Positions 1 to 42,002 of a stretch of 42,002 nt of DNA are shown here, one piece after another. The notes beneath the pieces were generated by a model, which worked only from the letters and a program-made list of their open reading frames with translations, ran no database searches and had not been told where the DNA came from. Where the stretch lies: contig JADHSL010000015.1 in NCBI GenBank assembly GCA_016776925.1, positions 1 to 42,002 on the forward strand, given 5' to 3'. Position numbers and translations under genes: made by a program. Origin of the DNA: Pirellulales bacterium. GTDB lineage: Bacteria; Planctomycetota; Planctomycetia; Pirellulales; UBA1268. Position 1 is the stretch's first letter. Every line of letters starts with the position of its first letter.

Positions 1-1492
1 CAGGAACCAGATCACTCTTTGCAACACCGACTAACAACACGCTTTGGCCTGTTGGCTCGACTGATATGAGTAAGCCTTCATCGGTATCGTCAACCGACAG
101 TCTTTCTCTTGTACCGAAGTAAAGGAAACTCAACTTTGTTGTTGCAGGATCAAAGTTTTCGATGCGCTCCTGTACACCATATTCATGCGAACGAACGTAC
201 ACGGTATTCGCATCCCGAGGACCAACACCTAACTCCCACGAAAGAACTCCGCCGATATCTTGACGAAGGTGCTCGTTGACAATCACGCCAAAATTTTCAG
301 TCGTCAAGTCACTAAAGGCTACTCCTGAGACAACCTGATACTCTGGCGACCAGGCCCATGGGTTCACAATTGCTACCTCGCCAGATTCGGTCTTTCCAAT
401 AATCAGGTTGTGAACAGACACATCTCCGAATTCAAGCCTGTCTGTTGAAGGGTTAAAGCCCACAATATCTGGACTCGATGGAGAAATCGTAAATACGTTC
501 CCTTGGCCATCAACGGGATCGGCCACTGGAGTCGGTGCCGGCATTGGAAGTGGAGTAGGCTGCGTTGGGCTTGGAGAGATTGGCTGCGGTGCGTCGTGAA
601 TTCCCATCACAGCAAAGTTCTCAAGAACAGCCTGCGAACCTCCTGGTGTGCCATTAAAACCAAAGGTTACGGTGCCACCGGGAGAAACATCTGGATTCCA
701 TAATGCTCCTCGTACCGTGTATCGAGAACCTGACTGATTGACAATTTGACCATTCCAGATGGAATCAATGTCACCAGCAAAATCGAATGAAGCTTCCCAG
801 CCTTTGAGTGTTTCAGAACCAAGGTTCTGCACTGCCACTTCACCGGTGAACCCAGACCCCCAATCAGATATCACATTGAAGACCGTATTGTACTCACCTG
901 GTAATACCACTGGATCGGGTGCCGTTGGACCAGGATTGGTCGCAACAGGATTGGTCGCAACAAGATCTGTTGGTGATGGTTCAGCCGGGGCGGGTGCTGG
1001 ATTTCCACCAACGTCGTCAATGGGATCACCATTCACTGAATAATTCACGGGAGCTGCAACGTTTGTTCCCGAAACATCTGCAGAACCAATAAAGCCAAAA
1101 GCGACTGACCGTCCTGCCTCAAGATCTGCATTCCAGCCAGCGTTTGCGATTGTGTACCGGTCACCTTCACGCGCAACGATTGTGGCATCCCAGATGGAAG
1201 AAATATCCGCCCCATAATCGAACGAAATCGTCCAGTCATTGACGGCCTCGACGTCAAGATTCTGAAGTTCAATTCCTGCCTGAAAGCCACTGCCCCAGTC
1301 TTGGCATACTTCATAAGCAGGAGCAACAACTGCCATCATTGCACGTTGTTCAAGTGATTCTGGATTGTACTGATCTCGAGCGGCCCTTCGCTTCCGCCAC
1401 TGCTTATCCCGGTGACGCCTCAGCCGATTGATCTTTACTGTATTTCTCTCTCCACCTACTCCAAAAAGAGAACGCAACGTCCAAGTGGTCAT
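1..1492 (-). CDS. Secreted protein with two CBM2 cellulose-binding modules (C-terminus off the window)
   Basis: The frame is open from an ATG at 1492 to the left edge, giving at least 497 residues. The very basic first 40 residues are followed by LEQRAMM (residues 47-53), which resembles the planctomycete LEPR-XLL export-associated motif; there is no ordinary signal peptide. Residues about 58-150 and 190-285 are two family-2 carbohydrate-binding modules. Each shows the DWGSGF start, a W in the middle strand, an S-I-W motif and a late W-N motif, the aromatic positions that bind cellulose or chitin in this family. A Pro/Ala/Thr linker carrying a VATNP duplication joins them. Residues 310 onward form a beta-rich region I do not recognise. 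No catalytic domain is visible; one could lie beyond the edge. A weak purine stretch (AAAGGCAGG) precedes the ATG. The binding call is firm; the substrate is inferred. Confidence 0.85.
   Translation of the reverse strand, partial: MTTWTLRSLFGVGGERNTVKINRLRRHRDKQWRKRRAARDQYNPESLEQRAMMAVVAPAYEVCQDWGSGFQAGIELQNLDVEAVNDWTISFDYGADISSIWDATIVAREGDRYTIANAGWNADLEAGRSVAFGFIGSADVSGTNVAAPVNYSVNGDPIDDVGGNPAPAPAEPSPTDLVATNPVATNPGPTAPDPVVLPGEYNTVFNVISDWGSGFTGEVAVQNLGSETLKGWEASFDFAGDIDSIWNGQIVNQSGSRYTVRGALWNPDVSPGGTVTFGFNGTPGGSQAVLENFAVMGIHDAPQPISPSPTQPTPLPMPAPTPVADPVDGQGNVFTISPSSPDIVGFNPSTDRLEFGDVSVHNLIIGKTESGEVAIVNPWAWSPEYQVVSGVAFSDLTTENFGVIVNEHLRQDIGGVLSWELGVGPRDANTVYVRSHEYGVQERIENFDPATTKLSFLYFGTRERLSVDDTDEGLLISVEPTGQSVLLVGVAKSDLVP
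932..961. repeat. Two exact copies of a 15-bp tandem repeat in the CBM linker
   Basis: The unit aggattggtcgcaac occurs at 932-946 and 947-961. It is in frame and encodes the VATNP duplication of the linker between the two CBM2 modules. It looks like replication slippage in a tolerant linker. Confidence 0.85.
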
Positions 1493-1803
1493 GATGACCT
1501 GCCTTTCTGCTGCGGTAACACCCGTCAGATCTCAAAGACACCTACTTTAGATTTCTGAAGACTGTCACCGGCCTATCGCGCCCTGCCCGCTTTTAGCTTC
1601 CGCAAACGAGGGCAACAATTTCAAGGATTAAACTGGCACCAATGTGCCAACACCTGATCAGTACGGCACCTGAAACACATTCGTTCGCTCATTTCAGGGA
1701 AAAAAACACTCTCAGCACAAGTGACCAAAAAGGTGACTGAAAAAACCACTGGGACATTTTGGATTTTTCGTGAAGTGCACACGAATGATGGGCAAAACAC
1801 CTC
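1493..1803. other. Non-coding upstream region of the CBM2 gene
   Basis: No gene is supported here. It should hold the promoter of the minus-strand CBM2 gene. The only structure I see is the short dyad at 1634-1649, listed separately. Confidence 0.5.
1634..1649. promoter_or_regulatory. Operator-like dyad upstream of the CBM2 gene
   Basis: TGGCAC-CAAT-GTGCCA is a perfect 6-bp inverted repeat with a 4-base spacer, about 140 nt upstream of the CBM2 ATG. It could bind a dimeric regulator. On the minus strand it also resembles a sigma-54 -24 element, but the GG-to-GC spacing is one base short of the canonical promoter. No regulator can be assigned. Confidence 0.3.
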
Positions 1804-2145
1804 TCATGAATGCCATTTAGGAGGTGTGGTAACGATTATTTCGTACGGGGGCATTTTTTGAGCAATCGAAACACCGTGATCGAACATGCCGTAGGCAACT
1901 CCGTAACAACGGTAGTGACAACTCATTCGGACATTGCAGATGTGACACTCTTGAAGAGATACATTTGTGTGCTGTGACCGATGATGCAAGACAGTTGCGG
2001 CGTAAAATGTGTCACGACGATTCCCATCGAATCGTCTCATCTGCAACTGGATATCGATACCGAAAATTGGCGGGAGAATAGTGACCGATTTCCTAAAGTA
2101 AGCCGTCACCGGGCATTGCGTGAATAACTCTTCTAAAAAGGCCAT
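1804..2145 (-). CDS. Hypothetical Cys/His-rich protein, weakly supported
   Basis: This open frame of 113 residues starts with ATG but has no ribosome-binding site; the bases before it are pyrimidine-rich. Codon choice is like the neighbours (CGT/CGA Arg, mixed GAT/GAC). The second half has Cys and His spaced as C-H-x-C-x5-C-H-x2-C, which could bind a metal. I recognise no family. A short ORF at 2133-2216 in another frame, with a much better ribosome-binding site, overlaps its start, so the true reading may involve a frameshift or the ORF may be fortuitous. It lies 144 nt downstream of mraZ on the same strand. Confidence 0.3.
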   Translation of the reverse strand: MAFLEELFTQCPVTAYFRKSVTILPPIFGIDIQLQMRRFDGNRRDTFYAATVLHHRSQHTNVSLQECHICNVRMSCHYRCYGVAYGMFDHGVSIAQKMPPYEIIVTTPPKWHS

Positions 2146-2216
2146 GCCCGGAGGAGGTCCAGTGGCAGCATCCGTGCTGTAATGGCCCGTTCCGTGGCTG
2201 TGTCATGTGCCTGCAT
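2133..2216 (-). CDS. Possible 27-residue ORF overlapping the start of the Cys/His-rich ORF
   Basis: ATG at 2216 is preceded by GGAAAGA with 4 to 5 bases of spacing, the best ribosome-binding site in this area. The frame runs 27 residues to a stop at 2133-2135, overlapping the ATG at 2145 in another frame. It could be a leader peptide coupled to the next ORF, the true N-terminus joined by a frameshift, or chance. Confidence 0.2.
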   Translation of the reverse strand: MQAHDTATERAITARMLPLDLLRAWPF

Positions 2217-2289
2217 GGAGTCTTTCCAAAACAAGTCAACGTGCCCTCTCATCCGGGCATGGCCAGTATCAATTTTTCTGTTCCTTATG

Positions 2290-2775
2290 TCACACTGTGA
2301 GTTCATCTATTTGCCGACGAAAGTCCGGCATTTCATTGGTAATAAAATCGCTCCACGAGTTGGGATTCCAAAGTTCAATACACACCGCAGCTCCAACGAC
2401 GAGCAGATCACCTCCTGGATCGACACCAAGAAACTCTCTGAATCCATCGGGAACAACGACGCGTCCCCGGCCAGCAAGTGAAATTGTCCGATGCCGAGTC
2501 GACAGCAAACGGCCAACGCCTTGGACCTGATCGACTCGCTGAGCCAATACTCCCGCAGCCAACTTGCTTCGAAGAACATCGACTGCGGCGTCGATCCGCG
2601 GCTTCCAAACCACCGCATTCCAGAGCGACAAGCAACCTGCCCTCTCTTTGGCTAGCACCACTTCCTGCCCTTGGGCAACCAATGTTTCGACCAATTCTGA
2701 TGGCAAGCCAATGCGATAACGCTCGTCGAGCGTTCGCGAAAATTCGCCCAGCAATAAATCGGATTCTGTCGTCAT
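2290..2775 (-). CDS. mraZ: MraZ-family transcriptional regulator
   Basis: MraZ is a DNA-binding protein with two AbrB-like half-domains that, in other bacteria, controls its own transcription and the division/cell-wall (dcw) cluster. The first half has the GEFSRTLDERYRIGLPSEL signature (residues 9-27), and the second has GRGRVVVPDGFREFLGV. The 161 residues are slightly over the usual 140-150. I chose the ATG at 2775 because the signature then sits near the N-terminus, as in the family; an upstream start at 2850 adds 25 unlikely residues. There is no clear ribosome-binding site. Unusually, no mraW/rsmH or other dcw gene follows, in line with the reduced dcw clusters reported for planctomycetes. 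Two TTTGTGGG boxes lie upstream. Confidence 0.85.
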   Translation of the reverse strand: MTTESDLLLGEFSRTLDERYRIGLPSELVETLVAQGQEVVLAKERAGCLSLWNAVVWKPRIDAAVDVLRSKLAAGVLAQRVDQVQGVGRLLSTRHRTISLAGRGRVVVPDGFREFLGVDPGGDLLVVGAAVCIELWNPNSWSDFITNEMPDFRRQIDELTV

Positions 2776-2873
2776 GTCGACATCGCATGCTTCGGATGAA
2801 CTGGAAAGCTTCTGTCTCGACGAGGAGATGGAACCAACGAAACATTGCACTCCTCATACAATTTGGTCATATA

Positions 2874-2923
2874 CCCACAAAGATATCACCAATAATTATT
2901 TAAATGGGTCTATTTCCCACAAA
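2874..2923 (-). promoter_or_regulatory. Putative MraZ autoregulatory boxes
   Basis: On the minus strand TTTGTGGG occurs twice, at 2874-2881 and 2916-2923, with starts 42 bp apart (about four helical turns). An inverted TGGGT lies between them at 2905-2909, in an AT-rich stretch that could hold the promoter. E. coli MraZ is known to bind TGGG-containing direct repeats in its own promoter. The spacing here is longer than the roughly 10-bp period known there, so operator function is inference. Confidence 0.4.
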
Positions 2924-3128
2924 ATAATACAAAAAGATCTAAAACATGCAAGCAGTTGGTCTTCACCAGTGTCAAAGTTTCTTAAAAAACGTTGCACTCC
3001 CCGTGAACTTCGGGTGGTGAGCGGGATTTGTAGAACTCCCCAGGCAGACTGGTTCCGGGCTGGTCATGCCCCTCGCATGCCACGAAACTGGAAACCATGC
3101 TCGTCAAAACGGCCAAAATCAGAATCTT

Positions 3129-3359
3129 CTACCGACAGGTATCACAGTTTGTCGGAGCATCTCCACCGTTTTGGTCTTTGTAGGCTTTGAGAGCCGCTGC
3201 TTCTTTGGACAACTTGAATTCTGGGCCAGCCGGGAAGTACTGGATGTCATCCTGCAAGTAATAAGCACTCGGTAGAGTTTGACCACTTACATCAACCTGA
3301 CATCCAACAAGGGACGCCCCACCGAGAATGACCAGAAAGAGTATAAAAAAGCGTTGCAT
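3129..3359 (-). CDS. Small lipoprotein
   Basis: This 76-residue protein has a short signal sequence ending in a textbook lipobox, L-V-G-C (Cys 20), so it should be lipidated and membrane-anchored. The mature part is about 57 residues, acidic to neutral, with a YYLQDDIQYFPAGPEF stretch and a C-terminal C-D-T-C pair just before the end. I chose the ATG at 3359 because it puts the signal peptide at the N-terminus; the longer open frame to 3503 has no support. Small lipoproteins of this kind are frequent in planctomycetes. The function is unknown. It is divergent from the CHAT gene. Confidence 0.75.
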   Translation of the reverse strand: MQRFFILFLVILGGASLVGCQVDVSGQTLPSAYYLQDDIQYFPAGPEFKLSKEAAALKAYKDQNGGDAPTNCDTCR

Positions 3360-3682
3360 GACGGCTCGTTCGACTAATTTCCGAGAGTAACGGTACATGG
3401 TCAGTGACCTCCGATCCTGATGAAAGGAGTATCGACCGCTGTAACCGCTAAACTTTTGGTAATTCCAATTTTCAGCAGAATCGTTCAATTCATACTGCCA
3501 CATTTACCTATTTGCCCGAATGTCACATGCCTTAGCCTCTTGACGGCTCTGGGGGCTGAACTCGGACCGGATCAGTTTTGCCCCCCATCGCACTCAACCA
3601 TTATTTTGAATGGGGAAGTACTTACACCAAGAGCCGAGTGGGCGGCACATGTAATTCACACTCTTCTACAGAAATATAATCC
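3360..3682. promoter_or_regulatory. Divergent intergenic region between lipoprotein and CHAT gene
   Basis: About 320 nt that must carry promoters for both divergent genes. I see no convincing -35/-10 pair, operator or RNA structure. An 88-codon frame at 3420-3686 is rejected as coding. Confidence 0.4.
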
Positions 3683-6600
3683 GTGATCCGTTTTTTTCAT
3701 GTCGTGTTCATAGCTCTGGTAGGACTCGGTATGTACGGATCTTCAGCACGCACCTGCTTGAGTCAGGGGCCTCCTCTCCTTGGACCAGGAGGCCGAACGG
3801 TTCCGGGCCAGGCATACGACCTTGCGCAAAGGGCCCTCGCATCTGGAAGTTTCACTGATGCACTTGAATTTGCGGAAAAAGAGTACAAGGGGTGCCTGAA
3901 ATTTGGAGCAGACAGATGGATTGATTCGGCTGCCGCATCTGCGATTGTAGGTGAATGTCTTTTTGAAACTGGTCGTTACCGTGAGGCTGTTGGTTTTTAT
4001 AACCAATCAATTATTCATGTGTCCTCTCACGGGAACTGGTTACAGGATATTCGCTTTCCAAGCCAACCACTTCACGCTCAAAAGAGTCGTCCTCAGCAAC
4101 TATGGGGACAATCACCTCGTGCGATAATACTTTCCGACCTTCCAGATCGAATGCCGATCCGGCTAGGTACATCTGATCCGCAAAGTGTTTTACAAGGTGG
4201 CGGCGTACTGGCAGCACCCATTGACTACCCTCTACGCCCTCATGAGATCATGCGGTCACTTGCCATCAGCCTCTATCGTCGGGCTGATCTTCTTGGGCCA
4301 ATGGCTCGGGATGGCCAAGCCTTAGAAGCTATCTCTGCCTGGTTACAGCAGAGACCAGCTCCTCAAAATCACTTTTCTCAACAGTGGATTGATGTCTGCC
4401 TGGGTATTGTTTACTGGTCGCAAGCAAGAAACGAGCAGGCCTTACCCTTATTGAATCGTGGCTTACTCCTCGAAGCTCAGTTTGATCACCCACTGACACC
4501 ATGGGCACTTCTCGTTGGCGGGAGAATTGCTCTTGATGCCGGTCAGTATGACACAGCCAGAAAAACACTCGAACAGGCCACATTTGCGGCCGCTGCTCAA
4601 GGAGATGCTCGTGCATTAGAAGAAGCTTTTCGTTGGGCTACATATGCACACCTCGCGTTTGATAACAGACTGCCAAAGTCTGTCAGACCAGCCATTGCCT
4701 GGTCTGAAAAACAACTGCCGAGTCTCTCTCTGAGGCTCCTTTCGACTGCTGCGGCAGTACTTGCTGAGCAAGGCGATATCCAACAAGCTGCTCGATCGGT
4801 ACTCAAACTAAATCAACGTCTTGAGAAAAGTGAGCTCGCCTTAGGGCGATGTGGCGCGTACTCCAGATATACAGCTGCGTTAATTGCATATGCTGGGGGA
4901 AACAATGGCCGAGGGGACGCCGAATATGCAAAAGCATTGACTCTTGCCCGGGGATGCTCGGCAAGGCTATTTCAAACCCAGCTTTTGACTGATTCGCTCG
5001 TCCGCGGAGAATCAACGTACTCTGACCGAGAGGCAAATGACCTTTTTGAAGTTTTGCTTGCAGACCCTCTGCCAATCGCCATCCAGACAGATCCGCTTGA
5101 TGCCATTGCTGTAATTTCAACGGATCGAACTTCTGCTTTTGGGGCGTGGCTTGCGGTAACACAGAAGATCTTTCTTACAAATAGTCGTGGCGATGAAGCC
5201 TGGCTCGATGCTATTGAACATGAACGACGTAATAGCTGGCTTACAAACCAGCCGCTAGGCGGCCGTCGGGACAACCTCCTAAAAATACTTTCAACGACTA
5301 CTGGAAACAGCGAGGAGCTAACAACACTTCGCAAAAAGATATTGGCTCGCTATCCAGATGTGGCAACGAACCTAAGTGAAACTGATGCAGTACGTTTGTT
5401 ACTACGAAAGTCGTTATGGAAATCCAAATCCATGCCTCGTGACACTCAGCTCTCGGATAATCCAGAGTCATGGAAAGATTTTGTCACAAGAAGCCAAACG
5501 TTCGAGAATCAGATCAATTTTATTGCTGCGGGAAGAAATATTTTCCCGCTCCAATTTCCACCACTTTTAGAAACACCAGAAATCCGAAAACGACTTATCG
5601 GTAAACAACGCCTTCTCACATTTACGTGGACGAACTGGGGATTGTTTGCGAGCCTAGAGGCAGAAAAACAGGCTGCTTCTTGGAGAGTAAAGCGACCTGA
5701 AGAAGTTCGTAAAGAAATCATTGCACTTGCGAGGTCTCTTAGCCTCTATCACCCTCTTCGGCCTATTGAAACTGACAGGCTAGATAACCACCAATGGCAG
5801 AGCCATGCTGAAGCGTTGACTACTTTGCTGTTTGAAGATTCAGAGGTTTCATTACATCGTCATGAAGAATTTGATGAACTCATCATCGTGCCGGATGGAT
5901 TACTGTGGTACCTTCCCTTTGAATTGCTTCCAGTAACAAATACAGCAGAAAACCTCGGCAACAAAACACTCCTGTGTCTAAAGGATGTCTGTCAGATCCG
6001 ATACGCACCAACCCGAAGCCTTGCTGTCGGGCATCGGCATAAGGCAACTAGCCCTCACCTTACTGCAGTGCAGGCCAGCTTGACATACCGAAACAACTCA
6101 CCTGAGCAAGCTATTGAATCACTCGACCGCGTCAAGGCTGCTATCAACGATGCCGTTTTCTTGTCCTCAAAGACAAGTAACGTTCCTGTCAGCATCTCTG
6201 CTTCATTAGCAGATACACTTGTTATTTTTGATGAGCTCTCAGCAGATGGAAAAATTACTGACCGACCTCTTATTGCCGCACATGCTGGTCGGTCAGGCAT
6301 GTCTTTTAAAGACTGGCTCGCCCCTCCTTATAAGGCCGCTCGATGTGCTGTACTAACGGGCTTGCAAACACAGGTTTCCAGAGGCCTCAACAATTCGACC
6401 GACCGACCTGGCAGTGATCTTTTCATGACTGCTATGGATCTTGTGGCAACTGGGACTGAGACTGCTGTCATAAGCCGCTGGAATGTTGGGGGCCGCACAG
6501 CAATAGACCTAGGCATTGAATTTATAAAAGACCGCCAACGTGAAACATTGCGCGACACTCCACTTCCTGCCGCAGTGAGTTGGCAACGAGCGGTCGATCT

Positions 6601-6775
6601 CATCACTGCTGAAAAGCCTGATTTCGAGCGAGAACCGCGAATCAAAATAACAAACTCTGTCATTCCACAAAACGCAAAGCATCCCTTTTTCTGGGCTGGC
6701 TATACATTGATTGATTGCGGCGTTTTGCATGCGTCCGCAAATACCACTGAAGGCCAAGCGGAACCAGTCGAATGA
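3683..6775 (+). CDS. Exported TPR-CHAT domain protein, probable pseudo-protease
   Basis: This 1030-residue protein starts at GTG 3683 with a signal peptide (hydrophobic 5-20, cleavage near 28). Residues about 45-480 are helical TPR-like repeats. Residues about 725-1010 match a CHAT (caspase/HetF-associated with TPRs) domain: ELIIVPDGLLWYLPFELLP at 728-747, a Y-A-P-T-R-S segment, a T-A-V-I-S-R-W-N-V strand and the terminal F-W-A-G-Y-T-L motif. The catalytic dyad seems lost. The usual A-T-H-G region reads I-F-D-E-L (His position Glu 851), and the usual S-A-C-E-T reads T-G-L-Q-T (Cys position Leu 894). An adjacent H867 falls in a different strand by my alignment. CHAT proteins are usually peptidases in signalling or defence; this one is likely a scaffold or sensor outside the cytoplasm. 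Its stop overlaps the next start. Confidence 0.85.
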   Translation: MIRFFHVVFIALVGLGMYGSSARTCLSQGPPLLGPGGRTVPGQAYDLAQRALASGSFTDALEFAEKEYKGCLKFGADRWIDSAAASAIVGECLFETGRYREAVGFYNQSIIHVSSHGNWLQDIRFPSQPLHAQKSRPQQLWGQSPRAIILSDLPDRMPIRLGTSDPQSVLQGGGVLAAPIDYPLRPHEIMRSLAISLYRRADLLGPMARDGQALEAISAWLQQRPAPQNHFSQQWIDVCLGIVYWSQARNEQALPLLNRGLLLEAQFDHPLTPWALLVGGRIALDAGQYDTARKTLEQATFAAAAQGDARALEEAFRWATYAHLAFDNRLPKSVRPAIAWSEKQLPSLSLRLLSTAAAVLAEQGDIQQAARSVLKLNQRLEKSELALGRCGAYSRYTAALIAYAGGNNGRGDAEYAKALTLARGCSARLFQTQLLTDSLVRGESTYSDREANDLFEVLLADPLPIAIQTDPLDAIAVISTDRTSAFGAWLAVTQKIFLTNSRGDEAWLDAIEHERRNSWLTNQPLGGRRDNLLKILSTTTGNSEELTTLRKKILARYPDVATNLSETDAVRLLLRKSLWKSKSMPRDTQLSDNPESWKDFVTRSQTFENQINFIAAGRNIFPLQFPPLLETPEIRKRLIGKQRLLTFTWTNWGLFASLEAEKQAASWRVKRPEEVRKEIIALARSLSLYHPLRPIETDRLDNHQWQSHAEALTTLLFEDSEVSLHRHEEFDELIIVPDGLLWYLPFELLPVTNTAENLGNKTLLCLKDVCQIRYAPTRSLAVGHRHKATSPHLTAVQASLTYRNNSPEQAIESLDRVKAAINDAVFLSSKTSNVPVSISASLADTLVIFDELSADGKITDRPLIAAHAGRSGMSFKDWLAPPYKAARCAVLTGLQTQVSRGLNNSTDRPGSDLFMTAMDLVATGTETAVISRWNVGGRTAIDLGIEFIKDRQRETLRDTPLPAAVSWQRAVDLITAEKPDFEREPRIKITNSVIPQNAKHPFFWAGYTLIDCGVLHASANTTEGQAEPVE

Positions 6776-7620
6776 TGTCGTGCGCTTATGGCTTTTTGTT
6801 TACTGAGTCGTCCCCTACCCTGGCGTCATTAGCCTTCATTGCTGGAGTTACAGCAGTAGCTGCAGCAATTAATTCTGTAGCGGGGGGCGGGAGGATTCTG
6901 ACCTTCTCAGCACTCGCTGCAATTCTACCTGCTGATCCGTCTCGGCTTGTTATCGCCAACGCCACAAGCACCATAGGTCTGTGGCCTGGAACATTGTCTG
7001 CGGCCTGGGAATACCGTCACGAGCGCACCGGCCAACCAAAATGGTCACTCTGGCTTTTGCTTCCCAGTGTAGCGGGAAGTGTTCTGGGTACGCTTCTTGT
7101 TCTTGTATTGCCAACAACGTACTTCGATTCGATTGTCCCCTTACTAATTTTTTTGGCAGCTACTCTCTTCGCCGTACAGCCATACCTATCAAAACATCTG
7201 TCTAAAAAAGTTGATGGCAAAGAACCGCATTCCACAGAACACCCCAAGACAAAAACATTGCTACTCGCGGCAACTCTTCAGTTTTTCATGGGTATGTACG
7301 GTGGGTATTTCGGTGCCGGTAATGGAATCCTCATGCTCGCTGTACTGGGTGGACTTGGCCTCGGAGATACGCATCGCCTGAATGGATTCAAAAACTTGCT
7401 TGCAATGGTCATTAGCGCATGTGCTGCACTTACTTTCATGTTAACCAGTTTTACAAGCAGTCCGATCGTTGCATGGCCTGAGGTTGGAATTATGGCTATC
7501 GCTGCCATAATTGGCGGTTTAGTTGGAGGACGACTCGCTCGCCAATATCATCCAAATACAATTCGAAAATGTATTGCAGTGATCGGTTATGGATTAGCCG
7601 GCTACTATTTTCTAACGTGA
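6772..7620 (+). CDS. TSUP (TauE/SafE-type) permease
   Basis: This 282-residue polytopic membrane protein has about eight hydrophobic segments. The two halves carry the family's glycine-rich motifs: A-A-I-N-S-V-A-G-G-G in the first and M-G-M-Y-G-G-Y-F-G-A-G-N-G in the second. TSUP proteins move sulfite, sulfonates or other small organic anions; the substrate cannot be read here. The start is the ATG at 6772, which overlaps the CHAT stop as ATGA, implying translational coupling; a second ATG follows at 6775. The ABC ATPase gene begins 43 nt downstream. Confidence 0.9.
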   Translation: MMSCAYGFLFTESSPTLASLAFIAGVTAVAAAINSVAGGGRILTFSALAAILPADPSRLVIANATSTIGLWPGTLSAAWEYRHERTGQPKWSLWLLLPSVAGSVLGTLLVLVLPTTYFDSIVPLLIFLAATLFAVQPYLSKHLSKKVDGKEPHSTEHPKTKTLLLAATLQFFMGMYGGYFGAGNGILMLAVLGGLGLGDTHRLNGFKNLLAMVISACAALTFMLTSFTSSPIVAWPEVGIMAIAAIIGGLVGGRLARQYHPNTIRKCIAVIGYGLAGYYFLT

Positions 7621-7663
7621 CATCTTCCAATTGTTCCGTCAAAATAAACGAACACCGAATAAA

Positions 7664-8599
7664 ATGATTGTTTCCTCTGAAAATCTTTCGAAGTCCTACG
7701 GCACGTTCCGTGCGCTTACAGACTGCAACATATGTGTGGAATCGGGTGAAGTTTTCGGCTTCCTGGGACCAAATGGGGCTGGCAAAACAACCTTCCTCCG
7801 AACGCTCTTGGGTTTTATAAAACCAACCTCAGGACAGGCTTGCATCGCAGGCTTTGACTGCTCTTCACAGTCTGTACGGGTCCGAGAAAAGACAGCCTAC
7901 CTGCCTGGTGAAGCACGGCTCTTTCGCCGCATGCGAGGACACCATGTGCTCGATTTTTTCTCTCGCCTACGAGCAGATTGCGATCGAAAAAAGTGCTCCG
8001 CGATTGCCGAAAGACTCCAACTCGACTGCCAAAGACAGGTTTCACGAATGAGCACCGGCATGCGGCAGAAACTCGCTTTGTCTATGGTTTTGGCAATTGA
8101 CTGTCCGTTGATCATTCTTGATGAACCAACAGCCAACCTTGATCCGTCCGCTCGGGCCGAAGTTCTTGAATTAGTTGTAGAGGCTCGTAATACAGGAAGG
8201 ACAGTTATCTTTTCTTCACATGTCCTTTCGGAAATTGAGTCGACGTGTGATCGTGTTGTCATTATGCGAGCCGGTCACATTGCCCACGAACAATCAATTG
8301 CAACTCTTCGAAGACGGCATCGCATCTGTGCACAACTCACTGGCCCGCTTACCCAAATACCAGAGAGTCTGACAGGAAGCATCTCAGTCGTGCAAGAATC
8401 TGCTAGTGATGTTGTTCTGGAATCGACTGACTCTCTCACCCGGGTACTTGACTGGTTGTCTGGCTTACCACTTAGTGAACTCAAAATCGAACCCGTAGGA
8501 CTTTCAGTTGTGTACGACCGTTATCATCGAGAAGACGGTCGGCATAATGACACTGCCTCGCCCCCTCATCACACCTCGCCTTCCTCACAAGGAGCATAA
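7664..8599 (+). CDS. ABC transporter ATP-binding protein
   Basis: This 311-residue cytoplasmic ATPase has Walker A G-P-N-G-A-G-K-T-T near residue 36, signature motif M-S-T-G-M-R-Q-K (a common variant of LSGGQ in exporter ATPases), Walker B L-I-I-L-D-E-P and an H-loop S-S-H. About 90 residues follow the nucleotide-binding domain, as in ABC-2 export systems of the CcmA/NatA class. I chose the ATG at 7664 because the fold begins right there; the open frame extends to a TTG at 7631 with no support. The permease gene follows after 10 nt, so the two form one transporter. The exported substrate is unknown. Confidence 0.92.
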   Translation: MIVSSENLSKSYGTFRALTDCNICVESGEVFGFLGPNGAGKTTFLRTLLGFIKPTSGQACIAGFDCSSQSVRVREKTAYLPGEARLFRRMRGHHVLDFFSRLRADCDRKKCSAIAERLQLDCQRQVSRMSTGMRQKLALSMVLAIDCPLIILDEPTANLDPSARAEVLELVVEARNTGRTVIFSSHVLSEIESTCDRVVIMRAGHIAHEQSIATLRRRHRICAQLTGPLTQIPESLTGSISVVQESASDVVLESTDSLTRVLDWLSGLPLSELKIEPVGLSVVYDRYHREDGRHNDTASPPHHTSPSSQGA

Positions 8600-8609
8600 A
8601 TCTATCGTT

Positions 8610-9440
8610 ATGTGGAATACTGCAATCTGGAGGAAAACATGGGGAGACCAAGCACTGCTCGGTTTAGCATTTGCTGTACTGTGGACTGCTTTCCCATGGC
8701 TTTACATTGGTCTTTCTGCCCAGATCGAAATGAATGCTTTTCAGGATGTTCTTCTTCGGGCAATTCCTGAGGATTGGCAGAAAATGTCTGGGGTTCCTTT
8801 TTCAGAAGTGGCGACTCATGTCGGCAGGGTAGCGTTGGCTTTTGTTGACCCGGTTGTCGTACTCACTGCAACGGTCTGGGGAGTCACACGTGGTAGTGAT
8901 GCTGTGTCTGGCCAACTCGAACGCGGGACCCTTGAAATGATTCTTGCCCAACCAATTCGTCGAAGGGCTCTGTATTCGACCCAAGCAGTCGCAACTATCT
9001 GTGGAGCTTTCTGTCTTTGCACAATCTTGTACGCCTCAGTTTTTACGGCCGTACAATTCGGCCCTTGGTCGGGAAAGGTGGACCCGCTTCATTTCCTGCC
9101 AGCTACTCTCAACGTCTTTGGGCTCATGGTGTGCATGAGTGGTTTGGCTACAGGTGTGTCGGCATGTGATAGTTATCGGTGGAGGACAATTGGGATTCTC
9201 TGCGCGTTCTACGTAACTTCGCTCCTCACAAAACTTGTTGGCCGCTTGAGTGAATCATTGAGCTGGGTTGGGTATCTCTCAGTCTTCAACGCCTATGAAC
9301 CACAAAGACTTGTTGGAGGAGTCTGGTCTGACTGGCAGCTCCTGCTCCAATACAATGGAATTCTTTTGGGAATTGGCATTACCGGCTACGTCATTGGGGG
9401 GTATATCTTTAGCCGTCGTGACCTTCCTGCACCGCTGTAA
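8610..9440 (+). CDS. ABC-2 type permease
   Basis: This 276-residue membrane protein has about six hydrophobic segments. It carries the motif typical of ABC-2 export permeases after the second helix: R-G-S-D-A-V-S-G-Q-L-E-R-G-T-L-E followed by Q-P-I-R-R. The ATG at 8610 is 10 nt after the ATPase stop, with AAGGAG at 8589-8594. The spacing is long, so a start further upstream (ATG 8547) that overlaps the ATPase gene is possible. It pairs with the ATPase encoded just upstream. Confidence 0.88.
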   Translation: MWNTAIWRKTWGDQALLGLAFAVLWTAFPWLYIGLSAQIEMNAFQDVLLRAIPEDWQKMSGVPFSEVATHVGRVALAFVDPVVVLTATVWGVTRGSDAVSGQLERGTLEMILAQPIRRRALYSTQAVATICGAFCLCTILYASVFTAVQFGPWSGKVDPLHFLPATLNVFGLMVCMSGLATGVSACDSYRWRTIGILCAFYVTSLLTKLVGRLSESLSWVGYLSVFNAYEPQRLVGGVWSDWQLLLQYNGILLGIGITGYVIGGYIFSRRDLPAPL

Positions 9441-9576
9441 ACGCACGATAGTTTGGACTCCAAAAATTAGCCTTCGGGTGAAACGAAAGAATCGGCTACA
9501 TTTTTTAATTCCCTACCACTCGTTTTCCACCGATCTTAAACCTTATAAAAACACTTTTTTTCCAAGGAAAAGCTGT

Positions 9577-11421
9577 ATGCAAACGCCTCGTTTCCTACTG
9601 AACTGTCGGTCTACTTTTGCAAGTCGACAAACGGCTTGTTTAATTTGGTTCACAACTTTTTCCTGCTGCATAGCGGGCCTTTCTGTGGATATGTCTCCGG
9701 TTTGCATCGGAGCAGAAACAGAGGCTGAAAACACTGAGAAAAAAGACCCTACTAGTAATGAGGGCCAACCTGATCTCGATGCTGCGATTGAACAGAAATT
9801 ATCAGCCCAAAGCCTTGATGATTATGAGCGAGTTATTGACCTCTGTCGCCGTGCGATTCGTAAAGGTCTCCCGGAAGGTTCGAAAGACTTTGCCAACAAC
9901 CTCATCGTCGGCACGCTTATCGACCGCTCTGCAATGCTCGTTGATGCGATATTTGATGCTCCACGCCCAACGCCGGATTGGCCGAGAATGCGTTCTTTCG
10001 CAATGCGTGATCTTAACGAATTAGTGAAACGCGACCCCAAACTTGGGATTGCACATCTCATGATTGCTCGACTCCAAGCCCTGCCAGGAGGAAATCCGGA
10101 TGAGGCAACAAAGTCAGCCAACAAGGCACTCAAATTTCTTTCCCCCGATCAAAATCCTGTTGAATTAGCAGAAGCTCATATTGTTCAGGGCAACTTACTC
10201 AAAAATGGGCCAGAGCGAGCCGCTCACTATGACAAGGCTGTTGCGCTTGCTCCAACTGATACTCGCTTCCGTCGTACGCGAGGGCTTTTCAGACTTCTTC
10301 GAAACGAATTCGGACCGGCACGTGAAGATTTTATTGCCGCTTTAAAACAGGATCCAAATGAGTCCGGCGTGTACGAAGCTCTTGGCATGTCGTACATGAT
10401 GGACAATGAACTCGATGATGACGAAAGACTAGAGGAAGCCAAGAACGCGTTCGATAAAGCAATCGAGATTACTCCTGATTCGGTCGCACCGCGGCTTCAA
10501 AGAGCACGTGTACTGGCGATGCTAGGAGAACAACCAGGGGCCATCGCTGACCTCGATAAGGCCATTGAAATATCTCCCCAAAAAGCCGTGCCACTTGTTC
10601 TGCGAGCTCGAATTCAGCAGCAATCCGGAAACCTTGACGCTGCTGCGAATGACTTGGCAAAAGTACTGAAAGATCAGCCTGGTAATGCAGCGGCACTAGA
10701 ACTTCGTGGGCTTATGGCTGCTGATTCTGAAGACTACTCAGCAGCCATTCGTGACTTCACAACCATTGCGAAGCAAGACCCGCCCGACCCACTCGTGCTG
10801 GGCCAACTGGGAATGTTGCATCTTGCCGCAAAGCAACCTCGGGCGGCCATAGACTGGTTTGGAAAATCACTCAATCTCAACAAGACACTCTTTTTAAGTT
10901 TACGAGGAAGAAGCGACGCTCTTATTTCCATTGGTGAACACAAAAAGGCTGCTCGAGATCTCAAAGCTGCATTAAAACTGCATCCAGAAGACTCCGGTGT
11001 ACTTAATAACCTTGCATGGCTTTTCGCGACATCACCGGATGATGATCTTCGGGACGCAACACAAGCAATCGAACTTGCTACCAAAGCCTGTGAAGAAACA
11101 GAGTGGAAAGCCGCACATATAATCAGCACACTAGCAGCCGGATATGCCGAAAGCGGTGATTTCAAGAAAGCCTGCAAGTTTAGCCAGAAAGCACTGGATG
11201 CCGATGCTGGAAACGGTGGTCTCGATGAACAACTTCAAAAAGAGTTGAGCAGTTATGAAGAAAAAAAGCCTTGGCGAGAAAAACAAAGTATGGCTGAAGC
11301 AGAACTTCAGGATGATGAAATACCACCGGATGACTTAGAAGAGAGCTCCGAAAAAGAGAATATCGGTAACAGAAAGAAGCAGCGATCGAGCCAAGAGGAA
11401 CCACGCAGGCCCTTTGACTAG
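9577..11421 (+). CDS. Exported tetratricopeptide-repeat protein
   Basis: This 614-residue protein has a good ribosome-binding site (AAGGAAAAG, 4 nt before the ATG). It opens with an extended n-region and a hydrophobic signal segment at about 20-36. Residues about 130-550 hold many TPR units, visible as repeats of A-x-x-D-x-x-x-A-I-x-x-x-P and the L-x-x-L-G-x-x-Y pattern. The tail (about 570-614) is highly charged and probably disordered. TPR proteins act as protein-interaction scaffolds; I cannot name a partner. It follows the ABC permease by 136 nt in the same direction, so it may belong to the same transcription unit or have its own promoter. The open frame starting at 9268 inside the permease gene is not the real start. 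It converges on kdsB with 9 nt between stops. Confidence 0.85.
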   Translation: MQTPRFLLNCRSTFASRQTACLIWFTTFSCCIAGLSVDMSPVCIGAETEAENTEKKDPTSNEGQPDLDAAIEQKLSAQSLDDYERVIDLCRRAIRKGLPEGSKDFANNLIVGTLIDRSAMLVDAIFDAPRPTPDWPRMRSFAMRDLNELVKRDPKLGIAHLMIARLQALPGGNPDEATKSANKALKFLSPDQNPVELAEAHIVQGNLLKNGPERAAHYDKAVALAPTDTRFRRTRGLFRLLRNEFGPAREDFIAALKQDPNESGVYEALGMSYMMDNELDDDERLEEAKNAFDKAIEITPDSVAPRLQRARVLAMLGEQPGAIADLDKAIEISPQKAVPLVLRARIQQQSGNLDAAANDLAKVLKDQPGNAAALELRGLMAADSEDYSAAIRDFTTIAKQDPPDPLVLGQLGMLHLAAKQPRAAIDWFGKSLNLNKTLFLSLRGRSDALISIGEHKKAARDLKAALKLHPEDSGVLNNLAWLFATSPDDDLRDATQAIELATKACEETEWKAAHIISTLAAGYAESGDFKKACKFSQKALDADAGNGGLDEQLQKELSSYEEKKPWREKQSMAEAELQDDEIPPDDLEESSEKENIGNRKKQRSSQEEPRRPFD

Positions 11422-11430
11422 TCTTTCTGA

Positions 11431-12231
11431 CTACTTGTTACGAAATCGCTCCACAAACGCTGAGTAGTCTGCAGCAGTATCAATGCCATTTGCTGCCTGT
11501 TTAATCGCCACTGCAATCATTGACGTACCGGCCTCAATGAGCCGCAACTGCTCAAGACTCTCAAGGTCAGCTAACGGTGATTCTGGCAGACAAGTCCACT
11601 TGTCGAGAACAGATCTTCTGTATGCATATACGCCAACATGCTGCCAAAATAGAGGTGGTGTTTTTTTAAGTAAATCATCATGCCATTCTCTTGCTGCCGG
11701 GACCGCTGCGCGGCTGAACGTAATTGCTCGCCAAACCTGTGGGCATGATTCGAACTCTTGCTGAAGAGATTCGTTTGTCCAAGGTGTTAGCTCCGCCTTG
11801 ACCACAGACGGGTCATGAAGAGCATCCTTTTCACGGAGTGGCGTTACAAGTGTGGCCACATGTGCCTTGGGATATTCTTCCAAACAGGTAATGGCGGCGT
11901 CGATTGCTGAAGGGACCAACTCTGGTTCATCACCTTGCAGATTTACAACAATATCGGCATCTGGCAGGGACGGCAGTGCTTCAACTATTCTCGCTGTTCC
12001 ACTCGTTGCATCAGGAGATGTCATAATTGCCTTGCCACCAAAACTCTGCACCTCTTGCTGAATCGTGTTGCTGTCGGTGACGACAAAAACATCGATGGCC
12101 TTCGATACTTTGGATGCGTTTCGCCACGTGTGCTCAATGAGCGTACAACCCGTCTCATTTAAAAGCATTTTGTTTGGCAGTCGCTGACTCGCTAGCCGTG
12201 CTGGAATAGTGATGACTGCTGAACACTTCAT
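11431..12231 (-). CDS. kdsB: 3-deoxy-manno-octulosonate cytidylyltransferase (CMP-KDO synthetase)
   Basis: The enzyme activates KDO with CTP to CMP-KDO for the lipopolysaccharide core, in the cytoplasm. The 266 residues carry the nucleotidyltransferase signature I-P-A-R-L-A-S-Q-R-L-P-N-K at the N-terminus, N-L-Q-G-D-E-P (metal/nucleotide site), and W-Q-H-V-G-V-Y-A-Y-R, all typical of KdsB. Length is close to the family norm (about 250). I chose ATG 12231 because the conserved strand starts immediately after it; an upstream TTG would add only seven residues. Its presence implies a Gram-negative envelope with LPS. It is divergent from glmS, another envelope-precursor gene. Confidence 0.95.
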   Translation of the reverse strand: MKCSAVITIPARLASQRLPNKMLLNETGCTLIEHTWRNASKVSKAIDVFVVTDSNTIQQEVQSFGGKAIMTSPDATSGTARIVEALPSLPDADIVVNLQGDEPELVPSAIDAAITCLEEYPKAHVATLVTPLREKDALHDPSVVKAELTPWTNESLQQEFESCPQVWRAITFSRAAVPAAREWHDDLLKKTPPLFWQHVGVYAYRRSVLDKWTCLPESPLADLESLEQLRLIEAGTSMIAVAIKQAANGIDTAADYSAFVERFRNK

Positions 12232-12334
12232 ATTGCAAATCTTTTGCGACAAAATGGTACAGGTTTTGTTGTAGCTGCTAGACAGGGTGGCTTAGTGAAA
12301 GTGCGCAGACTCCAGACCACACCCGCAATGATTA

Positions 12335-12373
12335 GAAATACGCATATTCTCTTGAGTTGAAAAGACGTATTTC
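12335..12373. promoter_or_regulatory. Inverted repeat in the glmS leader
   Basis: GAAATACG at 12335-12342 and CGTATTTC at 12366-12373 are perfect complements 23 nt apart, ending about 60 nt before the glmS start codon. This could be a leader hairpin or a two-site operator. It does not look like the glmS ribozyme, for which the conserved core is not visible. Confidence 0.3.
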
Positions 12374-12432
12374 ATTGAACCCTAAAACGACTTTAAGGTC
12401 CTATGAGATTTATCTGCCCGGAGAACGTGATT

Positions 12433-14325
12433 ATGTGTGGAATTGTTGGCTATATCGGTTTTCGACGCGCTTGTGAACGTATTCTTGAAGGCCTACAACG
12501 GCTTGAATATCGTGGCTATGATTCCTCCGGCGTTGCTGTACTGGACCACGAAGGGCATCTTTCTGTTCAAAAATCTGCCGGCAGAATTGCCAATTTAGAA
12601 GCGCTTATTACGGAAGATCTACCAGATAGTTCTATCGGTATTGGCCATACTCGATGGGCAACGCATGGGCCTCCAACAGATGGCAATGCGCATCCTCATC
12701 TTGGGGGTGGCTGTGCGAAAGGACAGGGACCCTCAGTGGCCGTAGTTCACAACGGTGTCGTTGAAAACTACCACAGCATTAAGGCCAGACTCGAGGTAGA
12801 AGGGTACGTCTTCCAGTCTGAAACTGATTCAGAGGTGATAGCACATCTGATCGACAGCTGCCTGAAGCAGATCCTTTCAGAGGGACCGCGACTGACTGAT
12901 GACGTCACAGACTCTCCTTTTGTGGTGGCTGTTCGTGAAGCGATCGGCCATCTACGGGGCACATATGGACTACTGGTACTTTTCCAGGATCAGCCCGATA
13001 TCTTGGTTGCTGCAAGACTAGGGAGCCCACTCGTTATCGGAGTCGGTGATGACGAGTTCTTTATTGCAAGCGACGCAAGCCCACTGGCCGGTCATACCGA
13101 CAGGATTGTCTACCTAGCTGACCATGAAATTGCTGTCATCAAACGCCAACAGCTTCGAGTTGTTCACCGAGATGCCGGAAGAATTGAGCCGACTGTGCAG
13201 CCTCTTTCACTCGACGCAAATGATGTGGGCATGGGCGATTATGCCCACTTCATGCTCAAGGAAATCCACGAACAACCAGAGACTGTCACAGCAGCGATGA
13301 GAGGTCGAATTGATCGAGATGATGCAACGTCGATCTTCGGTGGCCTCAATCTCACGCCATCGCAGCTCCAGAACATAAATAGAATCGTCCTTACTGGATG
13401 TGGTACGAGTTGGCACTCGGCACTTGTTGGTGAATACCTGATCGAGGAGTTTGCACGACTTCCTGTTGAAGTTGAGTACGCGAGTGAACTTCGATACCGC
13501 AATCCGCCACTTGATAAGGGGACATTGCTTTTCGCAATTACGCAATCTGGTGAAACGGCTGACACACTGGCTGCGTTGCGAGAAATGAAACGAAAGGGCC
13601 ATTCAACTCTTGCAATTTGTAATGCAATAGGAAGCACCATCGCTACAGAGGCTGACGGCGGAATCTATTTGCATGCAGGACCAGAAATTGGTGTAGCAAG
13701 CACGAAAGCTTTCACGAGCCAGTGTGTTGTTCTCGCAATGCTCGCCTTGTATTTCGGGCGATTGCGTCACATGAGTTACGAACAAGGTGTAGTGTTTATT
13801 GATGCACTCGAACAACTTCCAGAACTCATCAGAAAAGCACTGGCAGTCGAATCGACTATTCGTGGTATTGCTGAGCGATACCGGAATGCCAACACGTTTC
13901 TTTACCTCGGGCGACAGTATAATTTTCCACTTGCTCTAGAAGGAGCACTCAAACTTAAGGAAATTAGTTATATCCATGCTGAGGGTTATCCCGCAGCAGA
14001 AATGAAGCATGGCCCCATCGCACTCGTCGATCCGCTTACACCGAGCGTTTTTCTCATTCCTAAAGACGCTGTCTACGAGAAAGTTCTTCTTAACCTTGAA
14101 GAGACCAAGGCACGAAAAGGCCCGATTATTGCCGTCGTCAGCGAGGGAGATGATCGTGTCCATCACCTTGCTGATGAAGTAATTGAACTGCCTGAGTGCC
14201 CTGACTTTCTTAATCCGATTGTTGCATCGATCCCCCTTCAGCTTCTCGCTTATCACATTGCCGTATTTCGCGGATGCGATGTTGATAAACCCAGAAATCT
14301 TGCCAAAAGTGTCACTGTAGAATGA
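12433..14325 (+). CDS. glmS: Glutamine-fructose-6-phosphate aminotransferase (isomerizing)
   Basis: The enzyme makes glucosamine-6-phosphate from fructose-6-phosphate and glutamine, the first step to UDP-GlcNAc for peptidoglycan and lipid A. The 630 residues start M-C-G-I-V-G-Y, so Cys 2 becomes the N-terminal nucleophile of the glutaminase domain (1 to about 240). V-V-H-N-G and G-H-T-R-W-A follow. Two SIS sugar-isomerase domains come next, with C-G-T-S-W-H, S-Q-S-G-E-T-A-D-T and the conserved end D-K-P-R-N-L-A-K-S-V-T-V-E. The start at 12433 is fixed by the N-terminal Cys and preceded by GGAGAA at 9 nt; an in-frame ATG at 12403 would block catalysis. It is about 20 residues longer than E. 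coli GlmS, from small insertions in the glutaminase domain. Confidence 0.97.
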   Translation: MCGIVGYIGFRRACERILEGLQRLEYRGYDSSGVAVLDHEGHLSVQKSAGRIANLEALITEDLPDSSIGIGHTRWATHGPPTDGNAHPHLGGGCAKGQGPSVAVVHNGVVENYHSIKARLEVEGYVFQSETDSEVIAHLIDSCLKQILSEGPRLTDDVTDSPFVVAVREAIGHLRGTYGLLVLFQDQPDILVAARLGSPLVIGVGDDEFFIASDASPLAGHTDRIVYLADHEIAVIKRQQLRVVHRDAGRIEPTVQPLSLDANDVGMGDYAHFMLKEIHEQPETVTAAMRGRIDRDDATSIFGGLNLTPSQLQNINRIVLTGCGTSWHSALVGEYLIEEFARLPVEVEYASELRYRNPPLDKGTLLFAITQSGETADTLAALREMKRKGHSTLAICNAIGSTIATEADGGIYLHAGPEIGVASTKAFTSQCVVLAMLALYFGRLRHMSYEQGVVFIDALEQLPELIRKALAVESTIRGIAERYRNANTFLYLGRQYNFPLALEGALKLKEISYIHAEGYPAAEMKHGPIALVDPLTPSVFLIPKDAVYEKVLLNLEETKARKGPIIAVVSEGDDRVHHLADEVIELPECPDFLNPIVASIPLQLLAYHIAVFRGCDVDKPRNLAKSVTVE

Positions 14326-14353
14326 ATTGCACGGCGAGGACGTATCAACCTTC

Positions 14354-15433
14354 TCACGAGAAATGTTTTTCTGCCAATAGTGCAATTTTGCGACCAGGTG
14401 AAGTCATTGGTAATTTTTGAATTTCCAGCGGTGATAGCCACCGCTGGTGCCGGCGAACCGCCGGGCGTTGCGATGCCATTTTTGATAGAATCTGACAGGT
14501 TACCTTATGATTTGTAACGCTATAGTCAATGACACCTAGACGACGCTGACGACCGCATGCTGTCATTCGGTCAGGAATACCACGTGGAAAATCCCAAAGC
14601 CCTTCCCACCACTCTCCAGGCTGCCGACGTACCACAAGGAGTTTGCCTTTGTGTACTAAAACATAGGCCTTTTCATTGATTTTTTTTGATGATTTCCGCG
14701 TGGGTACATTCGGTATCTGATCAACGCTACCACGTTGATACGCCTCACAATGCTCAGCCAGCGGACATGTCTCACAGCAAGGACTCACTGGTGTGCAAAC
14801 GATTGAACCTAAGTCCATCAGTGCCTGATTAAATGCCCCGGCCCCTCCATCACGAGGCACAATCGCCGCGGCAATATCCCAGAGTGGCTGATCATCTTTA
14901 TTTCCTGACAATGGTCGGCCGTAATGAGTTAAACGTGCTAAAACGCGACGAGAGTTTGCCTCAAGAATCGGCTCAGGTAGATCGAATGATATCGATGAGA
15001 TAGCTCCGGCCGTGTACCGCCCAACACCAGGAAGTTGACGCAGAGCACATGCATCGTGAGGAAATATACCTTCGTGATCAGACACAATAAGCTTTGCAGC
15101 CGCATGTAATTGGCGAGCTCTTCTGTAATACCCAAGGCCCTCCCAATATTTCAAAACAACTGCTTCATCGGCTTCAGCAAGATCGAAAACACTAGGGAAT
15201 TTTGTGACAAACCGATGGAAATAATCCTTTACTCTCTCCACTTGCGTTTGCTGGAGCATAATCTCACTCACCCAGACACGGTATGGATCCGGAGAACGCC
15301 GCCAAGGAAGATCTCTTGCGGTGCTGTGGTACCACTTAAGCAGCGAGCGAGAAATAGACTTTCTACGCCCTGCCCATTGATCAGGATCAAAGCTTGCCGA
15401 GGGTTGCTTATGTTTTTTGTTCACAGAGCCCAC
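14354..15433 (-). CDS. mutY: A/G-specific adenine glycosylase
   Basis: MutY removes adenine mispaired with 8-oxoguanine. The 359 residues have the helix-hairpin-helix region L-P-G-V-G-R-Y-T-A-G, catalytic Glu in M-L-Q-Q-T-Q-V-E-R-V, and a [4Fe-4S] motif C-x6-C-x2-C-x5-C (C-T-P-V-S-P-C-C-E-T-C-P-L-A-E-H-C). The C-terminal NUDIX-like 8-oxoG recognition domain has G-E-W-W-E-G-L-W-D-F-P-R-G and T-N-H. Odd point: the second catalytic residue, Asp 138 of E. coli in L-D-G-N-V, is Glu 158 here (L-E-A-N-S). The start is a GTG at 15433; no in-frame ATG lies near. It converges on glmS with 28 nt between stops. Confidence 0.94.
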   Translation of the reverse strand: MGSVNKKHKQPSASFDPDQWAGRRKSISRSLLKWYHSTARDLPWRRSPDPYRVWVSEIMLQQTQVERVKDYFHRFVTKFPSVFDLAEADEAVVLKYWEGLGYYRRARQLHAAAKLIVSDHEGIFPHDACALRQLPGVGRYTAGAISSISFDLPEPILEANSRRVLARLTHYGRPLSGNKDDQPLWDIAAAIVPRDGGAGAFNQALMDLGSIVCTPVSPCCETCPLAEHCEAYQRGSVDQIPNVPTRKSSKKINEKAYVLVHKGKLLVVRRQPGEWWEGLWDFPRGIPDRMTACGRQRRLGVIDYSVTNHKVTCQILSKMASQRPAVRRHQRWLSPLEIQKLPMTSPGRKIALLAEKHFS

Positions 15434-15984
15434 CCATACTTTTTTTGCATGCTCAACGTACCTTACATTACAAAATAAGTAATGATCTAAAAACAGCCGC
15501 TACGACCTACTACTACGTGCCAGATGTCAATCACCACACAACGGATATCAAGAGTGTGTGCAATTAGAATTTTCTACACAATGTCTCGACGACATTACCG
15601 TCACTGAAGCAATGCCTACTCTCAGTACAATAAAATTATGACGCGAAGAATCAGTCTCGGTGTTGAGCAAAAACTCTTCAATTACCTTGGCGTTGCTCCA
15701 GTGTGCTGTGCTCACTGTAGAGAAAAGTCGACGCAGAATCAGCAGTCGTCTAATCCGGAAGAACCTTTGATCTCTGCACGCAAACATCAAAAACAACCGT
15801 TCACACACGCCCGATGCCATGTACCACCCTTCAAGAAAAAAGTTTTTCATCGAACCACCGAATGGCTCGTACACTATTGCTTTGCTACGAACTGTAATGG
15901 AAAGGCTTATCGTGTAATTCAAATGATCCTTATTTGTATTCCGAGTTATCTTTTGGGCTTGTCTCAACGTGCTGGAGAAGTTGC
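15434..15984. other. Intergenic region between mutY and tmk
   Basis: About 550 nt between divergent genes. It should carry the promoters of mutY and tmk. Two overlapping open frames (minus 15548-15967 and plus 15638-15988) have unlikely composition and no ribosome-binding sites. I see no RNA gene or repeat. Confidence 0.5.
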
Positions 15985-16623
15985 ATGAAATCAGGAAAGT
16001 TCATCGTCTTTGAGGGAGCAGATGGATCTGGAAAGTCATCGCAGGCAAGTGCCCTCGCCGACTGGTTAGAGCACGCGGGCTGCCAGGCTGTCTGTTGCCG
16101 TGACCCGGGTTCGACGCCGTTGGGAGATGCAGTGCGGGACGTTTTACTTCACCGGAAAGAACTTCGCCTCGATCCCGAGGCTGAGATGTTTCTCTACATG
16201 GCATCTCGAGCTCAATTAGTTCGAGAAGTTATCCAGCCTGCCTTGCAGAATGGCGACTGGGTTATATCCGATCGTTTCCTCATGAGTAATATTGTCTATC
16301 AGGGACATGCTGGAGGCCTTGATACTGAAGCCATTCGGGAGGCTGGTAAAATTGCAACATGTGGCATCCAACCTGATTTAACACTCGTTCTTGATATTGA
16401 TCTCGATACAGCATCAACAAGGATGAATCGACCTTTAGATCGTCTCGAAAGCCGAGGGGATGCGTATCGTGAAAAGGTGCGGAACGGATACCGCATTGAA
16501 GCCCAATCAAAGAACACGGTTCTTATTGATGCAACAGGAACTACAGAAAAAGTTCGAGCACAGATTATTGCCGCTACTCAATCTTCATTTACAGACATCC
16601 TCAACTACTCATCGGAACTGTGA
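15985..16623 (+). CDS. tmk: Thymidylate kinase
   Basis: Tmk phosphorylates dTMP to dTDP. The 212 residues are standard length, with P-loop F-E-G-A-D-G-S-G-K-S-S near residue 8, the R-D-P-G-S-T segment equivalent to the family R-E-P-G-G-T, and the D-R-F motif followed by S-N-I-V-Y-Q-G. The ATG at 15985 is preceded by GGAGAAG at good spacing; the longer open frame from 15934 is not needed. The stop overlaps a possible GTG of the holB frame, and the pair tmk-holB is a common conserved arrangement. Confidence 0.95.
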   Translation: MKSGKFIVFEGADGSGKSSQASALADWLEHAGCQAVCCRDPGSTPLGDAVRDVLLHRKELRLDPEAEMFLYMASRAQLVREVIQPALQNGDWVISDRFLMSNIVYQGHAGGLDTEAIREAGKIATCGIQPDLTLVLDIDLDTASTRMNRPLDRLESRGDAYREKVRNGYRIEAQSKNTVLIDATGTTEKVRAQIIAATQSSFTDILNYSSEL

Positions 16624-16670
16624 TACCACCAATACTGCACGACGGGAAACTAGGAAGAGAGACTCATCTA

Positions 16671-17711
16671 ATGTCTTGGGAAGGAATTGAGGGGCACGAT
16701 CAGATAGCCAATCGTTTTTCATTGGCGGAGGCAGCAGGACGCATTGCAGGAAGTTATTTATTCGTCGGGCAGGAGGGTATCGGCAAGGCTACATTTGCAA
16801 AAGCTCTCACGATGGCCCTAGCGTGCGAAGATTCAGGAAACAGTCTTGCCGCCTGCCATAAGTGCAACTCCTGCATTCAAGCACTTGCCGGAACGCATCC
16901 AGATATTGATATCGTACAAAAGCCTACTGAACGAACCACGATTCCTCTCGAATCTTTGATCGGCTCTCCTGAACAACGACTACGCGCGGGTTTGTGCTGG
17001 CGGCTTCTTCTACGGCCACAACTGGCGTCAAGAAAATTCGCAATTCTTCTAGACGCAGATCATCTTTCAGAGGAGGCCGCTAACTGCCTGCTGAAAACAC
17101 TTGAAGAACCACCACCCGGAGCCGTTATCATTTTGGTAGGAACAACTCTTGAAAGACAGCTACCCACTATTCGATCTCGGTGCCAGATTATACGCTTTTC
17201 CACTCTGTCCGACGGTATTATCAAGCAGGTTATCCAAACAGAACAGCAGCAAAATGGTGAAGAGTTAACAGATTCAACATTGGCAGAGATTGCCCGCATT
17301 GCTCAGGGGAGTCTCTCGAAAGCAAGGCTCTTCCTCGATGAAGAGCTCACATCATTCCGAACAAAACTTTTCACAATGCTCTCAGAAAAGCCCCTGCGTG
17401 GAGTTGATCTCACACGTGAAACAATTGGCATTGTCGAAGCAGCTGGGAAAGAACCTTCTCTTCGACGAACTCGACTACGCCTCGTTCTGGACTTATCAAT
17501 TGATTTTTTCCGAACAAAGCTCCATGTAAGTCATGGTGTGACCTGTCCTGCAGACGAAATTCTTGACTCTACAATCAGTGCCTGGAATGCGTCACCAGAA
17601 GAAATAACACAATGCCTTGAGCACTCATTGGATGCACGGCAGGGTGTAGATAGAAATGCGAACTTAGGTATTCTAGTTGATGCCTGGACGGCAAAGCTTG
17701 AGCGAGCATAG
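16671..17711 (+). CDS. holB: DNA polymerase III delta-prime subunit
   Basis: Delta-prime is part of the clamp-loader complex that puts the beta clamp on DNA. The 346 residues begin M-S-W-E-G-I-E-G-H, typical for this family. A P-loop-like G-Q-E-G-I-G-K-A follows near residue 36. A zinc module C-x8-C-x2-C-x2-C is in the first 70 residues, and then L-L-K-T-L-E-E-P-P (sensor 1 region) and R-S-R-C (SRC motif). I chose ATG 16671 (purine-rich GGAAGAGAG upstream) because it fits the family N-terminus; the frame extends to a GTG at 16620 that overlaps the tmk stop, so coupled translation from there cannot be excluded. Confidence 0.93.
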   Translation: MSWEGIEGHDQIANRFSLAEAAGRIAGSYLFVGQEGIGKATFAKALTMALACEDSGNSLAACHKCNSCIQALAGTHPDIDIVQKPTERTTIPLESLIGSPEQRLRAGLCWRLLLRPQLASRKFAILLDADHLSEEAANCLLKTLEEPPPGAVIILVGTTLERQLPTIRSRCQIIRFSTLSDGIIKQVIQTEQQQNGEELTDSTLAEIARIAQGSLSKARLFLDEELTSFRTKLFTMLSEKPLRGVDLTRETIGIVEAAGKEPSLRRTRLRLVLDLSIDFFRTKLHVSHGVTCPADEILDSTISAWNASPEEITQCLEHSLDARQGVDRNANLGILVDAWTAKLERA

Positions 17712-17742
17712 CGCGACGAAAGGCTCTCTTCCCTGCCTGAGT

Positions 17743-17763
17743 TACCTTGTTTCACTCAAGGTA
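17743..17763 (+). terminator. Weak hairpin after holB
   Basis: TACCTTG and CAAGGTA form a 7-bp stem around a 7-nt loop, 32 nt after the holB stop, with a further CTGA/TCAG pairing outside. The T-rich run follows only about 14 nt later, so it is a poor intrinsic terminator. Confidence 0.35.
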
Positions 17764-17925
17764 CCCTTCAGTTGTGAATTTTTATCGATTTTCTAAGTGA
17801 TAATCATTTTTCCGATGATTTCTGTCGATCCAATCTTTCAGGCGGTGGCCTGAGCACTGCTCCTGATTACTAGGTTGTCACTCTGGTACCAAAAAGCGGT
17901 ACCGGTGATTTTAGGATTGACAGGT

Positions 17926-20900
17926 ATGTCACAGAAGCAAGCTTGTGCTATTTTCGCGACGTCGTTCTTAGCTGGACTTCTTGTCACGGCTGTGGCTTTT
18001 CAACCATTTAGCAGCACATCAGTGGATACTCCTTATTTTGGATTTCCTGGTGAGTCCGTGGATCGTACTGCTCAGAATAATCAGGCTGTACCGGGAGTTA
18101 TTACAGACGCCCAATCTTCACCACCGCAGATTACCGAGCCACTTAGTCTTTCTAACCTGCCAAATGAATCAGCAGAGTCTTTTAGTAATTCGCTCCGAGA
18201 CCATCTTCTGACACTCGGTGAAATACACACAAACACGACCAGCTTTCCTCAAGCAGTAATGCTCTCCACTGAAGAAATACTTTCTCTGGAGAATCTTGCA
18301 AAACGGGCTGACAATGGTTCTGTCTCTGTTACTGCATTCAATGGAATCCCCGTTTCCGAACCAACAGAGCAAACAAAAGATTCACTCCAACCATTTGAAC
18401 TTGATGAGCCGGCAAGAGACTCAGGAGAGCAATTCGTACAATCGCCAGTGAATGAAAATCGGAGTGCATTAGAAGCACAACCCGTTATGGAACGGGAACC
18501 TGATAACTCTGAAGCACATGCGGCCGACATTGCCACGTCAGTCGTTGCTGAAAAGCCAGAATCATTGGTTTCGAATGATGATTCGACATATCTGAAAACG
18601 CAGCCTCTTGCTTCTGCACTACAGGCCGCAGCCGATCGTCCAGCTCCGAAACCGATGGACACACAGGGCCATGTGAGCGCTGATACGAATGTCGAATCAC
18701 CAGACTCACTGCGGTCTCTTGTTTCGCGTACACAAGTTTCAAGTACACAAGTTTCAAGTACACAAGTTTCAAGTACACAAACGGTTTCACAGGATCACCC
18801 ACAAGTTGAAGCCAAGAAAGCCGCTCCGACTCCAGAGTCTTCTCAAAGACCATCTGACGCCGTAGTAAAGGGCCTCCAAGCAGCGGCTGTCGCGCTCGAC
18901 AAAGTAGAGAAGACGGTACCTGTGCAAAGTCTTTTGACACGAACTTTGGGGCAATCAACCGCAGAACTTCCCCCTGATGAGAATTCCAGCAGCAAGGCGA
19001 TTTATCCATCCAAGACGGAGACCAAACTGCCTCTCTCATCAGCGAATACGAAGAAGATTGAGCCATTTTCAGCAGAATCAACAAAAACGCTTCCTTCGCT
19101 GCCGCAACCCAAACGTTGGAACAATAATCCTGATGTGCGTCTTACCCCTCGGTACGCTCGACCACATACAGAAACTGCTCCAGCTCCTCCGCTCCAACTC
19201 GAGCAGGCCGGAAACCCACTTGCAACACATCCAAAGAACTTCAATTCGGACCAGCACCTATCATCTGATAAAGCCTGGGTCAATCTTGACGAGGGCACAT
19301 GGTCGGAAGCCATTACAAGTACAAAAGTAGAGTCCCCGGTATCGTCGGATACACCACGGGAAAGAATTGTAAAACGGCTGTCCGCGGAACGTACAGCAAC
19401 TGCATCACCATCGCCACCGAACGCACCATTACCGGTTTCAAATCCTCTTAACAATACAAAGGGGAATTCAGCTACTGAACCTCAGCCAGAGCCACCAATA
19501 AAACGATTTATTGAGAGATTCAGGCCAGCGTCAGGGCCAACGCCGGGGGAACGCATACGTGACCGCATCAGTCAGAATATCAAGCGATTTGAAGCCACTA
19601 CACTGGCAACAGCCACATCACCAATAACCGCATGGCCACCACCAACAGAACTCTTGCTTGAGCTTGATGAACTGGCCGCGGATAGCCCTCCGCGGCCATC
19701 GTCATATAAAGACATTCGTAAATGGGTGGAACAGACGGCGTCCATTTTTTCTTACATTGCGACAACTCGTGGTCCACATGATCTTCAGGCGAAACCCGCT
19801 CTTATCGCTCTGGAAAAATGCTTCGATGATGGGATGGCTCTGGCTGACACTCTTCCCGATATTGATCATGCAGTTCAGATTCGGCGAGCAGCCTTTGCCG
19901 TTAAACGCCGAACAAAAACATGGCATGCCGCTGCAATTGTTTCTGAGGGACTCACAGAACAAACCGATGCTGAAAGAAAAACACTGGATGACATCTCTTC
20001 TCTTCTTGCATCACTCGAAGACTTCGAGGTGAATTCAAATGCCATACGTGCTACAGAAGTCCGACAGGCTCTCTCAGCGGTAGAGAAGTCAGAGTTCTTA
20101 CAATTCGACACACTTCACGAGGCAGTCATTCATCACTATGCAGCTCCAAATTTTCGGGTCGCTCTCGATGAAGCATTTCTCACAAGACTGATGCCGGAAT
20201 CGCCAAGCCAAACCGAAACAGTACGAGATGTCATTCTTGGAAAACCCGTTCGAGGTCGACGCGTGGTTGAGCAAATAACATCTGTTGACCTGACTCCCGA
20301 TGCTGATGAAATCTGCTTTGACCTCATCGTTGACGGCCACGTTTCAACCTATGCAATAACTGAAACCGGGCCAATAGCACTTACATCAAGAGGATCCGGC
20401 CAATTCACCGTAAAAAAACCGATGAAAATTTGTCGTGAGGGTCTCATCGCAGGCCGATCGGTAGCTTCGGCGTCGAACCGCGCTCGGCTCATGAATGTTT
20501 CTACAAGTTTTGATTCTGTACCACTCATGGGTTCCTTACTGCGGACACTTGCTCGCAATCAACATGCAGACAGTCTCCCAGAAGCAAATCGAGAAGTCGC
20601 TCAAAAAATTGTCTGGCAATCGTGTCGCAAGACAGACAAGGAGTCAGAGGAAAAATTTACAGCACTATCAAATCAGATTGAAGACAGCTTCTGGCAGCCA
20701 CTCGTACGACTTGGCCTCAGTCCGACTCCATTTATGGAAACAACAGAAGACAGGGCTACACTTCGGCTGCGGCTTAACGCCGACACCCAGCTGGCGGCTC
20801 ATACCCCTCGGCCTCGTGAGCCAGATGGAACACTCTTCGGCTATCAAGTTCATGAATCAACTATCAATAACGCATTTGAACAACTCGGGATTAAGGGCCA

Positions 20901-21417
20901 ACAACTTACACTGGAAGAACTCTTTATTCACGTACAACAACAGTTGGGTTTGGAACAAAAGATTCCAGAAGATCTACCGGAAGGTGTTTCCGTTGCATTT
21001 GAACAAGTTGAACCAATTCGTGTTGATTTTGAACAAGGACTTATCCAGGTAAAAATCTCTATTGATGCTCTCGAGAGTGGTCGGCGAAACTGGTATGACG
21101 TTATTGGCGGCGTTACGTACAAGCCCGTCGCTTCTGGAAACACTATTGTTCTACAGCGAGAGGGGCCAATTCGTATCAGTGGACCCGGGCACCGAGGACG
21201 GATTGAATTCGCATTACGAACAATATTTGGGAAAATTTTTCCGAAAGAAAGACCGGTGCCGATTGTGCCCAAAAAATTCACCGACCATCCTCGACTCCAA
21301 AATCTTACCACTCTGCAAGCTATGAGTTGGGACGGTTGGATTGCAATCGCTCTCGGTGACTCACCACAACTCCAGACGGCAGAAATTCCAGAAGAACAGC
21401 CGCCTGTCGTCCGCTAG
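17926..21417 (+). CDS. Large exported or membrane-anchored protein of unknown function
   Basis: About 1163 residues. An N-terminal hydrophobic segment (about 8-24) is a signal peptide or anchor. Residues 30-560 are low-complexity, rich in Ser, Thr, Pro, Glu and Gln, with a TQVSS repeat, and are probably disordered. After R-I-R-D-R-I-S near 555 the protein becomes structured: a helical part (about 580-760), a region with beta strands and a possible domain around F-D-L-I-V-D-G-H (about 805-830), and a C-terminal beta-rich part ending near W-D-G-W-I-A-I-A-L-G. I recognise no enzyme motif or named family. The frame extends to a TTG at 17875, but the ATG at 17926 places the hydrophobic segment at the N-terminus. 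It precedes fumC by 122 nt, with no evident functional link. Confidence 0.7.
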   Translation: MSQKQACAIFATSFLAGLLVTAVAFQPFSSTSVDTPYFGFPGESVDRTAQNNQAVPGVITDAQSSPPQITEPLSLSNLPNESAESFSNSLRDHLLTLGEIHTNTTSFPQAVMLSTEEILSLENLAKRADNGSVSVTAFNGIPVSEPTEQTKDSLQPFELDEPARDSGEQFVQSPVNENRSALEAQPVMEREPDNSEAHAADIATSVVAEKPESLVSNDDSTYLKTQPLASALQAAADRPAPKPMDTQGHVSADTNVESPDSLRSLVSRTQVSSTQVSSTQVSSTQTVSQDHPQVEAKKAAPTPESSQRPSDAVVKGLQAAAVALDKVEKTVPVQSLLTRTLGQSTAELPPDENSSSKAIYPSKTETKLPLSSANTKKIEPFSAESTKTLPSLPQPKRWNNNPDVRLTPRYARPHTETAPAPPLQLEQAGNPLATHPKNFNSDQHLSSDKAWVNLDEGTWSEAITSTKVESPVSSDTPRERIVKRLSAERTATASPSPPNAPLPVSNPLNNTKGNSATEPQPEPPIKRFIERFRPASGPTPGERIRDRISQNIKRFEATTLATATSPITAWPPPTELLLELDELAADSPPRPSSYKDIRKWVEQTASIFSYIATTRGPHDLQAKPALIALEKCFDDGMALADTLPDIDHAVQIRRAAFAVKRRTKTWHAAAIVSEGLTEQTDAERKTLDDISSLLASLEDFEVNSNAIRATEVRQALSAVEKSEFLQFDTLHEAVIHHYAAPNFRVALDEAFLTRLMPESPSQTETVRDVILGKPVRGRRVVEQITSVDLTPDADEICFDLIVDGHVSTYAITETGPIALTSRGSGQFTVKKPMKICREGLIAGRSVASASNRARLMNVSTSFDSVPLMGSLLRTLARNQHADSLPEANREVAQKIVWQSCRKTDKESEEKFTALSNQIEDSFWQPLVRLGLSPTPFMETTEDRATLRLRLNADTQLAAHTPRPREPDGTLFGYQVHESTINNAFEQLGIKGQQLTLEELFIHVQQQLGLEQKIPEDLPEGVSVAFEQVEPIRVDFEQGLIQVKISIDALESGRRNWYDVIGGVTYKPVASGNTIVLQREGPIRISGPGHRGRIEFALRTIFGKIFPKERPVPIVPKKFTDHPRLQNLTTLQAMSWDGWIAIALGDSPQLQTAEIPEEQPPVVR
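18730..18774. repeat. Three exact copies of a 15-bp tandem repeat
   Basis: The unit acacaagtttcaagt is repeated three times (18730-18744, 18745-18759, 18760-18774) plus a 6-base partial copy. It is in frame and encodes T-Q-V-S-S repeats within the disordered half of the large exported protein. Confidence 0.95.
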
Positions 21418-21539
21418 AAAACAGCACGTGACCATCCCCCGTATATTTGTAATGCGGACGGGTTGCAAACAAGGCCTCTACCTCTGACAATTTGGGGATC
21501 GACTTCTACCCCCTCTGCTTCTCCCGAAAGGACGTCATC

Positions 21540-22955
21540 GTGCCAAACCCGTCTGAGTCACACCGAATTGAATCTGACAGCATGGGAGAGGTTCGGGTTC
21601 CCTCAGACCGTTACTGGGGTGCTCAAACTGAACGTTCACGTGACAACTTCAAAATTGGTGTTGAACGCTTTCAGTGGGGGCGTGCTGTGAAACGTGCCCT
21701 GGGCATTTTGAAAAAAGCCGCAGCTCTGGCAAATGGTGAACTTGGACAGTTACCGGAAGAAAAAGTTGGCCTCATAGTACAGTCTGCAAATGAAGTTATT
21801 GATGGCACGCTTGATGACCATTTTCCACTTGTTGTATTCCAAACCGGTAGTGGCACACAGTCCAACATGAATGCCAATGAGGTCATTTCAAATCGAGCTA
21901 TAGAGATTGCCGGTGGCGACATGGGTTCAAAAAAACCAGTCCACCCCAATGATGATGTCAATCGTGGACAATCTTCAAATGACACATTTCCAACGGCAAT
22001 GCATATTGCTGCCGTAGACGTTATTCATAGTCGTCTGATTCCGGCTGTCCAGCTACTACGAGATGTATTCGCTGATCTTGAACAGCGATATGGGGCGATT
22101 GTAAAAATTGGAAGAACTCATTTACAAGACGCAACCCCAATAACGCTGGGCCAGGAAATCTCGAGTTGGCGCACACAACTGGATGAAAGGCTTTTGGGAA
22201 TAGAACGCGCTTTACCGGGCCTCTATGAACTGGCAATTGGTGGCACTGCCGTTGGAACGGGCCTCAACGCCCACCCCGATTTCGGCGAAAAGGCCGCGAC
22301 TTTTATTTCCAAGGAAACAGGCCACCCCTTTATCTCGGCACCGAATAAATTTGCATCGCTTGCTGCTCATGACGCACTTATAGAAGTAAGTGCGGCTGAA
22401 CGTGGACTTGCGATGGCACTTCTCAAAATTGCCAACGACATCCGCTGGCTAGCAAGTGGCCCACGCTGCGGCATTGGTGAAATTGCAGTACCTGAAAATG
22501 AACCTGGCAGTTCAATAATGCCTGGAAAAGTAAACCCAACTCAGTGCGAAGCATTGACTATGGTTTGTGCTCAGGTTTTTGGTAACGATGCAACAGTAGC
22601 CTTTGCTGGGAGCCAGGGCAATTTTCAACTGAACGTCTACAAGCCAGTCATGATTCATAATGTATTAGAGAGCGCGGATTTACTTGCAGATGGCTGTGAT
22701 TCAATGCGTGTTCATTGCGCAACAGGAATAACACCAAATCTCAATCGCATAGAACAACACCTCAACGATTCGCTTATGCTCGTAACAGCACTCAACACAC
22801 ACATCGGGTATGAAAACTCTGCAAAGATTGCAAAAAAAGCCCATGCCGATGGAACAAGCCTGAAAGAAGCAGCAGTTGCACTGGGCCTTGTTACCCCGGA
22901 GCAATACGAGGAGTGGGTTGTACCTGTTGAAATGACTCGCCCACTTGCAGTTTGA
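21540..22955 (+). CDS. fumC: Class II fumarate hydratase
   Basis: FumC interconverts fumarate and malate in the TCA cycle without an iron-sulfur cluster. The 471 residues match the family length (E. coli 467). Visible motifs are [12 protein letters not shown] near residue 105, the histidine segment [10 protein letters not shown], and the superfamily signature [11 protein letters not shown]. The GTG at 21540 has GAAAGGA about 8 nt upstream and gives the expected N-terminus; the frame runs on to a TTG at 21492. It converges on the metallopeptidase gene. Confidence 0.96.
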
Positions 22956-23012
22956 TTCTTGAACTGTTTTGCTCTCACCGTAACCCACAAGTCAGAACTG
23001 CATGCGTCGATC

Positions 23013-24407
23013 TCACTTCTCAGAAGGAGACAGTTCCACGGATTCGTCGTGAACTATCTGAACACGGATCGCTCCTCGACACTCTCGAAGCTGGCCTGGT
23101 GGATTATTAATCTTCAGAAAGAGTGGTCCGCTTCGACGGGCTATAAAATCTATTTCGGCACCTTCACCGGTTAATTCAAAGCAGGATTTAGACCCTTTGT
23201 TAACCCACTGAGCTGCAAGGAGCCTTCCCAGAGGCTTGCCACGATACCAGTCAATTGAGATGCCATCAGCTGTACTTTTCAACTCAAGTTGACCATCTCC
23301 TTCTTGGATGGCACCTACTGTGCAGAGGCCTGTCGCCTGAAGTCGGTAATGTTGGCCGGCTTCCAAGCACCAGCCTGGATTCTGCCAGCCACGATCAGCG
23401 GCCACAGAACTTGCTACCCCCTCATCTGGAACGAGATCTCCTTGAGACCAATCGATAATCATAGAGTCCGTGTCGTATCCGTAATCAATTTCTGAAATAA
23501 AGGCATTGAAGTCACGGCTTACCACAGTCGGATTCCAACCTGCATGTGTAGTTAAACGATGGGTCATTCGCTTATCGAACGGGTTTTGTTCCATGGCGAC
23601 AAACGCCTCTTGGTACCGCGGATGAGTTGTCAGAAAAGCCACAACCGACCACGCTAGCGCGTAGGAATCAATCGTTCCATGACGTGTTGGACGGAGCTTA
23701 AATACTTCTTGAATTCCTGTAGCTCCACCTGCGTTGTAAAGGCGATGAATCATCTCAATACGACCAAGCTGTTCAACATCGTTCGATGAGGATGGTATCG
23801 GAGTGTGCTCATACGTCTCTGTATCTTGCATCAGCCGATGTGTTGCCAACCACTCCGCTATGCCTTCTGTATACCATGTGGGTGCACTCATATTGAGCAA
23901 GGTCGTGGTAAATGCATGAACGCCTTCGTGCAGCATGAGATGGCGTCGATATGCTGGGTTTGACTGATCAACGAACCAGAACCTGTAGTGATCACAATAG
24001 CCATTTGTGAAATCTGGAATCGCATCGGGCAGCAAGCCGGCCTCTCGAAATCGCTCTCGATCAACAATCAAACAACCACAGACCTTCCAGTCTGAGACAA
24101 CTGATAATGGAATGCTGTAGTAGTCTGCCCAGACATTGACAGCCTCATCAAAAATTTCTGGTAATTTTTCTATATCGTCACCAACACGACGAGGACGGTC
24201 TGTAATCAAAACCAGATGATCACCCTCGAAAACATGTAAACCTGCAAGCTGCGATCGGTGAATGAGATTCCTCCAATCAAAACTCACTGGTTCCGAATAC
24301 GTCTTTGCATGAACCGGAGCTTGCTCACTAGCGTGTACATGAACTGGGAGAGACAGAAGAGTAAGCAACACGAGAAAGACGCCTTGCTGCATCATGAAGC
24401 ATGTCAT
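23013..24407 (-). CDS. Secreted zinc metallopeptidase (gluzincin-like)
   Basis: The 464 residues begin with a signal peptide (hydrophobic about 9-23, cleavage after H-V-H-A-S). The zinc motif H-E-G-V-H is at 160-164, followed 17-21 residues later by T-E-G-I-A-E-W, which supplies the third ligand Glu as in gluzincins of the peptidase MA type. The catalytic Glu is E161. Residues about 330-460 form a C-terminal beta-rich domain containing L-F-L-K-I-N, of the kind often found on exported planctomycete enzymes, where it may bind carbohydrate or wall. I chose ATG 24407 (others at 24395 and 24392); the frame to 24653 starts with TTG and is implausible. The substrate is unknown. It is divergent from the SNase-like gene. 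Confidence 0.85.
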   Translation of the reverse strand: MTCFMMQQGVFLVLLTLLSLPVHVHASEQAPVHAKTYSEPVSFDWRNLIHRSQLAGLHVFEGDHLVLITDRPRRVGDDIEKLPEIFDEAVNVWADYYSIPLSVVSDWKVCGCLIVDRERFREAGLLPDAIPDFTNGYCDHYRFWFVDQSNPAYRRHLMLHEGVHAFTTTLLNMSAPTWYTEGIAEWLATHRLMQDTETYEHTPIPSSSNDVEQLGRIEMIHRLYNAGGATGIQEVFKLRPTRHGTIDSYALAWSVVAFLTTHPRYQEAFVAMEQNPFDKRMTHRLTTHAGWNPTVVSRDFNAFISEIDYGYDTDSMIIDWSQGDLVPDEGVASSVAADRGWQNPGWCLEAGQHYRLQATGLCTVGAIQEGDGQLELKSTADGISIDWYRGKPLGRLLAAQWVNKGSKSCFELTGEGAEIDFIARRSGPLFLKINNPPGQLRECRGAIRVQIVHDESVELSPSEK

Positions 24408-24682
24408 TGGAGGGCATTTCCAAGACGATATTCGGCTGTCTTTAAGCGGAAGAACTCCTTCCGACCGGGACTGTTCCCAGAACTTTCCAGCGTGCAAGAA
24501 CCACCTCCAACCAGGAGAAATGGGGGGACTGATGAAGAAAGATAATACGTTAATTTCCATAAAGTGAGCTGAATTAAAAGGATTTTCCGGCTCCAGCAGC
24601 TGTGTTGTGCCGAAAAATAGAAGAAGAGGTGACCATGTCTTTGATCGTTCCAAATGCTTTTACCAGCCAGCTGTAGTTCATC

Positions 24683-25855
24683 ATGATCAAACCCACTTTG
24701 AAAAAAACGTCTGTCATTTCAGTCACTCGTCCGTGTCGCAACTGGTTCATGTATTTCTGTTGTTCATTGGTTGGTACGACAAGTTTCGCCCAGCAGGTCA
24801 TTATTGCACCAGGAGTAACCCAGGTGCCAGTAAGCCGTATTCAAGCTCCTGGATACATTCCGCCGCCACCGATTGTCCGTCGACCTTGGTGGTTTACAGT
24901 TCAGACAGTTTCTGGTCCCGGCGCTGTCATGCCGGTACCACGAGTGACACATTACCGTCCTCAGCCCTTCCGATTTCCAGCCGCAGCGCCAGTACTTGCT
25001 GGTAAACCAATCACCCCACCAACAAGTACTTTTCCTTCACAATGGGCTTCGGCTCCGCCGATAACGCCGTCCGCGCCGGTGGCTCACAAAACTGAATTGA
25101 CACCGCCGTCCTCTTGGATTCCCGGCGTTCCTTTACCACCCCAAAAAATAAGGCAGGAACCGCAAACACCACCCGCGTCTCCAACACCACCGACACACGC
25201 AGCGCCCTCCCTGGCAACTCAACCACCGCCTTCGGGTAACTGGGCAACGATTGCGATTGATGCAAGTAAGCCTCAGGCCAACGCTGTGGCAGTTACAATT
25301 CCTGCTGAATCAGGTGCTCTTTTGGTGGCACAGCCTCAACAAAATGCCCCTCAGAAGATCACTACATCAGCGCAGCCTGTGAGCATCCCTCAAACACCAG
25401 CAGTTGCGACTGTCCCCTCCCCCACTGCCTCGGTTGCTTGGTGGCGATGCATTGGCGTTACCGACGGTGACACGTTTACCTGCCTTGACACAGCAGGGAA
25501 GCAACAAAAAGTACGAGTTTCTGAAATTGATGCGCCTGAACTTGGTCAACCCTATGGACGTACCGCGCGGGACACACTTGCAGACTTAATATTTGGAAAA
25601 TCACTAGCTATTATTCCGATTAGAAGTACTTCAGATGGACTCGTGGTCTGTAAAGTCTCTGTAAACGGGAAAGACTTAGGGCGTGAGATGGTGATTGCGG
25701 GTGCAGCATGGCCAGAGCCACAATCAGAGAGCCAACTCACCAAAGACCAACAAGATGCCAAAGAGGCTAGACGAGGCCTCTGGTCAGAGGCTTCGCCGAC
25801 ACCACCGTGGGAATTTCGAAAAGCAGCCATGGAACCTTGGCAACAAGCTGCCTAA
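24683..25855 (+). CDS. Exported proline-rich protein with a C-terminal SNase-like domain
   Basis: The 390 residues have a signal peptide (to about S-F-A-Q-Q, residue 37). A long Pro/Ala/Thr-rich region (about 45-245), probably disordered or wall-spanning, follows, then a thermonuclease-like domain (about 249-370). The domain shows G-V-T-D-G-D-T, V-R-V-S-E-I-D-A-P-E (equivalents of Arg 35, Asp 40 and Glu 43 of S. aureus nuclease) and A-R-R-G-L-W near the end. The third catalytic residue, Arg 87 in the Y-G-R motif, aligns with Leu 320 (S-D-G-L-V), so activity is doubtful. The start is ATG 24683. It converges with the CPXCG gene, one nucleotide separating the stops. Confidence 0.85.
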   Translation: MIKPTLKKTSVISVTRPCRNWFMYFCCSLVGTTSFAQQVIIAPGVTQVPVSRIQAPGYIPPPPIVRRPWWFTVQTVSGPGAVMPVPRVTHYRPQPFRFPAAAPVLAGKPITPPTSTFPSQWASAPPITPSAPVAHKTELTPPSSWIPGVPLPPQKIRQEPQTPPASPTPPTHAAPSLATQPPPSGNWATIAIDASKPQANAVAVTIPAESGALLVAQPQQNAPQKITTSAQPVSIPQTPAVATVPSPTASVAWWRCIGVTDGDTFTCLDTAGKQQKVRVSEIDAPELGQPYGRTARDTLADLIFGKSLAIIPIRSTSDGLVVCKVSVNGKDLGREMVIAGAAWPEPQSESQLTKDQQDAKEARRGLWSEASPTPPWEFRKAAMEPWQQAA

Positions 25856-25856
25856 G

Positions 25857-26114
25857 TCATTCGTGCTCACTCGTAATCAATGGCTGACCGTCTTCTGCGA
25901 TATCGACATGGAGCACCATAGGATTGCAGCAAATTGGACAATCTTCAACATAGTCTTGGTGGAGTCCTTCAGTTACATCGACTGGCACGACTATCTCTTC
26001 ACCACATGAGTCGCAGATATAGTACGCCTCTACCTCTGCAGGTTGCATATCATGCCGATTGATACTCAATCCTAATCGGCTCATCTGCACATACTCGTCT
26101 CTCTTGTGTTTCAT
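25857..26114 (-). CDS. CPXCG-motif cysteine-rich protein
   Basis: An 85-residue protein with two Cys pairs: C-D-S-C-G in the middle and C-P-I-C-C (the CPxC knuckle) about 25 residues later, together a zinc-ribbon-like metal site typical of the CPXCG family of small bacterial proteins. Function is unknown in the family. The ATG at 26114 is preceded by GAGGAG at good spacing; an upstream TTG at 26129 is not needed. Confidence 0.85.
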   Translation of the reverse strand: MKHKRDEYVQMSRLGLSINRHDMQPAEVEAYYICDSCGEEIVVPVDVTEGLHQDYVEDCPICCNPMVLHVDIAEDGQPLITSEHE

Positions 26115-26557
26115 ATTTCTACTCCTCAAGAAGACTTTCTAAACCGTCGGAAACATTAAACGTACACTCGAAATAATACTCATTGCCACTCAGAAGCGTA
26201 GGTTCTCCAATAAAAATAATGGAGTGGGGGTAGAAGAGAGAACACACAATCGACCTACACGAATATTTGCCAAATAAGATTAGCCTTTGAATCTAGGTCT
26301 TTGGCTCCTCAAAGAACATCACCTGGTCTACTGAACCAAAAGGTAACGTATCTGTTCAGGCGGAAGTCGGCCAAAAGAAATACATTTGGACACTCCGTCG
26401 AGAGACACTTATGCTGTTACCCTTTCAACAACAGTTTCAAAGAGCAGATCGTTACGCTTGAAAACTCTGATCATGTTTTGAAGGTTTTTCCAGAGTTCTT
26501 TCTGCCGCGGCTACGGCCTGCACACTCTGGTTGAAACACCATTCTGAGCAATGAGAG
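26115..26557. other. Region between the CPXCG gene and tRNA-Gly
   Basis: About 440 nt with no supported gene; a 77-codon plus-strand frame at 26301-26534 has unlikely composition. The promoter of the CPXCG gene and the tRNA 3' trailer must lie here. Confidence 0.5.
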
Positions 26558-26630
26558 AGCGGGCGACCGGATTCGAACCGGCGACAACCAGCTTGGGAAG
26601 CTAGTGCTCTGCCAACTGAGCTACGCCCGC
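26558..26630 (-). tRNA. tRNA-Gly (anticodon CCC)
   Basis: Read on the minus strand: perfect 7-bp acceptor stem GCGGGCG/CGCCCGC, D-arm with G-T-T-G-G, anticodon stem CTAGC/GCTGG with loop TTCCCAA (anticodon CCC, decoding GGG), and T-arm with TTCGAAT loop. The discriminator base is T, and CCA is not encoded. Confidence 0.96.
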
Positions 26631-26781
26631 AAAGTCTGCGCGGTCCGTTTTCCGCCTATACCTTACATTAAAACAAGGAGTATTCTCATGGGTACAATAC
26701 GGAACAGGTCAGAGGCTCGTTTCTATCTACAAGACTGCCTCAGTTGTTCTCGTGTATTTAGAATTTAAACAGGAATAAGCG

Positions 26782-28524
26782 ATGGCGGACAATCCAGAAC
26801 AACCAAAACAACCAGAACAAGTAGAGAACAGCAATACTCCAGTACTCCGAAAAGAAAACCAGGAGACGGTATCTCCTCAGAGTGGATCGATCAAGAATGA
26901 CCTGTCTCAACAACCCAAGAAACGACGCTACAGCGTTCTGGGGATGGGGCTGCTTACATTCGTCCTGATTGCGTGCGTAACAATTGCATTGCTACCACAG
27001 TGGCTTGTCTCCGCGAATGGCGTTCGTCAACTCATCATCCGATCAGTTCCGAATTTACAGGGAGATGTTTTCGTTGGCGCAGCGTCAATCGGCTGGTATT
27101 CGCCGCTCACAATACAAGACATTGAATTCCGTTCCGCTCGTAGCGGACCAACACCGATACGCATTGGCAGCATCGAAGGCACGCAAGGCTTGCTTGAAAT
27201 TATCAGAAACGGTGGTCGGCTTGGACTCGTAACTGTCAAAGATACACAGCTTCATCTTTCGTATAACGAAAACCATGTCTCAAACCTTCAAGAAACCATT
27301 GGCATAAAGCCTCGAACAAGCCAATTGAGTAACCACTCAGACAACCCATCGCCACCCTCCCGACAGCCTACGGGACCAGCCGATGAGCGCGTTCGTATTT
27401 CAGTCAAAGATGCGCGTATACGAATCGAAGGCCCGTGGACAAGCTCCCCTTGGGAAAGTAAAGCGATTGAAGTTGAGGCTGTTCTAAACCAGTACGCCGA
27501 CGGCAGAAAGGAGTGGGCGTTGACTCCCGTCACTCTTCTAGATCATGCTCAACTTAACGCTTCTGTTGCTGCGGGGGCTTTAGCCTACGCTGCACCTATT
27601 CTCGCAAATACAACTCGTGCAAGTGGTGAGTTTTCCCTCATCATTGACGAAGCTCGATGGATTGTCGGAGAAGAAAAAACAGCTACGGTTGACGGGTCTC
27701 TTACGCTTCATGCGGTTGACGTTGGCCCAGGGCCAATGGTGGCAAAAATCATTGCTGCATTGCCTGGACGACTTCCGACACCTCCCACAGTACGGATAGC
27801 AGAGTCATCAAAAGTACACTTCCGGAAATCAGACCGTCGCATCCAGCATGAGGGCTTGGCATTTGGAATACCCCTCAAAACTTCTGGTGATCGACTCGAC
27901 ATCGTATCCGAAGGATCCGTCGGTATCGATGATCGCTCAATCGATCTTACGCTCTCCCTACCAATACCCGATTCACTGCCCACCGACCGACCGCTCTTTG
28001 CAGCACTCGCCGGAAAAACCATAAAAGCGTCTGTAGAAGGAACTCTTGATGATCCCAAACTTCAATTAGACGCCTCATTGAAACGGACCGCGGCAGATGT
28101 CGCTACTGATTTTATTCGAGAATTACGGGATAAGAAAAAACAGACACCACTGGATGAGGCATCCCAAAAAACTGGTGGTAGTCCGGAGCAGCTACCATCA
28201 TTACCAGATAGCGATCCAAGCATGAACAATTCCACGAGCCAGATGACTTCAGAAGAAAAGGTTGGAAACGCACAAAAACTTGATCAACTCAAAGACCTAC
28301 TTCCTGCTGATATTTCTGATGACCCAACCACCGATGCGGTTATCGATGCCGTGGGTGGGCTTCTTGACGAGGTTGCAAGGAGGCGAGCAGAACGAGAACA
28401 GAATAAGAGCAAAGATCCTTCAGCCGCCCCTCAACAGGATCGACCTGCACGACGATTTCTACAAAAACTTTTGGATACTGGTAGTGAGGATAGGCCCGCC
28501 GATACACCGGCGAATTCTCAATAG
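26782..28524 (+). CDS. AsmA-like membrane-anchored protein
   Basis: This 580-residue protein starts at ATG 26782 with AGGAATAAG upstream. Residues 1-48 are a hydrophilic cytoplasmic tail rich in Gln/Pro, 51-73 a single transmembrane segment, and the rest extracytoplasmic. Just after the membrane come L-V-S-A-N-G-V-R-Q and strands such as V-F-V-G-A-A-S-I-G-W-Y-S-P-L-T-I-Q-D-I. These are typical of the beta-groove AsmA/TamB-type superfamily, which moves lipid between membranes or aids outer-membrane assembly. The last 150 residues are charged and probably disordered. The family assignment is by fold-like pattern and is tentative. Confidence 0.7.
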   Translation: MADNPEQPKQPEQVENSNTPVLRKENQETVSPQSGSIKNDLSQQPKKRRYSVLGMGLLTFVLIACVTIALLPQWLVSANGVRQLIIRSVPNLQGDVFVGAASIGWYSPLTIQDIEFRSARSGPTPIRIGSIEGTQGLLEIIRNGGRLGLVTVKDTQLHLSYNENHVSNLQETIGIKPRTSQLSNHSDNPSPPSRQPTGPADERVRISVKDARIRIEGPWTSSPWESKAIEVEAVLNQYADGRKEWALTPVTLLDHAQLNASVAAGALAYAAPILANTTRASGEFSLIIDEARWIVGEEKTATVDGSLTLHAVDVGPGPMVAKIIAALPGRLPTPPTVRIAESSKVHFRKSDRRIQHEGLAFGIPLKTSGDRLDIVSEGSVGIDDRSIDLTLSLPIPDSLPTDRPLFAALAGKTIKASVEGTLDDPKLQLDASLKRTAADVATDFIRELRDKKKQTPLDEASQKTGGSPEQLPSLPDSDPSMNNSTSQMTSEEKVGNAQKLDQLKDLLPADISDDPTTDAVIDAVGGLLDEVARRRAEREQNKSKDPSAAPQQDRPARRFLQKLLDTGSEDRPADTPANSQ

Positions 28525-28550
28525 GTCGTATTTTCTAGCATGCGATCCAT

Positions 28551-28589
28551 GCAATAAAAAACCGGATCCTGCATAACACAGGATCCGGT
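28551..28589 (-). terminator. Intrinsic terminator for the Cys-rich peptide gene, possibly bidirectional
   Basis: ACCGGATCCTG and CAGGATCCGGT form a perfect 11-bp stem (28561-28571 with 28579-28589) around a 7-nt loop. On the minus strand the stem is followed by TTTTTATTGC, a U-run suited to termination. On the plus strand there is no U-run, so it serves mainly the minus-strand gene but sits between two convergent genes. Confidence 0.85.
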
Positions 28590-28641
28590 ACTTAATCTAT
28601 GAATCTCAGGGCAGATTCATGCATGTTGCGTAAAACCGAAA

Positions 28642-28959
28642 TTAGGTTTTAGCTGGAGCTTCAGGAGCTGCTTCTGTAGGAGCAGCTTCTGTAGGAGCAG
28701 CTTCTTCGGTGATGACGGAGCCACCACCACAGTTACCGTCTGCACATCCGCTGGTGCAATCAGAGCATTCCGCTGGCTCACAACAGTCTGCTTTTCGGCT
28801 TTGACGACGCTCAGCAAGACGCTCACAAAGCTTGTGACTACGACCATGACAACCACAACGGTCACGCAAACCTGCAACAGCAGTAGTGTCGACACTAATC
28901 AAAGTAAAGGCGATCAAGGCGATGAACGCCACCAATGAAATTCCCAGAAAACGCTTCAT
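28642..28959 (-). CDS. Small secreted Cys-rich protein
   Basis: The 105 residues have a signal peptide (hydrophobic 4-22, cleavage near A-V-A-G), and a mature part with ten Cys: R-D-R-C-G-C-H-G, D-C-C-E-P-A-E-C-S-D-C, T-S-G-C and G-N-C-G-G. It ends in an Ala/Glu/Pro tail built of E-A-A-P-T repeats. The Cys could bind metal or form disulfides in the periplasm; no known family is recognised. The ATG at 28959 has GGAGAAAG upstream at good spacing. It ends in the hairpin at 28551-28589. Confidence 0.8.
   Translation of the reverse strand: MKRFLGISLVAFIALIAFTLISVDTTAVAGLRDRCGCHGRSHKLCERLAERRQSRKADCCEPAECSDCTSGCADGNCGGGSVITEEAAPTEAAPTEAAPEAPAKT
28670..28699. repeat. Two exact copies of a 15-bp tandem repeat
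   Basis: The unit gcttctgtaggagca is at 28670-28684 and 28685-28699, with a partial third copy. It encodes the E-A-A-P-T repeats at the C-terminus of the Cys-rich secreted protein. Confidence 0.9.
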
Positions 28960-29437
28960 GTCTTTCTCCGAAACAAGTTAAGTGGTGCCGTATTGCACCG
29001 GGTTGCCGTCAACACACAAATCCGACCCGGGACGGCCACCGGAGCAGAGCAACCGAAAACAAAACTTGTCATTGAAAGCTCGTCGGAACAACCCGCGGCA
29101 CCCCCCTGCAGGTGTTGCAGGTCGGCCGATACTTCCACCAAGCAAGTTTGAGGAAAAGGCTAGCAGTCAAAATAAGACTGTCAAGCAGATTAGGAGGGTT
29201 AGGGGGTTTTTACGGGACTGTTGACAAGCAGATATGCCTACGTGGCCGTGACGAGGCGTGTACCACTATTGGTTAAATCATCTGAATTCAGGCAAAAAAA
29301 TGAGAAGCTCAACTCCCGGCCACAACAAACCCCTTCCAAGGAGGGGATGTGCTTGTTTGGCAGAATGTGTGCCAGTTCGTAGGAAACGTGTCACGAACGG
29401 CGCAACACCACAAAGAACTCGTCGCCAGTCTTTCGTA
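28960..29437. other. Region between the Cys-rich gene and the next lipoprotein gene
   Basis: About 480 nt without a supported gene. Plus-strand frames here (28982-29224, 29258-29587) are Arg/Pro-rich and look like chance. Short inverted repeats (GGTGC/GCACC near 28985, CTGCA/TGCAG near 29110) may be leader structure of the Cys-rich gene; neither is strong. An imperfect CCCC/GGGG dyad near 29337 may terminate the lipoprotein gene. Confidence 0.4.
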
Positions 29438-30106
29438 CTACTCGACAACTGTCCCAGAATTGCCAGACGCCGTACGGGTTGCTGGCTCTTGAGTTGCGTC
29501 CTGCATAGCCAGTTTGGCCCGTCGCGTAATCTCCTCTGCCACAAGCCGCTGTTTCGCGAGCATGTCTTCAGGGTCTTCGAAATCTAACAACAAAGGTGGC
29601 ATATCTGGGAAAATTCTCATGGCCATACCCACTACACGCCAACCCTCAGGATCAAGCCTACATACCCAGATCACGTTATCTGTGGTTGTGAAACCCTCTG
29701 CATCCGTATCTGTCCACGTGGTTGCCACGTGAACGATATCATCAGTTCCCTCGACAGTTTCACAAGCCCCTACTCGATAGGTCGCCGTATCTTTCACTGG
29801 AGGAGCAACAGAAAGACCCAACTCTTGAGTTTTTGCCCGAGCGACGTCTGTCAGCATTGCCAGTGCAGAGTTCTCGTCTCCACATTTTATTGCCTCAAGA
29901 AATGTTGTTACAGCGACTTTTGCTGGCTCGATGTTCGCGGCAACTGAAGGCTCAGCTCCTCCTGCCGAACACCCTGACTGACTCGTCAAGGCAAGCATGC
30001 AGCACCCGGCTATAAACGAAATCAGCCACAGTGAAACAGCTTTTTTCAAACGCTGCTTATACAAATCTCGCACGCCGCCGATCGGTGACGGATTAGGAGA
30101 AACCAT
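29438..30106 (-). CDS. Probable lipoprotein of unknown function
   Basis: 222 residues. After a basic n-region, the segment S-L-W-L-I-S-F-I-A-G-C offers a lipobox (I-A-G-C); a later S-G-C is a weaker alternative. The mature part (about 55-200) looks like a small alpha/beta domain: helical A-V-T-T-F-L-E-A-I followed by strands ending R-L-D-P-E-G-W-R-V-V-G. This arrangement is common in NTF2/DUF4878-like proteins, but I cannot be certain. The ATG at 30106 is used. The gene is divergent from the cytochrome gene. Confidence 0.7.
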   Translation of the reverse strand: MVSPNPSPIGGVRDLYKQRLKKAVSLWLISFIAGCCMLALTSQSGCSAGGAEPSVAANIEPAKVAVTTFLEAIKCGDENSALAMLTDVARAKTQELGLSVAPPVKDTATYRVGACETVEGTDDIVHVATTWTDTDAEGFTTTDNVIWVCRLDPEGWRVVGMAMRIFPDMPPLLLDFEDPEDMLAKQRLVAEEITRRAKLAMQDATQEPATRTASGNSGTVVE

Positions 30107-30381
30107 TGAAAAGCCTTTCTTTGGACAAAGTGCGCCGAAACTACTCTGTGCGTGATACCATCTACGCGCGTGCGCACGTCGCGATATCTTGCCGACGGAG
30201 TGTATTCTCGACTCTACAGATCATGATGCCCAAGATAGGATGCGGTCAAGGTGAAAACTGGCATTCAGAGAATTGGTCTGAGCCACACCAAATTGCCCTG
30301 TCCACCCGAATAACGCAAATCCACATTGAACAAATTTATAGACAAATCGATCATCGCACATTCCTAGCAGGGATTTACGCT

Positions 30382-31362
30382 TTGAATATCAACACACAGT
30401 CAACCTGGCCCAACGGGTTCTCCACGATAAAACAACGTGTTTGGTGGCTGCTTCTGATTCTCTTCTTGAGCCACGGTCCACCCTACGGAATCGGACTGGC
30501 AGGTCCAACAAAACGTCAAAAGGCACCACAACCCGAGAATCTTCCTGAAAGTGAAGTGATTGAACGAGATGCCTTCCGACTTCTTGTCGGCCCAAAACCT
30601 GATTTCAGGATAACGCCCGAATCAAAAAAAACGAATGAAACAATCCAAACCGGATCTGAGCTGGCTTGGTCACAACTCATTTCAGGATCAACACTCGATG
30701 ATGAAATTAAAACTGCAATGCCTCGGTTAAAAAAGATCGTTGCAACAAAGACTTTTTTTGACAGTCATATTGGTGATGCAATTGATGAATTCCGACTGCT
30801 GTCTGTTTGCTTTGGAATCATTTCTGCTTACGACAAAGAAGAAGACGTGCGTTCAAGTTGGAAGAAAAATGCAATCGGCTACCGTGACCGATTTGAAAGA
30901 TCAGCCTATCGATGTGACTGGGAAGGAGGAGCTTCATTTGCAACCGCAACTACGAGCGTCGGAGATCTTGAAAATTTAATCCGTGGTGAAGTGAGCAGCT
31001 TCAAAAGTGATGAAACGAAACCGTTCCAGTGGAGCCAACTGTGTGAACGATCATTACTTATGCGTCGCTTAAAACTTGCTGATGAACGACTGACCTCTGG
31101 AACGGCCTCTGCAAAAAGTTTTTCAAACTCGATTGACCAATTGGTTCATGCGGCGGAAATAGTGGCTTGCTTTGGCGAGTTACTCGTGCAACCGGAACTT
31201 GTTGACTGGGACGACTCTGACTACAAAGCGCATGCTAGGAAAATGAAGGAGTATGCTTTGGAAGTACGGGCTGCTGTCAACGAAGGAGACTACGAAGATG
31301 CAAGAAACGCAGCAAAGTCAATAAGCCAAGCCTGTTCAGCATGTCATGCCGACTATCGATGA
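30382..31362 (+). CDS. Exported c-type cytochrome with C-terminal haem site
   Basis: About 326 residues from a TTG start at 30382 with CAGGGAT upstream. This places a signal segment (Q-R-V-W-W-L-L-L-I-L-F-L) at residues 17-30. The frame is open back to 30106, with ATGs at 30223 and 30226, so the start is uncertain. The mature part is helical and ends in S-Q-A-C-S-A-C-H-A-D-Y-R, a CxxCH haem-binding site a few residues from the C-terminus, the layout of the cytochrome c'/c556 four-helix class. It would act in the periplasm or membrane as an electron carrier or sensor. The protein is longer than usual for that class because of about 170 extra residues. Confidence 0.75.
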   Translation: MNINTQSTWPNGFSTIKQRVWWLLLILFLSHGPPYGIGLAGPTKRQKAPQPENLPESEVIERDAFRLLVGPKPDFRITPESKKTNETIQTGSELAWSQLISGSTLDDEIKTAMPRLKKIVATKTFFDSHIGDAIDEFRLLSVCFGIISAYDKEEDVRSSWKKNAIGYRDRFERSAYRCDWEGGASFATATTSVGDLENLIRGEVSSFKSDETKPFQWSQLCERSLLMRRLKLADERLTSGTASAKSFSNSIDQLVHAAEIVACFGELLVQPELVDWDDSDYKAHARKMKEYALEVRAAVNEGDYEDARNAAKSISQACSACHADYR

Positions 31363-31402
31363 ATTCATTCGTGAAAATCCTGACGTGTCTTCCTGCTGGT
31401 TC

Positions 31403-31993
31403 CTACTGACGCAGCCATTCCAATGGACTCAAGTCAATTAGTTCGGCCAAACCAGCTTCAGCAAGTTCACAACCCGTAACGTACCGATGCTCGTCACACC
31501 ATTTCCGAATCAGGCTGGCACTGTCAGAGTCTTCCGCTATCCCAAAAAGACGAATCAACAGACTATCCATTTCAAGCTCAAGACTAGAAAAGTGACGTGA
31601 CCATTCGGTCGCCTCACGGATACCAACCTGCTCTTCACTTTGCCATTTCATTGGATGAAAGAGCAACACGCTGGATGCCGTCACAAGGCGACGAGCACAT
31701 GCCGCAAACGGCCAAACTGCCGCCGAAGAACATTCTCCTGTCACAATTCCTGTCGCTTGCAAACCGCGGAGGCGAATCATGGTGACCAAAGAATTCGCTG
31801 TGTACGGGTTCCCGCCGGGTGAATCAAAATAAATGGTGCACTTGCTGCCAGGCTCAACTCCAAGCAATTTATCAACAAGATCAGCAGCGTTGTCTGTAAG
31901 GTCACCTACTATGGCAACTTCTGATGGGGCGTCCTGATCTTCGTTACCTGCTGATGATGGGTCTGTCTCTGTACTTTTTGAAAAATGGGCCAT
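31403..31993 (-). CDS. ClpP-like protein with altered catalytic triad
   Basis: This 196-residue protein with a ClpP/crotonase-type fold has F-D-S-P-G-G-N at 56-62 (like N-S-P-G-G-S in ClpP) and G-E-C-S-S-A at 86-91, with Ser 90 at the nucleophile position. F-H-P follows with His 113 at the base position, then E-L-A-E-A-G-L near 176-182. The third residue, Asp 171 in ClpP R-D-R-F, aligns with His 169 (E-H-R-Y). No signal peptide is seen, so it is probably cytoplasmic. The ATG at 31993 has GGAAAGA upstream. It could be a divergent ClpP, a ClpP paralogue acting with other subunits, or a non-peptidase member. It converges with the cytochrome gene. Confidence 0.75.
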   Translation of the reverse strand: MAHFSKSTETDPSSAGNEDQDAPSEVAIVGDLTDNAADLVDKLLGVEPGSKCTIYFDSPGGNPYTANSLVTMIRLRGLQATGIVTGECSSAAVWPFAACARRLVTASSVLLFHPMKWQSEEQVGIREATEWSRHFSSLELEMDSLLIRLFGIAEDSDSASLIRKWCDEHRYVTGCELAEAGLAELIDLSPLEWLRQ

Positions 31994-32145
31994 TCATTTT
32001 CTTTCCGGAGAAGATGTTTATACTTCTAGTAGCCGTTTTACACGGTTATATCTCTGCAATAGTATATCGATGCTTCTTGAAAAATAATGCTCGTAAATCC
32101 ATTGCTTCGAACCTGCGCTAAACAACAACTCACTATCATAATCTC

Positions 32146-32619
32146 ATGGGTATCATTTGCCTTTGCCCAAATGGGCATCGCACAAATCTCAAAGATCGTT
32201 TTGCTGGTCTACGAGTACGTTGCCCGCAGTGCGGCGAGAAGTTCCGAGTCCCCCTTCAAGAACATACGACGAGAGAACAAAAGTTACCCATTTCACCATC
32301 TTTGCCAACTGGTCATCAATCAGAGTTTGATTCACCATTTAGCGGTGACGGAGCAGCTTCACAACACGTGCGTACTCAACCCAACGTGCGCGAGAGCCAA
32401 AGCGCGGATGTCGTTCCGGCGGTACTTGATGAAGCCCCCAGTCAGTTATGGAGAATTGCACCTCCCGGTGGTGAACCGAGTAGTGCAATGGAAGGCTCGG
32501 AACTACTAGCCTTGCTGTCATCCTCGAAAATTAGCGCACATGTCTACGTGTGGCGAACGGATTGGGTTGATTGGAAACCAGTGGCAATCGTTTTCCCAGA
32601 TTTTTTCCGAAATCAATAG
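32146..32619 (+). CDS. Zinc-ribbon / GYF_2-type small protein
   Basis: 157 residues. Residues 1-38 hold C-P-N-G-H followed by V-R-C-P-Q-C-G-E-K-F-R-V, a short zinc ribbon common at the N-terminus of planctomycete proteins. A Ser/Pro-rich linker (40-95) follows. Residues about 98-155 match a GYF_2-like domain: W-R-I-A-P-P-G-G then Y-V-W-R-T-D-W-V-D-W-K-P. GYF-type domains bind proline-rich peptides or act as adaptors; the target is unknown. The start is ATG 32146. It is divergent from the ClpP-like gene. Confidence 0.75.
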   Translation: MGIICLCPNGHRTNLKDRFAGLRVRCPQCGEKFRVPLQEHTTREQKLPISPSLPTGHQSEFDSPFSGDGAASQHVRTQPNVRESQSADVVPAVLDEAPSQLWRIAPPGGEPSSAMEGSELLALLSSSKISAHVYVWRTDWVDWKPVAIVFPDFFRNQ

Positions 32620-32958
32620 CGCCCTCAAGTTCTGCCAAGTAATCTTCTGCCCATCAAGAGAAGGTGATAGCTAATTTCGTAGGCATGCATGCGGATACCA
32701 ATGAATTACAAGGCACTCTAGTTGATCCGGTCCCAGGTTGTAGACATTGCATCAATGCTTGAGCTCGTCGTTGAAAGGTTGCCGACGGAGAGCCTAAACG
32801 AATACAATACTGATATTCGCTATCCATCTGCAGGAAAACGCCTACTTATTGAAACAGATGGTGATGCTCAGTGACAATAAAAATACTCCTAGCGCACCTC
32901 CGTACCACTTGCGCGTTATGCAACAATTGTAAATCAACACCATTCCCGAGGCATTCTC
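32620..32958. other. Intergenic region before the secreted protein gene
   Basis: About 340 nt. It contains a possible 39-codon ORF at 32755-32874 with fairly coding-like composition but no ribosome-binding site, which I do not call. It could be a remnant of a decayed gene. Otherwise I see nothing. Confidence 0.4.
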
Positions 32959-33570
32959 ATGAAATTACGATCCAACTGTACTATGCATTTGTCTCTATCC
33001 CGACTTTTTTTAGGGTTGAGCATGTTGTCTGTCGCAATGCTTTTCATTATGCCAGTTCATGTTGTGTTAGCTGACGCTGCCGCTGAGTTCACCGTCGCGA
33101 ATGGTGAATTGTCACTCGCTGCTCCTGCTGGCTGGAAGCAAGTCCAGCCCCGATCTCGAATAGTCGAGACTGAATTTGCTATCGAGCCAGTGAAGCCTGA
33201 TGACCAACCAGGACGTATGACCTCCATGGGCGCTGGTGGGAGCATTGAGGCAAATATTGACAGATGGTACGGCCAATTCAGCCAGCCAGACGGCTCATCT
33301 ACGAAGGATAAAGCGGCCCTGAAAACATTACGTATTGCAGGATGCAAAGTAACGTGTGTTGATGTATCAGGAACCTTCAAAGATATGCCTGGTGGCCCGT
33401 TTGCGGGAGGACAATCCATAGACCGCCTAAATTATCGGATGATGGCAGCTATTATTGAAACACCTGACAAAGGCAATTACTTCATTAAATTTTATGGACC
33501 TGCAACAACTGTAGAGGCATCAGCGGACGGTTTTCAAAAAATGATCGAAGGTATGGTCTCCACAAACTGA
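32959..33570 (+). CDS. Secreted protein of unknown function
   Basis: 203 residues with a signal peptide (hydrophobic about 15-36, cleavage near V-V-L-A-D). The mature part begins with a beta-rich stretch and the P-A-G-W segment (A-A-P-A-G-W-K), which I have seen in exported proteins that handle a ligand or wall, and continues with a mixed alpha/beta domain to the end. I cannot name a family. The ATG at 32959 has a GAGG stretch upstream. It precedes the KAP-type NTPase by 55 nt, so the two may be co-transcribed. Confidence 0.75.
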   Translation: MKLRSNCTMHLSLSRLFLGLSMLSVAMLFIMPVHVVLADAAAEFTVANGELSLAAPAGWKQVQPRSRIVETEFAIEPVKPDDQPGRMTSMGAGGSIEANIDRWYGQFSQPDGSSTKDKAALKTLRIAGCKVTCVDVSGTFKDMPGGPFAGGQSIDRLNYRMMAAIIETPDKGNYFIKFYGPATTVEASADGFQKMIEGMVSTN

Positions 33571-33625
33571 TATCTCTTTTTCTTCTTTCGCAAAGCTCAC
33601 CTCCCTCAACAGGTAAAAGGCAGTA

Positions 33626-35125
33626 ATGAAAATCCAGGAGTTCTTAGAACACCACGGAATCGAGGGCAATCCCTTTGCTGAAGAGGATGCCCAAAATGAC
33701 ACCGTGTTTAAGCGAACATGCTTGGAATCCACATTTCACCCCGGGTGGGACAAGATTTATGGATCTCCAGAAGACCCGAGTACATCGATTGTTTTTGGTG
33801 AAAAGGGTGCTGGCAAAACAGCGCTCAAACTGCAAATGGTTCGGCAATTTGAACGTCATAACGAAACAAGTAGAGGCCCCGACGGAAGCAAAAAGCCTTC
33901 TTTTGTCGTCATCTACGATGACTTTAATCCGTTCCTTGACCGTTTCGTCAGCCGCAGCGGAAGAAACCGCCCACTCGAGAAGTCACTCGGACACTGGAAA
34001 CTGTGGGATCATATGGATGCAATCCTCTCCCTGGCAGTCACCCAACTCGTCTCAGCAATTATTCATCGCTCAAAAACAGAACCAGTAGGTGATGGCAAGA
34101 GTCATGCATGGAGTGGACCGCACGCTCGTGACCTCACTTTGCTTGCTGCACTTTATGATCAATCGACAGCTGAAACTTTTCCTTCTCGCTGGAGAAAACT
34201 TCGCTGGCGGGTTGGTTACGGATCCCTCCTGGGCCGTTGGCCGACCTTTCTGGGATTGGCAGCGACCGCTCTTTTTGTGGCCGCCATTGCAACCAGCGTC
34301 TCGACGAAAAACTTAGATTGGCTAGCGCTGTGGTGGCCGTGGTTTATTTTGGCTGGAACATGGATGCCGTGGTTATGGCGAAGGTGTCAATGCTGGTGGA
34401 AAGCATTTCGTATCGTTCGAAGCATGCGAACGGGAAATAGAACAGTAGGCCAACTCGCTAAAGCACTTGCAAAAATGCCTGAGGCTGATCTTGCGGGACA
34501 GCCTCTTCCGATTATGGCCAGAAGTGACGATCGTTATGAATTATTCGCAAAGTTTCAGGGGATACTGCAAGCTGTTGGATATGGTGGAATGATCGTGATC
34601 ATTGATCGACTCGATGAACCACACGTCATAAACGGCTCTGCAGAACGCATGAAGCAAATTATCTGGCCCATTTTTGACAATAAGTTCCTGAAATCACCCG
34701 GGCTTGGGTTCAAGATGCTACTTCCTAATGAGTTGTATCGATTCATTGAACGTGAAGATGAGTCATTCAATCAACGAGCAAGACTCGACAAGCAGAATCT
34801 TATACCGTCATTGGAGTGGTCTGGAGAAACTCTCTATGACATTGCCTCAATGAGGCTCAAGGCTGCGAGCGTCAAAGAGCCTCCGACAACTCTCGCCGAA
34901 CTATTTGAACCTGAAGTCAACCAGACCCGATTGATTGATGGCTTGCGAAGTGTTCGTGTGCCTCGTCAGCTCTTTAAGTTTTTATACCGGCTACTTGTTG
35001 CACATTGTCACGCACATACTGCCGAAAACCCCAGCTATAAGATTCCACTGGAACGGTTCGACACGGAATTAGCAGTTTTCAGGAGAGATCAGGATGCATT
35101 TGACCGCGGACTAGCACCACGATAA
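33626..35125 (+). CDS. KAP-type P-loop NTPase with transmembrane hairpin
   Basis: 499 residues. Walker A is G-E-K-G-A-G-K-T at 58-65, Walker B is I-V-I-I-D at 323-327 with D-R-L-D just after. Between them lie two hydrophobic segments at about 204-222 and 228-246, W-rich at the membrane edges. Insertion of transmembrane segments between Walker A and B is the hallmark of the KAP family, which tethers a signalling ATPase to the membrane. The protein lacks a signal peptide. No partner is known; the close secreted and ApbE genes suggest an envelope role. The ATG at 33626 has a plausible start context (A-rich, ACAGG upstream). Confidence 0.78.
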   Translation: MKIQEFLEHHGIEGNPFAEEDAQNDTVFKRTCLESTFHPGWDKIYGSPEDPSTSIVFGEKGAGKTALKLQMVRQFERHNETSRGPDGSKKPSFVVIYDDFNPFLDRFVSRSGRNRPLEKSLGHWKLWDHMDAILSLAVTQLVSAIIHRSKTEPVGDGKSHAWSGPHARDLTLLAALYDQSTAETFPSRWRKLRWRVGYGSLLGRWPTFLGLAATALFVAAIATSVSTKNLDWLALWWPWFILAGTWMPWLWRRCQCWWKAFRIVRSMRTGNRTVGQLAKALAKMPEADLAGQPLPIMARSDDRYELFAKFQGILQAVGYGGMIVIIDRLDEPHVINGSAERMKQIIWPIFDNKFLKSPGLGFKMLLPNELYRFIEREDESFNQRARLDKQNLIPSLEWSGETLYDIASMRLKAASVKEPPTTLAELFEPEVNQTRLIDGLRSVRVPRQLFKFLYRLLVAHCHAHTAENPSYKIPLERFDTELAVFRRDQDAFDRGLAPR

Positions 35126-35150
35126 CCAGTATTGCAGTGAGGAGTAAAAC

Positions 35151-36179
35151 GTGGAAACGGTCCACACAATTGTTGTTGGCCGTGAAGCGATGGGGTGTCG
35201 CTTTGAGGTTATTTTCAACCTATTAGACAATAGTGTCGCAACATCGATCGGCACCGATGCTCTCAACATCATTGAGCATATTGAAGAGCAAATCTCGGTT
35301 TATCGACCATCGAGTGAAATTTCAGGAATCAATGAATCGTCTTCTACACGATGGCATGACCTGTCACCGGACGTGTTCGACTTATTGTTACTGGCAAAGC
35401 AACTCCACTCCCAAACCAACGGAGCCTTTGATGTAACCACAGGCCCACTCATCAAAGCCTGGGGGTTTCTTCAGAAACAAGGACGAACACCTTCGCCAGA
35501 AAAACTCGTCGAAGCCGTTGCGTGCTCTGGGATGAAAAATGTTGAATTTCATGAGCATGAACACAAAATACGTTTTCAGCAACCTGACGTTGAGATAAAC
35601 CTTGGGGCTATTGGCAAGGGGTGGGCAATTGATAAAGCGATAGACCACATTGACATGGAGGGTATCGAAAACTTTCTCATTCACGGTGGGCATAGCAGTG
35701 TCCGGAGCCGAGGTACGCGAGGTTTATCAGGACAACAAACTGGGCGTGATGGATGGCCTGTTGGGCTCCGGCATCCACTTCTTCGGGAGAAACGGATTGG
35801 CACAATCACGCTTCAAAACAAGGCACTAGGTACAAGCGGATCTGGTACTCAGTTTTTTATAGAAAAGGGACAGAAAATCGGCCACATACTCGATCCGCGA
35901 ACAGGCCAACCTGCCAGTGGTGTTCTCTCGGCAACCGTCCTTGCTGATACTGCAGCGGAGGCCGATGCATTGGCAACCGCGGCCTATATCTTGGGCCCGC
36001 AAGAAATTGACCACATTGCGCCTGATGGGAGTTCTGTGGCTGCAATACTCGTGGTTCAAGAAGAGCGAACCAGTCGATTGACTGCAATTTTAGCCAATCT
36101 CGACACCGAAGAATTTGTGCCGAATCAAACAACGCCGGGCCTAACGGTTATTCAGGCCAAAGACCACAGCCAGAAGTGA
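35151..36179 (+). CDS. apbE: FAD:protein FMN transferase
   Basis: ApbE attaches FMN covalently to flavoproteins of redox complexes such as NQR and RNF, using FAD. The 342 residues carry the family motifs G-A-F-D-V-T-T-G-P-L, N-L-G-A-I-G-K-G-W-A-I-D, and a C-terminal H-I-L-D-P-R-T-G followed by A-D-T-A-A-E-A-D-A-L-A-T. No signal peptide or lipobox is visible, unlike many ApbE proteins, so it should be cytoplasmic. The GTG at 35151 has GAGGAG upstream at good spacing. It follows the KAP-type NTPase by 25 nt and so is probably co-transcribed. No substrate flavoprotein is in the window. Confidence 0.93.
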   Translation: METVHTIVVGREAMGCRFEVIFNLLDNSVATSIGTDALNIIEHIEEQISVYRPSSEISGINESSSTRWHDLSPDVFDLLLLAKQLHSQTNGAFDVTTGPLIKAWGFLQKQGRTPSPEKLVEAVACSGMKNVEFHEHEHKIRFQQPDVEINLGAIGKGWAIDKAIDHIDMEGIENFLIHGGHSSVRSRGTRGLSGQQTGRDGWPVGLRHPLLREKRIGTITLQNKALGTSGSGTQFFIEKGQKIGHILDPRTGQPASGVLSATVLADTAAEADALATAAYILGPQEIDHIAPDGSSVAAILVVQEERTSRLTAILANLDTEEFVPNQTTPGLTVIQAKDHSQK

Positions 36180-36277
36180 CAGAAGATTGATCATTTTTAC
36201 ACATTTCATAATTTTCAGACTACACTAGAAATGTTCTCTGTTTCCAAAACAACCACTGTTTGAACAGGGATTTGTAA

Positions 36278-36370
36278 ATGACATCAGCACACTCGAATGG
36301 CTTTTCTGAGAAGGTGATCTTATCGTTTCGGCAAGACGACTCATTCGATTGGCTGGCGTTTCAGTACTGA
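36278..36370 (+). CDS. Possible 30-residue ORF upstream of dedA-like gene
   Basis: ATG 36278, with CAGGGAT about 5 to 8 nt upstream, opens 30 codons ending at TGA 36368-36370, 28 nt before the DedA start. Composition (Phe/Asp/Ser-rich, ending D-W-L-A-F-Q-Y) is protein-like, but the length gives little statistical support. It could be a leader peptide or a small protein. Confidence 0.25.
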   Translation: MTSAHSNGFSEKVILSFRQDDSFDWLAFQY

Positions 36371-36398
36371 ACCCCTTCCCCGTGCAATAACACTAGAT

Positions 36399-37187
36399 AT
36401 GATCCAATGGTTGGAGCAGGGTTCGTATCTTGGAATCGTGCTTTTTCTGACACTCACTGGCTTGGGGCTACCGGTCCCTGAAGAAGTGCCCATTGTGGCC
36501 GCTGGCGTAGCCAGTAGAGCCGAAGCTTTGGATTGGTGGTGGGCACTGCCAGCATGCCTGGTTGGGGCGTTACTCGGCGACAGCCTGATGTACGCAATCG
36601 GACGCTTTTTCGGGGCACGATTTCTGAGAGAACACCGCCTTCTAAGTGGATTCCTCACAGAAGAGCGAGAGAAGAAGATCGAACTTCTCATCCAACAACA
36701 TGGAATTAAGGCGTTCTTTGCAGCCCGGTTTCTTGTTGGACTGCGAAGCCCCTTCTACCTCACAGCAGGTATTCTTCGAGTGAAGTACCGGTGGTTTCTC
36801 TTCGCTGATTTTATCTGTGCTTCCATTGTTATCAGTGCTTTTTTTGGCTTGGCGTATGCCTTTGGGGACCGTATCACCGGACTCATCCAGTCTGCAGAAA
36901 AAGGCCTCACACTGGTTGTGCTTGGAGCCGGCATCGTTGCCTTTGCCGTCGCCGCATTCCTATGGTTCCGAAAACGTAGAATGCATATTCTCGATGAGAA
37001 TCCTGATAGCCTTCTTGAAAATCGTGAACTGATATTTGGGCCAGCAGCCGATCGCCTTAGTGACAGCAGTGTTTCAGCCGCCCCGCATCAGACTGAACAC
37101 GTGAACGAGGAACGGTTTTCGTCTGAAACCAAGCACGAATCCCATTCCAAGGAAGCCAAAACCACATCATTGACAACCGATGATTGA
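36399..37187 (+). CDS. DedA-family membrane protein
   Basis: 262 residues with at least four hydrophobic segments. Family marks are the N-terminal amphipathic helix, G-L-P-V-P-E-E, G-D-S-L-M-Y-A-I-G-R with conserved Asp, and R-F-L-V-G-L-R-S-P-F-Y-L-T-A-G. DedA (VTT-domain) proteins help move lipid carriers such as undecaprenyl phosphate and polar lipids across the inner membrane. The last 65 residues form a charged cytoplasmic tail that is not part of the family core. The start is the ATG at 36399. It precedes the sigma-54 regulator in the same direction. Confidence 0.92.
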   Translation: MIQWLEQGSYLGIVLFLTLTGLGLPVPEEVPIVAAGVASRAEALDWWWALPACLVGALLGDSLMYAIGRFFGARFLREHRLLSGFLTEEREKKIELLIQQHGIKAFFAARFLVGLRSPFYLTAGILRVKYRWFLFADFICASIVISAFFGLAYAFGDRITGLIQSAEKGLTLVVLGAGIVAFAVAAFLWFRKRRMHILDENPDSLLENRELIFGPAADRLSDSSVSAAPHQTEHVNEERFSSETKHESHSKEAKTTSLTTDD

Positions 37188-37214
37188 TCAGCGGTATCGT
37201 GGTACCAAGGCACG

Positions 37215-37231
37215 GTTGTAACGATTACAAC
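37215..37231. promoter_or_regulatory. 17-bp palindrome upstream of the sigma-54 regulator gene
   Basis: GTTGTAA-CGA-TTACAAC is a perfect 7-bp dyad with a 3-base spacer, about 170 nt before the regulator's start codon and 28 nt after the DedA stop. It looks like an operator for a dimeric repressor or activator, possibly autoregulatory. A TGGTACCA palindrome lies just before it. Confidence 0.4.
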
Positions 37232-37401
37232 ACATTGGTGACCACGCACTGAAATATATATTGGTTATATGGCTGAGAGAGACTTTTCTGGTGGCGTTCT
37301 GTGGCCTAGGAATCTATGGAGTTTTACATTCCGCCACCGTACTCAACGTGAAACCCGGATACTTGTCATCCGGCACGTTGCTCAGTCTCCAGGAAATAGC
37401 G

Positions 37402-38859
37402 ATGCCAGCATTCCAGAATCAGGCAACTCCTCAGGCCGTCGCAAACTCGAGCAAGCATGTATGGAACCGGATACTTGTCGTTGACGATGATCGCCGAATG
37501 GCCTCTCGCATTGCCCAATGGCTCTGTTCACTTGGATGGCATGCCACTGCAGCAGGTGATGTCACAGATGCCATTAAAAAGATTGGTCGTCATCGCTACG
37601 ATTTCTGCATTCTTGATGGGAAACTCCCTGATAACGGAAGTGTTCGCCTAGCGACCTTGCTTCGCTCGGTCTGGGAAGAGGCCCACCTGATTACTTTTGG
37701 AACAACAACTGCGCAGGAAACCATTCTTGCACTTCACGCAGATACTATTCTCACTGCACCGATTAATGACACGGAACTGCTGAACGCCCTCGATACGGTT
37801 CGAAAACAGAAAATAACATCAGACGTACGCGAATCGACAACGCCTTGCAGCCCGGTCAAAAACCAAGAAATACTTGGAACCAGTCCAGCGATGCGCGAAG
37901 TATCACGAGTCATTCAGAGAATCGCCCCGACAACTGCAACGGTTTTAATAACCGGAGAGAGCGGCACAGGCAAGTCTTTACTCGCTCGAGAGATTCATCA
38001 CAGGAGCACTCGTTCGAGCAACCAACTCGTTGAGGTTGCCTGCGGAAGCCTGACAGAATCATTACTTGAAAGTGAACTCTTTGGGCACAATGCTGGTGCA
38101 TTCACTGGTGCCACTACATCACGAGATGGAATGTTTACACGCGCCGATAGAGGCTCAATCTTCCTCGATGAAATTGCGACCGCCACTCCGGCAATGCAGG
38201 TGAAATTGCTGCGTGTTTTGCAGGATTTTGAATTTGAACCTGTTGGTGGCTCACAAACAAAGCAAGTCGACGCCCGAGTCATTCTTGCGACGCATGAAAA
38301 TCTGGAAGAACTTGTCCAGTGTGGCAAATTTCGTGAAGACCTTTTCTGGCGAATAAATGTCATCAAAATTGAGCTACCTCCTCTGCGAGAAAGACGAGAA
38401 GACATACAACCTCTCGCCGAGCACTTCCTCAGACGTGTCATGGGGCAAACCGGAAGAGAAATAGAGGGCTTTACAAATGCAGCTATCGAGTGCCTTGAGT
38501 CACACCACTGGCCCGGGAACGTGCGAGAACTCATTCATGCAGTCGAACGGGCTGCCTTCCTTGGTTCAGGTAAGCAATTGGATGTGACAGACCTTCCGCT
38601 TCGAGTGATAGAGGGAGCAGGGAGTAGACGAACAGCTCGCTCAGAAACCATGCCCCAAAAAGCCATTGACGACTCTCTTAAAGCGCAGATGGCTGCGCCC
38701 GAAAGGCGTCTTATCTTAGATGCCCTGCGTCAGCACAACTGGCGCCGAGATGCCGCAGCTAAATCACTCGGCATCAATCGGACGACGCTCTACAAGAAAG
38801 CTAAGAGGCTTGGTGTTGATCTTGCCGGAATAGGCCGAAATCAATCCAAATCCCTGTAG
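37402..38859 (+). CDS. Sigma-54-dependent response regulator
   Basis: 485 residues: an N-terminal REC domain (23-135), a central AAA+ domain (about 155-385) and a C-terminal Fis-type helix-turn-helix (about 435-475). The AAA+ part has Walker A G-E-S-G-T-G-K-S, the sigma-54-contacting G-A-F-T-G-A loop and Walker B G-S-I-F-L-D-E. The HTH reads [17 protein letters not shown]. The REC domain keeps the acidic pair D28/D29 and the phosphoacceptor D72, but the conserved Lys before Pro is Ala 119, so phosphorylation-driven activation may be altered. I chose ATG 37402 with AGGAAATAGC upstream; the open frame to a TTG at 37261 adds an unlikely hydrophobic stretch. No histidine kinase is adjacent. Confidence 0.93.
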
Positions 38860-38892
38860 ATCTCTGTAACGCAACTTTCTGAAAAAAAGTTT

Positions 38893-41800
38893 CTAGACAA
38901 GTCCCGGGTCTACAAAAATACTATCAGCGGATTCATCACTGTCTTCAGCAAAGGAAAACGTACTGTTCTCATTTGCTGCCACACTCGCAGCCCATCCTGC
39001 AGCAATATCAGCAAAGGCTTGTGCTCGAGAGGCAGCTGAATCCCGAGACTCAGCAAGTACTTTTGTGTCAACGTCTGAAAGTACACTCGAAACGTCGATC
39101 ACATCAGCTCTCCGGAAGCTTCCCTCGTGCCGCAACAGCATCTGCCTTGGTGCTGACGCAGAGCCACTATCAGGGCCTTGGCTTCCACCACTTACTCCTG
39201 CGATCATTGCAGCATCAAGCATTGAAACAGTTCCATTCCCGCTCACATCTGCCACGAGCGAAGGAATCACGACAGGATAATTAACAAGCCCACTATCCAG
39301 CCGCATCGCGAGTCTCGCTGCGAGGGCTGAATCTGCTGAACTATAAGCACCATCACCACTGGTATCACCTAGTGCTGCTACCAGTTGAACAGCATTACTT
39401 CCACCAACAGTAATGGTGCTGTTACTTACAACTGATTCTAAACTGAGAAGTGCTGATGATCCATTTTCAGCTGCCGTGTCAACCTGAGCCATTACATTCG
39501 CTATTGTCAATTGACCTGCAGGAGCCCCTCCGCCATCTGGGAAAGATTCCGTCGCATCAAACCTCAAGGCAATTCGCCCCGGCTCTAGAACTTCTGTTGA
39601 AAAAGTCACAAATTCCGGCAGGTTAACCGCAGGCACAATATCTGAAACATCTAGCAACTCCGGATTGAAACTGAAAATAGCATCGAGTGAACGAACAGAT
39701 CCATCAGACTCCAAAACAAGCGGAATCCCTGATTCACTCCCAACTGGAACATGTACGTCTTGCCCAGGCCCCCTCGCAAAACTCGGAATAGCTAACCGAA
39801 CTGTTGGCACTTCTGAAATCGTGAACGTGCCGTTGTAGCTATCACCAGCTTCCTCATCGGCATTGCCATCCAGCAACTCTCCGGTCACTGTTTGGAATGC
39901 ATCACTTCCGCTGCGAACGACTACTGAATATGAGTCAATGGCAAGTGCACCATTCGCAACGAACTGCAAGCTACGACCATCAGCAGCGATGACTAAAGAC
40001 CCGTTCACATCCCCCGTTGTCGCTCCACGAAGAGTTATGTCAGATTCACCAAAGATGCCCATAGCGTCATAGAGATTCACAACACCCACATCAATTGGCC
40101 TACTAAATGAAACCCGAAAACCATCAGTGGCACTTACTAATTCGGTGACATAAAGCGTCTCGACTTGGTTTTCAATCTGAATAGAGATAATTTCCTCGAA
40201 GGACTCTCCTTCACCGTCAGTCACTCGAATACGGATTCCTCGAGTTGCACCAGACTCAAAATCAAAGGATGTGGTTGTAATCAATTGCCTACCATCAACT
40301 GAGAACGACGCGTTGTCACTATCGCCTTCTCCGGCTACAAGCTCAAAGGTGAATGAATCTCCGTAGTCAGGATCAATGGCTTCCAGCAGTCCAATGACCG
40401 TGCCAGCCGGGCTGTTCTCGACAACAGTGGTCGAGGAGAGAGTAATCCCTGTTGGCGCTCTGTTACCAACTGCTACGACATGAATACCATCATCATCAAA
40501 AACAGGAATCATGCCCTCATTCAGACTAGCTCCTCTTACATCAAGCACATGAGTTTGGTCTTTTTCCGCATTCGTTGGCACTGTGGCCAGAAGACGAGCT
40601 ACCTCGTAGCTTCCAGCTGCAAGTGGTTGCGGCGAAAAGAATCCGACTACCGCATGGCCTGGCTCAAGCACATTAATTAATGACAAGGCACCAGCAGGCA
40701 TACCCGCCGCTAATTCAACACCAGAAATATTCAGTAATTCAGGGTTGTAAAACAACTCCATATCAAGTGACATGACTCCTTCTAATGCCGTCACAACGAT
40801 TGGAATACCACCAGCAGAGGAGGCTGGAACATTAACTTCTTGGCCTGCAGTCTCAAAAAATCCTGGGACACCCACAATCGCAGTGCCGACCGACAGCGGC
40901 TCAATCGTAAATGTTGACACATAGTTGTCGCCCACCACTCCGTCACTGTTTCCATCTAGCAGGCGACCATCAACTGCCACTACTCCATTCTCTCCACTTC
41001 GAACAGTAAGTGTGTATTCACCGGCATCCAGAACACCGTTATTTACCACCAAACGAAAACCATTCTGGTCGTCGTCGATCGCAATAGCTGATTCAATCAG
41101 GTTTCCATCTGTATCCCGCAACGTCACGTCGAGAAATTCAGGAGCAGCTGCTCGATTGTGGAGATCAAGATTCGATACATCGAGCTGGCCAGTAAATCGA
41201 ATACGAAAACCATCTCGATCTGGAACAAGTTCCTCAACAAGAAGTCCCTCTGGAACATCTGTGACAACGATCGTGAAGACTCGGTCCACCGACTCTCCCG
41301 TGGCATCAGTGGCACGCACCCTGATCGAGTGCGATTCACTCGTCTCAAAATCGAATTGTCCCGTTGTCACTAGAGTACTGCCATCAATTGCGAATAGCGT
41401 ATTGCCATCACTGCCCTCACCATTCACCAACGATAGAGTGTGAGAGTCACCAACGTCCTCATCAAGTACCGTGAACTCCCCGACAGATGTGCCAACCCCT
41501 GCCGTCTCAGGTACTACTCCGTCTGATAAGAGTATGACTGCTGGGGCATCGTTCCGATCAGTAATTGAAATAACAAACGTCTTCTCAAAAGAATCATCAC
41601 CAGAAACTGCTTTCACTCGAATTGTGTATGAGTTGTCGGCTTCGTAATCAAAAGAGCTTGTTGTCTTTAAGATGTTCCCACTTATTGAGAACCTATTGTT
41701 GTCATCAGAACCGTTTCCACGAGCCAAGGAATACCTGATGTTTTCACCACCCGCTGCTTCAAGAACGCCTACGAGTGATCCCGCAGGCAGATTCTCGTCA

Positions 41801-42002
41801 ACTTGGGAATTACCAAGGGAAATATTGGTGATTGGATCAGGGGCAACGAGGGCGTCGAGAGTCACAGCCAACGCAATAGACCCGGTAGCTCCACTCCATC
41901 CATCGACTGCAATCTGGTATGCCTGCCCGGCTGTGGCTTCAAAGGTAACGCGGCTTTGCAGCACAACTCCATAATCAATATCGTCGTTGCTAGTAATTCG
42001 TG
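38893..42002 (-). CDS. Giant cadherin / cohesin-like / dockerin exoprotein (N-terminus off the window)
   Basis: The frame is open through the right edge, with about 1035 residues visible. From the edge inward: a beta-rich segment with R-V-T-F-E-A-T-A-G-Q-A-Y (PPC-like), then two cadherin-like repeats, an Ig-like domain and a cohesin-like domain. A third cadherin, a second Ig-like and a second cohesin-like domain follow. The C-terminus has a dockerin-like pair of calcium loops: D-T-S-G-D-G-x5-D near 41 codons after the last strand, and D-V-S-G-N-G-x5-D. A hydrophilic Ser/Ala-rich tail ends the protein. Such proteins are cell-surface adhesins or scaffolds in planctomycetes. The Ig-like plus cohesin-like unit occurs twice, an internal duplication. 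The true start and export signal lie beyond the window. Confidence 0.88.
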   Translation of the reverse strand, partial: RITSNDDIDYGVVLQSRVTFEATAGQAYQIAVDGWSGATGSIALAVTLDALVAPDPITNISLGNSQVDENLPAGSLVGVLEAAGGENIRYSLARGNGSDDNNRFSISGNILKTTSSFDYEADNSYTIRVKAVSGDDSFEKTFVISITDRNDAPAVILLSDGVVPETAGVGTSVGEFTVLDEDVGDSHTLSLVNGEGSDGNTLFAIDGSTLVTTGQFDFETSESHSIRVRATDATGESVDRVFTIVVTDVPEGLLVEELVPDRDGFRIRFTGQLDVSNLDLHNRAAAPEFLDVTLRDTDGNLIESAIAIDDDQNGFRLVVNNGVLDAGEYTLTVRSGENGVVAVDGRLLDGNSDGVVGDNYVSTFTIEPLSVGTAIVGVPGFFETAGQEVNVPASSAGGIPIVVTALEGVMSLDMELFYNPELLNISGVELAAGMPAGALSLINVLEPGHAVVGFFSPQPLAAGSYEVARLLATVPTNAEKDQTHVLDVRGASLNEGMIPVFDDDGIHVVAVGNRAPTGITLSSTTVVENSPAGTVIGLLEAIDPDYGDSFTFELVAGEGDSDNASFSVDGRQLITTTSFDFESGATRGIRIRVTDGEGESFEEIISIQIENQVETLYVTELVSATDGFRVSFSRPIDVGVVNLYDAMGIFGESDITLRGATTGDVNGSLVIAADGRSLQFVANGALAIDSYSVVVRSGSDAFQTVTGELLDGNADEEAGDSYNGTFTISEVPTVRLAIPSFARGPGQDVHVPVGSESGIPLVLESDGSVRSLDAIFSFNPELLDVSDIVPAVNLPEFVTFSTEVLEPGRIALRFDATESFPDGGGAPAGQLTIANVMAQVDTAAENGSSALLSLESVVSNSTITVGGSNAVQLVAALGDTSGDGAYSSADSALAARLAMRLDSGLVNYPVVIPSLVADVSGNGTVSMLDAAMIAGVSGGSQGPDSGSASAPRQMLLRHEGSFRRADVIDVSSVLSDVDTKVLAESRDSAASRAQAFADIAAGWAASVAANENSTFSFAEDSDESADSIFVDPGLV

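Follow-up and report, generated by a model that had tools for sequence, protein, structure and literature searches.

Does a CHAT domain whose two catalytic positions appear to be replaced still belong to a peptidase? Discussion of bacterial CHAT and caspase-like proteins usually treats them as proteases that act in defence, cell death or signalling. The question is raised by a gene in a 42,002-nucleotide stretch of DNA from a Pirellulales bacterium, hereafter the window. From the letters alone, a first-pass annotation had read its product as a secreted TPR-CHAT fusion that has lost its dyad and would serve as a pseudo-enzyme sensor or scaffold.

The TPR-CHAT gene and its product

The gene occupies positions 3683..6775 of the forward strand, starts with GTG and encodes 1030 residues; its orthologues are full-length and mostly single-copy across Pirellulales. 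All three parts of the product are encoded on the same strand: a predicted N-terminal export signal (about residues 1-28, 3683..3766), a TPR/helical superhelix (about residues 45-588, 3815..5446) and the CHAT domain (residues 708-1010, 5804..6712). Pfam matched TPR_12 (E=1.3e-12) and CHAT (PF12770; E=1.2e-10, 41.8 bits against a cut-off of 24), and an AlphaFold2 model placed helical repeats in the TPR superhelix with pLDDT mostly above 90. The CHAT assignment is further backed by Foldseek and by scans of the orthologues, in which Pfam matched the domain in 54 of 54.

Read by eye, the N-terminus of the window protein is hydrophobic, and those of the orthologues look like typical Sec signals ending in ...A-x-A-Q or ...EAQ ahead of the first conserved region. 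These features suggest that the TPR-CHAT protein is probably exported through a Sec-type signal, in agreement with the secreted fusion first proposed. The product of 3683-6775 is the sole CHAT protein of its genome, so that no active paralogue stands alongside it here. PADLOC, NCBIfam and PDB sequence searches with the protein returned nothing useful. In two orthologous loci (L053 in G040 and L071 in G087) the gene lies in two open reading frames, with the break between the TPR and CHAT parts, which represents either a split or a frameshift. Elsewhere in the window, a 1023-residue protein with cadherin and cohesin domains is encoded at 38893-41964 (- strand), and two large open reading frames of 1180 and 580 residues (17875-21417 and 26782-28524, both + strand) had no Pfam match at E 1e-5.

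The catalytic dyad is absent across Pirellulales

Residues at the catalytic positions were counted in an alignment of 122 distinct orthologues. Where canonical CHAT proteins read ATHG, the window protein has F849-D850-E851-L852 (6227..6238, + strand), directly preceded by strand 845-848 of the AlphaFold2 model. Column 851 contains Glu in 59 sequences, Asp in 54, Ala in 4, Pro in 3 and Thr in 1; an acidic residue is thus present in 113/122, and His in none. The equivalence of residue 851 with the catalytic His comes from the order of strands in the model and not from coordinate superposition. In mixed MAFFT alignments the His column was left unplaced (a gap or residue 830) because canonical CHATs carry long insertions around the ATHG loop, and strand order was used instead.

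The Cys loop, SACET in canonical CHATs, corresponds to T892-V898 (6356..6376, + strand), with model strand 888-891 directly before it. Column 894 is Phe in 61 orthologues, Leu in 28, Val in 11, Tyr in 9, Met in 8 and Trp in 4, with Cys in 0/122. With sequence aligners and hhalign the canonical Cys falls at residue 898 rather than 894, through a 4-residue insertion after the strand; at 898 we counted Ala in 72, Met in 29, Val in 6, Leu in 6 and Ser in 2, and again Cys in 0/122. Since the two model strands end directly before F-D-E-L and T-G-L-Q-T, the columns chosen by the first-pass annotation are favored, and both F849-L852 and T892-G893-L894-Q895-T896 sit where it had placed them. Since Cys occurs in neither register, the conclusion that the dyad is lost does not depend on the register. 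We looked for homologues with the canonical dyad in the same columns and found none among the 122. The catalytic His of the ATHG loop and the catalytic Cys of the SACET loop, which define an active CHAT peptidase, are both absent across Pirellulales.

Two further motifs set the family apart. R932-W933-N-V-G-G937 (6476..6493, + strand) is its form of the canonical S-L-W-x-V-x-D, with G937 in 121/122 orthologues, whereas canonical CHATs of the class have Asp at W+4 in 18 of 19. Because the dyad motif was the criterion for choosing the canonical set, conservation of the dyad there is built in, whereas the Asp at W+4 played no part in the choice. The nearly invariant, family-specific motif E984-P985-R986 (6632..6640, + strand; conserved in 120/122, 111/122 and 118/122, respectively) falls where the canonical sequences are mostly gapped in the profile alignment.

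Fold, descent and maintenance of the family

Structure prediction had been suggested as a check, and two AlphaFold2 models (pLDDT 90 and 89.5) show a complete TPR-CHAT protein. In Foldseek searches the TPR-CHAT protein Csx29/Craspase came first (E 1e-11, TMq ~0.6), followed by separases, SAVED-CHAT and gingipain; the caspase/separase-like fold expected of a CHAT domain is thus recovered in the model with pLDDT 89.5, as judged from these matches. A profile-profile match to dyad-bearing CHATs, at a probability of at least 99%, identifies the family as a true CHAT homologue. In the predicted structures, then, the complete CHAT fold is kept despite the dead site.

A protein search found orthologues in 54 of 59 relatives, with one copy per genome save a few cases. 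Within an even sample of the class Planctomycetia, they were present in 28/28 Pirellulales genomes; the other orders of the sample had no orthologue, and the sole match outside Pirellulales was a 57-residue TPR stretch. About 1000 residues are conserved, with invariant positions in the TPR and CHAT parts alike: the CHAT part holds 38 columns conserved at 90% or more, the largest share of such columns in the protein, and G526-G527-R528, H269 and W141 of the TPR part are conserved at 94% or more. In the tree the family forms one long branch, separate (support 0.82) from 19 dyad-bearing CHATs, some of them from Pirellulales too. This is most simply read as a single loss of the dyad before Pirellulales diversified, with the domain maintained since.

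Estimates of dN/dS for the CHAT half were 0.14 (L001/L002), 0.025 (L058/L059), 0.05 (L064/L065) and, for the closest pair, 0.24 (L003/L004), broadly like those of the TPR half and with no pseudogene-like relaxation. Such values of 0.03-0.24, together with retention across the order, rule out a decaying pseudogene and indicate a maintained pseudo-peptidase. A pseudo-form confined to one strain was likewise ruled out, as the homologue alignment called for by the first-pass annotation showed the dyad-less form to be a conserved subfamily, with the loss common to the whole of Pirellulales. The finding is therefore stronger than first stated: a whole order has a disarmed, exported TPR-CHAT.

Two genomes deserve separate mention. 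A phylum-wide profile search returned a full-length family member (G343:C61:2710-5538, E 7.8e-257) in a genome of another class; it contains one in-frame TGA, the contamination estimate of that genome is 6%, and either transfer or contamination would account for it. Genome G055 has two TPR-CHAT copies (L119 and L047), neither of which adjoins the lipoprotein gene described below, which was found on a third contig.

About 320 bp upstream of the TPR-CHAT gene, and divergent from it, lies a small gene (3132..3359, - strand) for a lipoprotein of 76 residues with the lipobox LVGC, which is probably membrane-anchored. Its tail of about 40 residues is almost invariant (GQTLPSxYYLxDDxQYFPxGPEFKLxxEAAA), and it matched no Pfam family. 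On the other side it adjoins the gene for an MraZ protein (2290-2850, - strand; Pfam E=1.4e-12). According to coordinates read from the searches, the lipoprotein gene adjoins the TPR-CHAT gene divergently in 66 of the 71 Pirellulales genomes that have it, the exceptions being G055, G079, G114, G147 and G164, where it is on another contig. All 115 lipoprotein copies detected in fetched loci were divergent, with a median distance of 449 bases to the aligned portion of the TPR-CHAT gene; these loci overlap between fetches and do not represent 115 species. Eleven fetched loci with enough flank had no lipoprotein gene nearby. The relatives without a TPR-CHAT gene, most of them incomplete assemblies, have no lipoprotein either.

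The linkage spans about 20 families while other neighbors shuffle. Within the regions of 10-18 kb examined, no larger conserved operon was seen and no other neighbor came near the lipoprotein in linkage; TauE, ABC and TPR neighbors are common mainly to the window's own family. The lipoprotein itself was found in 115 of 119 Planctomycetia genomes, usually as a single copy and including orders without this TPR-CHAT, and outside Pirellulales its neighbors are unrelated. An obligate, exclusive pair is thereby ruled out, and the class-wide occurrence with unrelated neighbors argues that the lipoprotein does something independent of the TPR-CHAT protein rather than serving it as a dedicated partner. 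Its adjacency in Pirellulales may reflect co-regulation only.

A proposed binding role and comparison with known systems

From the dead site, the predicted fold and the selection on the domain, we infer that the protein binds rather than cuts. The reading that we consider likely is that of an exported pseudo-peptidase, made of a TPR superhelix and a complete but dead CHAT domain, that was fixed in the Pirellulales ancestor. An analogy drawn from pseudo-caspases and other TPR-CHAT proteins would make it a sensor or scaffold. Within the cell envelope, the TPR arm and the groove that once took up substrate would together hold a partner polypeptide, and the catalytic corner of the groove would now offer an acidic and hydrophobic surface beside the near-invariant R932/W933 and the EPR motif. 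As a membrane-anchored partner, the lipoprotein is the foremost candidate. It perhaps tethers the TPR-CHAT protein to the membrane, and its tail would perhaps be the bound polypeptide. More tentatively, and with more doubt than conviction, we propose an as yet undescribed envelope complex of the two proteins, present in nearly all Pirellulales, with the dead groove as a structural or sensory receptor that holds the invariant tail.

Could the domain still be a hydrolase? A re-wired site, with acidic residues 850/851 and Thr/Ser 896 (or His/Gln 895) in place of the Cys-His dyad, would make use of residues that are highly conserved in this region, namely D850 (92/122), Glu/Asp 851 (113/122) and Thr/Ser 896 (118/122), along with His 895 (54/122). 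However, residue 896 matches the T or S of canonical SACET in either register, so that its role is probably structural; there is no conserved general-base His, since residue 895 is Gln in 50/122 orthologues, including the window protein; and G937 stands where a further conserved Asp would be. We regard such an enzyme as very improbable. Still less credence goes to a genuine peptidase whose dyad was misassigned by hand alignment, as the first-pass annotation itself had cautioned in pointing to His867 and Cys888. Both residues lie near the site in the window protein, but His867 is His in only 3/122 orthologues and Cys888 is Cys in 18/122, and in the model Cys888 opens the strand whose far end should meet the Cys loop. 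Searching more widely, a His within 838-862 combined with a Cys within 886-906 occurs in only 2/122, one of which (L170) reads as out of frame there. The dyad is missing, not misassigned.

The third alternative accepts the loss: the pseudo-CHAT would do no more than cap, structurally, a TPR scaffold for the assembly of another envelope machine, and the lipoprotein would be unrelated, kept in place by a shared divergent promoter region. It draws on the TPR-part residues, which are as conserved as those of CHAT, and on the class-wide lipoprotein, which elsewhere is independent of the TPR-CHAT gene. Yet the 38 highly conserved CHAT columns exceed what would be expected of a passive cap, and linkage to the lipoprotein over about 20 families suggests more than chance proximity; we think this explanation unlikely, although less so than either form of active enzyme.

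On our preferred reading, that of an exported pseudo-peptidase, one CHAT lost its catalytic residues ahead of the diversification of a whole order and has since persisted near-universally, almost always in single copy. The TPR-pseudo-CHAT thereby offers a natural test of what use the caspase fold has without catalysis and, together with the lipoprotein, a concrete candidate pair for the envelope biology of Planctomycetes. Our literature search brought up no paper on either a pseudo-CHAT from planctomycetes or the lipoprotein.

Separase is an active eukaryotic protease; it was matched by Foldseek (E 1e-7 to 1e-4), with no sequence match found. The transmembrane anti-sigma factor DdvA (PDB 8rot/8rw5), a membrane-associated regulator that contains a CHAT domain, was ranked 14th by Foldseek for the full-length model. 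It keeps ATHG and a Cys (ACEGG) in the aligned segments, whereas the TPR-pseudo-CHAT shows no anti-sigma part: Pfam gave no cytoplasmic sigma-binding domain, and its N-terminus looks like a cleavable signal rather than a transmembrane helix. Canonical planctomycete TPR-CHATs (L075-L104) share the Pfam domain and the profile match of at least 99% probability, but they retain ATHG and SACE/DT as well as the Asp at W+4, and fall outside the family in the tree (support 0.82).

The best Foldseek match, the type III-E CRISPR peptidase Csx29/Craspase, likewise has a TPR superhelix ahead of a separase-like CHAT region. Its dyad (H615/C658) is verified, and its TPR arm can relay a signal to the CHAT site (PMC10028731). 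In contrast to this CRISPR-linked enzyme, the TPR-pseudo-CHAT has no dyad and carries an export signal; no CRISPR gene indicating a link to Cas7-11 (gRAMP) or type III-E was present among the Pfam-scanned neighbors in the window, and PADLOC gave no match. The premise of the first-pass annotation that CHAT proteins are peptidases needs some nuance here, because they already include pseudo-caspase parts, such as CHAT1 of Csx29 (PMC10028731). The pseudo-orthocaspases of cyanobacteria and Alphaproteobacteria (e.g. SyOC) are also lineage-conserved caspase-fold proteins with both dyad residues replaced (PMC6426788, PMC7889975). They have a p20 domain with Tyr/Ser at the dyad, whereas our family has a CHAT domain with Glu/Asp and Phe/Leu at these positions, fused to TPRs, with an export signal and a lipoprotein neighbor.
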